Positions 1 through 54,080 of a DNA stretch of 54,080 nucleotides are shown one piece after another. The DNA is from Gammaproteobacteria bacterium (GTDB lineage: Bacteria > Pseudomonadota > Gammaproteobacteria > Ga0077536), in assembly GCA_016874535.1 (NCBI GenBank), contig VGUA01000011.1, positions 1-54,080 of the forward strand. Reading direction: 5' to 3'. Numbering within the stretch: position 1 is the stretch's first letter; each line of letters begins with the position of its first letter. The position numbers were made by a program, and so were the translations under genes. Under the pieces are notes generated by a model. It had not been told where the DNA came from and did not search any database. It saw only the letters and a program-made list of their open reading frames with translations.

Positions 1-38
1 ACAGCCCGCTTTTCCTGTTTAACGTCTACTTTTAATTG

Positions 39-78
39 GTGACAGTTACCCTATTTCCGGAAATAGGGTGACTGTCAC
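39..78. repeat. REP-like perfect-type palindrome (RAYT-associated)
   Basis: Two 20-nt half-sites abut head to head. The left arm is GTGACAGTTACCCTATTTCC. The right arm is its inverse complement with one mismatch (GGTGAC instead of GGTAAC). The same 20-mer recurs near 1.8, 3.2, 5.6, 6.4, 10.4 and 11.2 kb, next to and around a REP-associated tyrosine transposase, so I read it as a non-autonomous palindromic element mobilised by that enzyme. The 40-bp arm pair would form a long hairpin in single-stranded DNA or RNA. Confidence 0.8.
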
Positions 79-432
79 TCGTATCTTGCGCTCGCGGCGG
101 ATGTAGACGGTATCCGGCGGACCTCGGTGGAATCTCAAGACGCTGTTTCTGAATAATTAAACGTCCATTGGGTGCCGATGGTTGCCATTGCCTGCGGCCC
201 CGAAATTGCGTGGCTTCGCGGGTGCAAGCCGTCTACCCACCCTCGAAATTGGTGGGTACGGTCGCCAACTCCCCAGATGCCCATGCTCTCGGATACCCAG
301 TGCCGCGGGCCGATGATGCAGCACTGGGTGGCTTCGCTGGATGAATGGGACAAGGCGGCGAGGGGTGGGGCGGCGGCCATACCTTCGTCCGACTGATACA
401 AGAACCACGACTTTCGTCCTTGTTAAACGTTA
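79..432. other. Intergenic stretch with no recognisable gene
   Basis: Short open frames cross this stretch on both strands (for example 135-401 minus and 172-396 plus). None has a recognisable product, a good ribosome binding site or a conserved motif. I see no gene here. Confidence 0.5.
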
Positions 433-469
433 CCTATCATATGGGCTGGTTTTGAGTCCATATGATAGG
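433..469. promoter_or_regulatory. 12-bp perfect inverted repeat just upstream of fic (operator-like)
   Basis: CCTATCATATGG (433-444) and CCATATGATAGG (458-469) are exact inverse complements separated by 13 nt. The right arm ends 11 nt before the fic ATG and contains the only AGG that could act as its ribosome binding site. It is therefore either a dimeric repressor operator or an RNA hairpin that hides the ribosome binding site. It is unrelated in sequence to the RAYT repeats nearby. Confidence 0.6.
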
Positions 470-480
470 CAGCGACACGG

Positions 481-1668
481 ATGACGATCCGCCTCAGGGT
501 CTCCACGCGTGCAGGTCAGTACATCCCCCAGCCGACGGGGTACCGCGCCTTCATGCCCGCACGGCTGCCTCCGCAACCCGCCATCGAGCTGACCGGCGAA
601 CTGCCGGGCCTGCTTTCTGCCGCCGACCGTGCGTTGGGACGACTGGACGGCTCGGTCCTGACACTGCCGAACCCCGACCTCTTCGTATTCATGTACGTAC
701 GCAAGGAGGCCGTGCTCTCCAGCCAGATCGAGGGCACCCAAAGCTCGCTACAGGACCTCCTGTCCGCCGAGGCGCAACTTTTCGATGAAAACCTGCCCCG
801 CGACGTGGACGAAGTGGTCAATTATGTCCGGGCAATGAACCACGGACTCGTGCGCCTGCCGGACCTGCCGGTGTCTGTGCGGTTGATTCACGAGATTCAC
901 GCCGAACTGATGCGCGGTGCGCGCGGTGGGCGCCTGCAGCCGGGAGAACTGCGCAGCACCCAGAACTGGATTGGCCCGGCAGGTTGCACCTTGACCACGG
1001 CCACATTCGTACCGCCCCCCCACCACGCGGTGCCCGATGCACTCGGGGACCTGGAGAAGTTCCTGCACGAGGACGACACGTTGCCGCCGTTGGTCAAGAT
1101 CGCGCTGGCTCATGTGCAGTTCGAGACCATCCACCCCTTTCTCGACGGCAATGGGCGCGTCGGGCGCCTGCTCACCACCTTCCTGCTCACCGAGCGCAGC
1201 GTCCTGCACAAGCCGGTGCTGTACCTGTCGCACTTTTTCAAGCAACACCGGCAGGCCTACTACGAGCATCTGCAGGCGGTGCGTGACAACGGGGCCTGGG
1301 AAACCTGGCTCGCCTTCTTCCTGCGCGGCGTCATCGAAGTGGCGGGCGAAGCGGCGGAGACGGCGCGGCGCATACTGCACTTGCGCGAACAGCATCGCGC
1401 CGCGATCACCGAGCAGCTCGGGCGTGCGGCGGGCAACGGGCACAAGGTCCTCGAATCACTGTTCGACAGGCCGATCGTGTCGGTGCACGACGTACAGAAA
1501 TTGATCGGCACCACCTACGCCGCAGCCAACAGCTTGGTGTCGAAGCTGGTCCGGCTGAACGTGCTCAATGAGATGACTGGCTATGCGCGCAACCGGCGCT
1601 TCAGCTATGCGCCCTACATCGCGCTCTTCAGCGACGTCGGGCGCAGTGGCGAGCAGGCCACAGCATGA
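481..1668 (+). CDS. Fic family AMP-transferase-type protein (class II, self-inhibited)
   Basis: Fic-domain proteins transfer AMP or another nucleotide moiety to a hydroxyl of a target protein. The 395-residue product has a Fic N-terminal region and the catalytic signature HPFLDGNGRVGR at about 218-229, including the catalytic His218 and the anion-binding GNGR. The helix with S80-x3-E84-G85 matches the [S/T]xxxE[G/N] inhibitory motif, and its position before the core makes this a class II protein. The C-terminal 100 residues look like a winged-helix DNA-binding tail, as in other Fic proteins of this length (family knowledge). A 12-bp palindrome lies immediately upstream, so autoregulation is plausible. 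The gene stands alone, with no toxin-antitoxin partner. The target is unknown. Confidence 0.88.
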   Translation: MTIRLRVSTRAGQYIPQPTGYRAFMPARLPPQPAIELTGELPGLLSAADRALGRLDGSVLTLPNPDLFVFMYVRKEAVLSSQIEGTQSSLQDLLSAEAQLFDENLPRDVDEVVNYVRAMNHGLVRLPDLPVSVRLIHEIHAELMRGARGGRLQPGELRSTQNWIGPAGCTLTTATFVPPPHHAVPDALGDLEKFLHEDDTLPPLVKIALAHVQFETIHPFLDGNGRVGRLLTTFLLTERSVLHKPVLYLSHFFKQHRQAYYEHLQAVRDNGAWETWLAFFLRGVIEVAGEAAETARRILHLREQHRAAITEQLGRAAGNGHKVLESLFDRPIVSVHDVQKLIGTTYAAANSLVSKLVRLNVLNEMTGYARNRRFSYAPYIALFSDVGRSGEQATA

Positions 1669-1810
1669 GCAACGAAGCCTCGGCCCGCGACAGGACCGAC
1701 GCTCTGCTTGCCGCACAGGGCAGGAACACCCAGTAGGGCAATGCCGTTCGCGATGCCGGCGGTCGAGCGGTTCAACACGCGCATGCGGACCCTGCTCGAT
1801 AGCAGAATAG

Positions 1811-1907
1811 GTGACAGTTACCTGATTTCTGCCGCCACGGGATGATTGCTACTGCCCGGGTAGCGGGCTGACAGCTACCCCATCGCCGGAAATGAGGTAA
1901 CTGTCAC
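1811..1907. repeat. RAYT-associated repeat pair between fic and the serine hydrolase
   Basis: A plus-oriented half-site lies at 1811-1829 and a minus-oriented half-site at 1888-1907. A degenerate plus copy at about 1868-1880 (CTGACAGCTACCCC) can pair with the minus copy to form a 40-nt imperfect hairpin. That hairpin is followed on the plus strand by CCTTTTTTCC (1908-1917), so it could also terminate fic transcripts. The rest of 1669-1968 contains no gene that I recognise. Confidence 0.75.
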
Positions 1908-1968
1908 CCTTTTTTCCCCACCCTTTTTTCCACATCCGCGATTCCCGGCGCACCGTGGCCCTTGGCAA

Positions 1969-3165
1969 TCAGTCCACGATCGACGCCAACACCATGCCCT
2001 GCAGCACCGCGATGCGCTCGAAGTGGTAGCTGTCCTCCATCAGCCCCGAGGACATGAATGCGAAGCTGAGGTCGCGGGCAGGATCCACAGTGAAGCCGGT
2101 GGAGCCAGCGCCGAAGCCACCGAAGCTGCGCGGCGAATTCATCGGGCTGAAGAGTCCGGGCAGGTTGCCCTCGCCGCGCATGAAGAACCCGCAGCCGATA
2201 TTGGCCGGGTATTCGATCCAGTTGCGCACGCCCAGCCACATGTCGAACAGCACGTTGCGGAGGTTGCCCGTATGGTTGCGCGTGCAGAAGTCGAGCATCG
2301 CAGGCGAAAGCAGGCGCGTTCCATCAAGTTCGCCACCCCGACGCAGCATTTCGGCGAAGCGCAGCACGTCCTGCACGGTGCTCACGCAGCCGCCGCCGGG
2401 CAGTTCCCCTCCGGGCATCGCGAGCAGTGAGCCAAGCCCTTCGACAGCCGCCGGGGGCAGCAGCGCGGGCAGGTTTTCGTAGGACACGCGTACCGGGCAG
2501 AGGCGTTTTGCAAGATCCGCACGCGCGCCGAGGCTCGTGTCCTTCATGCCGAGCGGCTCGAACACCTCTTCCTTGAGCATCTGTGCGTAGCTTCGGCCGC
2601 GACCCGCCACCGCGAGACACATCGCGCCGATGATCGAGTGGCCGAGGAGAATCGAGTAGTTCACACGCTCGCTGGGCTGCGATTCGAGCGGCAGCGCGCT
2701 CGCGTAAGTCATGATCTTCTCGAGGTTCATGAGGATTTCGGGCGCCACGGGCGGGATTGCCGACATCACGCCGCTGGTGTGGGTGAGCAGGTGGTAGAGA
2801 TTCACCTTCTCCTTGCCCAGCGTGGCGAACGCGGGGAACAGTTCGGCGACCGGCGCGTGCAGCTTCAGCAGACCCCGTTCGACCAGCGAGAGCGCGAGCA
2901 CGTTGGTGAATTGCTTGGCGACCGACATCGTGGCGAACACGGCATCGGGCTTCAGTGCCTTGTTCGCGGCACGGTCCGCGTAGCCCTCGCAGATATCCAG
3001 CGCCACCTCGCCGTGGCGGGCAGCCATCAGTCGCACGCCGTGGCAGCGCCCGGCGTCGATGTCGGCTTTCACCGCGTCGCGGACCCTCGCGAGCCGTGCG
3101 GAATCGAAGCCGAGCTTCGCCGCATTCGTTTTTGTTGCTTTGCCTGCGGATTTCTTCGTGGCCAT
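1969..3165 (-). CDS. Serine hydrolase of the beta-lactamase/esterase fold
   Basis: This is a 398-residue class C beta-lactamase-like hydrolase (family VIII esterase or penicillin-binding-protein-related). The nucleophile motif SVAK is at 81-84, followed by a YSI motif at about Tyr170 that supplies the general base. I chose the internal ATG at 3165 because AAGGGGGAG lies 6 nt upstream; the longer frame to 3222 has no such site. A Lys/Ala-rich N-terminus (MATKKSAGKATK) precedes the domain and there is no signal peptide, so the enzyme is probably cytoplasmic. The substrate cannot be told from sequence; esters or beta-lactam-like amides are both usual in the family. Repeat elements flank it on both sides. 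Confidence 0.85.
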   Translation of the reverse strand: MATKKSAGKATKTNAAKLGFDSARLARVRDAVKADIDAGRCHGVRLMAARHGEVALDICEGYADRAANKALKPDAVFATMSVAKQFTNVLALSLVERGLLKLHAPVAELFPAFATLGKEKVNLYHLLTHTSGVMSAIPPVAPEILMNLEKIMTYASALPLESQPSERVNYSILLGHSIIGAMCLAVAGRGRSYAQMLKEEVFEPLGMKDTSLGARADLAKRLCPVRVSYENLPALLPPAAVEGLGSLLAMPGGELPGGGCVSTVQDVLRFAEMLRRGGELDGTRLLSPAMLDFCTRNHTGNLRNVLFDMWLGVRNWIEYPANIGCGFFMRGEGNLPGLFSPMNSPRSFGGFGAGSTGFTVDPARDLSFAFMSSGLMEDSYHFERIAVLQGMVLASIVD

Positions 3166-3236
3166 GTTGAACTCCCCCTTTTTGGTCGTTCGATGATAGG
3201 CGGCGCGTGCGTGCAGATCCAAGCGTGCGAAAATGC

Positions 3237-3359
3237 GTGACAGTTACCCTATTTCCGAGACTAATGACTGGAAATTGGTGACAGTTACCTCATTTCCACG
3301 GCCGCGGCGGCAGTCACACTGTCCCACGGCGGCACCAGCAGAAATAGGGTAACTGTCAC
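3237..3359. repeat. RAYT-associated repeat cluster (three half-sites)
   Basis: Half-sites are at 3237-3256 (+), 3278-3297 (+) and 3340-3359 (-). The 82-bp unit 3278-3359 is nearly repeated at 5646-5725: both contain the 20-mer, then ACGG-CGC-GCGGCA, TCACACTGTCCC and CGGCGGCACCA, and end in the inverse 20-mer. The conserved inter-arm sequence shows these are copies of one composite element, not independent palindromes. Confidence 0.85.
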
Positions 3360-3408
3360 CAATTACGGGTTACCGTGAACCTTCTCCGGGACGCTTGCGA
3401 GGATGCCC

Positions 3409-5649
3409 ATGCCGACTTTCCCCCATGTGCACGAGACGAAGCCTATCGTCTGCTCTGGATGCACCACCCAGTGCGGCCTGGTGGCGCACGTGCGGGATGG
3501 CCGGGTCACCGAGGTCAGGGGCGATCACGACCATCCGCTCTCTCGCGGTTATATCTGCCCCAAGGGCAAGGACGCGCCGTCACTGGCTGCAGATCCCCGC
3601 AGACTGCTGAAGCCGCTCAGGCGCAGCGGGCCACGCGGCGCAGGAAAATGGGAGGAAATCGGCTGGAATGAGGCGCTGGATGAGATAGCAGCGCGGATTT
3701 CTTCCATCACAACACAGCATGGGCGCCGCGCCCTCGCCTACAGCTATGGCACTTTCCGTGGCGGCGACTGGGGCATCGGCGAGCGTTTCATGAATCGCTT
3801 CGGCAGCGCCAACAGCTGCGGGCAGGACAAGATTTGTTACGGCCCCCTGGCGCTCGCCGAAACCCTGACCTATGGCGTGGGCCCGACGGTATTCACGCCT
3901 CCCGTGGCTGGAGTCACGCAGTGCATCGTGGTCTGGGGCATGCGCCCCTCGGCCTCTGCCCCGTTGTTATGGCGCGCGATTCGCGAGGCCCAGCGGGCCG
4001 GCGCACGGCTCATCGTGATCGATCCGCAACAGACGGACGAGGCACGCCGTGCCGACCACTGGCTGCAGGTCCGCCCCGGCGGCGACACTGCGCTCGCCGT
4101 GGCCCTGCTCAAATTGCTCGTCGGGTCACCCCATCTCGATCCGGATTTCATCGCCCGCGAGACCACGGGCTTCGAGGCCCTGAAAGCGCATCTGGCGGCG
4201 CAGGACCTGTCGGCATTGGTCACCGCCTGCGGTGTTCCGGCAGATGATCTCTCGCGGCTGGCGACGATGCTCGGAACCATTCGTCCTGCCGTCATCCACG
4301 CCGGCAACGGTCTTTGCCAGGGCGGACGCTCGGCCCTGCAGCTGGGGCGTGCCATTGCCTGCCTAATCGGACTTACCGGCAATGCCGGTGTGCCGGGTGG
4401 TCATGCATTGGGTGGACCACCACGTGACCTGCGCGCGAATGGAGAAATGTTTGATGCTGATCTGTTGCCGGAGGAAGCGAGGCGGGAGCGTTTGGGTGCC
4501 GAACATCTGCCGTTTCTCGGCTCAGGCTACACAGAGCTCGACGAGGTGCTGGCGCAGCACTGGCATGGGCGTCGCCACCTGCTGTCGTGGATAGCTACTG
4601 CACACGAACCCACGCTGTGGCGCGCAATCGAAACGGGAGATCCTTATCCCGTGCGTGCGCTTGTGGTCCAGAACCACAATCCGCTCGGCGCTAATCCGGA
4701 TGCCGATGCAGTCGCCCGCGCCCTTGCCAGCGAGCAGCTCGAGCTGTCAGTCGTGCATGATTTGTTCATGACGCCCACCGCGCATCTGGCGGACTTTGTG
4801 CTGCCCGCCGCGCATTGGCTGGAGAAACCCTGGTTTTCCTTCGGCATAGGCTTTGTTGGCGCCTTCGGTGATTTTGTGGGTGCTGCGGAGGCTGCGGTGC
4901 CACCGCCCGGCGAGGCTCGCTCCGATTACGCATTTTGGCGCGATCTCGGACGCCGGCTCGGTCAGGCCGATGCCTGGCCTGACCAAGAACAGCAGTTCTA
5001 TGACTCCTGCGTGGCGGAGGCCGGACTGACGTTTTCCGCACTCAGTGGCAGAACGGGACCGGTGTTCGGTGCGGAAGCCCGGCGTCCGGGTAATGAATCC
5101 GAAAGCGTGTCGGCCAAGGCCTATGCCACGCGGGATGGCCGAATTGCGCTTTACTCGGATTGGCTGCACGAGAGGGCACAGCCGCCGTTGCCCACGCCAC
5201 TCGAGTCAGCACTCGACGGTGTCGCTGATGCGTGGCCGCATGTTCTCACCACCGGTGGGCGCCAAATCGAAGCGTTCCATCAGAATGCGCAGCACATGGC
5301 GCGTTTCCGCCGCAAGAAACCTCACCCGGTTGCCAGACTCTCGCTGGACACTGCGCGTGAGCTAGGCATAGCGGCGGGAGACTGGATAGAAATCGAAACC
5401 CCCGTTGGGCGCGTACGGCAGTGCGCGTTGCCGGTCGCCAGTCTGGCCCCGGGCGTCGTCGAGGCCGATCGCTGGTGGTATCCGGAGGGCATCGACGATG
5501 CGGCCGATCCCTTCGGCCTGCGGGCGACCAATATCAACTTCTGCACAAGCGGCGCGCCTGAGGACTGCGACCCCGTCATGGGCACCTGGTTGATGCGCGG
5601 GATCCCGTGCCGGGTCACACGCTTGGAAAATGGGCCGGGAAATGAGTGA
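3409..5649 (+). CDS. Molybdopterin-dependent oxidoreductase (DMSO reductase superfamily)
   Basis: This is a roughly 746-residue bis-MGD oxidoreductase. Counting from the first in-frame ATG at 3403, cysteines 17, 20, 24 and 52 (CSGCTTQC then YICPKG) form the N-terminal [4Fe-4S] site. The molybdopterin-binding core follows, including LIGLTGNAGVPGG, and the C-terminal dinucleotide-binding domain begins near residue 600 (VLTTGGRQIEAFH). I prefer the ATG at 3409 because GCGAGG ends 6 nt before it. No twin-arginine signal is present, so it is probably cytoplasmic. No electron-transfer or membrane subunit gene adjoins it, so partner and substrate are unknown. Formate dehydrogenase-like, thiosulfate/polysulfide and other family members are possible. 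There is no in-frame UGA. The stop codon lies inside a repeat element. Confidence 0.85.
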   Translation: MPTFPHVHETKPIVCSGCTTQCGLVAHVRDGRVTEVRGDHDHPLSRGYICPKGKDAPSLAADPRRLLKPLRRSGPRGAGKWEEIGWNEALDEIAARISSITTQHGRRALAYSYGTFRGGDWGIGERFMNRFGSANSCGQDKICYGPLALAETLTYGVGPTVFTPPVAGVTQCIVVWGMRPSASAPLLWRAIREAQRAGARLIVIDPQQTDEARRADHWLQVRPGGDTALAVALLKLLVGSPHLDPDFIARETTGFEALKAHLAAQDLSALVTACGVPADDLSRLATMLGTIRPAVIHAGNGLCQGGRSALQLGRAIACLIGLTGNAGVPGGHALGGPPRDLRANGEMFDADLLPEEARRERLGAEHLPFLGSGYTELDEVLAQHWHGRRHLLSWIATAHEPTLWRAIETGDPYPVRALVVQNHNPLGANPDADAVARALASEQLELSVVHDLFMTPTAHLADFVLPAAHWLEKPWFSFGIGFVGAFGDFVGAAEAAVPPPGEARSDYAFWRDLGRRLGQADAWPDQEQQFYDSCVAEAGLTFSALSGRTGPVFGAEARRPGNESESVSAKAYATRDGRIALYSDWLHERAQPPLPTPLESALDGVADAWPHVLTTGGRQIEAFHQNAQHMARFRRKKPHPVARLSLDTARELGIAAGDWIEIETPVGRVRQCALPVASLAPGVVEADRWWYPEGIDDAADPFGLRATNINFCTSGAPEDCDPVMGTWLMRGIPCRVTRLENGPGNE

Positions 5650-5725
5650 CAGTTACCTCATTTCCACGGACGCTGCGGCACTCACACTGTCCCCGGCGGC
5701 ACCAAAAAAATAGGGTAACTGTCAC
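5646..5725. repeat. RAYT-associated composite repeat overlapping a stop codon
   Basis: The plus half-site 5646-5665 contains the TGA stop of the molybdopterin oxidoreductase, and the minus half-site is at 5706-5725. It has the same composite layout as 3278-3359, with small substitutions in the central part. Confidence 0.85.
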
Positions 5726-5739
5726 CGTTTTCCTCAACC

Positions 5740-6324
5740 CTACCCGAGTTCGGGCCTGCGATTCATTTCCAAATACTGGGCGGCGGGCCTGAGCCCGACA
5801 GCCTGGGCGATCCGGTTGGCGCCAGCATAAAAAGCTGCCGTATTGATGATGCTCCAGATGGTTTCATCGTCGAAGCCGGCATCACGTAGCTGTTGTCTAT
5901 CCGCATCTTCGATAGCCTCGGCGTCCAGCAGTACCTTGAGCACGAAATCCAGCATCGCGCGGTGGCGTGGAGTAAGCTCCGCATGTCGATAGTTGCGCGA
6001 CAAATATTCTGTAAAGAGCGCATCGCCGCTCAGCTTGCGCATCACGGCACCATGGTGGGCTGTGCAATAGACACAACCATTGGTGGCCGCCGCGACGAGC
6101 GCGATCATCTCAACCTCAAAATGACTCAAGCCAGAATCAGGCCGAAGCAATTCCATGTAAGGCAGCATGAAAGCGCGCAGGCGGCGATTATCTGTCGCAA
6201 AAAGACGCACAAAATGCGGTGTAAAGCCGTATTTCTTCTCCACACCCAGCACCAGAGCCGTCATCTCGGCATCTAGATTATCGCGCTCGCGTAGATCAAG
6301 CCCGCAAATGTCAGTCAGAGCCAT
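5740..6324 (-). CDS. AhpD-like peroxidase-related protein (Cys form)
   Basis: This alpha-helical protein of about 194 residues belongs to the carboxymuconolactone decarboxylase/AhpD superfamily. The redox motif CVYCTAHH (Cys84, Cys87, His90-91) is the CxxCxxxH centre that reduces peroxides or a peroxiredoxin partner. The frame extends upstream to a TTG at 6339 and an ATG at 6333. I chose the ATG at 6324 because GGGGAUG is spaced correctly before it. It is flanked by repeat elements and has no operon partners. It is a useful in-window contrast to the selenocysteine homologue at 43468-44046, which has CHYU in the same place. Confidence 0.83.
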   Translation of the reverse strand: MALTDICGLDLRERDNLDAEMTALVLGVEKKYGFTPHFVRLFATDNRRLRAFMLPYMELLRPDSGLSHFEVEMIALVAAATNGCVYCTAHHGAVMRKLSGDALFTEYLSRNYRHAELTPRHRAMLDFVLKVLLDAEAIEDADRQQLRDAGFDDETIWSIINTAAFYAGANRIAQAVGLRPAAQYLEMNRRPELG

Positions 6325-6394
6325 GTGTTTCATCCCCAAAAGTTTGCGCGTCCGCCCGGCTTGTTATCGATCTGACTTCGGCATCGTTTAATGA

Positions 6395-6463
6395 GTGACA
6401 GTTACCTCATTTCCACGGCCGTGGTGGCGGTCACCAAGTTCCCGGAAATAGGGTAACTGTCAC
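6395..6463. repeat. RAYT-associated repeat, short spacer version
   Basis: The plus half-site is 6395-6414 and the minus half-site 6444-6463, separated by 29 nt. The spacer starts with ACGGCCGTGG as in the other composites but is shorter. Confidence 0.85.
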
Positions 6464-6489
6464 CAATTACGGCGCCGATTAGCGGCAGG

Positions 6490-7197
6490 TCAGAGGCGCG
6501 TGGCTTCGGCACTTGCACTCGGCGTTTCGCTTCGCGCCTGTCCCGGTTTCCATGAGCGTTGCTCGAGCCTGCCATTGGCACTCCGGTGGAGCTCGTCATA
6601 CCAGCCGTCTATCCAGTGGATCTGCAAGGCGCCCTCCATGAGCGACCACAGCCCTCGCCGGTCCTCACCAATCGTCTTGAACGCTTGACCATCAGACTGC
6701 AAGGCAACGGAGAATGCCTTGCCCTTGGTGGCGCTGTTCATGTGGTAGACGCCCACCCACTCGGCAGACGGACCTTCGAGGCGGACTGCCTTGCCGTGGT
6801 TGGACCATGGGCCGGTGAGCGGTGTCTCCGGCGAGTAGCTCACCTGCTGGAAGCCCGTAGCCGCCACGCGGATGATGTCCGTCCAGCCATCGTCATAGTC
6901 GATGCGCACGCCCTGCCCGTAGAGCTTCCAGCGCCCGCCTTCACCCTCTGCGCCGCGAGCGCCCTTCACCCAGTTGCTGCGCGCGCTGCCATCCGCGCCG
7001 AGCACCACATCGAAGACGTCGTTTTGTTCGTCGCTGAGCGACCACGTGCCGATGAAGGCCTCAGGCTTTAGCTCCGTGCGGGCGCTGTTCCCAGCCTGCT
7101 CGACTGGGCCATTCTGCCCGGCTGGCCCCGAATGCGGGCCTTCGGCAAACAGCGTTTGGGAGGAGAGAAGTGACAGGAGGATCAGCATGGAACGCAT
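6490..7197 (-). CDS. Secreted/periplasmic protein with an internal duplication
   Basis: I do not recognise a named family. The 235-residue product begins with a signal peptide (MRSMLILLSLLSSQTLFA, cleavage likely after FA) and is preceded by GGAG 9 nt before the ATG at 7197; longer frames upstream lack a signal. Two segments of about 75 residues resemble each other. The first runs from FIGTWSLSDEQ to GFQQVSYSP and the second from WVGVYHMNSAT to RLEQRSWKPG. Both share a G-x-W/Y opening, an L-x-(A/S)DG-x-A turn, a W-x-L strand and a DGW-x-D core. This suggests tandem small beta-sandwich or lipocalin-like domains. The function is unknown. Confidence 0.65.
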   Translation of the reverse strand: MRSMLILLSLLSSQTLFAEGPHSGPAGQNGPVEQAGNSARTELKPEAFIGTWSLSDEQNDVFDVVLGADGSARSNWVKGARGAEGEGGRWKLYGQGVRIDYDDGWTDIIRVAATGFQQVSYSPETPLTGPWSNHGKAVRLEGPSAEWVGVYHMNSATKGKAFSVALQSDGQAFKTIGEDRRGLWSLMEGALQIHWIDGWYDELHRSANGRLEQRSWKPGQARSETPSASAEATRL

Positions 7198-7518
7198 GAG
7201 GCGGAACTCCAATGAGGAGACTGACAAAAGTGGGCCTGATTCGGGTGAGGAGCGGCCCGCGCCATGGCCGCAGGGGTGCACGGATTCTGGCATGCACGAG
7301 GAGGGGTGGGTAGTCGCCCCGCCGCTGTGTTCATGGGGCAACGCTTTAACATCTCCAGTGTGTTTCGCATCCCGGCGCAATATCGCCGTTGGAAGACCCG
7401 ATTCGGGCCGGATGGATGTCAAATCTCCCAGCCATGGCCGGGCCGGCTTGCGACACCCCCGGCCGCCTCCTATAGTCGCGCCCTGACTTCCCGATTCCGA
7501 TTTACAAGAGGTTTTTGC

Positions 7519-7986
7519 ATGGATCATTCACGCACGTTGCGCCGGATCGGGCTTTTCAAGCTGATGCCGGATCAGGAACTCGCCAAACTCGCCGCCTTGA
7601 TGAAGCCGGTAAAGTGCCGTCAGGGCGAGGAGGTCTTCCAGGAGGGCTCCAGCGATGATCGCCTGTTCGTCGTGGTACTGGGCAGCGTGCGGGCGACGCG
7701 TCGCGTGGAAGGCTCCGAGGAAGCTCCGGTCGCCACCATCGGATCCGACTCTTACTTTGGCGAACTCTCGCTTGCGAGTGTCGAACACAAGCGCTCTGCG
7801 ACGGTCACGGCCCTTGAAGACAGCGATCTGCTGGTTCTCTCAGGGAGCGATGTCGATGCCGCAGCCGAGAAGGATCCGACCTTCGCTTATCACTTCTACA
7901 AGGCCCTGGCCCAAGGCATCGCCTTGCGCCTGCGTGCCGCCGCCGGTGACGTGGCAATAATGAAGTCCCTCAACGCTGCGCGCTGA
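7519..7986 (+). CDS. Cyclic nucleotide-binding (CRP-like effector) domain protein
   Basis: This 155-residue protein is almost entirely one cNMP-binding beta-roll (residues about 8-125). The region GSDSYFGELSLASVEHKRSATVTA matches the phosphate-binding cassette (FGELSL...RSATV). No helix-turn-helix follows, so unlike CRP it is not itself a DNA-binding regulator. The ATG at 7519 has AAGAGG upstream, whereas the longer frame from 7264 has no supporting signal. It is 78 bp upstream of the monooxygenase gene on the same strand and might be co-transcribed with it. Ligand and partner are unknown. Confidence 0.82.
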   Translation: MDHSRTLRRIGLFKLMPDQELAKLAALMKPVKCRQGEEVFQEGSSDDRLFVVVLGSVRATRRVEGSEEAPVATIGSDSYFGELSLASVEHKRSATVTALEDSDLLVLSGSDVDAAAEKDPTFAYHFYKALAQGIALRLRAAAGDVAIMKSLNAAR

Positions 7987-8064
7987 GGTACGTAACCTCA
8001 GCAGCTGGTTCCCCGCCCCGCGGCCCCAAGGGCTCGCCCAGTAGTTTTTGATCGGAGTTCTGTC

Positions 8065-9678
8065 ATGTCTGTCACCCATGCCCTCCCCGAGACCGACGTC
8101 GTCGTTGTTGGAGCCGGCTTCACCGGCCTCTATGCCCTCTACAAATTGCGTGAATTCAAATTGCGCGTCCAAGCCTTCGAGGCGGGCAGTGGTGTGGGTG
8201 GGGTGTGGTATTGGAATCGCTACCCGGGCGCGCGCACGGATTCCCCCAGCCATATCTACCAGTACTGGTTCTCGCAGGAACTGCTGGCGGACTGGAACTG
8301 GAACGAACGTTTCACGCCCCAGGAGGAGACGGAGCGCTATCTCAACCATGTGGCGGATCGTTTCGATCTGCGCAAGGACATCTGCTTCAACACGCGGGTC
8401 ACCGCCGCGAACTATGATGAAAAAACCCATCGTTGGATCGTGGAGACTGATACCGGTACACGGCTCAGCGCCCGCTTCCTCATCATGGGGTCAGGTGGAC
8501 TCACCGAACTCGTCACGCCGGACTTCCCCGGCAAGGACAGTTTTGCGGGCGAGTGCTACCACACTGCACGCTGGCCGCGTGAGCCGGTGGATTTCAAAGG
8601 CAAGCGGGTGGGCGTGATTGGCACGGGAGCCACCGGCATCCAGGTCATCCAGACCATCCAGGACAAGGTTGGCCATCTCACGGTCTTCCAGCGCACTGCG
8701 CACTACACCATTCCCATGCGCAACCCGAAGCTCGACGACGCAGCACGCGCCGAACTGCGAGCACGCTATCCCGAGCTGCGTGAGATGGTGCAAAACACCA
8801 CCACCGGTTTCGATTTCAACCCGGATCCGCGCGGCTATTTCGAAATGTCGCCGGAGGAGCGGCGGGCGCAGATGGAGCGTCTGTGGGCCGATGGTTCGCT
8901 GGTGTTCTGGGTAGGCGCCTTTGCGGACACCTTGATGAACGCCGAGGCCAATGAGGAAATTTCCGAATTCGTGCGCGAGAAGATCCGCGCGCGCATCAAG
9001 GATCCGGCTGTCGCCGAAAAACTGACCCCCCGCGGTTACGGCTTCGGAACACGCCGCGTGCCACTGGAAACCGGTTACTACGAGGCCTTCAATCGCGACA
9101 ACTGCACCCTGGTCGATATCTCGGCCACGCCCATCACGGAGATCACGCCAACGGGTGTGAAAACCAGCGACGGCGAATATCCGCTCGACGTCCTCATCTA
9201 CGCGACGGGTTTCGATGCAGGCACGGGCGCACTGACGCGCATCGACATGCGTGGGCGCAATGGAGTGTTGCTGCGCGACAGCTGGAAGGAAGGCATCCAC
9301 ACCTTCATGGGGCTGCAGGTACACGGCTTCCCCAACATGTTCATGGTGATGTCCCCGCAGTCACCAGCGGCCGCCTTCTGCAACGTGCCCACCTGTTCGC
9401 AGCAGCAGATCGACTGGATCGTCGACTGCATCGACTTCGTGCGCTCCCAAGGGCGTGAAGCGATTGAACCGTCTGCCGCAGCCGAGGCCCAGTGGGTGGC
9501 GCATCACGACGAAGTGGCCAACACGACGCTGATCCCCAAGACCGACTCCTGGTACATGGGTGCCAATATCAAGGGCAAGCGCCGCAGCCTGCTCGCCTAC
9601 GCGGGAGGCGTTGGCGTATACAAGCAGCTGTGCGATGAGGTGAAGGCCAAGGGTTACGAGGGCCTGGAACTCGCCTGA
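8065..9678 (+). CDS. Baeyer-Villiger-type flavin monooxygenase
   Basis: This 537-residue class B flavoprotein monooxygenase uses FAD and NADPH to insert oxygen next to a ketone. The FAD Rossmann motif GAGFTG is at 16-21, the NADPH motif GTGATG at 186-191, and the type I BVMO fingerprint F-x-G-x3-H-x3-WP is exact at 160-171 (FAGECYHTARWP). The length fits cyclohexanone/cyclopentanone/steroid monooxygenases. GGAG lies 8 nt before the ATG. A glutathione transferase gene follows after 67 bp. A role in degrading cyclic or steroidal ketones is inference. Confidence 0.92.
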   Translation: MSVTHALPETDVVVVGAGFTGLYALYKLREFKLRVQAFEAGSGVGGVWYWNRYPGARTDSPSHIYQYWFSQELLADWNWNERFTPQEETERYLNHVADRFDLRKDICFNTRVTAANYDEKTHRWIVETDTGTRLSARFLIMGSGGLTELVTPDFPGKDSFAGECYHTARWPREPVDFKGKRVGVIGTGATGIQVIQTIQDKVGHLTVFQRTAHYTIPMRNPKLDDAARAELRARYPELREMVQNTTTGFDFNPDPRGYFEMSPEERRAQMERLWADGSLVFWVGAFADTLMNAEANEEISEFVREKIRARIKDPAVAEKLTPRGYGFGTRRVPLETGYYEAFNRDNCTLVDISATPITEITPTGVKTSDGEYPLDVLIYATGFDAGTGALTRIDMRGRNGVLLRDSWKEGIHTFMGLQVHGFPNMFMVMSPQSPAAAFCNVPTCSQQQIDWIVDCIDFVRSQGREAIEPSAAAEAQWVAHHDEVANTTLIPKTDSWYMGANIKGKRRSLLAYAGGVGVYKQLCDEVKAKGYEGLELA

Positions 9679-9745
9679 TAGCAAGAGCGCAACGCGAGCG
9701 GGTCCGTGTGGGGTTCGCTCTGCTGTTCCGAACTGGAGGTGACAG

Positions 9746-10426
9746 ATGGAGCGTATTCTCTACCACTGTGTCGCTGCCCGCTCCTTCCGTCCGCTGTGGG
9801 CTCTTGAGGAACTGGGGCTCACATACACCCTGCGCGTGATGCCTTTCCCGCCTCGCGCGCACGTAAAGTCCTGGAAGCAGGAAAACCCCCTCGGCACCAT
9901 TCCGCTCTATGTGGAGGGCGAGGTGCGCATGACCGAGTCTGCGGCCATCATCCAGTACCTCGCAGATCGTCACTCACCGGAAGGATTGGCGGTCGCATCG
10001 CGTGAATCAGCCTATGGCTGCTATCTGAACTTCCTGCACTTCGGCGAAGCCACGCTGACTTTTCCGCAGACGCTGGTGCTGCGCTACACACTGCTGGAGC
10101 CTCCCGAGCGTCGAATCCCGCAGGTGGTGGATGACTATCGCGCGTGGTTTCTGGCACGCCTGCGTACGCTGGAACCAAGACTCGCAGCGCAGGAATATCT
10201 TTGCGCGGATCGCTTCACGGCCGCTGATATTTCCGTGGGTTATGCCTTGCTGATGGCAAAGCATCTGGGACTTGCCGGAGAGTTCACGCCTGCCGTGGCG
10301 GCCTATGCCAAGCGACTGGAAGCGCGGCCGGCCTATGCGGCGGCCCTGGAAGCGGAGATACGTGCGGCGGTGGCGCAGGGCGTCGACCCCGCACCCCCAT
10401 TCGAAAAATTGGTGACAGTTACCTGA
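9746..10426 (+). CDS. Glutathione S-transferase family protein
   Basis: This is a 226-residue protein with an N-terminal thioredoxin-like GST domain. The glutathione-binding region ENPLGTIPLYVEG then MTESAAIIQYL at about 50-75 contains the conserved cis-Pro and E-S pair. An all-helical C-terminal domain follows. It is close behind the Baeyer-Villiger monooxygenase on the same strand, suggesting joint function in xenobiotic or ketone metabolism (inference). The last four codons (Val-Thr-Val-Thr) and the stop TGA are the RAYT-associated repeat itself read as protein, so the natural C-terminus was replaced or extended by repeat insertion. Confidence 0.87.
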   Translation: MERILYHCVAARSFRPLWALEELGLTYTLRVMPFPPRAHVKSWKQENPLGTIPLYVEGEVRMTESAAIIQYLADRHSPEGLAVASRESAYGCYLNFLHFGEATLTFPQTLVLRYTLLEPPERRIPQVVDDYRAWFLARLRTLEPRLAAQEYLCADRFTAADISVGYALLMAKHLGLAGEFTPAVAAYAKRLEARPAYAAALEAEIRAAVAQGVDPAPPFEKLVTVT

Positions 10427-10496
10427 TTAAGCTCATACCGCGCAGAATCGATGCCACAATGCGTCCCACCCGGAATTGGTGACAGTTACCTGATTT
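10412..10496 (+). repeat. Two direct RAYT-associated half-sites upstream of the transposase
   Basis: Plus-oriented half-sites lie at 10412-10428 (overlapping the GST stop) and 10479-10496. Both have the CCTGATT variant and no inverse arm between them. They delimit the left side of the RAYT gene. Confidence 0.8.
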
Positions 10497-10563
10497 ATTG
10501 AAAGACAAGCCAGGAGAAATCCCGTTTCTTCACTGACCAGTCCCCAGCACAAGGAGGTGCTGT

Positions 10564-11229
10564 ATGACCAGAGTCGCTCGCATCGTCGTGCCAGATATTC
10601 CCCACCACGTGACCCAGCGTGGTGTGCGACGGCAAACAACTTTCCACGAACCCGCTGATTACCAGGCCTATCTGTCCATGCTTGCCGGCGCGTGCCGGCG
10701 GGCGGGGACGCGTATCTGGGCATACTGCCTCATGCCCAATCATGTGCACTTTGTGATGGTGCCGTCTGTTGCCGATGGTCTGCGGGCTTCGCTTGGGGCT
10801 GTGCATCGGCAGCACGCCGAAAACATCAACCGGCGATTCGGATGGCAAGGGCATCTCTGGCAGGCGAGATTTTATTCCTGCCCCATGGATGAGGGACATC
10901 TGCTCGCTGCCGTGCGTTACGTCGAGTGCAATCCGGTGCGCGCCGGCCTCACGCGAACCGCAGCGGAGTGGCCGTGGTCAAGTGCGCGTGCTCATTTGTG
11001 TGGACGAGATGACGCATTCGTGGAAGTGGCGCCGATGCGGCAGCGAATCCCGGATTGGTCCGCGTACCTCGCCGAGGGCTCGTCAGGAGATTTTCTGGAG
11101 ACCGTCTCTCGACACACCCGAACGGGCAGGCCTCTCGGAGCCGAGGAGTTTGTGCAATCGCTGGAGAACCGTCTGGGGCGTCGATTGGCCCTGAGGCCAG
11201 TCGGTCGCAAGCCCAAGCAGAATCCGTGA
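10564..11229 (+). CDS. REP-associated tyrosine transposase (Y1/HUH family)
   Basis: This 221-residue IS200/IS605-like single-strand transposase belongs to the RAYT group. The opening PHHVTQRGVRRQ is typical, the HUH metal site is NHVHFV (His60, His62), and the catalytic tyrosine is Tyr119 in VRYVECNPVRAGL. All catalytic residues are present and the ribosome binding site AAGGAGG is ideal, so the gene looks functional. It probably nicks and joins single-stranded forms of the palindromic repeats in this window, accounting for their clustering within 11 kb of the gene. Repeat specificity is inferred from co-location, not shown. Confidence 0.93.
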   Translation: MTRVARIVVPDIPHHVTQRGVRRQTTFHEPADYQAYLSMLAGACRRAGTRIWAYCLMPNHVHFVMVPSVADGLRASLGAVHRQHAENINRRFGWQGHLWQARFYSCPMDEGHLLAAVRYVECNPVRAGLTRTAAEWPWSSARAHLCGRDDAFVEVAPMRQRIPDWSAYLAEGSSGDFLETVSRHTRTGRPLGAEEFVQSLENRLGRRLALRPVGRKPKQNP

Positions 11230-11240
11230 CCAAGAAATGG

Positions 11241-11359
11241 GTGACAGTTACCCTATTTCCGAAAATCAGGTAACTGTCACGAATTCTTACGAATTTCCGC
11301 AGCGCATTTCAGCGCAAGGATGTCGGACTCGGGCTCAGGGGAAATAGGGTAACTGTCAC
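11241..11359. repeat. RAYT-associated palindrome plus inverse half-site
   Basis: A continuous 40-bp near-palindrome (11241-11260 plus, 11261-11280 minus) begins 11 nt after the transposase stop. A further minus half-site is at 11340-11359. These are the last copies in the window. Confidence 0.85.
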
Positions 11360-11417
11360 CAATTTCCCCGGACGCGCGTCCAGTGGCGAGGAGCTCACAA
11401 CTTGACGCGGATCCTTT

Positions 11418-12539
11418 TCAGCCCGCTGCGCGGCGGAGTGCTGGGGCTTCCGCGGCAGGTGTCAGATGCCGCACCTTCGGCATCACTTCGCGCGTCAACA
11501 TGCCCATCGACTCCCGCCAGGCGTCCGCGTGATCGATGTAGTCGGTGCCCAGCGAAATCAGCACGCCAAAGCCGCCGAGGTCATCGAACATGGTGCCGAT
11601 CTTGTCCACCACCTGATCCGGTGTGCCCACCAGCCAGTTGTGACGGGCGAGGTATTCGACGGTCACGTCGCTGTCCGGCACGGCCGCATCGTGCTTCAGG
11701 AAGTCGAGGAACTTGAAGGCCCGGAACAGGGGCAGCAGATGCTCGTTCCACAGGCGGCCGAGCCCACCATGCACCGCGAGCTTCATGGCCGCGGCTTCGG
11801 TTTCCGCCACGCAAATCTCGCGGCTTACGCGCCACAAGTTGCGGTCCGCCACGCGGCCCGCCGCCGCCGCGCCTTCCATCACGGTGTTCCAGTGTCCGCG
11901 CACATACCCAGTGTTGAGATTGAGGCTCATCGGGATGAAACCGCGCTCACCGCAGAGCTTCAAGGTGTCCGATTTCACGCTGAGGCCGGACAGGCTGATC
12001 GGCGGATACGGCTTCTGCAGCGGCTTCAGGTGTGAGCGCAGCGTACCTTCCTCATTGGGGGTCGGCTTGCGCACCGTCCAGTACTTGCCCTTGTATTCGA
12101 AATTCTCATCGTCGCCCCACAAGCCCATGATGATGTTGAGGGACTCCTCCAGCATCACGCGATGCTCACCCTTCATGCCATCCACGTTGAACATGGACCA
12201 GTCGCTCGGCAGCCCACCGGAAGCGATGCCGAAGAGATAACGCCCCTGACTGATGTGGTCCAGGAAGGCCGCGCGATTCGCGAGCTCCGCCGGATGGTGA
12301 TACGGCAGCAGGAACCCACCAGTGCCAATCTTCATGCGACAGGTTTCGCGCAGGGCCTGCGCGACCAGCAGGTCGGGTGACGGATTCGGCTCCCACGGGC
12401 AGGTGTGATGCTCGCCCACCCACGCTTCCATATAGCCGAATTCATCGGCCCAGCGCAGCTGCTTCAGATCGAATTCATGCCCATCGAAAAGCGATCTCTC
12501 CGGTGGGTGCGAGGGCATTATGAAATAGCCGAGTTCCAT
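11418..12539 (-). CDS. LLM-class flavin-dependent monooxygenase (luciferase-like)
   Basis: This 373-residue bacterial-luciferase-superfamily protein is predicted to use reduced FMN/F420-type flavin and O2. The N-terminus MELGYFIMPSHPPE, the WVGEHH motif near residue 40 and the strand-loop FGIASGGLPSDW are characteristic of this class. The length fits limonene or alkanal-type monooxygenases. It is monocistronic, with the RAYT locus downstream and a toxin-antitoxin pair divergent from it. The substrate is unknown. It is the second flavin monooxygenase in this accessory region, which suggests a capacity for hydrocarbon or ketone oxidation (inference). Confidence 0.87.
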   Translation of the reverse strand: MELGYFIMPSHPPERSLFDGHEFDLKQLRWADEFGYMEAWVGEHHTCPWEPNPSPDLLVAQALRETCRMKIGTGGFLLPYHHPAELANRAAFLDHISQGRYLFGIASGGLPSDWSMFNVDGMKGEHRVMLEESLNIIMGLWGDDENFEYKGKYWTVRKPTPNEEGTLRSHLKPLQKPYPPISLSGLSVKSDTLKLCGERGFIPMSLNLNTGYVRGHWNTVMEGAAAAGRVADRNLWRVSREICVAETEAAAMKLAVHGGLGRLWNEHLLPLFRAFKFLDFLKHDAAVPDSDVTVEYLARHNWLVGTPDQVVDKIGTMFDDLGGFGVLISLGTDYIDHADAWRESMGMLTREVMPKVRHLTPAAEAPALRRAAG

Positions 12540-12676
12540 GCGGTGCTCCTGGGCGATAGTGATCTACAGACGTGAGACTGAGCCTAGTCAGATCCGCCGG
12601 CTTGCGAAAGGGGTCAGAGGATTGGAAGCGCTCATGTGCGGCGCAGCATCCGACCCTAACCCGCCTCAGGGCCGAA

Positions 12677-12697
12677 GTAGCACTCCTGTGCTACAGT
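12677..12697 (+). promoter_or_regulatory. Operator palindrome and -10 box of the toxin-antitoxin operon
   Basis: GTAGCAC (12677-12683) and GTGCTAC (12688-12694) form a perfect 7-bp inverted repeat with a 4-nt centre. The right arm runs into TACAGT (12692-12697), a good -10 hexamer with an extended TG upstream. It is positioned 35-50 nt before the antitoxin GTG, so the ribbon-helix-helix antitoxin would occlude the promoter, as is usual for these modules. Confidence 0.6.
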
Positions 12698-12728
12698 CAA
12701 CACGGAATGACCTTCACAGGAAGCCCCA

Positions 12729-13022
12729 GTGGCTACCACCACCATACGCCTGCCCGAGAAACTGAAGACCAAGGTAACCGCCGCCGCCGCCCGCGCCGGA
12801 ACGACCGCCCATGCGTTCATTCTGGAGGCGATAGCCGAGAAAACCGAACGCGAGGAGCAGCGAAACGCGTTTCACCAGACGGCAGAGGATCGTTACTCGG
12901 AAATAGTGGCCACCGGCATGACCATCCCCTGGGCTGACATGCGTGTGTGCCTGGAGCGCAGTCTGGCGCGCGGAAATGGCAAGCTGATCAACAAGCCCAG
13001 GGCGCGCAAGCTGGCCCGCTGA
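12729..13022 (+). CDS. Ribbon-helix-helix antitoxin (CopG/ParD-like)
   Basis: This is a 97-residue protein. Residues 1-45 (TTTIRLPEKLKTKVTAAAARAG then FILEAI) form a ribbon-helix-helix DNA-binding domain, with the short beta strand TTIRLP contacting DNA. The remainder (RYSEIV...IPWADM) is a toxin-binding tail. The start is a GTG at 12729. The toxin gene begins 2 nt after the stop, and the palindrome upstream is its probable operator. The exact antitoxin subfamily is not certain. Confidence 0.85.
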   Translation: MATTTIRLPEKLKTKVTAAAARAGTTAHAFILEAIAEKTEREEQRNAFHQTAEDRYSEIVATGMTIPWADMRVCLERSLARGNGKLINKPRARKLAR

Positions 13023-13024
13023 GC

Positions 13025-13330
13025 ATGACCCGCATCGAACTCGCGCCGGGCGTGGTCGAGGATTTCGCGCGTATTCTCGAGCATCTTGTCGCCAATGCCG
13101 CTGAGGCCCCGGCGAATCGAATGCGGGAAATCATCGCCGCGCTCGACATCCTTGCGCTCAATCCCTTGATCGGTCGCCCGACGGATAATGACCTGCGCGA
13201 ATTGATTATCGGTCGTGGCGCACATGGGTATCTGGCGCTCTACCGATTTTTGGACGACATCGACACGGTGTTCGTCATCGGTGTAAGCAGTCAGCGTGAA
13301 GCCGGTTACGCCGAAAGCGAGGGTCGCTAG
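13025..13330 (+). CDS. ParE/RelE-family toxin
   Basis: This is a 101-residue RelE/ParE superfamily protein. The order of helices and strands and the C-terminal strand YLALYRFLDDIDTVFVIGV, together with ALNPLIGRP and LRELIIGRG, match this fold. ParE members inhibit gyrase and RelE members cleave mRNA; I cannot decide which from sequence. The ATG at 13025 follows the antitoxin stop by 2 nt, so the two genes are co-translated. The coding frame is open much further upstream, but the overlap with the antitoxin shows where it starts. Confidence 0.87.
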   Translation: MTRIELAPGVVEDFARILEHLVANAAEAPANRMREIIAALDILALNPLIGRPTDNDLRELIIGRGAHGYLALYRFLDDIDTVFVIGVSSQREAGYAESEGR

Positions 13331-13387
13331 AGATAGGGAGGGTTCTGCTGGAGATGCCGTGGGAATCCCCCGCGGCGCAGGAGTCTA

Positions 13388-14272
13388 TCAGCCGAAGACC
13401 ACGCTCGCGGCTTCGAAGACGGGGCCATCCACGCACACGCGTTTCATGGCTGCGCCCTGCGGGGTCTCGATGCGCACGGCGCAACCCGCGCAGCCGCCAA
13501 CTGCGCAGGCCATGTATTCCTCGAGCGAGATCTGCGCCGGAACGCCGGCCTTTGCCGCCAGCTGCTGCACGGCGCGCAGCATGGGCGTAGGGCCGCAGGC
13601 GAAGATCTCGACCTCATCGCGCGAGACGCCACTTTCGCGTATCCAGCGGTCTGCCAGATCCGTGACGTAGCCCTCGAAACACCCGGCGTAGCCCTGCAGA
13701 CTGGCAAGCCGGCTCGCGATGCCCCAATCCTCCAGCAGTGGCATGGCCGCAATCACTTCGGACGGCAACCCGGGCACCATGATCTGCGAGGGCCGGGCAG
13801 TGAACGGAAACGGCACTTCCGAACCCATCAGTACCAGGGGCTGCACGCCCTTCACCCGACGCAGATGTTCGGCGAGATAGATCATCGGCGGAATGCCGAC
13901 ACCACCACCGATGAGCAGCGGCCGCGCGCGATACCCCTCCAGCCGGAACGGCTTGCCGATGGGTCCCATCATGCTGAGACGCTCGCCGACCTGGCGTTTG
14001 GCCAGTGCTTCGGTACCGAGCCCATGAACCTTGAAAAGAATCTCGAGCGTGCCGCGCGCCGCATCCGCGCGCATCACCGACATGGGCCGGCGCATCAGCA
14101 GGGTCGGCTCGCAGCGCAGATGGACGAACACGCCAGGTTGGCAGGCGGCAGCGATCTCCGGGGCAGCCAGGCGCATCACGACCTGATCGCCCGGGTGATG
14201 CCTGATTTCGAGCACCTCGGCGTCTTCCAGCAGAATGGTGTCGCGGTGGGAGAGGTCGAGTGCCGCGCTCAT
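13388..14272 (-). CDS. pyrK: PyrK-like dihydroorotate dehydrogenase electron-transfer subunit
   Basis: This 294-residue flavoprotein reductase has an N-terminal FAD domain (MRRPMSV) and an NAD-binding region (LLIGGGVGIPPMIYLA). The C-terminal [2Fe-2S] site is Cys256, Cys261, Cys264 and Cys280 (CAVGGCAGCA...RVC). In type 1B dihydroorotate dehydrogenases this subunit passes electrons from PyrD to NAD+. The ATG at 14272 overlaps the pyrC' stop as ATGA, so translation is coupled. No pyrD is in the window. Gammaproteobacteria normally use quinone-linked PyrD, so the partner may be elsewhere or the protein may serve another oxidoreductase. Homology is clear; the role is less so. Confidence 0.83.
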   Translation of the reverse strand: MSAALDLSHRDTILLEDAEVLEIRHHPGDQVVMRLAAPEIAAACQPGVFVHLRCEPTLLMRRPMSVMRADAARGTLEILFKVHGLGTEALAKRQVGERLSMMGPIGKPFRLEGYRARPLLIGGGVGIPPMIYLAEHLRRVKGVQPLVLMGSEVPFPFTARPSQIMVPGLPSEVIAAMPLLEDWGIASRLASLQGYAGCFEGYVTDLADRWIRESGVSRDEVEIFACGPTPMLRAVQQLAAKAGVPAQISLEEYMACAVGGCAGCAVRIETPQGAAMKRVCVDGPVFEAASVVFG

Positions 14273-15567
14273 GCTTTCCTGTCCTTTGCGGTGAAAACCA
14301 CCTGGCCATCGACCAGGGTGAGAATATTGCGACCCTTGAGACACTCGCCCAGATAAGGGCTGTTGAGCCCCTTGCTGAGCAAGGCCTCAGGCCCTGCCGT
14401 CCACTCCTGCTCAGGATCGAAGACACAAAGATCAGCCGGTGCACCCACCGAAAGTGTGCCGCCCTGCGAACCCAGCAGGCGATGGGGCGCAAGGCTTGCC
14501 GCGCGCCAAGCCGTCTGCAGATCGAAGGCGCCCGCGGCGACCAGCGACAGCAGCTTCGGCAGGAAAGTGTCGAGCGTGGAAACCCCGGGTTCGGTCAGTG
14601 CAAAGGGAGCGGCCTTGGCATCCGCATCATGGGGCTCGTGATTGGCCGTGATGGCATCCACGCTGCCGCGCTTCACCCCCTGGCGCAGCGCCGTGCGATC
14701 AGACCGCTCACGCAAGGGTGGACGCAGGTGGAAGTTTGCATCGAACTGGCCGGCATCTGCATCGGTATGCAACAGATGCATGAGGTCGACATCGGCCGTC
14801 ACCGCCAATCCGGCGCGTTTCGCGTCAACCACCGACTTGATGGCTTCCGCGGTGGACAGCCGGCAGAGGTGCGCGCGCACGCCGGTTTCCGCCACCAGGG
14901 TGAGGTCGCGATGCAGCCCGATGATCTCGGCCGCGCGGGGAATACCGGGAACGCCGAGCCGGGTGCTGGTGGCACCCTCATGCATGCTGCCCTGTCGGGC
15001 GAGCCAGTACTCTTCAGGATGCAGGAATACCGCAAGGCCTGAACTCGCGGCATAGGCGAGCGCGTGCTTGAGCACGGCGGTGTCCTTGATCGTTCGTTCG
15101 AGATTAGTCACCGCCACGCAACCTGCGGCCTTCAGTGCATGCATCTCGGTCAGCACTTCGCCAGCCAGTCCCACCGTGAGCGCGCCCAGGCAGCGGATGC
15201 GTGCCCCGCGCGCGAGGCTCGCGAGATGATGGATCTGCTCGGCCACCGCAGGGGTATCCAGTATCGGCTGGGTATCTGGGGTGGCGCAGAGTGTGGTGAA
15301 GCCCGCGCCTGCGGCAGCGTGTGCCTCACTCGCAATGGAGGCCTTGTGCTCGTAACCCGGCTCGCGCAAGCGGCTGCCAAGATCGACCAGACCCGGCGCA
15401 ACCACACACCCACTCACATCGATTTCGCGTCTGGCCTTGAAGCCGCTCGGCGCACGCCCCACGGCCACTATCTTGCCGTGCTCTATGAAAACATCGGCCC
15501 TTGTTTGCGTGCCCGCAGCCGGATCGAGCGCCAGTCCGCCTTTCAGCCTAATCGACATCCGCGCCAC
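14269..15567 (-). CDS. pyrC': Non-catalytic dihydroorotase-like subunit (PyrC')
   Basis: This 432-residue amidohydrolase-fold protein is related to class I dihydroorotases. The usual metal site D-x-H-x-H reads [10 protein letters not shown] at 62-71, so both histidines are lost (Gly64, Arg66). The late catalytic Asp of DHxPH is Asn309 ([12 protein letters not shown]). It cannot be an active zinc hydrolase. In Pseudomonas an inactive pyrC' follows pyrB and its product is needed to assemble aspartate transcarbamoylase; the same order and overlap (start within the end of pyrB) are seen here. A true dihydroorotase should exist elsewhere. An ATG at 15558 is an alternative start. Confidence 0.9.
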
Positions 15568-16555
15568 CTTGTCCGTTGCCGTAGGTGAGGGATTGGGTGG
15601 TCATCACCATGGACATCACCGCCATGCGCACGGCGATACCGTAAGTCACCTGCTGCAGAATGACCGACTGCACGCCATCCGCCACCGCACTGTCGATTTC
15701 GACCCCGCGGTTGATCGGCCCCGGATGCATGACGATCGCATCCCTGGCGGCGCGCTTGAGACGGGGAGGAGTGAGCCCGTACTCACGAAAATATTCATGT
15801 GCACTCGGCAGCAGCGCACTCTGCATGCGTTCCTGCTGGAGGCGCAGCATGATGACGACATCCGCACCAGCAATGCCTTGCTCAAGCGTGTGGTGCACCG
15901 AAACGCCCATATCCTCGATACGCGGGGGGATGAGTGTCTTGGGGCCCACCACCCGGATATCCGGCACGCCGAGGATGCGCAGCGCGTGAATCTCCGATCG
16001 CGCGACGCGCGAATGGGCCACGTCGCCCACGATGGCCACTTTCAGATGCGTGAAGCGCTGCTTCAGCCGGCGAATGGTGAACACATCAAGCATCGCCTGG
16101 GTGGGATGCTCATGCCGACCATCGCCACCGTTGATGACACTGATGTGCGGGGCAACCTGACGGGCGATGAACTCGGCCGCACCACTCGTCTGATGGCGCA
16201 CCACGAACATGTCGCACTGCATGGCCTCCAGGTTGCGCAGAGTGTCCGTGAGCGACTCACCCTTCTTGGCGGAGCTGGCTTCGATGTTCAGGTTGAGCAC
16301 ATCCGCGGACAGGCGCTTGGCGGCCAGATCAAAGGTGGTGCGGGTGCGGGTGCTGGGCTCGAAAAAAAGATTGGCGACGGTTTTGCCGCGCAGGAGCGGG
16401 ACTTTCTTGACCGCGCGATCCCCGACCGGCGCGAAGCGCTCGGCGTTGTCCAGAATGCGGGTGAGGAGATCGCGGGACAGGCCTTCGATGCCGAGAAAAT
16501 GCTTCAGCCGGCCTTGGGAGTCGAGTTGGAGATTTCCTGCACGCATCGCCGCCAT
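15548..16555 (-). CDS. pyrB: Aspartate carbamoyltransferase catalytic subunit
   Basis: This enzyme condenses carbamoyl phosphate with aspartate in the committed step of pyrimidine synthesis. The 335-residue sequence carries the carbamoyl-phosphate loop [12 protein letters not shown] at 64-75, HQTSGAAEF and [15 protein letters not shown] with the catalytic His. It is slightly longer at the N-terminus than E. coli PyrB, as in Pseudomonas, where the extension contacts PyrC'. It lies between pyrR and pyrC' in one operon and no pyrI is present. Confidence 0.96.
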
Positions 16556-16609
16556 TCTAGGCGGAATCGGCGCGATCGAACACGGGGCCGGAGGCGCCGT
16601 GCGGATGCC

Positions 16610-17119
16610 TCACCCCCGGGTGCGGTGCAGCTCCAGTGCCAGATGGTCCGGGCCGGTGAGTTTGGCGTGCTCGCGGATCCCGAGCTTGAGATGGGCGCCC
16701 ACCAGATCCGCCTGGATGGGCAGCTCCCGCCCACCGCGATCAAACAGCACCACCAGTTTCACGGCGCGTGGGCGTCCGTAATCGAACAGCTCGTTCATCG
16801 CCGCCCGCACCGTGCGACCCGTGTAGAGAATGTCATCCACGAGCACGAGGTCCCGGTTGTCCACCTCGAAGGGCAAGCGCGAGGGCTCCACCGTGGGGTG
16901 GATGCCGAGCCGGCTGAAGTCATCGCGATAGAACGCGATGTTGAGCTCGCCCAGCGGCTCTTCGATGCGCAGCAGGGTACGCAGGCGCTCCGCCACCCAC
17001 ACGCCACCGGTCTTGATCCCGACCAGTGCGGGGTTGACCAGCTCTTCGGCTTCGATCATGCGTCGCAGGTTGATGGCAAGCTCATCGATGAGATTGTCGA
17101 TGTCGACTTCGGGTTTCAT
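16610..17119 (-). CDS. pyrR: PyrR uracil phosphoribosyltransferase/regulator
   Basis: This 169-residue PRTase-fold protein has the PRPP loop LVLVDDILYTGRT at 91-103. PyrR proteins bind UMP and, in many bacteria, regulate pyr transcripts; some also convert uracil to UMP. The ATG at 17119 overlaps the ruvX stop as ATGA and is preceded by GGGAG. The 39 nt of open frame upstream are ruvX coding sequence. A leader-type hairpin would have to lie in the 54 nt before pyrB; I see no obvious one, so the mode of regulation is open. Confidence 0.92.
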   Translation of the reverse strand: MKPEVDIDNLIDELAINLRRMIEAEELVNPALVGIKTGGVWVAERLRTLLRIEEPLGELNIAFYRDDFSRLGIHPTVEPSRLPFEVDNRDLVLVDDILYTGRTVRAAMNELFDYGRPRAVKLVVLFDRGGRELPIQADLVGAHLKLGIREHAKLTGPDHLALELHRTRG

Positions 17120-17547
17120 GTCTGCTCCCTGCGGGGTTGTGGAAGTTCCATCAGCCAAGTTTCAAGGATAAGCCCTGCCGCCACCGCATCGAGTTGCGCA
17201 GGATCATTCCCGCACAAGGCCGCCGCTTCATGCGAGGAAAGCCGTTCATCCACATATTCCACCGCCAGCCCGAAGCGCCCATGCAGGCGCCGACCGAAAC
17301 GCCGGATGGCCTCGGCCACAGGATGCGGTGCGCCATCGGCGGTTGAGGGCAGCCCGACAATGAGTCGCGCGGGGCGCCAAGTCTCGATCAGGCGCCGCAC
17401 CTCGTCCCAGTCCGGTTGGCCGGCATGCGCCGGCAGCACGCGCAGTGGATTGGCCGTGCGCGTCAGTGTCTGCCCCACCGCCACGCCGATGCGTCGCTCG
17501 CCATAATCAAAACCGAGCACGGTCTCTATCCCGGTGTGTGCGTTCAC
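17116..17547 (-). CDS. ruvX: RuvX/YqgF Holliday junction resolvase homologue
   Basis: This 143-residue RNase H-fold nuclease family member is implicated in 16S rRNA 5' maturation and in junction resolution. The conserved acidic residues are Asp14 (LGFDYGERRIGVA), Glu101 (DERLSSHEA) and Asp120 (QLDAVAAGLILETWL). The start is GTG at 17547, overlapping the yqgE stop as GTGA. It is the middle gene of the yqgE-ruvX-pyrR string. Confidence 0.93.
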   Translation of the reverse strand: MNAHTGIETVLGFDYGERRIGVAVGQTLTRTANPLRVLPAHAGQPDWDEVRRLIETWRPARLIVGLPSTADGAPHPVAEAIRRFGRRLHGRFGLAVEYVDERLSSHEAAALCGNDPAQLDAVAAGLILETWLMELPQPRREQT

Positions 17548-18104
17548 GCATGGCCCACATCGCTGGACAGACGCGCCAGATCCACACCCATGAGCGCGGC
17601 GGCGCGCAGCCAGCGTTGCTCCGGGGGCGCCTTGAAGATGATGTCGGGATCCGCCGGGCCCGACAGCCAGGCGTTCTGTGCCATCTCTTCTTCCAGTTGG
17701 CCCGCATCCCAGCCCGCATAGCCGAGCGCCACCAGCGATTCCGCGGGCCCTTCGCCGCGCGACATGGCAGCGAGGATGTCCCGCGACGTGGACACCGCGA
17801 TGTCCTCGGTGACCTGGATGGTCGAGCCCCAGTCCTTGGCCGGACTATGCAGGATGAAACCCCGGTCGCGATGCACCGGTCCACCCTGAAACACCGTCTG
17901 CTCGTTGATGGCGGGGTTGACCGCTTCCAGTTCCATCTGGCTCAGCACTTCACCGAGATCCAGGTTGAGGGGCCGGTTGATGACGATTCCCATTGCGCCC
18001 TCATCGTTGTGGGCGCAGACGTAAGTCACGGTCCGCGAGAAATTGGGGTCATCCAGCGCCGGCATGGCAATCAGGAACTGGTTGGTGAGGTTGAGGTTGG
18101 GCAT
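17544..18104 (-). CDS. YqgE/AlgH family protein (UPF0301)
   Basis: This is a 186-residue member of the YqgE/AlgH family (LTNQFLIAMPALDDPNF, then YVCAHNDEGAMGIVINRP). In Pseudomonas the homologue was linked to alginate gene expression, but its biochemical function is not known. I chose the ATG at 18104, which gives the usual MPNLNLTNQF start. The gene precedes ruvX with a GTGA overlap. Confidence 0.9.
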   Translation of the reverse strand: MPNLNLTNQFLIAMPALDDPNFSRTVTYVCAHNDEGAMGIVINRPLNLDLGEVLSQMELEAVNPAINEQTVFQGGPVHRDRGFILHSPAKDWGSTIQVTEDIAVSTSRDILAAMSRGEGPAESLVALGYAGWDAGQLEEEMAQNAWLSGPADPDIIFKAPPEQRWLRAAALMGVDLARLSSDVGHA

Positions 18105-18159
18105 GTGGCCAGTATGGGGCCGCGATCCCGGACCCACAAGGAACGGGGACTAAGCCGCC

Positions 18160-19236
18160 TTACTGCGCCCGGAAGGCCTCGGTGTTGAGGAACTTCCAGG
18201 TGCGTGTCACATGCAGGATGTCCACTTCGCGCCGGATTTCGTCCGGAAAGGGCGCGAAGGGAGAGGCGAGTTCGACGATGCGTACGGCCGCCTCATCCAG
18301 CACCTTGTGACCCGAGGAACGCCTGACGATGATTTCCAGCACGCTGCCATCGGGTTTCAGCGCCACATCGAGCAGCAGCGCGCCGGAAAGGTTGCCGCGG
18401 CGCGCCTCATCCGGGTAGTTGATGTTGCCGATGCGTTCCACTTTCGCCCGCCAGGCTTCCATGTAGGCGGCGTATTTGAATTCCTGCGTGGTGGCCGACA
18501 CGTACTTGGTGCGTGGCCGCTTGGCCTTGTTCTCCAGCTTTTCTTGTAGCTCGGCGTGCATGCTCGCCATGGCGAAGGAGCGGGTGATGAGTTCCTGCGC
18601 CGAGGGGGGCGCTTCCGGTGCGGCGGGCTCCGGTGCCGGCGCCACGAGCGGCTTTTCAGTCTCTGGCACGGGTTGCGGCTCCGCCACTTCGCGCGCAGCC
18701 ACTTCACGCACCTTCTCCAGCGGTTTCTCCGGTTTTTCCGGCGCACTCAATTCGACTTCCGCCCGACGTTCCGGAGTCGGGCGGGCAAGCACCGTCGGCG
18801 CCTCCTTGGGCGCCGGTTCGGGCGCAGCCTTGGGTTGTGGTTGCCGATGGCCAATCGCCATGGGTTCCAGGGGAGGTGCGCCTTCGAAACTTGCGCGCGT
18901 GGGAGTATCGCTTGCGGTCGCCGGCTCATCAGGGGTGGACGAGGGCAGGGGAGCTGTCACGGGGGCCGCCGGACGGGCGGCTTCCGCCACGCTGCCACCA
19001 CCCTGGGCATTGGTCTGCGCCAGCATGTCGGGATCGTCCGGAGGCGGTGTTTCGCGCGGAGTCACCAGCGTGATTTCCAACCCCGGTGCCTGCAGACGGG
19101 TGGGCGGCTCGGGCACGAAACTCACGCCGAGCACGAGCATGGCGTGCAGGATGATGGCAAGACAGAGCGTGAGCCCCAGGCGGTCGCCCGGGGTGACCTG
19201 CGGGCCGGTTGGCAGATCGAGAGTGGCGGCGTGCAC
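18160..19236 (-). CDS. tonB: TonB-family energy transducer
   Basis: This 358-residue protein has a cytoplasmic N-terminus, a single membrane segment (LGLTLCLAIILHAMLVLGVSFV, about 21-42, including a histidine as in TonB) and a long Pro/Ala/Glu-rich periplasmic spacer (about 60-230). Its C-terminal TonB domain (KVERIGNINYPDEARRG, then EIIVRRSSGHKVLDEAAVRIV) ends ...TRTWKF. It transmits the proton-motive force from ExbB/ExbD to outer-membrane receptors. No exbBD adjoins it; a separate exb set lies at 51.4-53.8 kb. Synteny with gshB and yqgE matches Pseudomonas tonB3-type loci. Confidence 0.9.
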   Translation of the reverse strand: MHAATLDLPTGPQVTPGDRLGLTLCLAIILHAMLVLGVSFVPEPPTRLQAPGLEITLVTPRETPPPDDPDMLAQTNAQGGGSVAEAARPAAPVTAPLPSSTPDEPATASDTPTRASFEGAPPLEPMAIGHRQPQPKAAPEPAPKEAPTVLARPTPERRAEVELSAPEKPEKPLEKVREVAAREVAEPQPVPETEKPLVAPAPEPAAPEAPPSAQELITRSFAMASMHAELQEKLENKAKRPRTKYVSATTQEFKYAAYMEAWRAKVERIGNINYPDEARRGNLSGALLLDVALKPDGSVLEIIVRRSSGHKVLDEAAVRIVELASPFAPFPDEIRREVDILHVTRTWKFLNTEAFRAQ

Positions 19237-19241
19237 GCGCC

Positions 19242-20201
19242 TCAGCCCCGGGCCGCGAGCCTCGTGGCGATCGCTTCCATCAGTCGAGCGGCAATCGGAA
19301 TCTGGAACTGGGCTTCGAGTTCACGCACGCAGGTGGGGCTGGTGACATTGATCTCGGTCAGGTAGTCACCAATGACATCGAGACCCACGAAGATGAGTCC
19401 CCGTGCCTTGAGATCTGCGCCCACGCGTGCGCAGATTTCGCGGTCCCGCGCGGTGAGTGGTCGGCCCTCACCGCGGCCTCCGGCGGCCAGATTGCCACGC
19501 AGTTCGCCCTCGGGGGGGATGCGCGCCAGTGCAAAGGGCACCGGTTCGCCATCGATCACCAGCACGCGCTTGTCGCCATCCACAATCTGCGGCAGATATT
19601 TCTGCGCCATGCAGAAACGCTGTTCGTGTGAAGTGAGGGTTTCCAGGATCACGCCCGTGTTCGGGTCGCCCGCCTTTATCCTGAACACCGAGGCTCCGCC
19701 CATGCCATCCAGTGGCTTGACCACGATGTCACCGAATTCATCGAGGAAGCGCCGAATCTCGTCGTGCCTGCGAGCGACCAGCGTGGGCGGGCAGACGTCC
19801 GCAAACCACGCGGTGAAGAGTTTCTCGTTGGCATCGCGCAGCGCGCGCGGATCGTTCACCACCAGACTGCCGGCGTGCTGTGCACGTTCCAGCAGATAGG
19901 TGGCAAAGATATATTCGGTATCGAAGGGCGGATCCTTGCGCATGAGAATCGCATCGAGTTCGGCGAGCTCACCGGTGACGGACTCGCCGTGGAAGTCGTA
20001 CCAATGGTGGTAGTCGTCGTGGACTTCGATGCGGCGTCTGGTCGCCAGTGCCTTGCCATCACGCAAGGTGAGATCGGGCAGTTCCATGTAATGGATTTCC
20101 CAGCCACGGCGCTGCGCCGCCAGCATCAGGGCGAGGGTGGTATCTTTCTTGGGATTGATCCCGGCGATGGGATCCATGATCACGCCGATACGCACAGTCA
20201 T
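19242..20201 (-). CDS. gshB: Glutathione synthetase
   Basis: This 319-residue ATP-grasp ligase joins gamma-glutamylcysteine to glycine. Diagnostic stretches include IGVIMDPIAGINPKKDTTLA at the start, the MRKDPPFDTEYIFATYLLE core, VVKPLDGMGGASVF for ATP, and FVGLDVIGDYLTEINVTSPT at the C-terminus. I use the ATG at 20201 because it gives the family's MTVRIGVIMDP start, although no strong ribosome binding site is visible. The frame is open to 20240. It is divergent from hemC and first in the tonB-yqgE-ruvX-pyr direction. Confidence 0.95.
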   Translation of the reverse strand: MTVRIGVIMDPIAGINPKKDTTLALMLAAQRRGWEIHYMELPDLTLRDGKALATRRRIEVHDDYHHWYDFHGESVTGELAELDAILMRKDPPFDTEYIFATYLLERAQHAGSLVVNDPRALRDANEKLFTAWFADVCPPTLVARRHDEIRRFLDEFGDIVVKPLDGMGGASVFRIKAGDPNTGVILETLTSHEQRFCMAQKYLPQIVDGDKRVLVIDGEPVPFALARIPPEGELRGNLAAGGRGEGRPLTARDREICARVGADLKARGLIFVGLDVIGDYLTEINVTSPTCVRELEAQFQIPIAARLMEAIATRLAARG

Positions 20202-20307
20202 TGCAACATTTTCGGCTGGTTGCCCTGCATGGGGCGACACCTTAGCATAGGCCCGGCTTCGAACAGAACCATGGTTCCCGCCTCGGGCGAGCAGCGAGCA
20301 GCATACC

Positions 20308-21243
20308 TTGAAGCACGATCACCGACTTCGAATCGCCACCCGGGGCAGCAAGCTCGCGTTGTGGCAGGCGCATCACGTACGTGATCGTCTCCAAGCCCTC
20401 AACCCCGCACTCACCATCGAATTGCTGGTGATGAAGACCGCGGGCGATCGCATTCTCGACACCCCCTTGGCCAAGATTGGCGGCAAGGGCCTGTTCATCA
20501 AGGAACTGGAACAGGCACTGCTGGATGATGCCGCGGACATCGCTGTGCACTCCATGAAGGACGTGCCGGTGGAGCTGCCCGAAGAACTCCATATTCCCAC
20601 CGTGCTGGAGCGCGAGGATCCGCGTGACTGCCTCGTGGCCCCGCAACACGGCAAGCTTGCGGCCATGCCGGCGGCAGCGGTGATCGGAACTTCCAGCCTG
20701 CGTAGGCGCAGCCAGCTGGCCCTGCAACGCGATGATCTCTCGCTGCGCGATTTGCGTGGCAATGTGAATACGCGCCTCGACAAGCTCGAACGGGGAGAAT
20801 ACGACGGCATCGTGCTGGCGGCCGCCGGTTTGCGACGGCTCGGCTTTGCCGCCCACATCACCCAATGCTTCGAAGTGGACGAGATGCTCCCGGCCATCGG
20901 TCAAGGCATCATCGGGATCGAATGCCGCCGCGGGGATGTGCGCGTGGAAGCCCTGCTTTCACCGCTGGAGGATGTGCTGGCGCGTGACGCGCTCACGGCC
21001 GAGCGGGCGCTGAACGCGTCGCTGCAGGGAGGTTGCCAGGTGCCGATCGCGGGCCATGCCCGGATTCATGGCGATGAGCTCGAAATCGAGGGACTGGTCG
21101 CAAGCCTCGACGGCCGCGAACAGATCCGCGCGCGTCGCCGCGGCGCCCGTGCCGATGCCGCGCGCATGGGCGAGGAACTGGGCCACCACTTGCTGGCCTC
21201 CGGCGCAGACCGCATCCTGCGCGATATTGGATTATTGAACTGA
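20308..21243 (+). CDS. hemC: Hydroxymethylbilane synthase (porphobilinogen deaminase)
   Basis: This enzyme polymerises four porphobilinogens into hydroxymethylbilane. The 311-residue sequence has the N-terminal RIATRGSKLALWQA, the catalytic Asp85 in HSMKD, and Cys243 (LQGGCQVPIAGHA), which carries the dipyrromethane cofactor. The only start that gives the family N-terminus is a TTG at 20308, which may limit translation. It opens the hemC-hemD-hemX-hemY operon. Confidence 0.96.
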   Translation: MKHDHRLRIATRGSKLALWQAHHVRDRLQALNPALTIELLVMKTAGDRILDTPLAKIGGKGLFIKELEQALLDDAADIAVHSMKDVPVELPEELHIPTVLEREDPRDCLVAPQHGKLAAMPAAAVIGTSSLRRRSQLALQRDDLSLRDLRGNVNTRLDKLERGEYDGIVLAAAGLRRLGFAAHITQCFEVDEMLPAIGQGIIGIECRRGDVRVEALLSPLEDVLARDALTAERALNASLQGGCQVPIAGHARIHGDELEIEGLVASLDGREQIRARRRGARADAARMGEELGHHLLASGADRILRDIGLLN

Positions 21244-21263
21244 CGCCTGCGGGGTGAGTGCGG

Positions 21264-22046
21264 ATGTCGCAGCCGCTTGAAGGTTACATGGTGATGGTGA
21301 CCCGGCCCGAGGAGCAGGCGCATGGTCTCATCGACGCCATCAAGGCTCGGGGCGGGCGCGTGGTCTTTGCCCCCATGATCGCCATCGAGCCAGTGGCCTC
21401 CAGTGATGTGCAGCAGGCGCTCGCCTCACTCGATACTTACGATGCCATCATTTTCATCAGCCGGAACGCGGCAGAGATAGGCCTGCGGCAGATCGCCGCT
21501 GCAGGTGCAAGGCTGACCCGGCAATCCGTGTTCGCGGTGGGTGTGGGCACCGCCAGTCGCCTGCACGAACTCGGCATTGCCGAGGTTCATGCGCCGCGCA
21601 GTGAATTCTCCAGTGAAGGCTTGCTCAAGCTGCTCGGGCTTTCGGCGCATGAAATCAATGGCAAGCGTGTGCTCATCGTCCGTGGCGTGGGCGGACGGGA
21701 GCTGCTGGCACACGCCCTGCAGCAACGGGGTGCGCTCGTGGATTACTGCGAGGTCTACGAGCGGCGTGTGCCCAGCGCATTGCTGGGCAGCGTGCTGAAA
21801 GCACATGGCGTGAGCGTGCCAGACATTGTCGTGGTCACCAGTCCGGAAGCACTCACCAACCTCGCCGACAAGATTGATCAGGAAGGCCTGCAGAACATGT
21901 TTGATGTGCCCATCATGGTCGCGGGTCACCGCGCCGCGCAGGAAGTCGATCGGCTCGGCTTCAGTCTGGAGCCCGTCGTGGTGGAAAACCCGGGGGATGC
22001 CAGCGTGGTGGAGGCACTCGTGGTCTGGGCCAATAATGGCCAGTGA
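21264..22046 (+). CDS. hemD: Uroporphyrinogen-III synthase
   Basis: This 260-residue HemD-fold protein closes and inverts ring D of hydroxymethylbilane. Recognisable stretches are GYMVMVTRPEEQAHGL at the N-terminus, FISRNAAEIGL, and VVVTSPEALTNL, the conserved S/T-x-A site. HemD is poorly conserved, so position between hemC and hemX adds weight. GGGGTGAG is 5 nt before the ATG at 21264; a GTG at 21258 is also in frame. Its 3' end overlaps hemX by 11 nt. Confidence 0.93.
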   Translation: MSQPLEGYMVMVTRPEEQAHGLIDAIKARGGRVVFAPMIAIEPVASSDVQQALASLDTYDAIIFISRNAAEIGLRQIAAAGARLTRQSVFAVGVGTASRLHELGIAEVHAPRSEFSSEGLLKLLGLSAHEINGKRVLIVRGVGGRELLAHALQQRGALVDYCEVYERRVPSALLGSVLKAHGVSVPDIVVVTSPEALTNLADKIDQEGLQNMFDVPIMVAGHRAAQEVDRLGFSLEPVVVENPGDASVVEALVVWANNGQ

Positions 22047-23154
22047 ATCCACCACCCCCGCGCCGGGCAAGCCTCCCGTTCTGCGCAAGCCGCGCAGCGG
22101 CCGCGCAACCGGCCTGATTGCGCTTGCCGTGGCGCTGGGCACGGCGGGTGGCGCCGGCTGGTGGGTGTTACGGATCGATCGACCCGCGCAACAGCGGGTG
22201 GATGAGGTGCTCGCCACCAACGACCGCAGCTTCACGAGCCTCGTCGCCGACATCCACGCCCAGCAGAAAACCCTGAACGAACTCTCGGCACGGGAAGACG
22301 CAGCCCGCAGCCAACTGGCCGGACTTGAACGGGAGCTCTCCCGTCTGGCACAGGAGACGGCCTCCCGGCGTGCCCCGGAAGGCGCGGTGCTGCGCCTCGC
22401 GCGAATCGGGCATCTGGTGCAGGCGGCCGATCTGGCTTTACGTCTGGAGCAGGATCTGCGGCTTGCCCGGGCGGCCTTGAAGGCTGCACAAGCACAGCTC
22501 GAAGTGATGCGGCCGGCGGAGGAGGCCTTGCACGCCGCTATCGGCGTCGTCCTGGTGGCGCTGGATGGGATCAACGAGCCACCCTTGGACGCCGCCAATG
22601 CCGAATGGGCGGCGGTGAGTCTCGCGCTGGAACGCCTGCCTGTGAAGCTGGCACCCACCAGAACCGGGACTGCAGGCGAACCCGCAGGGCGACAACCGGT
22701 CGACAGCTGGCGGGGTGTGCTGCAGGCCATGTGGCAGGACTTGCTGGGTCTGGTCGAGATTCGCGAACTCTCGACTGCCGACGAAGCTTTCATCGATCCC
22801 GCACGTCATGCCCTCAACCTGTCGGCAATGCGCCAGGAGATTGCCTTGCTGCGCAGCGCCCTGCTGCGACGGGACGCCGTATCCGTGAAAGTCAGTACCG
22901 AGGTCTTGAGTCAGTCCCTCACCCGGGATTTTGCACCCGAGGCGCCGGAAGTGGCGGCGCTGCTCAAGAAGCTGGAGGCGCTGCGCGACATGAATCTCAA
23001 CCCCGCCCTGCCGAGCCTCGCGGAATGTCTCGCCTTGCTGCCCACTCTGGGCATTGAACTTGGCGGCAGCCCGGCTGCATCCGCGGCTCCTGCCCCATCC
23101 GGTGGCACTTCCGACTTTGCACCGCCGCCGGCGGATCCGCGGGACATCATGTGA
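22036..23154 (+). CDS. hemX: HemX family membrane-anchored protein
   Basis: This 372-residue protein has a short cytoplasmic tail, one membrane helix (ATGLIALAVALGTAGGAGWWVL, about 24-45) and a long periplasmic, coiled-coil-rich domain (LVADIHAQQKTLNELSAREDAARSQL region). It matches the HemX family found after hemD in gammaproteobacteria. It is sometimes mislabelled as uroporphyrinogen methyltransferase, but no methyltransferase motif is present here. The ATG at 22036 overlaps hemD by 11 nt. The molecular role is not established. Confidence 0.88.
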   Translation: MASESTTPAPGKPPVLRKPRSGRATGLIALAVALGTAGGAGWWVLRIDRPAQQRVDEVLATNDRSFTSLVADIHAQQKTLNELSAREDAARSQLAGLERELSRLAQETASRRAPEGAVLRLARIGHLVQAADLALRLEQDLRLARAALKAAQAQLEVMRPAEEALHAAIGVVLVALDGINEPPLDAANAEWAAVSLALERLPVKLAPTRTGTAGEPAGRQPVDSWRGVLQAMWQDLLGLVEIRELSTADEAFIDPARHALNLSAMRQEIALLRSALLRRDAVSVKVSTEVLSQSLTRDFAPEAPEVAALLKKLEALRDMNLNPALPSLAECLALLPTLGIELGGSPAASAAPAPSGGTSDFAPPPADPRDIM

Positions 23155-24353
23155 AGCTCCTCGGAGTGTTTCTTGCCGCGCTTGCTGCGGCCGTGTTGCT
23201 GGGGCAGGGGCTGAGCGGAGAGCAGGGCGTGATCGCCATCCAGTTCGGCAACCGCCTCATCCGGACCAGCGTGGGCGTTGGGCTGATCCTCGCGCTGGTG
23301 CTGGCGGCGGCCACGTTTTTCATCACCAGGAATCTCTGGCGTCTGGTGACCTTCCGTCGTCGCTACCGGCAATGGAAACTGCTGAGAGCGAGACGCAGCA
23401 GCCATGCCCGACTCAATGAAGGGGTGCTCGCACTCGCCGCAGGCGAATACGCGCGCGCCGAGCGTCTGCTGGCACCGCCCGGTATCCGCGACGGCAGTGC
23501 GGCCCACTATCTCGCGGCCGCGCAAGCGGCGCAGGCACAGGATGCCTCGACCCGGCGGGATGCCTATCTGGCGCTCGCCAGGGACCTCTCGCCACGCCAA
23601 GGCCTGCCGCTCGCCCTGCAACAGGTCGAGATGCAGCTCGCGGCTGGTGAACTCGCCGCGGCGGAAAAAACCCTCGAGGCCTTGAATGGGCGCTATCGCA
23701 GCAACCCTCAGGTGCTGGCCCTGCAGCACCGCCTGCTCATGGCGAACAATCGCTGGGAAGATCTGGCCAAGCTGCTACCCCGTCTCAAACGCGCGAGTGT
23801 CTACCCGGTGGCTCGGCTGGCCGAGCTGGAGGCGGAATGCGCGACGCGTATCCTCGGCCGCCCTTGGGCGGATCGCGCGGCGCTCGAGGAAACCTGGTCC
23901 GGTCTGCCCCGGCAGATCCGCACCCTGCCGGTGGTGATTGCCGCCTATGCGCGGGTATTGCTCCAGCTGGGGCAGCAGGTCGAGGCAGAGGCGGTGCTGC
24001 GGGCTGCGCTCAAGGCGCAGTGGGACCCCCGCCTCGTCGCACTCTACGGCGACGTCCGCAGTCCGGCTGCCGCGACCGCCTTGCAGCAGGCCGAGCACTG
24101 GCTGCGCGATCATCAGGAAGACCCTGGACTGCTGCTGTCCCTGGGCCACCTGTGTCTCACGGAGCGCCTGTGGGGGAAGGCCCGGGAATACCTGGAGGCA
24201 GCGCTGGCGCAGGCGCCTTCCGCGCTGACCCATCGTCTGCTCGCCGAGGCACTGGACCACCTCGAGGAGCACGCCGCCGCCGCGCATCAGCGCCGGCTCG
24301 GCCTGGAACTCCTGACCGGACCCTCGGCGGTGCGGGCCTTGGCCCGCCACTGA
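23151..24353 (+). CDS. hemY: HemY family TPR membrane protein
   Basis: This 400-residue protein has two N-terminal membrane helices (about 1-20 and 42-62), the motif TRNLWRLVTFRRRYRQW and a C-terminal tetratricopeptide-like helical array. It belongs to the proteobacterial HemY N-domain family, which is not the oxidase HemY of Gram-positives. Its start is a GTG overlapping the hemX stop as GTGA, so it is translationally coupled. It is thought to support haem synthesis or membrane-protein organisation, but the activity is not established. Confidence 0.88.
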   Translation: MKLLGVFLAALAAAVLLGQGLSGEQGVIAIQFGNRLIRTSVGVGLILALVLAAATFFITRNLWRLVTFRRRYRQWKLLRARRSSHARLNEGVLALAAGEYARAERLLAPPGIRDGSAAHYLAAAQAAQAQDASTRRDAYLALARDLSPRQGLPLALQQVEMQLAAGELAAAEKTLEALNGRYRSNPQVLALQHRLLMANNRWEDLAKLLPRLKRASVYPVARLAELEAECATRILGRPWADRAALEETWSGLPRQIRTLPVVIAAYARVLLQLGQQVEAEAVLRAALKAQWDPRLVALYGDVRSPAAATALQQAEHWLRDHQEDPGLLLSLGHLCLTERLWGKAREYLEAALAQAPSALTHRLLAEALDHLEEHAAAAHQRRLGLELLTGPSAVRALARH

Positions 24354-24430
24354 AAACCGCCCACCCCCGTGCGCCGGGGTTGCAGCGGCTTATACTGCTC
24401 CCACCACGACAAAGCCCACGGGAGGTCCAG

Positions 24431-25096
24431 ATGCGCACGATCCTCGTTCTCAATGCCAAAGGCGGCAGCGGCAAGACCACGCTGGCCACCAATATCGCCG
24501 GTTATTTCGCGGACCGGGGCGACTCGGTCGCGCTGGCCGATTTCGATGTCCAGCACAGCAGTCTGGATTGGCTGGCGGCCCGGAGTGAGGCCTGGGGTGA
24601 GCAAAGGCCCGCCATCCGCGGTCTCGATGCCGCAAACCAGGGTCTGAAGGTGCCGAGCAGCGTGGACGTGCTGGTGATGGATGCCCCGGCCGCGACCCAT
24701 GCGGAAGCGCTGGGCGCGCTGGTCAAACGTGCCCAGACCATCGTCATCCCGGTGATTCCTTCGCCGGTGGACATGCGCGCAGCCGAGCATTTCATCGCTG
24801 AACTCATGGCAGTGCGCGTGGTGGATCGGCATGAAGTGAAGATTGCCACCGTGGCCAATCGTGCCCGCGAAGGGACGCAGGCCATGACCGGCCTCGGCGA
24901 ATACCTCGATGCGCTGAAACTGCCTGGTGGACGCAAGCTGCCGTTCCTCGCCACCTTGCGCGCCAGCGTGAATTACCTGAAGGCGGCTGAGCGCGGACTG
25001 TCGATTTTCGAATTCGCGCCCGCCGCGACGCAGGTGGATCGCGACTGCTGGGCGCCGCTCACGCGCTGGCTGGCGAGCAATCGCAGCCTGCCCTGA
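24431..25096 (+). CDS. ParA/MinD-family ATPase
   Basis: This 221-residue P-loop ATPase has the deviant Walker A KGGSGKTT at 10-17 with the signature Lys10, Walker A' ADFDVQHSSLDWLA and Walker B LVMDAPA. GGAGG is 5 nt before the ATG. ParA-like ATPases position cargo such as DNA, chemoreceptors or secretion complexes. There is no parB or other cargo gene alongside, so it is an orphan ParA. It sits between the hem operon and the ABC exporter, on the same strand as both. Confidence 0.87.
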   Translation: MRTILVLNAKGGSGKTTLATNIAGYFADRGDSVALADFDVQHSSLDWLAARSEAWGEQRPAIRGLDAANQGLKVPSSVDVLVMDAPAATHAEALGALVKRAQTIVIPVIPSPVDMRAAEHFIAELMAVRVVDRHEVKIATVANRAREGTQAMTGLGEYLDALKLPGGRKLPFLATLRASVNYLKAAERGLSIFEFAPAATQVDRDCWAPLTRWLASNRSLP

Positions 25097-25164
25097 GCCA
25101 CGCGTGAATTGCGCCCGCCATGCGGCGGGATGCAAAAGCCATGGCCTGCGGGCATAGTGGGCGG

Positions 25165-26910
25165 ATGACACAAGGCGCAGACTCCACCCGGCTGTACCTG
25201 CGTCTGCTGACGCAGGTACGACCCCACCGCACCATTTTCCTCGCTTCGCTGCTCGGCATGATTGCCCTTGCCGCGACGGAGTGGATCCTGCCCGCGCTGC
25301 TCCGTCATCTCGTGGATGAGGAGTTCGGCAAGACGGACAACAGTCTGTCCCTGCTCATTCCCGTGGCGCTGGTCGTCCTCTTTCTCGCGCGGGGCGTGAT
25401 GAGTTACATCGCCACCGTGGGATTGAGCTGGGTCGCACACCGGGTGGTCATGGATCTGCGGGCGCAGATGTTCCGCAAATTGATCGCGCTGCCCACGCCT
25501 TGGTTCGATCAGCGCACGGCCGGCGAAATCGTCTCGCGCTTCACGTTCGACGTGACCCAGGTCGTACAGGCCACCACGCACTGCCTCACGGTGCTGGTGA
25601 AGGACTCCGTGGTGATCCTCGCGCTGGCCGCGTGGATGCTCTACATCAACTGGCGGTTGGCGGTGTTCCTGCTCATCCTTGCGCCGCCGGTGGGATGGGT
25701 GATCCGCAAGGTCTCCGGACGCCTGCGCGAGATGAGCCGGCGCCTGCAGGGCAGCATGGGTCAGGTGAATGCGGTACTCGAGGAGGCACTGGAAGGCAAT
25801 CGCGATATCCGCATCTACGGCGGGGAGGCGTACGAGACCTCACGCTTCGATCGCGCCGTCAATGCCGCGCGCCAGTTCCAGATGAAGGTCATCGGCACCA
25901 ATGCTGCAACCGAGCCGGTGGTGCAATCCCTGATCGCATTGGCTGTCGGCCTGATGATGGTCCTGGCCCTGCGCGAAGCCGCGCAAGGCGTGATGTCGCG
26001 CGGGGATTTCGTGTCCTTCGTCACCGCCACGGCAATGTTGTTGCCACCGGTAAAACGGCTGACCAGCATGAACGAATACCTGCAGCGGGGTCTTGCCGCG
26101 GCCGAGAGCATTTTTGGTCTCATCGACGAGCCTGCCGAGCCCCAGGGAGGCAGGTCGCTCACCAAGGTGAAGGGGAAACTGGAGTTCCGGCACATCAGCA
26201 CCGCCTATGGGGACAAGACCGTGCTGAAGGATCTGGATCTCGTGATCGAGGCCGGCGAATCCGTGGCGCTGGTCGGGCCTTCGGGCGGGGGCAAGACCAC
26301 GCTCGTGAATCTTCTGCCGCGGTTCTACGAGCCGGCCAAGGGCGAGATCCTGCTCGACGGCGAGCCACTCAAACATCTCTCACTGCGTGAACTGCGGCGC
26401 CAGATTGCCTACGTCGGGCAGCAGGTGGTGCTGTTCAACGACACGCTCTACAACAACATCGCCTATGGCGCCCTGCGCGACGTGCCGCGCGAGCACGTGC
26501 TGGCTGCCGCGCGCGCCGCGTTCGTGACCGAATTCGTGGAGACCCTGCCGCAGGGCTTTGAGACGGAGATCGGCGACAACGGGCTGCGCCTCTCGGGTGG
26601 TCAGCGCCAGCGCCTCGCCATCGCGCGCGCCCTGCTCAAGAATGCGCCCATCCTGATTCTCGACGAGGCGACGTCGGCACTCGATTCCGAGTCAGAACGC
26701 CGTATCCAGGAGGCGCTTGGCGTGCTGCGCCAAGGGCGCACCTGTCTCATCGTGGCGCACCGGCTGTCGACCATCGAGGGTGTGGATCGGGTGCTGGTGC
26801 TGGATCAGGGCCGCCTCGTCGAACAGGGCACTCACGCCAGCCTCATCCGCCAGGGTGGGCTGTATGCCCGGCTGCATTCAATGCAGCACCAGGGGGCACT
26901 GCCAGCGTAG
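25165..26910 (+). CDS. msbA: MsbA-type ABC exporter (lipid A flippase family)
   Basis: This 581-residue half-transporter fuses a six-helix membrane domain (about 1-310) to an ATPase domain. Walker A is GPSGGGKTT near 371, the Q-loop is in IAYVGQQVVLFN, the signature LSGGQRQRLAIARALL is near 476, and Walker B with the following glutamate is ILILDEATSALD. Length and sequence suit MsbA, which flips lipid A-core across the inner membrane, but no lpxK is adjacent, so another lipid or drug substrate is possible. I chose the ATG at 25165; 45 nt of open frame precede it. Its last 68 nt overlap the convergent tauD-like gene. Confidence 0.88.
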   Translation: MTQGADSTRLYLRLLTQVRPHRTIFLASLLGMIALAATEWILPALLRHLVDEEFGKTDNSLSLLIPVALVVLFLARGVMSYIATVGLSWVAHRVVMDLRAQMFRKLIALPTPWFDQRTAGEIVSRFTFDVTQVVQATTHCLTVLVKDSVVILALAAWMLYINWRLAVFLLILAPPVGWVIRKVSGRLREMSRRLQGSMGQVNAVLEEALEGNRDIRIYGGEAYETSRFDRAVNAARQFQMKVIGTNAATEPVVQSLIALAVGLMMVLALREAAQGVMSRGDFVSFVTATAMLLPPVKRLTSMNEYLQRGLAAAESIFGLIDEPAEPQGGRSLTKVKGKLEFRHISTAYGDKTVLKDLDLVIEAGESVALVGPSGGGKTTLVNLLPRFYEPAKGEILLDGEPLKHLSLRELRRQIAYVGQQVVLFNDTLYNNIAYGALRDVPREHVLAAARAAFVTEFVETLPQGFETEIGDNGLRLSGGQRQRLAIARALLKNAPILILDEATSALDSESERRIQEALGVLRQGRTCLIVAHRLSTIEGVDRVLVLDQGRLVEQGTHASLIRQGGLYARLHSMQHQGALPA

Positions 26911-27751
26911 TCACGCGCCGCAGGTCACGCTTCTGGTGGGTGTCATCAAACGGCCGCGCGCGATGCATGGTCTGCAGGTTGTCCCAGATCACGAGATCTC
27001 CCGCTCGCCATTGATGGCTGTAGACGTATCGGCTTTGCGTGGCGTGCTCCATCAGATCCAGCAGCAGCAGCCGGCCTTCCGGCAGCGACCAGCCGAGAAT
27101 GCGCGAGACATGGGAAGCGAGATACAGCGCCTTGCGCCCGGTCACCGGATTGGTGCGCACCAGCGGCTGCACCACGCCTTTCAATTTTTCCGCTTCTTCC
27201 GCCGAGAATTCAAAACCGAGCACCTGTCGCGAATAGGCGATCGAATGGTGTGCCTGCAATGGCTCCAGCAAAGCCTTGCGGGCGGGATCGAGATCGTCCC
27301 AGGCTGCCCGCATGTCGGCGAATTCGGTGGGGGGCGCGTCCGGCGCAATGGCGCGCGCCGAGAGCAGTGAGTAGCGGCCCGGCGGCTCGACGAAGGAAGC
27401 ATCCGTATGCCAAAGCCGATTGGCGAGCCCGTATTGCCGGCGGCGATCATCGGCCGGCAGGACTTCGCCGGCTTCGTCGAGATTGGAGATGTCCGTCAGC
27501 GCTTCATTGCCAAAGCGATTGCCGGTCATGGCCGAGATGCCGGTCTTGCTGTGGAGCGCGCCATCGAGGCGCTGGGCAAAGGCAAGCTGCGAGGCATCGT
27601 CGAGTCGTTGGTCATGAAACACGAGCACGGCATGTTCGTGCATGCCCTGCCGGATGGCAGCCAGGGTTGCGGCATCTTCCACGCTGCGCAGGTCCAGCGG
27701 ACTCGCCTCGGCAGCGTACAGGGGATGCAGTGGACGAAAGGTGGGTGACAT
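26843..27751 (-). CDS. TauD/TfdA-family Fe(II)/2-oxoglutarate dioxygenase
   Basis: This 302-residue enzyme has the facial triad His115-x-Asp117 (LWHTDASF) and a distal His near 263 (DNLQTMHRARPFD), plus the 2-oxoglutarate-binding Arg in LRRVTTLAV. It resembles the taurine/2,4-D dioxygenase group, which hydroxylates small substrates and often releases sulfite or an alcohol. GAGGTG lies 6 nt before the ATG at 27751. It is divergent from the alpha/beta hydrolase gene (96 bp apart), and the two may act in one pathway. The substrate is unknown. Confidence 0.9.
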   Translation of the reverse strand: MSPTFRPLHPLYAAEASPLDLRSVEDAATLAAIRQGMHEHAVLVFHDQRLDDASQLAFAQRLDGALHSKTGISAMTGNRFGNEALTDISNLDEAGEVLPADDRRRQYGLANRLWHTDASFVEPPGRYSLLSARAIAPDAPPTEFADMRAAWDDLDPARKALLEPLQAHHSIAYSRQVLGFEFSAEEAEKLKGVVQPLVRTNPVTGRKALYLASHVSRILGWSLPEGRLLLLDLMEHATQSRYVYSHQWRAGDLVIWDNLQTMHRARPFDDTHQKRDLRRVTTLAVPPGAALNAAGHTAHPGG

Positions 27752-27847
27752 GGCGGCACCTCGTGCGGGAAAGCCTGCTCGAAGCATAGGCCAAAATCCC
27801 CCGGTTGGCGTAAAGTCGAGGCTCCCCTTCCTCACGAGAGCATCGCC

Positions 27848-28705
27848 ATGCAGGCCTACACGGACATCTGGTACACCGCCGCGGACGGCCTGAAACTCCA
27901 TGCCCGTGACTATCCTCACGCGTCACCCCGGGCCACGGTGTTCTGCATGCATGGGCTTTCGCGCAATGCCGCCGATTTCGCCGAACTCGCCGAGGCATTG
28001 CAGGCCGACTATCGGGTGATTGCCGTGGACCAGCGCGGCCGTGGCGAATCCGCTTGGGATCCGGAACCCCTCAACTACAATCCACTCGTCTATGTGCGCG
28101 ACATGTACACCCTGCTGGATTCGCTTTCGCTGTCCAGCGTGATGGCCATCGGCACCTCGATGGGCGGCATCATGAGCATGATCATGTCCGCCATGCAGCC
28201 CCAGCGTTTCCGTGCGGTGGTGTTGAATGACATCGGCCCGGTGATCGACCCGCGCGGGCTGGACCGCATCCGCAGCTATGTGGGCAAGGTGCCTCCGGTG
28301 GATTCCTGGGCCGCGGCAGAAGCGCGGGCGCAGGCCTTGAACGGCCACGTGTTTCCGCACTGGAAGCAGGAGGACTGGCAGCGCTTCGCGCGCAAGATCT
28401 ACCAAGAAGGCCCGGATGGCGTGCCGAGACTGGCACACGATCCGGCTATCGCCCAGAGTCTGCAAAAGGATCCGGATGCGCCAACGCCGGATCTGTGGCC
28501 GGCTTTTGCGGGCCTTGCCAACATTCCGACCCTGGTCATCCGTGGTGAAACCTCGGACATCCTCGCGCCGGATTGTGTGGCGGAGATGCAGCAACGCAAG
28601 CCGGATCTGAAAGTGGTGGAGGTGCCCGGCGTGGGCCATGCCCCCATGCTGGATGAGCCTGTTGCGCGGCGCGCCGTGCTCGATTTTCTCGCTGCCCACG
28701 CCTGA
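27848..28705 (+). CDS. Alpha/beta hydrolase
   Basis: This is a 285-residue alpha/beta-hydrolase-fold enzyme. The oxyanion-hole HG is in CMHGLSRNAADF, the nucleophile elbow is GTSMG (Ser104), and the catalytic His is in GVGHAPMLDEP near the C-terminus. MGVDQRG-like DQRGRGESAW is typical of 3-oxoadipate enol-lactonase and epoxide hydrolase relatives. No membrane or export signal is present. The substrate is unknown. Confidence 0.9.
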   Translation: MQAYTDIWYTAADGLKLHARDYPHASPRATVFCMHGLSRNAADFAELAEALQADYRVIAVDQRGRGESAWDPEPLNYNPLVYVRDMYTLLDSLSLSSVMAIGTSMGGIMSMIMSAMQPQRFRAVVLNDIGPVIDPRGLDRIRSYVGKVPPVDSWAAAEARAQALNGHVFPHWKQEDWQRFARKIYQEGPDGVPRLAHDPAIAQSLQKDPDAPTPDLWPAFAGLANIPTLVIRGETSDILAPDCVAEMQQRKPDLKVVEVPGVGHAPMLDEPVARRAVLDFLAAHA

Positions 28706-28763
28706 GCGCGCTCACCACGTGACCGGGTGGCTCATGCAGCCATCCGGTTCCTCGAGCCGGAGA

Positions 28764-29408
28764 TCAGGGCTTCCAGTTGAGGAAGTTGCGCAGCAACTGC
28801 AGCCCTGCGGCGGCGCTCTTCTCGGGATGGAACTGGGTGGCAAAGACCGGGCCGCTGGCAATCGCGGCGGTGAAGGTGTCGATGTAGTGGGTGCGGCCGA
28901 GAGTCAGGCCTTCGTCCCCGGGAACCACGTAGTAGCTGTGCACGAAATAGAAGCGGGTGCCGCTCGGCACGCCGGTCGTCACCGGATGCTCGCGCGTCCA
29001 GTGCACTTCGTTCCAGCCCATGTGCGGAATCTTGCGCGGTGTGCCGTCAGGGCCCGGCCCGGCATCCGCGCGGAAGCGTCGCACTTGTCCCGCGAAAGCC
29101 CCCAGGCAAGCGGTGCCTCCATCCTCGTCGCTGTGCTGCATGAGCGATTGCAGGCCGAGGCAGATCCCGAAGAAGGGCCGCGTGCGCAGGCACTCCTGCA
29201 GTACGCCCACGAGGTCGTGCTCGCGTAGGCGCTGCATGCAGTCACCGATGGCTCCCTGGCCCGGGAACACGACCCGGTCCGAGCTGCGCAGCAACGCGTG
29301 ATCATCCGTGACGATGACCTCATGCGCGCCGTCTGCGGCAGTTTCAACAGCCTTGGCGACGGAGCGCAGATTGCTCCCGCCATAATCGACGACGGCTACA
29401 CGTTGCAT
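28764..29408 (-). CDS. hisH: Imidazole glycerol phosphate synthase, glutaminase subunit
   Basis: This 214-residue class I amidotransferase supplies ammonia to HisF in histidine synthesis. The nucleophile Cys83 lies in GICLGLQ, and the His-Glu pair in ATQFHPEKS. It is 30 bp downstream of hisB on the same strand. hisA and hisF, which usually follow, are absent here: the alpha/beta hydrolase gene converges instead, so the his genes are split. Confidence 0.96.
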   Translation of the reverse strand: MQRVAVVDYGGSNLRSVAKAVETAADGAHEVIVTDDHALLRSSDRVVFPGQGAIGDCMQRLREHDLVGVLQECLRTRPFFGICLGLQSLMQHSDEDGGTACLGAFAGQVRRFRADAGPGPDGTPRKIPHMGWNEVHWTREHPVTTGVPSGTRFYFVHSYYVVPGDEGLTLGRTHYIDTFTAAIASGPVFATQFHPEKSAAAGLQLLRNFLNWKP

Positions 29409-29438
29409 GCGATATCAATCCCCGGGCGACGAAGCGGC

Positions 29439-30032
29439 TCAGAGGCTGCCTTTGGTTGAGGGCATCGCATCCCCCTGCCGGGCATCGTGCTCACAGGCCA
29501 TGCGCAGTGCGCGGCCGAAGGCCTTGAACACCGTCTCGATGATGTGATGGGCATTGCAGCCCCGCAGGGCGTCCGCATGCAGCGTGATGCGGGCATGGTT
29601 GACCAGGCCCTGAAAGAATTCGTGAAAGAGGTCCACATCGAAATCCCCAACCCGCGCGCGCGGAAACTCGACATGGAATTCGAGCCCCGGCCGTCCGGAC
29701 AGGTCGACCACCACGCGCGAAAGCGCTTCATCCAGCGGCACATAGGCGTGGCCGTAACGGCGCAGGCCTTTCTTGTCGCCCCAGGCCTCGGCCAGCGCTT
29801 GGCCCAGCGTGATGCCGATGTCCTCCACCGTGTGGTGGGCATCGATCTCGAGATCGCCCTCGGCCTTGATCTCGATGTCCACCAGACCGTGACGGCAGAC
29901 CTGGTCCAGCATGTGGTCAAGGAATGGCAGTCCGGTATTAAAGATACCGACGCCCGTGCCATCCAGATTGACGCTGGCGGTGATACGGGTTTCCTTGGTG
30001 TTGCGCTCGATGCGTGCGCGGCGTGAGCTCAT
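29439..30032 (-). CDS. hisB: Imidazoleglycerol-phosphate dehydratase
   Basis: This 197-residue monofunctional HisB catalyses the sixth step of histidine synthesis. The duplicated metal-binding motifs are visible as [13 protein letters not shown] with DAHHTVED and NHARITLHA with CNAHHIIE. No N-terminal histidinol-phosphatase domain is fused, unlike enterobacterial HisB. The ATG at 30032 starts the family's [15 protein letters not shown] sequence. Confidence 0.96.
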
Positions 30033-30153
30033 GATCGCTGTCCGGAGGGTGTGACTGAGAGGCCGCAACGATACCACACCCGCGCCCGGACACCGCCGCG
30101 GCCGAAATCGCGAATGGAGTGCTCCCCGCCGTGATAGCGGGCGCAGGCGAAAG

Positions 30154-30189
30154 CTCCGTGGGTCCGCGCGCGAGCGCGCACCCACGGAG
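30154..30189 (-). terminator. Strong hairpin downstream of the Trx-like selenoprotein gene
   Basis: CTCCGTGGGT (30154-30163) pairs perfectly with ACCCACGGAG (30180-30189), and the centre adds GCGCGC pairs. It begins 8 nt after the selenoprotein stop on the minus strand. No T tract follows, so if it terminates it is not a classical intrinsic terminator; it may instead protect the 3' end. Confidence 0.5.
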
Positions 30190-30196
30190 TGTCGGC

Positions 30197-31375
30197 TCAG
30201 CTTACCGGTGCGAGATCCGGCTCCAGATAGAACGGAGCGTCGCCCAGAGCATCTACCGCCGCCCAGAAGCCGGGCCCGGCATTGAGCTCACCGATGCTGC
30301 CCGGGTCGAGCATCATGGCCTGGCGGCGATAGTTCCATTTCTCCGGACACAGCTGTACGGCGGCATCAAAGTGATGCTTGGCGCGCGCCAGCGCTCCTTG
30401 CGCAAACAGATGCCGGCCAAGCCGGACATGGGTTGCCGCGAGAACGTCGTTACGGGCCGGGCCACGCAAGCGCTTGCGCACTTCTTCAGGCGGCAGCGCA
30501 TAAGGGCTAGCCGTGCCCCGCCGCACCCAGTCCCGCAGTGCATTCACGTACGCGTCGCGCAGGGCCATGCCCCGCTGCACATCCGGCTCCGGGATTTCGA
30601 AGGTCTCCCGGTTCATCACCTTCACCATGTCGGCAGTGCCTGCCGATTCCGGCGGGCGCACGATCCGGCCCTGTTCGTCGATCCAGACGCCCTGCGGCAC
30701 GTTGACCATGCCATAGAGATCCGCCACCACGTGGTTCTCATCAATGAGACAGGGATAGGTGGGCGGGGCCTGTTTCGCCCACAGCTCAGGCGACCAGCCC
30801 ATGAGGCGCGCCAGCATCTCCGGACGTTCCTGGCAATCGGCCGCGCGAATCTTGGCCTCTACCGCTGCCCGGCCGCCCGTATCGAGCGCCACCGCGATGA
30901 TTTCCAGTCCCTGATTCTTGAGTTCTGCATACACTGCCTGCCACACGGACAGATCAAAGCTGCAGCCTCAGTAGGAGCCCCAGGAATAGAGAAAGACCTT
31001 CTTGCCGCGATAGTCGGACAGCGAATGCAGCTTGCCGTCGAGATCGGGCAGGGTGAAGTCCGGGGCTTCCAGCGAAAACAGCGCATCGCGCCGCGTATTC
31101 ACGCTGGCGCCGTAGGCACGGAGGTTGCCGGCCGCCTCGTGTAGCTCGGGTTGCCCCTGATGAGCGGCGAAGGCGGACAGATCCACCCGGCCTTCCGCAT
31201 CCACCCAGTCGGCCTGGGTGCGGACGCAGGCGTCGCCCTGACACAGCCCCACGTCTTCGAGCTTCCAGCCGGTGGCGCTCGCGAGGTCGGTGGGCGACAG
31301 CCACACATGGCCTCCCCGCTCGAGGGCTCCCGGCACGACCGTCGTCCGGTCGCCGTAGAGTATGGTCACACTCAT
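30197..31375 (-). CDS. Thioredoxin/peroxiredoxin-fold selenoprotein (UGA = Sec136)
   Basis: Two abutting same-frame open frames, 31375-30971 and 30967-30197, join across TGA at 30970-30968 into one 392-residue protein. The Trx/AhpC-TSA domain starts near residue 105 ([21 protein letters not shown]) and the redox site reads [16 protein letters not shown]. From family knowledge, cysteine relatives have a Cys where U136 stands, followed by Gly-Cys. The fold continues without interruption after the UGA ([13 protein letters not shown]), and a TPR-like C-terminal segment follows ([20 protein letters not shown]). CAGGAG precedes the ATG at 31375. selA, selB and tRNA-Sec are 12-17 kb away, and a hairpin follows the UGA at SECIS spacing. 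The true stop is also UGA (30199-30197). It is probably a thiol-disulfide or peroxide reductase. Confidence 0.88.
30938..30970 (-). promoter_or_regulatory. Candidate SECIS hairpin after the Sec UGA
   Basis: In the mRNA, UGA is followed by 15 nt and then CUGUC-CGUGU-GGCAG (coordinates 30952 to 30938), a 5-bp stem with a 5-nt loop containing GU. An outer CUGCA/UGCAG pairing (3-7 and 39-43 nt after UGA) could extend it. Loop distance (about 21 nt) fits bacterial SECIS elements, which bind SelB. The loop is less canonical than that of the AhpD-like gene. Confidence 0.6.
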
Positions 31376-31445
31376 GGTGAACTCCTGATTCATGAATCCA
31401 CCGGCAGTGTACCCATGAAATCAGGTGGCGCCACAGCTTTCCCGG

Positions 31446-31614
31446 ATCAATGATCAGTGGCGAATCGTGTTTCGATGGCAATCCGGTCAAGCTTTCGACG
31501 TTGCAGTGCTCGATTACCACTAAAAATCCGACATTCATGACCAAGCGAACCCAAAAACAGCCGGCGAACCCCTTCCACCCCGGGGAGATTCTCCTCGAGG
31601 AGTTTCTTGAGCCC
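31446..31614 (+). pseudogene. Remnant of a higBA toxin-antitoxin module
   Basis: On the plus strand, 31446-31523 encodes the tail of a HigB/RelE-type toxin (INDQWRIVFRWQSG then VLDYH and stop), which matches the family's IRINDQWRICFRW...DYH ending. After 13 nt an ATG at 31537 opens a HigA antitoxin start (NPFHPGEILLEEFLEP), which breaks off at about 31614. The toxin lacks its first two thirds and the antitoxin lacks its helix-turn-helix. Both ends are recombination breakpoints, and the right one lies inside a response regulator gene. Confidence 0.8.
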
Positions 31615-31899
31615 AGCGCCTCGACCCCGGCCGGTGAGCATGACGATGGGCACCTCGCTGCGTTGGCGCACGGCACGCGCGATAGCCACGCCATCGTCGT
31701 TGGGCAGCCCGAGATCGAGCACCAGTGCCGCGCAGCGCTTGTCATCGACGAGCGCAAAGATTTCCTCGCGCGTCAGGGCCGAGGCCGTCTCAAAACCATT
31801 CTGGCGCAGGGAAGTGATGACCCGGGTGCGCACCACAGGGTCGTCCTCCACCACCAGGATGGCAGGCGTACCCGTACCGTTGATCCGCGCAGTCGTCAT
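31615..31899 (-). pseudogene. Truncated response regulator (receiver domain only, C-terminus lost)
   Basis: The minus-strand frame from the ATG at 31899 (GAGG upstream) encodes a receiver domain: acidic pair VEDD, phospho-acceptor LDLGLPNDDG and switch VPIVMLTGRG. Right after this, where a domain should continue to the conserved Lys (KPF), the reading frame enters the antisense of the higA remnant and runs to 31447. The conserved Lys and the last helices are missing, so phospho-signalling is unlikely. It was probably the partner of the histidine-kinase-like gene upstream. Confidence 0.75.
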
Positions 31900-31940
31900 G
31901 CCATGCACCTCAGGGGCGGTAGTTCATCCGGCAGAAGCTC

Positions 31941-32606
31941 TCAGCCGGGTACGCCGCAGTCCACCAGTATCCGCATGCATCCTGTCCGCGGGGTTTCGAT
32001 GTGTACGCCGAGCGCCTCCAGCGCCGGCTTGGCCTCTGCCAAGGCCAATTGACAGGGATGGTGTCCCAGACGCGAAGAATTTGCCGTGTCCTCACGCACA
32101 TTATCAAGTGAAAGCTCGAACAGTAGCGGCCTCCCACCCTCGGGCTGGAGTACGGCGCAATGCAGGGGCAGCTGGTTGCCATGCTGTCGGCGCAAGGCGA
32201 CGGCGGCACACATCAGGGCCGACTGCAGGGTATCGCGGTCCACGCGAACGGAAAGTGTCGGGGTGTCTTCTGCCACGCCAGTGGCGTCGAGGTCGGCCGT
32301 GGCTGCGAGATTTTCCAGCACACAGGTGAGGTCGAAAGGTTCCAGCGGAAAAAGGTGCGCCGATGCGCCCCCCGCAAGCGGCATCTCGCCCAGAGCGAGC
32401 AGGTTCAGCGCTGCGCTGATTCCCTGGGCACCCGCGCAGGCGTGTGCCACGGCCTCCCGTGCACGTGAGAGCGCTGCCTCATCCACGGGGGCTTCCAGAT
32501 CACTGGCCGCGCCAAACATCACGCTGAGCACGTTGTTCAGTGCGTGAGCCACACCGCCGGACAGGCTCGCGACCGTGGGCGGCACGAGTTCGTCCTTACC
32601 ATTCAT
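31941..32606 (-). CDS. Histidine-kinase-like protein, degenerate
   Basis: This 221-residue protein opens with a dimerisation/phospho-acceptor helix like those of hybrid-type sensor kinases (LSGGVAHALNNVLSVMFG; compare GGIAHDFNNLL), including the H-box His. The later part has a DxxxLQxALM segment reminiscent of the N box, but no clear G boxes, so an active ATPase domain is doubtful. There is no sensor or membrane segment. It is 41 bp upstream of the truncated receiver gene. It may be a phosphotransfer protein or a decaying kinase. Confidence 0.55.
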   Translation of the reverse strand: MNGKDELVPPTVASLSGGVAHALNNVLSVMFGAASDLEAPVDEAALSRAREAVAHACAGAQGISAALNLLALGEMPLAGGASAHLFPLEPFDLTCVLENLAATADLDATGVAEDTPTLSVRVDRDTLQSALMCAAVALRRQHGNQLPLHCAVLQPEGGRPLLFELSLDNVREDTANSSRLGHHPCQLALAEAKPALEALGVHIETPRTGCMRILVDCGVPG

Positions 32607-32918
32607 AGGCCACGTGCCCTGTCATGCTTGGGAGTTGCAGTCTAAGCGAAGTCGGCCACCGGAAACTTGATCCCGGTCGCAACTGGAACTCCGGGAAAAT
32701 CGGGTACCGGGACCGGGGAGCCCTTCCATTACCCCAGCGCGCACCACGATAGGCCGCCAATCCGGTTCCCGCCCCACTTTGAGTGCGAGCCCACGGGCAT
32801 GAAGCCGCCCGCCACGTCGCGATCCCGCGCCCGGTGCTGGTGCAGCCGTCGCTGGCACGATCCCTGCTGAAGCTGCATCAGGACCCGCATCAGAACCCGT
32901 AACTCCAGGACTGTCCCC
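32607..32918. other. Intergenic region between the kinase-like gene and the GS-like gene
   Basis: This is about 310 bp of divergent intergenic DNA. CAGGA lies 8-12 nt before the GS-like ATG. I see no gene, strong palindrome or clear promoter consensus in it. Confidence 0.5.
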
Positions 32919-34280
32919 ATGAATTCGAACGAACACGCAACGCCTTCCGTACAGCAGCAGGAACTCGCCGCGGCCGGTGTGGAGTACCTGCTGCCGAGCT
33001 ATGTCGATCTGCATGGCATCCCCAAGTCCAAGATGGTGCCACTCAGCCATTACGGGCGGATGATGGGTGGATCAGAGCTGTGCACGGGAGCAGCGCTCGA
33101 AGGCATTCCCCAGGACGTGAGCGAGGAAGAAGTCGCCTCGCATCCGGATCCGGATTCCTGCCGGGTGCTGCCCTGGAATTCCAAGGTGGCCTGGTTCGCT
33201 TCCGATCTGTGGTGCCGGGGTGAACCCTTCAGCGCTTGCAGTCGCAACATCCTCAAACGCGCGGTCAGCCGGGCCGCGGACATGGGCTACGCGATGAAGC
33301 TTGGCGTGGAGGCCGAATTCTTCGTCCTGCAGGACACTCCGGATGGCGGCTACGCGCCGCTGTCGGCGCGGCATCATCTCGAAAAGCCCGCCTATGACGT
33401 GGCGCGCCTGATGGACAATTTTCCCTGGATCTCCAACCTCGTCGCGGCCATGAACAAGCTCGGCTGGGGCGTGTATTCGTTCGACCATGAAGACGGAATC
33501 GGTCAGTTCGAGATCGACTTCAACTATTTCGATGTGCTGGCGATGGCGGACAACTACGTCTTCTTCCGGTGGATGGCGAATGAAATCGCCCGTCAGGCCG
33601 GTGGCTTTGCGACCTTCATGCCCAAGCCTTACGGCGATCGCGCCGGCAGTGGCGCGCACTTCAACGTCTCGCTGGCCGACCCGGAGACCGGGCGGAATCT
33701 CTTTGCGGCAGACAACGATCCGCGCGGTTGCGGTCTCAGCCCCCTGGGCTATCACTTCGTGGCGGGCGTACTACGCCACCTGCCTGCGATTTGCGCAGTG
33801 GTTGCGCCCACGGTCAACAGTTACAAGCGCCTCATCCTGCGCGGAAGCATGTCCGGCTTCACCTGGGCACCCGTGTTTCGCTGTTACGGCAACAACAACC
33901 GCACCAATACCATCCGCATCCCGCTCGGCGGCGGACGCATGGAGCTGCGCGCTGCCGACAGCAGCTGCAACCCGTATCTCGGCTCAGCCATGGTGCTGAT
34001 GGCCGGGTTGGAGGGGATTGCGGAAAAACTCGATCCGGGCGATCCCCATCTCGACAACATGTACCTCAAATCGCCTGAGGAGCTCGCGGCCCTTGGTATC
34101 GGCACCTTGCCGCGCAGTCTCGATGAAGCGCTCACCGCGTTTGCCGCAGATCCGTTGTCGAAAGAAGTCTTTGGTCCCGAGATGTACCAGAGCTGGCTGG
34201 ACTACAAGATGCAGGAGTGGACGAGCTACGCCAATCACGTCGGCGACTGGGAGAAGAAGCGCTACCTGAAAATGTTCTGA
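32919..34280 (+). CDS. Glutamine synthetase family ligase (GlnT / gamma-glutamylmethylamide synthetase-like)
   Basis: This 453-residue member of the GS fold has the N-terminal beta-grasp (YLLPSYVDLHGIPKSKMVP) and the catalytic metal/glutamate sites GVEAEFFVL, DHEDGIGQFEID and GSGAHFNVSL. It resembles GlnT and the GMAS enzymes that ligate glutamate to an amine (methylamine, or aniline in TdnQ/AtdA1-type systems) more than the GlnA used for ammonia assimilation. The GlnA adenylylation loop is absent. The next gene overlaps it (TGATG). With an amine-type pathway nearby (Rieske oxygenase, ABC importer), an amine substrate is a reasonable inference. Confidence 0.82.
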   Translation: MNSNEHATPSVQQQELAAAGVEYLLPSYVDLHGIPKSKMVPLSHYGRMMGGSELCTGAALEGIPQDVSEEEVASHPDPDSCRVLPWNSKVAWFASDLWCRGEPFSACSRNILKRAVSRAADMGYAMKLGVEAEFFVLQDTPDGGYAPLSARHHLEKPAYDVARLMDNFPWISNLVAAMNKLGWGVYSFDHEDGIGQFEIDFNYFDVLAMADNYVFFRWMANEIARQAGGFATFMPKPYGDRAGSGAHFNVSLADPETGRNLFAADNDPRGCGLSPLGYHFVAGVLRHLPAICAVVAPTVNSYKRLILRGSMSGFTWAPVFRCYGNNNRTNTIRIPLGGGRMELRAADSSCNPYLGSAMVLMAGLEGIAEKLDPGDPHLDNMYLKSPEELAALGIGTLPRSLDEALTAFAADPLSKEVFGPEMYQSWLDYKMQEWTSYANHVGDWEKKRYLKMF

Positions 34281-35293
34281 TGATGGCCTCTCCCTGTGCG
34301 GAACTGGCGCTTGGCGATGTGCCGCTGCTGCAGGGCGGCGTCCTCCGTGACGCGCGCCTCGCTTATGCCACGCACGGAACGCTGAATGCGGCTGGCGACA
34401 ACTGCATCGTCTTCCCCACCTATTACACGGGTAATCACGATTCGAACGCGCGCCTCATAGGGCCGGGGCGCGCACTCGATCCTGCCCAGTGGTTCATCGT
34501 CATTCCCAACCTGTTCGGCAACGGGCTGTCATCCTCCCCCAGCCGTGCTGCACCGGGCCAGACCGGGCCGGATTTTCCGCGGATCACCGTGCAGGACAAT
34601 GTCCGCTGCCAGCATCAGCTTCTGCAGCATCTCGGCGTACGACGAGTGGCTCTCGCGCTGGGCTGGTCCATGGGCGCACTACAGGCTTACCAGTGGGCCA
34701 TCTCACATGGCGACTATGTGGCACGGCTGCTGCCCATCTGTGGCGCCGCCCGCTGTGCACCGCATAACCGGGTGTTCATCGAAGGCGTGAGCGCGGCACT
34801 GCGCGCCGACCAGAACTTCGCTGCCGGTCGTTACACGGCACCACCTCGCGAGGGCTTGAAAGCCTTCGGGCGGGTTTATGCAGGTTGGGCCTACTCGCAG
34901 ACCTTCTTTCGCGAAGGCCTGTATCGCACGCTGGGTTATCCGGATATCGAAAGCTTTCTCATCGCCTGGGAGGAGGAGCATCTGGTGTGGGATGCCAACG
35001 ATCTGCTGGCAAAACTTTGGACCTGGGCCCACGCCGACCCATCAGTTGAACATGGTGGGGATTTTGCCGCGGCGATGAGGGGAATCACGGCGCAGACCAT
35101 CGTGATGCCGGGTACGCAGGATCTCTATTTCACTCTGGAGGACAACCGACAGGAAGCTGCGCTGGTTGCCGGCGCCGAGTTGCGCCCTATCGCATCGCCC
35201 TACGGCCATTGCGCGGGTGCACCCAACCGATTTCCCCGCGAGACAGGCTTGATTGAAGACACCATCCGGGAGTTGCTGGCCCGCCCGGCGTGA
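34280..35293 (+). CDS. Alpha/beta hydrolase of the homoserine O-acetyltransferase-like group
   Basis: This 337-residue enzyme has the nucleophile elbow GWSMGA (Ser near 133), IPNLFGNGLSSSPS and a C-terminal His in SPYGHCAGAPN. The overall layout (LRDARLAYATHGTLN at the start) resembles MetX-like acyltransferases and related hydrolases, but the MetX-specific active-site stretches are not obvious, so I leave the activity open. The ATG at 34280 overlaps the GS-like stop as TGATG, so both are co-translated. It converges with the ABC transporter operon. Confidence 0.8.
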   Translation: MMASPCAELALGDVPLLQGGVLRDARLAYATHGTLNAAGDNCIVFPTYYTGNHDSNARLIGPGRALDPAQWFIVIPNLFGNGLSSSPSRAAPGQTGPDFPRITVQDNVRCQHQLLQHLGVRRVALALGWSMGALQAYQWAISHGDYVARLLPICGAARCAPHNRVFIEGVSAALRADQNFAAGRYTAPPREGLKAFGRVYAGWAYSQTFFREGLYRTLGYPDIESFLIAWEEEHLVWDANDLLAKLWTWAHADPSVEHGGDFAAAMRGITAQTIVMPGTQDLYFTLEDNRQEAALVAGAELRPIASPYGHCAGAPNRFPRETGLIEDTIRELLARPA

Positions 35294-35299
35294 CTCCGT

Positions 35300-36127
35300 T
35301 CAGGCCGTCGCTCCCTCGTCCCGCATGAGCTGCATGATTTTTTTCTCCAGCGGGCGATAGCCCGGCTGTTCGTACAGATCTTCCTTGCGCAGTATGCGCG
35401 CGCCCAGCTTGAAACCTGGCGTAAATATCTCGCGCACGCGCCCCGGGTGACGGGAGAGGAAGACGATGCGATCTCCGAGGAAGAGCGCCTCATCGATATC
35501 ATGGGTCACGATGAGTACCGTCATTTTCTCCTTGGCCACCACTTCCAGCAGCAACTCCTGCATCTGCCAGCGCGTCTCGGCGTCCAGCGCACCGAAGGGC
35601 TCATCCATCAGCAGCAATCGGGGGTAGGTGGCAAGCGCCCGCGCAATGGCCACGCGCTGACGCATGCCGCCCGAGAGCTGATCCGGATAAGCATCCTTGA
35701 AGGGCGTGAGACCCACGCGATCGATGAAGGCATGCGCGGTGCCTTCCTTGAGTGCCAGGCTCTCGCCATGCGTGCGCAACCCGTATTCCACATTCTGCAG
35801 CACGGTGAGCCAGGGGAATGAGGTGTAAGACTGGAACACCATGCCGCGGTCACGTCCCGCATCGGTAACGCGCTCGCCACCCAGCGTGATCTCGCCACTG
35901 CTGGGGGTGTCGAGTCCCGCAACCATGCGCAGCAGCGTCGACTTGCCACACCCGGAGGGGCCGAGCAATACACCGACCTGCTGTTCAGGCAGGGTGAAAC
36001 TCACATTCTCGAGCGCCACCAGTGGCGGCTGGCGGGGACGCCGCCAGATCTTCCCCACGGCTTCCAGCGCAAGGAAATCACCCGCAGTTTCCGGCCGAAG
36101 GGTGTAAGGCAAGCGTACCGCACTCAT
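35300..36127 (-). CDS. ABC transporter ATP-binding protein (NitT/TauT family)
   Basis: This 275-residue ATPase has Walker A GPSGCGKST, the Q-loop MVFQSYTSFPWL, signature LSGGMRQRVAIARAL, Walker B LLLMDEPFGALD and the H-loop IVTHDIDEAL. It resembles SsuB/TauB and nitrate ATPases. The ATG at 36127 is preferred; 105 nt of open frame upstream lack a start signal. It is the last gene of the permease-Rieske-binding protein-ATPase operon. Confidence 0.92.
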   Translation of the reverse strand: MSAVRLPYTLRPETAGDFLALEAVGKIWRRPRQPPLVALENVSFTLPEQQVGVLLGPSGCGKSTLLRMVAGLDTPSSGEITLGGERVTDAGRDRGMVFQSYTSFPWLTVLQNVEYGLRTHGESLALKEGTAHAFIDRVGLTPFKDAYPDQLSGGMRQRVAIARALATYPRLLLMDEPFGALDAETRWQMQELLLEVVAKEKMTVLIVTHDIDEALFLGDRIVFLSRHPGRVREIFTPGFKLGARILRKEDLYEQPGYRPLEKKIMQLMRDEGATA

Positions 36128-36141
36128 GGGGGTCGAGCGCC

Positions 36142-37170
36142 TCAGCCGCCCGCTGCTGATTTGAGGGGCGCAAGTTCGATACCTGCCGCCGGTGGCAGGG
36201 TTTCCTGCATCAAACCGAACTTCACCCACCACTCATTGGTGAGTTTCCAGTGATCCTCGATGCCATTGGCGCCGCCAATGGGTGGCGCCTCGGTCTTCAC
36301 GCGCATGAAGCGCGCAGCTTCATCCAGATCGAAAACCCAGATGCCACCGTCCAGTGGTTTGCCATCCTTGCCGATCACGAGTTCCACATCCGCCACTGGA
36401 AACTTCAGTCCTTCGGCGATGATGGCGTTCCCTTCTGCCGGGTTCTCCTTCCAGAACTTGACCGCCGCGAAGTAGGCCTTCATCGCAAGTGCCGCCTGGG
36501 CTGGCTTGTCCTTCAGGAATTGCTCGGCCATGTACATGCCGTCACCGAGGAGAGCGGTCTTCTTCCAGTAGGGCTCCGCCGAGGTCGTGACCACGGTCGC
36601 GCCGGCGAGGTTCTCCAGAACCTTGCTGCCGAAGGGCTCCCAGAGTTCACCCGCAGCCACCTGGCCGCTGACCATCGCACCCACGGCGTCGTCCATGATC
36701 ACGTTGATGTATTCCACGTCGTTGAACTTGAGGCCGTTGTTTTCCAGCCAGATCCCCATGTAGATCTGGGTCAGCCCCCCTTCCATCACGGCGACTTTCT
36801 TGCCTTTGAGATCTGCAGCCTGCTTGATTCCCGGCGCAAGGATGATCTTGTCGGTCCCGATGGAGGGGTTGGTATAAGTGACAAACTTGATAGGCACCTT
36901 CTTTTCTGCCGCGATGGGGCCGTACTCCACGGTGCTGCTGGTGATGTCGAGCTGGCCCGCCGCCATGGCACCAAAGCTCTGGTAGGGATCCTCGATGATC
37001 TGGATATCGAGTTCGACCTCCGGCACCAGATTCTTCTCCTTGGCAATGAACCAGAAGCCGTAACCCGGCCAGGAGAACAACGACACACGCACTTTCTCAG
37101 CCGCAGCCAGCGGCAGCGCGAGTCCAATCAAGAGCGCTGCACACAGCAGGCGCAACAGGGCTTTTCTCAT
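36142..37170 (-). CDS. ABC transporter substrate-binding protein (NMT1/TauA-like)
   Basis: This 342-residue periplasmic protein has a clear signal peptide (MRKALLRLLCAALLIGLALPLAAAE, cleavage near AAA-E). The mature part resembles NitT/TauT-family solute-binding proteins (SWPGYGFWFIAKEKNL, then GQLDITSSTVEYGP). These bind nitrate, sulfonates, thiamine precursors or aromatic acids; the ligand is not decided by sequence. It lies between the Rieske oxygenase and ATPase genes of its operon. Confidence 0.9.
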   Translation of the reverse strand: MRKALLRLLCAALLIGLALPLAAAEKVRVSLFSWPGYGFWFIAKEKNLVPEVELDIQIIEDPYQSFGAMAAGQLDITSSTVEYGPIAAEKKVPIKFVTYTNPSIGTDKIILAPGIKQAADLKGKKVAVMEGGLTQIYMGIWLENNGLKFNDVEYINVIMDDAVGAMVSGQVAAGELWEPFGSKVLENLAGATVVTTSAEPYWKKTALLGDGMYMAEQFLKDKPAQAALAMKAYFAAVKFWKENPAEGNAIIAEGLKFPVADVELVIGKDGKPLDGGIWVFDLDEAARFMRVKTEAPPIGGANGIEDHWKLTNEWWVKFGLMQETLPPAAGIELAPLKSAAGG

Positions 37171-37180
37171 TAAGGTCTCC

Positions 37181-38416
37181 TCAGGCAGTCATTGAAAATA
37201 TTGGTGTATGCGCCGGCGGAGCGAGCCGCCGCGCGAGATAGCGCTGGATGTGGAGCAAAGGCTCCTCGAGCGGGCTGAGCGCGCCGCGGGTATAGCCCCG
37301 GCCACGAACTCCGCGCTGGATGGCGCTGCAAATCTCCATGTCTTCCATGTGGAAGGCGATGGCTTCCTGCTCGGCGCGCGCGAGTTGTTCAGCGTAATCC
37401 GGCGCATTTTTCGCCTCGGGGTGCACCAGCATGGTGGTGAGCAGGCTGCAGGTCTCGGGACCCGTGGGCAGCAGGCGATACCAGAACGCCCGGTCGGGCG
37501 CCAGGAACAGCAGAAACACCGGGAACGCCATGGTGACCCACCAGTCGAGGTGATCAGCAAGGTCCAACGAAGGAAACGGCGTGAAGCCGGGTTCGGCCTG
37601 ACCGGTTTCCTTGATGCGCGCCCTGATGCCGGCTTCCAGCGGCAGGCGCACGGCCATGTGGTGCTCGTCCGCACCGGGCTCCGTGGCACAGAAGCGCGCG
37701 GGCAGGAAGGGCTGCAAGGTGGTGCGGTGGGCACCCAGATGGTGGTAGGGCTCCATGAAGTTTTCCGCGAGCACCTTCCAGTTGAAATCACATTCCCAGT
37801 GCTGGGCCCACACCACTTCCGCCTCGGCCAGTCCATATTTCGCCAAATAGCCTGATGAAAGTGCGTGCAGAACGCTCGCCAGTGGTGGTGAGGAGGCCTT
37901 GAAAGTGACGAAGATGAAGCCTTCGGCAATCTCGCTGCGAAATTCAGGCAGCTTCACTTTCTCCATGGCATGGCAGGTCGAGCCCGCCATCTCGGGTGCG
38001 GCAATGAGCTGCCCCGTGAGGTCGTAATTCCAGAGATGGTAGGGACATCGCAACAAAGGAGTGTTGCCCTGACCGCAATGGCGGGCCGCCTTGTCCGGCA
38101 GCATGTCGACCCCACGATGCTGGCAGATGCGTGACAGCACCCGGATGCGACCATCCTTGCCACGCGTGACGATGAGCGGCTCATCGCCCACGTCCACGGT
38201 GACGAAATCCCCGGCCTTGGGCAGCTGCGAGACATGGGCGAGCGGTATCCACTCGGAGCCGAAGATCGCTTGCTGCTCGAGTGCGTGAACGGTGGCATCC
38301 CGGTAGCAGGCAGCCGGCAGGGCACGCGCCGCGTTGGGCGCCGTCTGCAGGGCACTGTGAAGCGCTTCGAGCACTGCAGTGGGAAGGGTGTCTGTGGATG
38401 TAGGAGTCAGCGACAC
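37181..38416 (-). CDS. Rieske non-haem iron oxygenase, alpha subunit
   Basis: This 411-residue oxygenase carries a Rieske [2Fe-2S] site, C98-x-H100 (ICQHRG) and C124-x2-H127 (CPYHLW), and a mononuclear iron site with His225 and His230 (MEPYHHLGAH). It resembles single-component-type alpha subunits (choline/carnitine/aromatic acid oxygenases). No beta subunit, ferredoxin or reductase gene is adjacent. The start is GTG at 38416, with GAGGA 8 nt upstream and only 2 nt after the permease stop. Its position inside an ABC importer operon implies it acts on the imported compound. Confidence 0.9.
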   Translation of the reverse strand: MSLTPTSTDTLPTAVLEALHSALQTAPNAARALPAACYRDATVHALEQQAIFGSEWIPLAHVSQLPKAGDFVTVDVGDEPLIVTRGKDGRIRVLSRICQHRGVDMLPDKAARHCGQGNTPLLRCPYHLWNYDLTGQLIAAPEMAGSTCHAMEKVKLPEFRSEIAEGFIFVTFKASSPPLASVLHALSSGYLAKYGLAEAEVVWAQHWECDFNWKVLAENFMEPYHHLGAHRTTLQPFLPARFCATEPGADEHHMAVRLPLEAGIRARIKETGQAEPGFTPFPSLDLADHLDWWVTMAFPVFLLFLAPDRAFWYRLLPTGPETCSLLTTMLVHPEAKNAPDYAEQLARAEQEAIAFHMEDMEICSAIQRGVRGRGYTRGALSPLEEPLLHIQRYLARRLAPPAHTPIFSMTA

Positions 38417-38418
38417 GG

Positions 38419-39288
38419 TCAATGTCCTCGCGAATGACGAAGCCAGGGGAAGGCCCACCAGTGCAATGCCCGGAAGAGCCCGTCGAAAAGCAGACCCAGA
38501 GCGCCGATGACCACGATGCCCGCCATGATTTCGTCCACATGCACGAAGCGCTTGGCGCGCATCATCATGGCGCCTATGCCGTCCGTGGAGGCGACGATCT
38601 CGGCGACCACCAGATAAGTCCAGCTCACTGCCAGCATCTGGCGCAGGGTGTCCACGTGGGAGGGGAGGCTGGCGCGGAATACGACGCTCCACAGGATGCG
38701 CCGCCGGCCCGCGCCAAGAGTGCGTGCCGTTTCGATGAGTTCGGCACGCACGGCGCGGGTGTTGTCCATGATGAGCGTGATGAGAAAGAACACCACGCCA
38801 ATCAACAGCAAGGCCAGCTTCTGCTCCTCACCGGCTCCCAACCACATGAGAAAGAGCGGGATGAATGCCGTTGCCGGCAGATAACGAAAGGCTGCAACCA
38901 GCGGATTCAGCAGCGCGGCGATGGGTGCAAAGGCGCCCATGAAAATGCCTAGAGGCAGGGCGATCGCCGTCGCGAACAGGAAGCTGAGACCCACTCGACG
39001 CAGACTGGCGAGCACATCGAAGCCAAAATCGCGCGTGGTGAACAATTCATGCAGCGCCAGCAGCACATCGGTCGGCGGCGGAAACAGTGCGCGCGGCCAC
39101 ACGCCGCTGATCCCTGCGACCTGCCAGGCGAACAAGAAGATGAACACGCCCGCCACGCCCAGTGAACTGCGCGTGAGGGGAGACAGCACCTGCCGGAACT
39201 GCAGCAGGGCTTGGCGCGGGCGCGCTTTCGGTGTGCGCTTGCCGGTGCGGGTGGGGGCGCCTGCGGACAGCAGCTCTGGATGGAACAT
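38419..39288 (-). CDS. ABC transporter permease (NitT/TauT family)
   Basis: This 289-residue inner-membrane protein has about six hydrophobic helices and the EAA-like loop (ELIETARTLGAGRRRILWSVV region) that docks the ATPase. It is SsuC/TauC-like. I place the start at the ATG at 39288 with GGTGG upstream; the frame is open to 39387. It is the first gene of the operon with the Rieske oxygenase, binding protein and ATPase. Confidence 0.9.
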   Translation of the reverse strand: MFHPELLSAGAPTRTGKRTPKARPRQALLQFRQVLSPLTRSSLGVAGVFIFLFAWQVAGISGVWPRALFPPPTDVLLALHELFTTRDFGFDVLASLRRVGLSFLFATAIALPLGIFMGAFAPIAALLNPLVAAFRYLPATAFIPLFLMWLGAGEEQKLALLLIGVVFFLITLIMDNTRAVRAELIETARTLGAGRRRILWSVVFRASLPSHVDTLRQMLAVSWTYLVVAEIVASTDGIGAMMMRAKRFVHVDEIMAGIVVIGALGLLFDGLFRALHWWAFPWLRHSRGH

Positions 39289-39485
39289 GAATCGGCCACC
39301 AGGATGACGATGCTTGTTGCATCGCAAGGACCATGCCACGCTGCCGCCTGCTGCCAGCATTCGCCGGGCGTGCACCAAAAGAATCAATGATCCAGATTAC
39401 GTCCGGCCCCAATCGGTGGCTTGCCGACCTGTTCTCCCCCGGTAAGATGCACCGAAACCGGACCCGAGGCCCGATAAGAGCGCCA

Positions 39486-41569
<2,084 letters not shown>

Positions 41570-41589
<20 letters not shown>

Positions 41590-41941
41590 CGTCGCGCATC
41601 AAGTCGGGTTGCGGGGAGTCGAAGTAGCGTACCTCGGCATAGCGTTTCGAGGATGCCACCATCAGTATCGCGCCGGGCGAAAAATCACGCAGGCGCAACC
41701 ACACCCCGGGTTGGAGAACGAGCAGCTGATGCGGTCCCGAGAGCTTCAAGGTGGACTGCTCTGCACCGTTGTCGAGGTCAATGTCCACCCGTCCATTGAG
41801 CAGCATCAGCGCCTGATGCCCACTTACGGCATGGCAAGCCCGCACGGCATCCGTCGGGCACTCCGAGAGGATGAATATCCGATCGGGCTGAAAGAAGAGC
41901 GGGCCGCCTCGCTCGAAGGCATGCAAACTACCCCCGTGCAT
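41570..41941 (-). CDS. FdtA/QdtA-like cupin, sugar 3,4-ketoisomerase
   Basis: This 123-residue single-domain cupin begins near FERGGPLFFQPDRIF and has RACHAVSGHQALMLLNG, corresponding to the RGxHAH..xxQ active-site strand of dTDP-4-keto-6-deoxyhexose 3,4-ketoisomerases. The first His of the usual H-x-H pair is replaced: CHAVS instead of HAH. Function is supported by the aminotransferase overlapping its 3' end. The exact start is uncertain. Confidence 0.78.
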
Positions 41942-41977
41942 CGCCGTGCGTGGGCAACGTGTGCAGAGTCACGCCCT

Positions 41978-43423
41978 TCATGGGGTGCTCACCACGGCCA
42001 CGCCTGGTACCGTCGAGGTGTCCACCACGTAGCGCCAACCCTCCGGCAGGCGATCGAGAAACCATTTCACGCCGGATTCCTCGCCCCATCCCTGCACCTG
42101 ATCGAGTGCGGCATTGCTGAGCAGGGGCGTGGCGGCAGGTGCGAGGCAGTGGCGCAACGCCGCTTCGTAGCGCTGCCAGTCGGTCGGTGAATTGCCATGA
42201 ATGTCGAACAGAACGAGATCGAAGCGTTGATCTGTGGTCGCCATGAAGTGCACGGCATCGTCCACCACCACTTCCACATCGAGCCCTGCCAGATTGCGGG
42301 CCGCCCCGCGATCCACATGATCAACCGTCGTGACGCGGCACCCGAGGGTGGCGAGCATGGCACTCAGTTTGCCGCGCGAAGTCCCTATTTCCAGCACGCG
42401 GCGACCAACGAAGGGGCGCGCATACTGCAGCAGGTTGCGGGCATGCTTGGGCGGGGTGGTCCAACCGGGAATTCCCCACTGCCCCTGTCCGCCCAGCCAT
42501 TGAAAGCCGTCCAGCGGATCGGGTGTCGACTGGGTGAACACCACGCCCTGTGCGGTCAGTTGTTCGAAATGCGGGTTGTGCCTGCGGAAGGCGTTGCCGA
42601 AGTGATAACCCCAGGCGTGGCCGAGATCTCCCTTCAGGCCATGATCGAGGAAGGGCTCGAACGCGCGGGCGAACGGAAATTCATGCAGGGGAAGGGGTAC
42701 CGCGTCCGGCTGCTGGAAGGTGGCGGCGATCACGCCTTGCTCACACATGTCCTTGCGCCCATCATGATCCTGAGCAAGCGGCTGGCGTTTGAGCACCCGC
42801 GCCATCGCGGGCTGGTAGCGCCGACCCGGCGGCAATGAAGCCAGCCCGGAATAGAAGCGCTTCACGGGATCGACATGCCGCGCATATCGTCCGTGGATGG
42901 CCTTCAGTGGCGAGCGATCATCCTGTGACAGGCGCGGACCATCCGCACCCCGTCGCCAATGGTCAAACCAGCCCGGGCGCCCCGTGATGACCATGTCACC
43001 ATCGAGTATCCACTCCGGCCCCTGCAGGCGAACCCGCTCCGGAAACCACTTCCACCAGTAGCCGAAGTGCTCCGGTGGACATCCTGCAGCTTCCAGGGTG
43101 TTGGCGAGCCAGGGGTTGTCGTCTCCGGTCACGGGCCACCATTCCACGGGCTGTGTGGCCCAGGCGAGGATGGCGCGTGCGCGCGGGGCAGCGATACCCT
43201 CGCTGCAGAGGCAGTAATCCACGCTGTCGCCGAAGAGCCGCGTGGCCTGGCCGATGGCGGCTCGGGTGACCTCGTCGTCCAGACCATCACCCTTGATCCA
43301 GCGAATGACGGGCCGCTGACCCTGGGCAAAGCGGCGCAGGCCCGGCTTGCCCGCGTGCAGATCTTCCGCAGCGAGGCGCGCAGCGCGAGTGGCAGTGTGG
43401 ACAGGGGTGAGCCGAGAACACAT
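41978..43423 (-). CDS. Two-domain protein: glycosyltransferase-like N-half, SAM methyltransferase C-half
   Basis: This is a 481-residue protein. The N-terminal ~300 residues contain WILDGDMVITGRPGWFDHW, whose DGD resembles the metal-binding DxD of GT-A glycosyltransferases; I do not recognise a named family. The C-terminal ~170 residues are a class I methyltransferase (RRVLEIGTSRGKLSAMLATLG with the SAM loop, then VTTVDHVD). GGAGAGCAC precedes the ATG. It is 44 nt downstream of the AhpD-like selenoprotein gene and upstream of the cupin and aminotransferase, probably one operon. It would modify a glycan or glycolipid (inference). Confidence 0.6.
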   Translation of the reverse strand: MCSRLTPVHTATRAARLAAEDLHAGKPGLRRFAQGQRPVIRWIKGDGLDDEVTRAAIGQATRLFGDSVDYCLCSEGIAAPRARAILAWATQPVEWWPVTGDDNPWLANTLEAAGCPPEHFGYWWKWFPERVRLQGPEWILDGDMVITGRPGWFDHWRRGADGPRLSQDDRSPLKAIHGRYARHVDPVKRFYSGLASLPPGRRYQPAMARVLKRQPLAQDHDGRKDMCEQGVIAATFQQPDAVPLPLHEFPFARAFEPFLDHGLKGDLGHAWGYHFGNAFRRHNPHFEQLTAQGVVFTQSTPDPLDGFQWLGGQGQWGIPGWTTPPKHARNLLQYARPFVGRRVLEIGTSRGKLSAMLATLGCRVTTVDHVDRGAARNLAGLDVEVVVDDAVHFMATTDQRFDLVLFDIHGNSPTDWQRYEAALRHCLAPAATPLLSNAALDQVQGWGEESGVKWFLDRLPEGWRYVVDTSTVPGVAVVSTP

Positions 43424-43467
43424 GTGCTCTCCAGCGGCTACAACCCCCGGTTCTTTAGCGTCCCCGC

Positions 43468-44046
43468 TCAGCGCCCCGGCAGCACACAGGCGATGGCATC
43501 GCCGATGTACTCACGGGTCCGCGCATCGACGTCCGTGCCGCCCGTGGCATGCACGCGATTCACCAGCGCCGACAGGCCCACGGTGAGTGCGAGCTCCATG
43601 ATCTGGGCCTCCGAGAATTTCTCCTGCAGGGCCTTGAACATGGCGTCGTCCACCTTGTTCTCGCGGGTGAGGACCTCGGAATAGCGGAGCACCAGCCGAT
43701 CAGTGTCATCGAAACTGGTACACGCCTCCGGCTCATGCAGCATTGCCATCTCTTCCTTCGTCAAGCCGACACTCAGACCGAGCATCACATGCGTGGGGAT
43801 TCAGTAATGGCAGGAGTTGACCTGGGATGCGCGCAGATAGGCCAGTTCCCGGTGACGGGGTGACAGCGCGCAGGTGGGTCCGTAAAGCGCTTCCACAATC
43901 ATGGCAAAGCCTTCCAGGGCCTTGGGATTGTTCGCGAACATCTTCATCACATTGAAGATGGGGAAACCGAGGGTTTCAAAACGCTTGTACACGGTCTGCA
44001 CTTCAGTTGGTGCATCCGCGGGTTCAATGAGAGGCAGTCTCGCCAT
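43468..44046 (-). CDS. AhpD-like selenoprotein (CxxU, UGA = Sec82)
   Basis: Two same-frame open frames join across TGA at 43803-43801 to give a 192-residue carboxymuconolactone decarboxylase/AhpD-fold protein of normal length. The catalytic motif reads VNSCHYUIPTH, that is, Cys79-x-x-Sec82-x3-His86, where ordinary members have CxxCxxxH; the in-window homologue at 5740-6324 has CVYCTAHH. AAGGAG lies 8 nt before the ATG at 44046. The gene is divergent from selA with 83 bp between starts, and a GGUCU-loop hairpin follows the UGA. AhpD-like selenoproteins are a known family, so readthrough is the natural interpretation. It is predicted to be a peroxidase or disulfide reductase. Confidence 0.92.
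43770..43803 (-). promoter_or_regulatory. SECIS hairpin with GGUCU loop after the Sec UGA
   Basis: In the mRNA, UGCUC-GGUCU-GAGUG forms a 5-bp stem (C-G, U-A, C-G closing pairs, then two G-U pairs) with the loop GGUCU, 22-26 nt after UGA (coordinates 43784 to 43770). GGUCU is the loop I recall from the E. coli fdhF SECIS, where it sits about 19-23 nt after UGA. It should recruit SelB encoded next door. Confidence 0.75.
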
Positions 44047-44089
44047 GGGTCTCTCCTTCAAGGGGCGCCTGCTGGCGCGCCTTCGAGCC

Positions 44090-44095
44090 TATAAT
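44090..44095 (+). promoter_or_regulatory. Consensus -10 hexamer upstream of selA
   Basis: TATAAT is an exact sigma-70 -10 box 35 nt before the selA ATG, in the 83-bp divergent region shared with the AhpD-like selenoprotein. No good -35 is seen at the expected distance, so an activator or extended contact may be needed. Confidence 0.45.
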
Positions 44096-44129
44096 GGCCG
44101 CCTGTCCCTCACAAGCCGGAATCCGTGTG

Positions 44130-45578
44130 ATGACCGAGCCCGTTCAGCCCCGGAAGCCAGACTCGACGAACGCCCAGAGCGGACCGCGTCCAAAGCCACC
44201 GAGCATCGATGCCCTGCTCAAGGCGCCGGCCTGTCAGGACTTGCGTGAACGCCACGGCCATGTGCCGCTGGTAGCCGCGTTGCGTGAGGCCAGCGCCGAA
44301 CTGCGCGCACGGCAGGAGCCGCTTTCACCGGAGGCGGTCACAGCGTGGATTCTCACCAGCGCAAGTGAGCGCCTGCACGCGGCGGCGCAATCCAGCCTGC
44401 GTCCGGTGTTCAACCTGAGTGGTACGGTGCTCCATACCAATCTCGGACGCGCCCCACTCGCCATCCCCGCACTGGAGGCGATCGGACGGGTCGCCGGCAC
44501 TGCGAGCAATCTGGAATACGACCTCGCCACCGGTCGCCGTGGCGACCGGGATGTGCACGTGGAGGCGCTGATCTGCCGGCTCACCGGTGCCGAAGCGGCG
44601 ACTGTGGTGAATAACAATGCCGCCGCCGTGATGGCGGTGCTCGCGGCGCTCGCGCGTCGGCGGGAAGTGATCGTGTCGCGCAGCGAGCTGGTGGAGATTG
44701 GGGGTTCCTTCCGGGTGCCGGATGTGATGGCGACTGCCGGTGCGAAGTTGCGCGAGGTGGGCACCACCAATCGTGTGCATCTGCGGGATTTTGCGACGGC
44801 TATTGGTCCTACCACTGCGCTCATGATGAAGATTCATCCGAGCAATTACCGCATCGAGGGCTTCACCGCCTCGGTGGCCGAGACGGAGCTGGCGGCATTG
44901 GCACGCGAGCACGGCATTCCTTTCGTGAACGATCTCGGCAGCGGCACCCTCGTCGATTTTCGCGAGCTCGGTTTGCCCCATGAGCCGACCGTGCAGGAAG
45001 CTCTCGTGGCAGGTACGGATCTCGTCACTTTCAGTGGTGACAAACTGCTGGGAGGGCCGCAGGCCGGTTTCATTGCCGGACGGGCTGATCTCGTGCGGCG
45101 GATCAAGAAACATCCCATCGTGCGCGCCCTGCGCGTGGACAAACTGATCCTCGCCGCGCTGGAAGCCACGCTCAAGCTCTACGCGGATCCCGAGCGCGCA
45201 CGCACCGGAATTCCGGCGCTGCGTCTCCTGTCCCGCCCACTCCCCTCGCTGGAAGCGGCTGCCGAGCGGCTCCTGCCACCCGTGCAACTTGCCATGGCAG
45301 GAATTGCCGAAGTTGGCATCGCGGCGTGTCGCAGTCAGATCGGTAGTGGCGCACTGCCGGTCGATCTGCTGCCGAGCTGTGCGCTGGTACTCACGCCGAG
45401 GCGTCGGGGCGGCAAGGCTGTGGAGCACCTTGCGGCAAGCCTGCGGGCGTTGCCGCGGCCGGTGATCGGGCGTCTCCATCAAGGCGCGCTCCATCTCGAT
45501 CTGCGTTGCCTGGAAGAAGTTGACGAGCGTGTGTTTGTGGACCAGCTCGCTTTGTTGTCGAAGGCCGCCTCGCCATGA
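44130..45578 (+). CDS. selA: L-seryl-tRNA(Sec) selenium transferase
   Basis: SelA converts Ser-tRNA-Sec to Sec-tRNA-Sec with selenophosphate on a PLP cofactor. The 482-residue sequence has NLSGTVLHTNLGRAPL, the tRNA/active-site region NLEYDLATGRRGDRD, NNNAAAV, and the PLP lysine Lys305 in FSGDKLLGGPQAG. The ATG at 44130 is chosen because it starts the recognisable N-terminal domain; 36 nt of open frame precede it. It overlaps selB as ATGA. It is diverged by one short promoter region from a selenoprotein gene. Confidence 0.97.
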   Translation: MTEPVQPRKPDSTNAQSGPRPKPPSIDALLKAPACQDLRERHGHVPLVAALREASAELRARQEPLSPEAVTAWILTSASERLHAAAQSSLRPVFNLSGTVLHTNLGRAPLAIPALEAIGRVAGTASNLEYDLATGRRGDRDVHVEALICRLTGAEAATVVNNNAAAVMAVLAALARRREVIVSRSELVEIGGSFRVPDVMATAGAKLREVGTTNRVHLRDFATAIGPTTALMMKIHPSNYRIEGFTASVAETELAALAREHGIPFVNDLGSGTLVDFRELGLPHEPTVQEALVAGTDLVTFSGDKLLGGPQAGFIAGRADLVRRIKKHPIVRALRVDKLILAALEATLKLYADPERARTGIPALRLLSRPLPSLEAAAERLLPPVQLAMAGIAEVGIAACRSQIGSGALPVDLLPSCALVLTPRRRGGKAVEHLAASLRALPRPVIGRLHQGALHLDLRCLEEVDERVFVDQLALLSKAASP

Positions 45579-47509
45579 TTGTGGCCACGGCCGGCCACGT
45601 CGATCATGGCAAGACCACACTCATCCGTGCCCTGACCGGAGTGGAGACCGACCGCCTGCCCGAAGAGCAGGCCCGCGGCATGACCATCGACCTCGGCTTT
45701 GCCTATCTGGAATTGCCGGGCAGCGCGGAAGTCATCGGTTTCGTGGATGTGCCGGGGCATGAGCGCTTCGTGCGCAACATGCTGGCCGGGGTGGCCGGCA
45801 TAGACTTCGCCCTGCTGGTGATTGCCGCAGACGATGGCCCCATGCCGCAGACGCAAGAGCATCTCGCCATCCTGGAACTCCTCGGCATCACACGTGGTGC
45901 CGTGGCCCTGACCAAGGTCGACCGCGTGGATGAGGAACGCGTGCACGAAGTGACGGCTGAAGTGGAGGCCTTACTGGCCGCCACACCGCTGGCAGGCAGC
46001 CCGATCATTCCGGTGGCGGCCCCCGCGGGGCGCGGCGTGGAGACCTTAAAAAAAAGTCTCCTCTTTGCGCAGGCGAATCGCACACGCGGCAAGACAGAGG
46101 CCCGGGGCCATTTTCGTCTGGCCATCGACCGGCGGTTCATTCTGGAAGGTGCGGGACGCGTGGTCACGGGCACGGTCTACTCCGGGCGCGCGGCACCCGG
46201 CGACGAGCTCTGCATTGCCCCCGCCAATCTCGAAGTGCGGGTGCGCTCGCTGCATGCTCAGAATCGCGCGAGCCTGGAGGCAACGGCCGGCCAGCGTTGC
46301 GGCGTGAATGTGTCTGGTGGCGATCTGCGTCGGCACGAGATCCACCGCGGTGACTGGCTGGTTGCCCCTGCGCTCGCCAGCACCTGTACGCGGCTTGGCG
46401 TGCGACTGCGCCTTGCGCGGGACGAGGCGCAGGCTCTCAAGGACGGCACTCCGGTGCATGTGCATCTGGGTGCGGCCGACCTCGGTGGGCGCGTTGCATT
46501 GCTGGAAGGCGCGACACTCGCACCGGGCGAGACGATGTTCGCGCAGTTGCAGCTGGACGCTCCGGCCCTCGCCGTGCAGGGCGATCGTTTCGTGCTGCGT
46601 GACCAATCCGCTCGTCGCACTCTGGCCGGTGGCGAAGTGCTGGAAGCGGTGCCATGGCCGGGCAAGCTCTCGCGGGCGCGGCGCCTCGAGTTGTTGCAAG
46701 CCTTGGCCTTGGAAGAGCCCATGGCGCGCCTTGCTGCGTTGATGGAATCCCAACCGGAAGGCGTGAGTCCGGCATGGTTTGCCCGCAATACGAATCTGTT
46801 GCCGGAAGATCTGGCGCGCCTCACCGCCCACCCGCAATGCCGGGAACTCGAACTCGTGCGCGATGGGGTGCGATTGCTGGGCGCGACACGCCTGGAGGCA
46901 TTGCGCACGGCAATCCTGCACACCGTGCGCGCCCACCATCTTGCCGACCCTGCCCAGACAGGATTGCCGGAGCCACTGTTGGCACGTACCTTGGCTGCTC
47001 GCGAACCCCCCGAGCTGCTGCGCGCTGTCACCGAGCAGCTGGTGCGCGAGGGCGGGATCGCCCGGCGTGCAGGCCAGCTCTGCGATCCGGCTCACACGCC
47101 GGTGCTACCCCCCGCGGAAGAGCGTCTGCTGGAGCATGTGGCAGCTGAACTCAGGCGCCACGGGCGGCAGGCCCCCGCGCTGCACGACATGCCGGAACCC
47201 ATGCAGATTACTGTCGAGGTGCTCAAGCCCTTCATGGAGCGCATGGCGAAGCTCGGTCACCTGCACCAGGTGGGCCGCTATCGCTACTACCTGCCGGAAA
47301 CCCTGAAGGAATTGGCCCATTGTGCCGAAACACTCTCGGAGAGCTCTGATAGCGCCTGCTTCACTGCCGTTCAGTACAAGGAATACTGCGGTATCGGGCG
47401 CAACGTGACGATCGAGCTCCTCGAATATTTTGACCGTGTGGGCCTGACCCGAAGGCAGGGCCAGACGCGCCGAATGCGGCAGCGGGTGAGGCAGGTTCTG
47501 GGGGCTTGA
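45575..47509 (+). CDS. selB: Selenocysteine-specific elongation factor
   Basis: This 644-residue GTPase delivers Sec-tRNA-Sec to UGA codons marked by a SECIS. G1 is GHVDHGKTT at 7-15, G3 DVPGHERF, G4 TKVDR. Domains II-III follow to about 340, then the C-terminal winged-helix array that binds the SECIS hairpin (for example ITVEVLKPFMERMAKLGHLHQVG and ITIELLEYFDR-like end). The ATG overlaps the selA stop as ATGA. Length is normal for bacterial SelB with four winged helices. Confidence 0.97.
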   Translation: MIVATAGHVDHGKTTLIRALTGVETDRLPEEQARGMTIDLGFAYLELPGSAEVIGFVDVPGHERFVRNMLAGVAGIDFALLVIAADDGPMPQTQEHLAILELLGITRGAVALTKVDRVDEERVHEVTAEVEALLAATPLAGSPIIPVAAPAGRGVETLKKSLLFAQANRTRGKTEARGHFRLAIDRRFILEGAGRVVTGTVYSGRAAPGDELCIAPANLEVRVRSLHAQNRASLEATAGQRCGVNVSGGDLRRHEIHRGDWLVAPALASTCTRLGVRLRLARDEAQALKDGTPVHVHLGAADLGGRVALLEGATLAPGETMFAQLQLDAPALAVQGDRFVLRDQSARRTLAGGEVLEAVPWPGKLSRARRLELLQALALEEPMARLAALMESQPEGVSPAWFARNTNLLPEDLARLTAHPQCRELELVRDGVRLLGATRLEALRTAILHTVRAHHLADPAQTGLPEPLLARTLAAREPPELLRAVTEQLVREGGIARRAGQLCDPAHTPVLPPAEERLLEHVAAELRRHGRQAPALHDMPEPMQITVEVLKPFMERMAKLGHLHQVGRYRYYLPETLKELAHCAETLSESSDSACFTAVQYKEYCGIGRNVTIELLEYFDRVGLTRRQGQTRRMRQRVRQVLGA

Positions 47510-47519
47510 AAACATCGGC

Positions 47520-47700
47520 ATGCAATATCTGAGGGGATTGGCGCAGTGATCTGTGCCGCAGGGCACGCACTGCATTCCTCTCCTGATGCATCACAGGTAC
47601 GGCTGTTCGGCGTGGAGATGTTTTTTGTCATCAGCGGATTCGTTTCCGCATTTGCCTTGGTTCGAATGGGAAATGCATATTCCCGGCCACGCGACGCCAC
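47520..47700 (+). pseudogene. Decayed N-terminus of an acyltransferase-3 (OafA-like) gene
   Basis: An ATG at 47520 starts MQYLRGLA in one frame, the usual opening of acyltransferase-3 membrane proteins, then hits TGA at 47547. The family continues in another frame as VICAAGHALHSS followed by VRLFGVEMFFVISGFVSAFAL (to about 47660), the conserved first membrane helix. So there is one frameshift, and homology stops soon afterwards. This is a remnant of an exopolysaccharide/O-antigen acylase gene. Confidence 0.7.
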
Positions 47701-48129
47701 GCCACGCCACGCCGCAAGGCTTTTCGCTGGAACGCTAGTACGCCTGCTACCGTCCTTGACGGGGCGCCATCACAGGGCAGTGGCGAGCGTCGTGCTATAA
47801 GGCATGGTCGTGCACCAATGGTTGGCAAAGCCGATGCTGCGCATTCTGCGCAAGTGTTGGCGGACATCGGGAGAGATCATCGAACGCACGGTTCATCCCG
47901 CTCACTTGCCTCATCCGGTGCTCGACAGACCGGACGTTCCTGAATCGCAAACGTCGGAGCCAGAAGGCGGGTATCGAAATGGTTGGCCAAATGCAGCCTC
48001 GCCAAGGTTCTGACCGGTAGAGCAGGCATCGGGAATACGAGCTGGCACTGGCCGTGTACTCCCCCACCGTCCCAGCAAGAATGGAGCCCGTCTAACAGTG
48101 CCGCGCTGACTTGCGCTAGCATCAACCCC
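47701..48129. other. Non-coding stretch before selC
   Basis: About 430 bp with no recognisable gene on either strand. It starts with a tandem CGCCACGC(CACGC) run at about 47692-47712 and leads to the tRNA gene. A weak -10-like TAGCAT (48117-48122) ends 7 nt before the tRNA. Confidence 0.45.
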
Positions 48130-48225
48130 GGAAGAGCGACATCTCCCGGTGGGGTGCCCGGACTTCAAATCCGGTGAAGCCTGCAGATGCAGGCTTGGCA
48201 GGTTCAACTCCTGCCTCTTCCGCCA
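48130..48225 (+). tRNA. selC: tRNA-Sec (anticodon TCA)
   Basis: The 96-nt gene, with encoded CCA, folds as a tRNA-Sec. The acceptor GGAAGAG pairs with CTCTTCC, with discriminator G. The D-stem is an unusually long 6 bp (CATCTC/GGGGTG). The anticodon arm CCGGA-CTTCAAA-TCCGG places TCA in the loop. A long variable arm of 8 bp has a 4-nt loop (AAGCCTGC-AGAT-GCAGGCTT). The T-arm is GCAGG-TTCAACT-CCTGC. UGA decoding, the long D-stem and the big variable arm are decisive. I count 7+5 bp in the acceptor/T branch instead of the usual 8+5. Confidence 0.96.
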
Positions 48226-48331
48226 CGCATTTAATAAATACAATTACTTATAGTTATTTAATGGTTTTACATACCAACCCGCTTACCAACTTAAAATCAC
48301 TGGATGCCCCCCACGTGTCGACCTCCCGTGA
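48226..48331. other. AT-rich strip between selC and the IS fragment
   Basis: 48230-48300 is strikingly AT-rich (TTTAATAAATACAATTACTT and similar) within a GC-rich chromosome. It directly follows the tRNA 3' end, a favoured integration site, and is followed by a broken insertion sequence. I interpret it as the leftover of an integrated island, with no identifiable att duplication in the window. Confidence 0.5.
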
Positions 48332-48943
48332 TCAGGTCCACGCATAACTGGAGTTATTCGGGCTGTGTAACTGTCGGTACTCGACGGGGGTGAGCCCATC
48401 GAGGGCGTTGTGAGGGATCTCCTCGTTGTAGTCGTTCAGCCACCGCTCGGTGTGCTCCCGGACCTCGTTGAGGTTGCGGAACACGTACAGATCAAGCACG
48501 CCCTTTCGGTAGCTGCCATTAAAACGTTCGATGAAGCCGTTTTGCATCGGACGGCCTGGCTGGATGAACTCCAGCTTCACACCCTTGGCGTCTGCCCATT
48601 CAGCCAGGGCAATCGCGACAAACTCAGGACCGTTATCGAGCCGCAGCCTTTCCGGATAGCCTCGCCAGGCCGCGATGCGGTCCAGCGTGCGGATAACCCG
48701 GCTGGCCGGTAGATTCAGATCGACCTCGATTGCCAAGGCCTCACGGTTATAGTCGTCGACCACATTGAAGGTGCGGAAGCGGCGACCGTCCCAGAGCGCG
48801 TCAGACATGAAGTCGGCAGACCAACAGGCGTTGACTCGCTCGCCCGGAGCCAGCGACTGGGGATGACGGGACGGTAAGCGCCTTTTCCCCCGCCGGCGTT
48901 GGTTCAGCCGCAACTCGCAGTACACCCGATGCACCCGTTGGCA
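48332..48943 (-). pseudogene. IS3-family transposase OrfB, 5'-truncated
   Basis: This is the C-terminal ~200 residues of an IS3-group (IS407/IS2-like) DDE transposase. The first Asp is in CWSADFMSD, the second in RLDNGPEF, and the Glu in GFIERFNGSYR, 35 residues after the second Asp, so the catalytic triad is intact. The N-terminal part and OrfA are missing. The sequence begins abruptly at CQRVHRVYCELRLN at about 48943, where it joins an acyl-CoA dehydrogenase fragment. The terminal inverted repeats were not identified. Confidence 0.85.
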
Positions 48944-49446
48944 GTCCGTCGCGCCGTTGTCGCGAAAGGCGCTGTGCCCGCGGCCGCCGCGCCCGCGCCG
49001 CCCTCCGAAAAAGGCTGCGCATAGACCTTGCCCTCGCCGATGATGCGTGCGTAATGCCCCGCCCGGCGGCGTGCATGGTCTGCCCGTTCCGGCGGGGTCA
49101 TGTCCAGCGCATCGGCCAAAGCCCCGGACCACAGGCAGGAGCAGACATGCATGTTGAAGGTGAGGGCCGTCGCGCCGCAGTAACGGCCGAGTTCGGCGGC
49201 AGCCAGCGAATACGCGCGAAAATCCGCGCCCAGGCCACCATATTCCACGGGCACGCAGATACCGAGCAGGCCTTCCGCGCGCAGGTCGACATAGTTCTCC
49301 ACCGGGAATCGCGCCTCGCGATCGATGGTGGCCGCCCGCGCGGCAAACCGTTCGCTGCCCAGACGGCGGGCCAGTGCGGTCAGTTCTTCTTCCTGTGGCG
49401 TGAGACGAAAGGCGCGTGCATCAAAAATCGGGGCATCGAGGCTCAT
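48944..49446 (-). pseudogene. Acyl-CoA dehydrogenase, 3'-truncated by the IS fragment
   Basis: Residues 1-~165 of an acyl-CoA dehydrogenase are present: the N-terminal helical domain and the start of the FAD/substrate strand (LLGICVPVEYGGLGADFRAYSL, then KVYAQPFSEGGAG and GTAPF). The middle beta domain and C-terminal catalytic base are lost at about 48944. The ATG at 49446 overlaps the stop of the NicX-like gene as ATGA, so this was the second gene of an operon. It cannot be active. Confidence 0.85.
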
Positions 49447-50477
49447 GTCAGGCGGCCTTCCTCCACCACCGTCCGGTCGTCGAGCCGGATGGTGCAAGCT
49501 CTGAGCGGCAAGTCGAAATGGCCTTCCGTGAAGCGCCCCGCCACCTCGTTGGCGCCGGTCGAGTACAGGAAATTGCCGGCAAAGGCGCGCAGCTCGGTAC
49601 CGTTGAAATCCCGCTGGTCGTACATCGCGAGCGCCTCGTAGCGCGCGGCCGGATTGAGCCCCCAGCCGACATGCGACACGCCGTAGGCAGCATTGTCACC
49701 CCAGGCCGCGAAGTAGCGTCGCATCAGCTCCGCATCCGTTCCGGAACCCTCGATGCGCGTCACATGATCGTTTTCTATCGTCAATTCCACCCGGGATTCC
49801 AGATAGCGCTTGAAGGTGAGGTTCACATCGCCCACGTCGAGCACCAGGCGACCGTTCACGGCCCCCGGGGCGGGAAAATTGACCACGATGCCCCCCGGCC
49901 AGTGCGCCACCATGCCCGGTTTCGCACACCATCCCCACACGCCACCGTTGCGGGCTTCACGCAAATCTATGCGCAGATCCGTGCCCGCCGCCGAGCTCAC
50001 CTGCATCAGGCTGGCAGCTCGGCAGGCCTTGATGGCTTCGCGTACCACCGCCTCGTCCTCCGGCTTGGGCACCAGTCGCTCCAGTGCTTCCGGGTGTTCA
50101 TTGGACACCATCATCACGCGCGCGCCGCTGGCCAGGATCTCGGGCAGTTGCGGGGCGTGCAGCAGCCCCTCCACGGTGAGATCGATCACCACCTTGCATG
50201 ATTTCAGCGCGGCCAGCGCAGCGATCTGCCCGTTCAGCGCCTGACTGGCGCCGGTGGAGCGCACCGGCACCGGCGCCTGCTGATGAGGCGTCGGAACCAC
50301 CACCTGCGCGGCGGAAATGCCCATATTGCCCAGCGCCAGCCGTGCTAGCTCGAGGTTGAGGGGCCGTGACTGCGTTTCGGCGAGCAGCACCACCTCCTCG
50401 TTGGTGTCGATCTTGCAAAGCTCAAAGACCCGTTGAAAGGCTTTTATCCATTGCGGTTCCAGTCGATCAGTGAACAT
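49443..50477 (-). CDS. NicX / M29-peptidase-fold protein (2,5-dihydroxypyridine dioxygenase-like)
   Basis: This 344-residue protein belongs to the family shared by 2,5-dihydroxypyridine 5,6-dioxygenase (NicX) and M29 aminopeptidases. The likely metal residues are the His in SHVGWGLNPAARY (near 268) and the His-x-Asp pair in EGHFDLPLR (near 321), a pattern matching NicX's two His and Asp. It would cleave a hydroxylated pyridine ring in nicotinate or pyridine breakdown, but an aminopeptidase or other ring opener cannot be excluded. GGAG precedes the ATG. It is co-transcribed with the truncated acyl-CoA dehydrogenase. Confidence 0.7.
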   Translation of the reverse strand: MFTDRLEPQWIKAFQRVFELCKIDTNEEVVLLAETQSRPLNLELARLALGNMGISAAQVVVPTPHQQAPVPVRSTGASQALNGQIAALAALKSCKVVIDLTVEGLLHAPQLPEILASGARVMMVSNEHPEALERLVPKPEDEAVVREAIKACRAASLMQVSSAAGTDLRIDLREARNGGVWGWCAKPGMVAHWPGGIVVNFPAPGAVNGRLVLDVGDVNLTFKRYLESRVELTIENDHVTRIEGSGTDAELMRRYFAAWGDNAAYGVSHVGWGLNPAARYEALAMYDQRDFNGTELRAFAGNFLYSTGANEVAGRFTEGHFDLPLRACTIRLDDRTVVEEGRLT

Positions 50478-50652
50478 GCCGCGCTCCAGGGTGATTGCGC
50501 GGAGGATTCAAGCATTGCGGGGTGGCCGTGGTCCAGCGCGGAACGCTGGATCACGCAACTCGTGCACCGTTAAACTCGGTCGCGCGTACTGCGGGGGCGG
50601 TACGTCATGCGCCCGGTTGCAGGGCGAGCGACTTGCGGGAGGATTCCTGTTG

Positions 50653-51429
50653 ATGAATACACCACTGATGAACCGTGGACGCTGGCTTGCTCTCGCGGCC
50701 GGTCTCAGCCTGGCCGCTCCGGCCGTGGCTGTGGATCAGGTCATTGCCGAGGGCGAGAAGCGGGTCCAGGAAAACACTTCGGCCCAGGCCGAGGTGGACA
50801 AGCTGGACGACCGCAAGCGCGACCTGGTGGCCGACTACGCCACTGCGCTCAAGGTCGTCGACGGTCTCAAGGTCTACAACGCCCTGCTGCGCAAACAGGT
50901 GGACAACCAGCAGTCCGAACTTGCGGTGCTGGCCGATTCCATGGACAAGGTGTCGGTGATCGAGCGTCAGATCTCGCCCTTGATGCTGCGCATGGTGGAG
51001 GGGCTGGACGAATTCGTGCGCCTCGATGTGCCTTTCCTGGCCGAGGAGCGCAGCAAGCGCATCGGGGATCTCCGCGCCATGATGGAGCGGGCCGATGTGA
51101 CGGCGGCCGAGAAGTTCCGCCGGGTCATCGAGGCTTTCCAGATCGAGAACGACTATGGGCGTACTCTGGAAGCCTACCGGGGAACGCTCGAGGTGGATGG
51201 CACCAGCCAGCAGGTGGACTTCCTGCGCGTGGGCCGCGTGGCACTGCTGTATCAAAGTCCCGGCGGCGAGCGTAGTGGCCGCTGGAATCAGGGCACACGT
51301 TCATGGGAACCCCTTTCCGGGGCCGAATTCCGGGCCTATATCGCACGTGGCCTTGCCATGGCGCGCAAGCAGTCCGCGCCCGACCTGCTGGTCCTGCCGG
51401 TCGCTGCAGCCGAGGGGGTGGGCCAATGA
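50653..51429 (+). CDS. DUF3450 periplasmic protein of a TonB-ExbB-ExbD system
   Basis: This 258-residue protein has a signal peptide (MNRGRWLALAAGLSLAAPAVAV region) and a long coiled coil (about 40-110), then a small domain (RVGRVALLYQSPGG ... WNQGTRSWEPL). It matches the DUF3450 family that heads TonB2-type operons in gammaproteobacteria. GGGAGGA lies upstream of the ATG at 50653. It overlaps the next gene as ATGA. Its probable role is to couple the ExbB/ExbD motor to the envelope, but this is not established. Confidence 0.85.
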   Translation: MNTPLMNRGRWLALAAGLSLAAPAVAVDQVIAEGEKRVQENTSAQAEVDKLDDRKRDLVADYATALKVVDGLKVYNALLRKQVDNQQSELAVLADSMDKVSVIERQISPLMLRMVEGLDEFVRLDVPFLAEERSKRIGDLRAMMERADVTAAEKFRRVIEAFQIENDYGRTLEAYRGTLEVDGTSQQVDFLRVGRVALLYQSPGGERSGRWNQGTRSWEPLSGAEFRAYIARGLAMARKQSAPDLLVLPVAAAEGVGQ

Positions 51430-52802
51430 TCATGCGATTCCCGCCTTTGCTGCATACCGCGGCCGCTGTGGCGCTGCTGGTGTGTTCATCCCTGGTGGCG
51501 GCAGAGGAAGTTTCCCTCGACGCGCTGCTGCAGACCGTGCGCGAAGGCCGCGCCAACGATGCCAAGGCCAATGCCGAGCGCGTGCAGGCATTCAAGGCGG
51601 CCGCTGGCGAACAGGCACAACTGCTGGCCTCGCTCGGGAGCGCCCGCGCTGCCGAAGAAGGACAATCCCAGAAGCTGGAGGCCGAATTTGCGGCCAATGA
51701 CATCAAGCTCGCCGAGCTCGAAACAGCCCTGAACGAGCGACTGGGCTCGCTGAAGGAACTGTTCGGCGTGCTGCAGCAGGCCGCCGGCGACACGCGTGGC
51801 CAGTTCGAGAATTCCATCACCCAGGTGCAGTTCCCGGATCGCACCCGGTTCCTGGCCGACCTCGCGCAGAAGATGGGCAACAGCAACCGTCTCGCCTCGC
51901 TGGAAGAAATCGAGCGGCTGTGGTTTGAACTGCAACAGGAGATGACCGAGTCCGGCAAGGTGGTGCGACTGCCGTTGAAAGTGGTGGCGGCCGATGGCAC
52001 GGAAGCCGAGCGCGAAGTCATTCGCGTGGGGGCCTTCAATCTCACGGCCGATGGCAAGTATCTGGAGTACATGCCGGAGACGGGCCGGGTGGTGGAGCTC
52101 GCACGCCAGCCGCAGGATCGCTTTCTGGACTATGCCGGGGAGCTGGCGGCGGCCCGTGAAGGCGTGGTGCCTTTCGGCCTGGACCCCTCACGTGGCCAGA
52201 TCCTCTCCCTGCTCGTGCAGACGCCGAGTTTCCGGGAACGCCTCACGCAGGGCGGGCTGGTCGGTTACATCACCATGGCGCTCGGCGTGGTGGGCGTGCT
52301 GATTGTCCTCGAGCGCCTGCTCACGCTGGGCGCGCTCGGAATCGCCATCCGCAAGCAGGCGAGCAATCTGGATGCCCCGGGCAACAATCCTCTGGGGCGC
52401 GTGGCTGCGGCCTACCGGGCTCACAGCCAGGCTGACACGGAGGTGCTGGAGCTCAAGCTGTCCGAGGCCATCATGAAGGAAACGCCGCGCTTCACGCGCT
52501 GGCTCATGGCCCTGAAGATCATTTCCGTGGTGGCGCCCCTGCTCGGGCTGCTCGGCACCGTCACCGGCATGATCATCACCTTCCAGGCCATCACCCTGTT
52601 TGGCACCGGCGACCCCAAACTCATGGCAGGGGGTATTTCGCAGGCGCTCATCACCACGGTGCAGGGTTTGTGTGTGGCGATTCCCACCGTGCTGCTGCAC
52701 ACCCTCGTTTCCAGCCGAGCCAAGCGCCTGGTGCAGGTGCTGGAAGAGCAGGCGGCCGGGATGCTGGCCAGTCACGCCGAAGCCAGACTGGCAGGGGCCT
52801 GA
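51426..52802 (+). CDS. Large ExbB/TolQ-type proton channel with periplasmic extension
   Basis: This 458-residue protein has a signal peptide (FPPLLHTAAAVALLVCSSLVAAE) and a periplasmic coiled-coil domain (about 30-270). The MotA/TolQ/ExbB channel domain follows in the last ~180 residues, with three membrane helices (GYITMALGVVGVLIVLERLL, VVAPLLGLLGTVTGMIITFQ, then ALITTVQGLCVAIPTVLLHT). It is about twice the size of ordinary ExbB, as in the ExbB-with-extension group found beside DUF3450. The ATG at 51426 overlaps the DUF3450 stop. Confidence 0.9.
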   Translation: MIMRFPPLLHTAAAVALLVCSSLVAAEEVSLDALLQTVREGRANDAKANAERVQAFKAAAGEQAQLLASLGSARAAEEGQSQKLEAEFAANDIKLAELETALNERLGSLKELFGVLQQAAGDTRGQFENSITQVQFPDRTRFLADLAQKMGNSNRLASLEEIERLWFELQQEMTESGKVVRLPLKVVAADGTEAEREVIRVGAFNLTADGKYLEYMPETGRVVELARQPQDRFLDYAGELAAAREGVVPFGLDPSRGQILSLLVQTPSFRERLTQGGLVGYITMALGVVGVLIVLERLLTLGALGIAIRKQASNLDAPGNNPLGRVAAAYRAHSQADTEVLELKLSEAIMKETPRFTRWLMALKIISVVAPLLGLLGTVTGMIITFQAITLFGTGDPKLMAGGISQALITTVQGLCVAIPTVLLHTLVSSRAKRLVQVLEEQAAGMLASHAEARLAGA

Positions 52803-52812
52803 GGGACCGCGC

Positions 52813-53379
52813 GTGCAGGAGCTGCTTTATCTCATCCCCGCGCTGGGGCAGATTCGGGACTTCCTGGAGTTGGGCGGGGATGTGCTGCTGCTCATTTCCT
52901 TGCTCACGCTGGTCATGTGGGCCTTCGCCATCGAACGGCTGATCTTCTTCTTTACGGGCTACCGGGCGCTCGCCGCCCTGGCCCGCGCGAGTTGGGACCA
53001 GCGCGCGGATCGCACTTCCTGGCAGGCGCATCGGATCCGCGAGCAATGGGTCTCGCAGGTGCGTCAGGCGCTGGAGCGGCACCTCGGGCTGATCTCTGCG
53101 TGCGTGGCGCTGTGTCCACTGCTTGGATTGCTCGGCACCGTCACCGGCATGGTGGAGGTCTTCGAGGTGATGGCCATCTCCGGCTCACGCAATCCGCGCT
53201 CGATGGCGGCCGGCGTCTCCAAAGCCACCATACCCACCATGGCCGGCATGGTGGCCGCGCTGTCAGGCATCGCCATCAGCGCTTTCCTGCAGCAATGGGC
53301 AAAGCGCGAAAGTGCCCGCATTGCACAGGCCCTGGTGCTGGAGCATTCAAGTACGGCGACAACCGGCCCCAGGGGCTGA
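52813..53379 (+). CDS. exbB: ExbB2/TolQ-type proton channel subunit
   Basis: This 188-residue membrane protein has three helices (about 18-40, 95-118, 140-165) and the family core CPLLGLLGTVTGMVEVFEVM and SKATIPTMAGMVAALSGIAIS. The start is GTG at 52813, 10 nt after the large ExbB stop. Two different ExbB-type subunits in one operon, one long and one short, are typical of TonB2 systems. Confidence 0.92.
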   Translation: MQELLYLIPALGQIRDFLELGGDVLLLISLLTLVMWAFAIERLIFFFTGYRALAALARASWDQRADRTSWQAHRIREQWVSQVRQALERHLGLISACVALCPLLGLLGTVTGMVEVFEVMAISGSRNPRSMAAGVSKATIPTMAGMVAALSGIAISAFLQQWAKRESARIAQALVLEHSSTATTGPRG

Positions 53380-53395
53380 GATACAGAGGCGAACC

Positions 53396-53803
53396 ATGCG
53401 ACGTTTTGGCAGCAGTGCAAGTGTGGAGGAGGAATCCAGCATCGATCTCACGCCCATGCTGGACGTGGTCTTCATCATGCTGATCTTCTTCATCGTCACG
53501 GCGACCTTCGTGAAAGAGGCCGGCATCGACGTCAACCGTCCGGATGCTGCCACTGCCGTGATGCAGGAGAAGGCGAACATCCTCATTGCCATCGACGCCA
53601 ACAACAGCATCTGGATTGATCGCCGGCAGGTGGACGTGCGCTCCGTGCGTGCCAACATCGAGCGCCTGCATGCGGAGAATCCCCAGGGTTCGGTGGTGAT
53701 TCAGGCCGACGAGGCCTCCAACACCAAGACCCTCATTTCGATCATGGATGCAGCCCGGGCGGCGGGCGTGTTCAACGTGGCCATTGCCGCAGACGACCAG
53801 TGA
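53396..53803 (+). CDS. exbD: ExbD/TolR-family biopolymer transport protein
   Basis: This 135-residue protein has one membrane helix (IDLTPMLDVVFIMLIFFIVTATF, about 16-38) carrying the proton-path Asp in PMLDVVF, followed by the periplasmic TolR-like domain. It lies 16 nt after exbB and overlaps the tonB2 gene start as GTGA. Confidence 0.95.
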   Translation: MRRFGSSASVEEESSIDLTPMLDVVFIMLIFFIVTATFVKEAGIDVNRPDAATAVMQEKANILIAIDANNSIWIDRRQVDVRSVRANIERLHAENPQGSVVIQADEASNTKTLISIMDAARAAGVFNVAIAADDQ

Positions 53804-54080
53804 GTCCGGCAGAGGTGATCGGCCGCGCAGCACCCGGTCTTCCGGAAACCGATGGCCTGCGTGCAGGCCTGCGGTTCCTTGGGGGGCTACTGGCTGCGGC
53901 TGCCGTCACCGCGCTGCTGCTCTGGACCATGAACATCCTGATCGCTCAGGCGGATCGCACGCTGGATGAGGCCAAGCGCGGTCATCTGCTCGACTTTGTG
54001 CGGGTGAAGCGCGAAGAAGCCGTGCAACGTCGCCAGAGTCGCGCCGAGAAACCGCCGCCGCCGGCACCACCCCCGCCGCA
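53800..54080 (+). CDS. TonB-like energy transducer, cut by the window edge
   Basis: The 93 residues visible start at a GTG overlapping exbD. They contain one membrane helix (FLGGLLAAAAVTALLLWTMNIL, about 27-48), then VRVKREE, a basic segment and a poly-proline run at the edge. This is the N-terminus of a TonB2-type protein; its C-terminal TonB domain should lie outside the window. It would be the transducer driven by the two ExbB-type channels and ExbD before it, distinct from the TonB at 18160-19236. Confidence 0.85.
   Translation, partial: MSPAEVIGRAAPGLPETDGLRAGLRFLGGLLAAAAVTALLLWTMNILIAQADRTLDEAKRGHLLDFVRVKREEAVQRRQSRAEKPPPPAPPPP

Follow-up and report, generated by a model that had tools for sequence, protein, structure and literature searches.

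Introduction

The locus described here raises the question whether a TGA triplet that interrupts a frame related to ahpD, next to the selA and selB genes, is read as selenocysteine (Sec), and further, what the resulting protein may do and whether the Sec machinery is kept on its account. The whole stretch of DNA that was analysed (54,080 nucleotides, contig VGUA01000011.1) is referred to as the window. A sequence-only reading of the window, made from the letters and the open reading frames, had proposed an AhpD-like selenoprotein as the main Sec client, and its separate claims are taken up where the respective results are given.

Results and Discussion

The gene and its product

The features of the locus and the other UGA genes of the same genome are listed in Table 1.

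Table 1. Features of the ahpD-like locus and further UGA genes of the genome. Positions are those of the window unless a locus and contig are given.
Feature	Position	Strand	Description and basis
ahpD-like selenoprotein gene	43468..44046	-	192 aa with Sec82; Pfam CMD across the TGA, 21 orthologues
In-frame TGA, Sec codon (U82 of C79-H-Y-U82-xxx-H86)	43801..43803	-	same codon TGA in 21/21 orthologues
SECIS hairpin GAUGCUC-GGUCU-GAGUGUC	43768..43786	-	7-bp stem, 5-nt loop; pairing, synonymous minimum, fit to the bacterial SECIS model
AAGGAG ribosome-binding site	44053..44058	-	6 nt 5' of the ATG, read from the sequence
Divergent intergenic region, ahpD-like gene/selA	44047..44129	.	83 bp, read from the sequence
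selA, L-seryl-tRNA(Sec) selenium transferase	44130..45578	+	NCBIfam TIGR00474, 559 bits (cut-off 268)
selB, Sec-specific elongation factor	45575..47509	+	NCBIfam TIGR00475, 420 bits (cut-off 242)
selC, tRNA-Sec	48130..48221	+	Rfam RF01852, 69.5 bits (gathering score 47)
WAxxUGC/ResA-like (peroxiredoxin-like) gene, SYUGCS motif	30197-31393, TGA 30970-30968	-	NF041054 WAxxUGC_long
Peroxiredoxin with TGGU	L106:1426-1956, contig C20		UGA gene of the same genome
AhpD_rel CFYUT	L008:880-1971, contig C56		NF041238, 331 bits; UGA gene of the same genome
SelW CVMU	L167 near 1528, contig C64		UGA gene of the same genome

The frame of the ahpD-like gene starts with ATG, ends with a TGA at 43470-43468 and contains a single further in-frame TGA, codon 82. 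Residues 77-86 of the read-through protein are NSC-H-Y-U-IPTH, i.e. N-S-C79-H80-Y81-U82-I-P-T-H86, so that the UGA stands at the second Cys of a CxxCxxxH centre, as the sequence-only reading had stated. The match to PF02627 (Pfam CMD; E 7e-13, residues 43-113) spans the TGA, and so does the match to the AhpD core model TIGR00778 (37.2 bits, cut-off 27.8). The AlphaFold model (pLDDT 92) has the AhpD fold of the carboxymuconolactone decarboxylase (CMD) superfamily, and the protein can indeed be called an otherwise intact member of that fold. On the evidence of the sequence comparisons the gene is confirmed as a genuine AhpD-type selenoprotein gene, in which the UGA is predicted to place Sec in the active centre. 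As a whole, we consider it very probable that the product is an AhpD-fold redox selenoprotein with AhpD-like chemistry, that Sec is inserted at UGA-82 via SelB and the SECIS element, and that the protein is one of several Sec clients.

Conservation and selection

The search for orthologues covered the genus, the family and a sample of relatives; the resulting count of 21 takes in the window's own gene. They were found in 6/6 genomes of the genus and in 15 of the 30 other genomes of the family, i.e. within one family of Gammaproteobacteria, and are about 53-88% identical. It is conspicuous that all 21 have a TGA at exactly the position of codon 82, and neither a Cys codon at the Sec position nor a split gene nor decay was seen among them. 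The alignment is nearly without gaps over the Sec site, and E67, Y70-Q75, C79, H80, Y81 and I83-H86 are invariant. The dN/dS values of seven close pairs (0.02-0.14 before the TGA, 0.07-0.17 after it) indicate that purifying selection acts on both halves of the gene. Independent genes on either side of the stop, or decay of the downstream half in relatives, had been named as outcomes that would speak against a selenoprotein; since the TGA is kept and both halves are under selection in the 21 orthologues, these outcomes do not occur.

Outside the family no orthologue was found in the sampled 369 Gammaproteobacteria and 398 Pseudomonadota genomes. The next profile matches there (E 1e-28 to 1e-22) all lack the TGA and several lack any CxxC, and no relative was seen in viral contigs. 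The closest Cys forms are about 30-34% identical, viz. those of Hahella (NSCHYC-LSAH), G127 (CAYC), G049 (CVYC) and G033 (CSYC). A phylogeny that combines the Sec and the Cys sequences places the Sec members in a single group, weakly supported (85/86), which long branches separate from every other form. Judged from these comparisons, the clade is apparently lineage-specific and Sec-only, and because no Cys orthologue was found, Sec may be essential rather than optional in it. The clade adds a well-supported lineage-specific branch to the AhpD-like selenoproteins.

The SECIS hairpin

Downstream of the UGA the DNA of the orthologues is nearly frozen (GATGCTCGGTCnGAGyGTCGG), and the corresponding hairpin has the family-wide form GAUGCUC-GGUCN-GAGYGUC. 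In the window, positions 43786-43780 pair with 43774-43768, the loop is at 43779-43775, and the distance from the UGA to the loop is 21 nt. The published model of bacterial SECIS elements has a loop of 3-9 nt with N-G-[G/U]-N and an upper stem of 4-16 bp, located 16-37 nt from the UGA, with a minimum free energy of at most -7.5 kcal/mol (PMC13188914). The hairpins of the clade agree with it in loop (GGUCN), stem (7 bp), distance (21 nt) and energy (-10.8 to -13.2 kcal/mol), which bears out the earlier observation of a GGUCU-loop hairpin at the right distance 3' of the UGA.

The conservation is visible at the codon level, too. Within codons +5 to +11 after U, Leu is CTC in 20/20, Gly is GGT in 19/19 and Val is GTC in 20/20 cases, and Ser is only AGT or AGC; elsewhere in the gene the same four amino acids have a high codon diversity. 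Of the 140 codon windows of the gene, the one over the hairpin has the least synonymous diversity, and this collapse is confined to the hairpin, which makes it a clean case of SECIS selection within a coding region. In 19 distinct sequences 100% of the cells of the 7-bp stem are paired, as opposed to 15-52% if the partner strand is slid by 1-3 columns. The changes within the stem are one-sided only (G-U/G-C, U-A/U-G), and as the stem hardly varies otherwise, it gives no proof by covariation, i.e. by compensatory changes. One genome (G015) has AGUC where the others have GGUC. The folding energy in comparison to shuffled sequences is not significant alone (z = 0.03); of the 1508 TGA triplets found in any frame of the window, only one is followed by a hairpin that has a GGTC loop and at least 7 bp in its stem.

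Sec machinery and gene neighbourhood

All of selA, selB, selC and selD are present in the genome. selD lies elsewhere (L144, contig C18), is of the Cys type (CGGCGAK) and has an NAD(P)H dehydrogenase-like (Ndh) domain fused to its N terminus, in which it resembles the Ndh-SelD fusions of the GOS 2008 paper (PMC2398784). The ahpD-like gene is divergent from selA across 83 bp, as had been described, given a selA start at 44130; the start may lie slightly later, and the length of the gap holds for 44130. We infer that this region is a candidate for a common promoter of the two genes. As a separate observation, just downstream of the tRNA-Sec gene an IS3-type integrase frame (48332-49497, minus strand) seems, from the reading of the frames, to abut and truncate an acyl-CoA dehydrogenase gene.

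The ahpD-like gene adjoins selA-selB-selC in 8 genomes (G000-G005, G016, G022) from two genera (g1, g4); it is divergent from selA in seven of these and co-directional in G002. In the other genera with the gene, the flanking DNA that was retrieved, on short contigs in some cases, contains no selA, selB or tRNA-Sec, and selABC are clustered apart from it. The neighbours differ between genera. In genus g3 the ahpD-like gene follows a FadJ-like gene of the same strand at a distance of about 40 bp. It is divergent from an acyl-CoA dehydrogenase gene in G018 and G024, and a luciferase-like monooxygenase gene lies beside it in G014 and in G005, the latter from the same genus as the window. Neither AhpC nor any other operon partner is common to the neighbourhoods examined.

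Comparison with known AhpD-type families

AhpD-like CxxU selenoproteins are already known, and the present clade is a further member. They were first described in 2005 from the Sargasso Sea (PMC1088965), the GOS study of 2008 distinguished 'AhpD-like 1' (COG2128) and 'AhpD-like 2' (pfam02627) (PMC2398784), and a 2026 review gives them as TIGR01926 (PMC13188914). The clade shares with them the AhpD/CMD domain, which extends across the UGA, a conserved Sec in place of the second Cys, a bacterial SECIS just 3' of it and Cys homologues elsewhere that align to the Sec. Unlike them it was seen only in one family of Gammaproteobacteria and has no Cys orthologue in the genomes searched. The comparison with AhpD-like 1 and 2 is based on their published descriptions. 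The protein scores 59.1 bits on TIGR01926 (peroxidase-related enzyme), below its cut-off of 81.8, and is also below the cut-off of every other full-length NCBIfam model that it matches. With NF041238 (AhpD_rel_CFYUT) it has in common the relationship to AhpD and the CxxU motif, but that family is about 357 aa long and only its C-terminal half is matched (32 bits).

As to the canonical AhpD proteins, PA0269 and M. tuberculosis AhpD have the same fold and the same Glu-x11-Cys-x-Tyr/His-Cys-xxx-His relay (PMC3141380). The present protein differs from them by Sec in place of the second Cys, by a longer chain, nearer to that of the SMU.961 and mlr4105 structures, and by the lack of an AhpC neighbour in the neighbourhoods examined. 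The ahpD model TIGR00777 was not among its matches at E values up to 1.

Active centre and possible function

The best PDB matches of the structural model are AhpD/CMD-family structures (TM 0.6-0.8), i.e. Bmp8, SMU.961, 2pfx, mlr4105, pneumococcal AhpD and PA0269. Since the peroxidatic Cys of M. tuberculosis AhpD is the second one, Sec would occupy the position of the nucleophile. The residues E67, C79, Y81, U82 (Sec for Cys) and H86, all of them invariant in the clade, have the spacing of the PA0269 proton relay, which consists of Glu36, Cys48, Tyr50, Cys51 and His55 (PMC3141380).

Based on these similarities the following course may be proposed. When the ribosome arrives at UGA-82, SelB carrying Sec-tRNA(Sec) would bind the hairpin downstream, and Sec would be inserted so that the C79-H-Y-U82-xxx-H86 centre is formed. 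If AhpD and PA0269 are a guide, activation of the selenol of U82 would fall to E67, Y81 and H86; the selenol would then reduce a hydroperoxide or a disulfide and form an Se-S bond with C79, which a cellular thiol reductant could reopen. The insertion of Sec at codon 82 is thus deduced from sequence features, and the reduction of hydroperoxides or disulfides from the known relatives. As no operon partner, AhpC for instance, recurs in the neighbourhoods and the neighbours differ between genera, the peroxidase role is an argument by analogy.

It is quite possible, though not what we would favour, that the Sec protein has a job other than peroxide reduction, either as a thiol-disulfide adaptor or on an organic substrate, for instance in a reaction connected with acyl-CoA oxidation or in a reductive dehalogenation like that of Bmp8. 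The AhpD proteins known to date are weak peroxidases and act as adaptors (PMC3141380), and the FadJ-like, acyl-CoA dehydrogenase and luciferase-like monooxygenase neighbours would suit such a role, but the same neighbours vary across genera. Moreover, in the fold comparison the debrominase Bmp8 (6ohj, E 2e-6; also 6ohi), which is of equal length, ranks first. However, a fold match cannot separate functions, and Bmp8 is a Cys enzyme with 17% identity.

Other UGA genes and the question of the main client

The genome contains at least four further UGA genes of known selenoprotein families, one of them in the window, i.e. at least five with the ahpD-like gene. We note that the others were found by targeted family searches, hence four is a lower bound. 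The WAxxUGC gene scores 294 bits on NF041054, just under the cut-off of 300, and has a SECIS-like hairpin (CTGTC-CGTGT-GGCAG); the peroxiredoxin, AhpD_rel CFYUT and SelW genes have CGUGN-loop hairpins 21-24 nt after the TGA. The five sites thus have a common design: 5-nt loops of the form N-GU-N'-n with complementary N and N', 20-24 nt after the UGA, in stems mostly closed by CUC/GAG. The loop is GGUCU in the ahpD-like gene vs. CGUGn in the other four, and this swap of C-G and G-C among the clients is expected from the published model, in which N1 and N2 are base-paired (PMC13188914). A scan of the window for [C/G]GU[G/C]N hairpins at this spacing gave three matches where 0-3 are expected by chance: the Sec codons of the ahpD-like and WAxxUGC genes and one site at 47913. 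The terminal TGA of the ahpD-like gene is not among them. Conventional annotation would end all five genes at the UGA, and a C/G-GU-G/C-N loop 20-24 nt after a UGA offers a handy criterion by which the remaining selenoproteome of this lineage can be sought. Formate dehydrogenase, the classical Sec client, was also considered; its gene is present and has no in-frame TGA.

It appears improbable in this light that the Sec machinery is retained chiefly for the ahpD-like gene as its main client, which had been the earlier suggestion. A clear tRNA-Sec (at least 59 bits) is found in 32 of the 36 family genomes, and 21 of those 32 have the ahpD-like gene, which is missing from all four genomes without a clear tRNA-Sec. 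This distribution fits a Sec-dependent gene that is lost together with the machinery, and the 21 family genomes with the gene slightly outnumber those in which the two other clients covered by family-wide searches keep their in-frame TGA (WAxxUGC 18, peroxiredoxin 20); its place beside selABC points in the same direction. On the other hand, 11 of the 32 tRNA-Sec genomes, several of them more than 90% complete, are without the gene, no linkage to sel genes was seen in the other genera, and at least four other UGA genes are present in the same genome. The ahpD-like gene is one of several Sec clients in the lineage; of the sequence-only reading, the AhpD-fold Sec protein, the SECIS element and the divergent selA stand, and the main client finds no support.

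An equally doubtful thought is that a Sec-only AhpD clade, whose Cys forms never existed or were wholly lost, serves selenium metabolism itself, e.g. as a redox partner or a selenium-status sensor for SelA/SelD. If true, this would explain the location beside selABC in two genera despite the differing orientation.

Two readings that dispense with Sec are less probable still. UGA suppression occurs in some organisms, and the codon might be decoded as Trp or Cys via suppression or a changed code; we regard this as very improbable, as TGA ends the ahpD-like gene itself and many of its neighbours, the four sel genes are present and a SelB-type hairpin is conserved after the internal TGA. A TGA that really ends translation, or that stems from an error in sequencing, would leave a shortened product of 81 aa or a pseudogene in decay. 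This would agree with the interrupted frame in the standard code and with the downstream half being called as a separate frame (43468-43788), but is scarcely credible given the same codon in 21 orthologues, the missing Cys codon in the clade and the downstream purifying selection with no second-site decay.

Two minor observations concern other AhpD-type genes. Another AhpD-like TGA gene (NCFLU/QCHLU), separate from the clade studied here, occurs in genomes G002 and G005 (L022, L023), and in L022 the TGA is followed by a perfect GCCTTGC-GGTC-GCAAGGC hairpin. The window itself has a second CMD-family gene (5740-6339, minus strand) with an ordinary CVYC centre, which adjoins a molybdopterin oxidoreductase gene (3403-5649) that is itself without a TGA.
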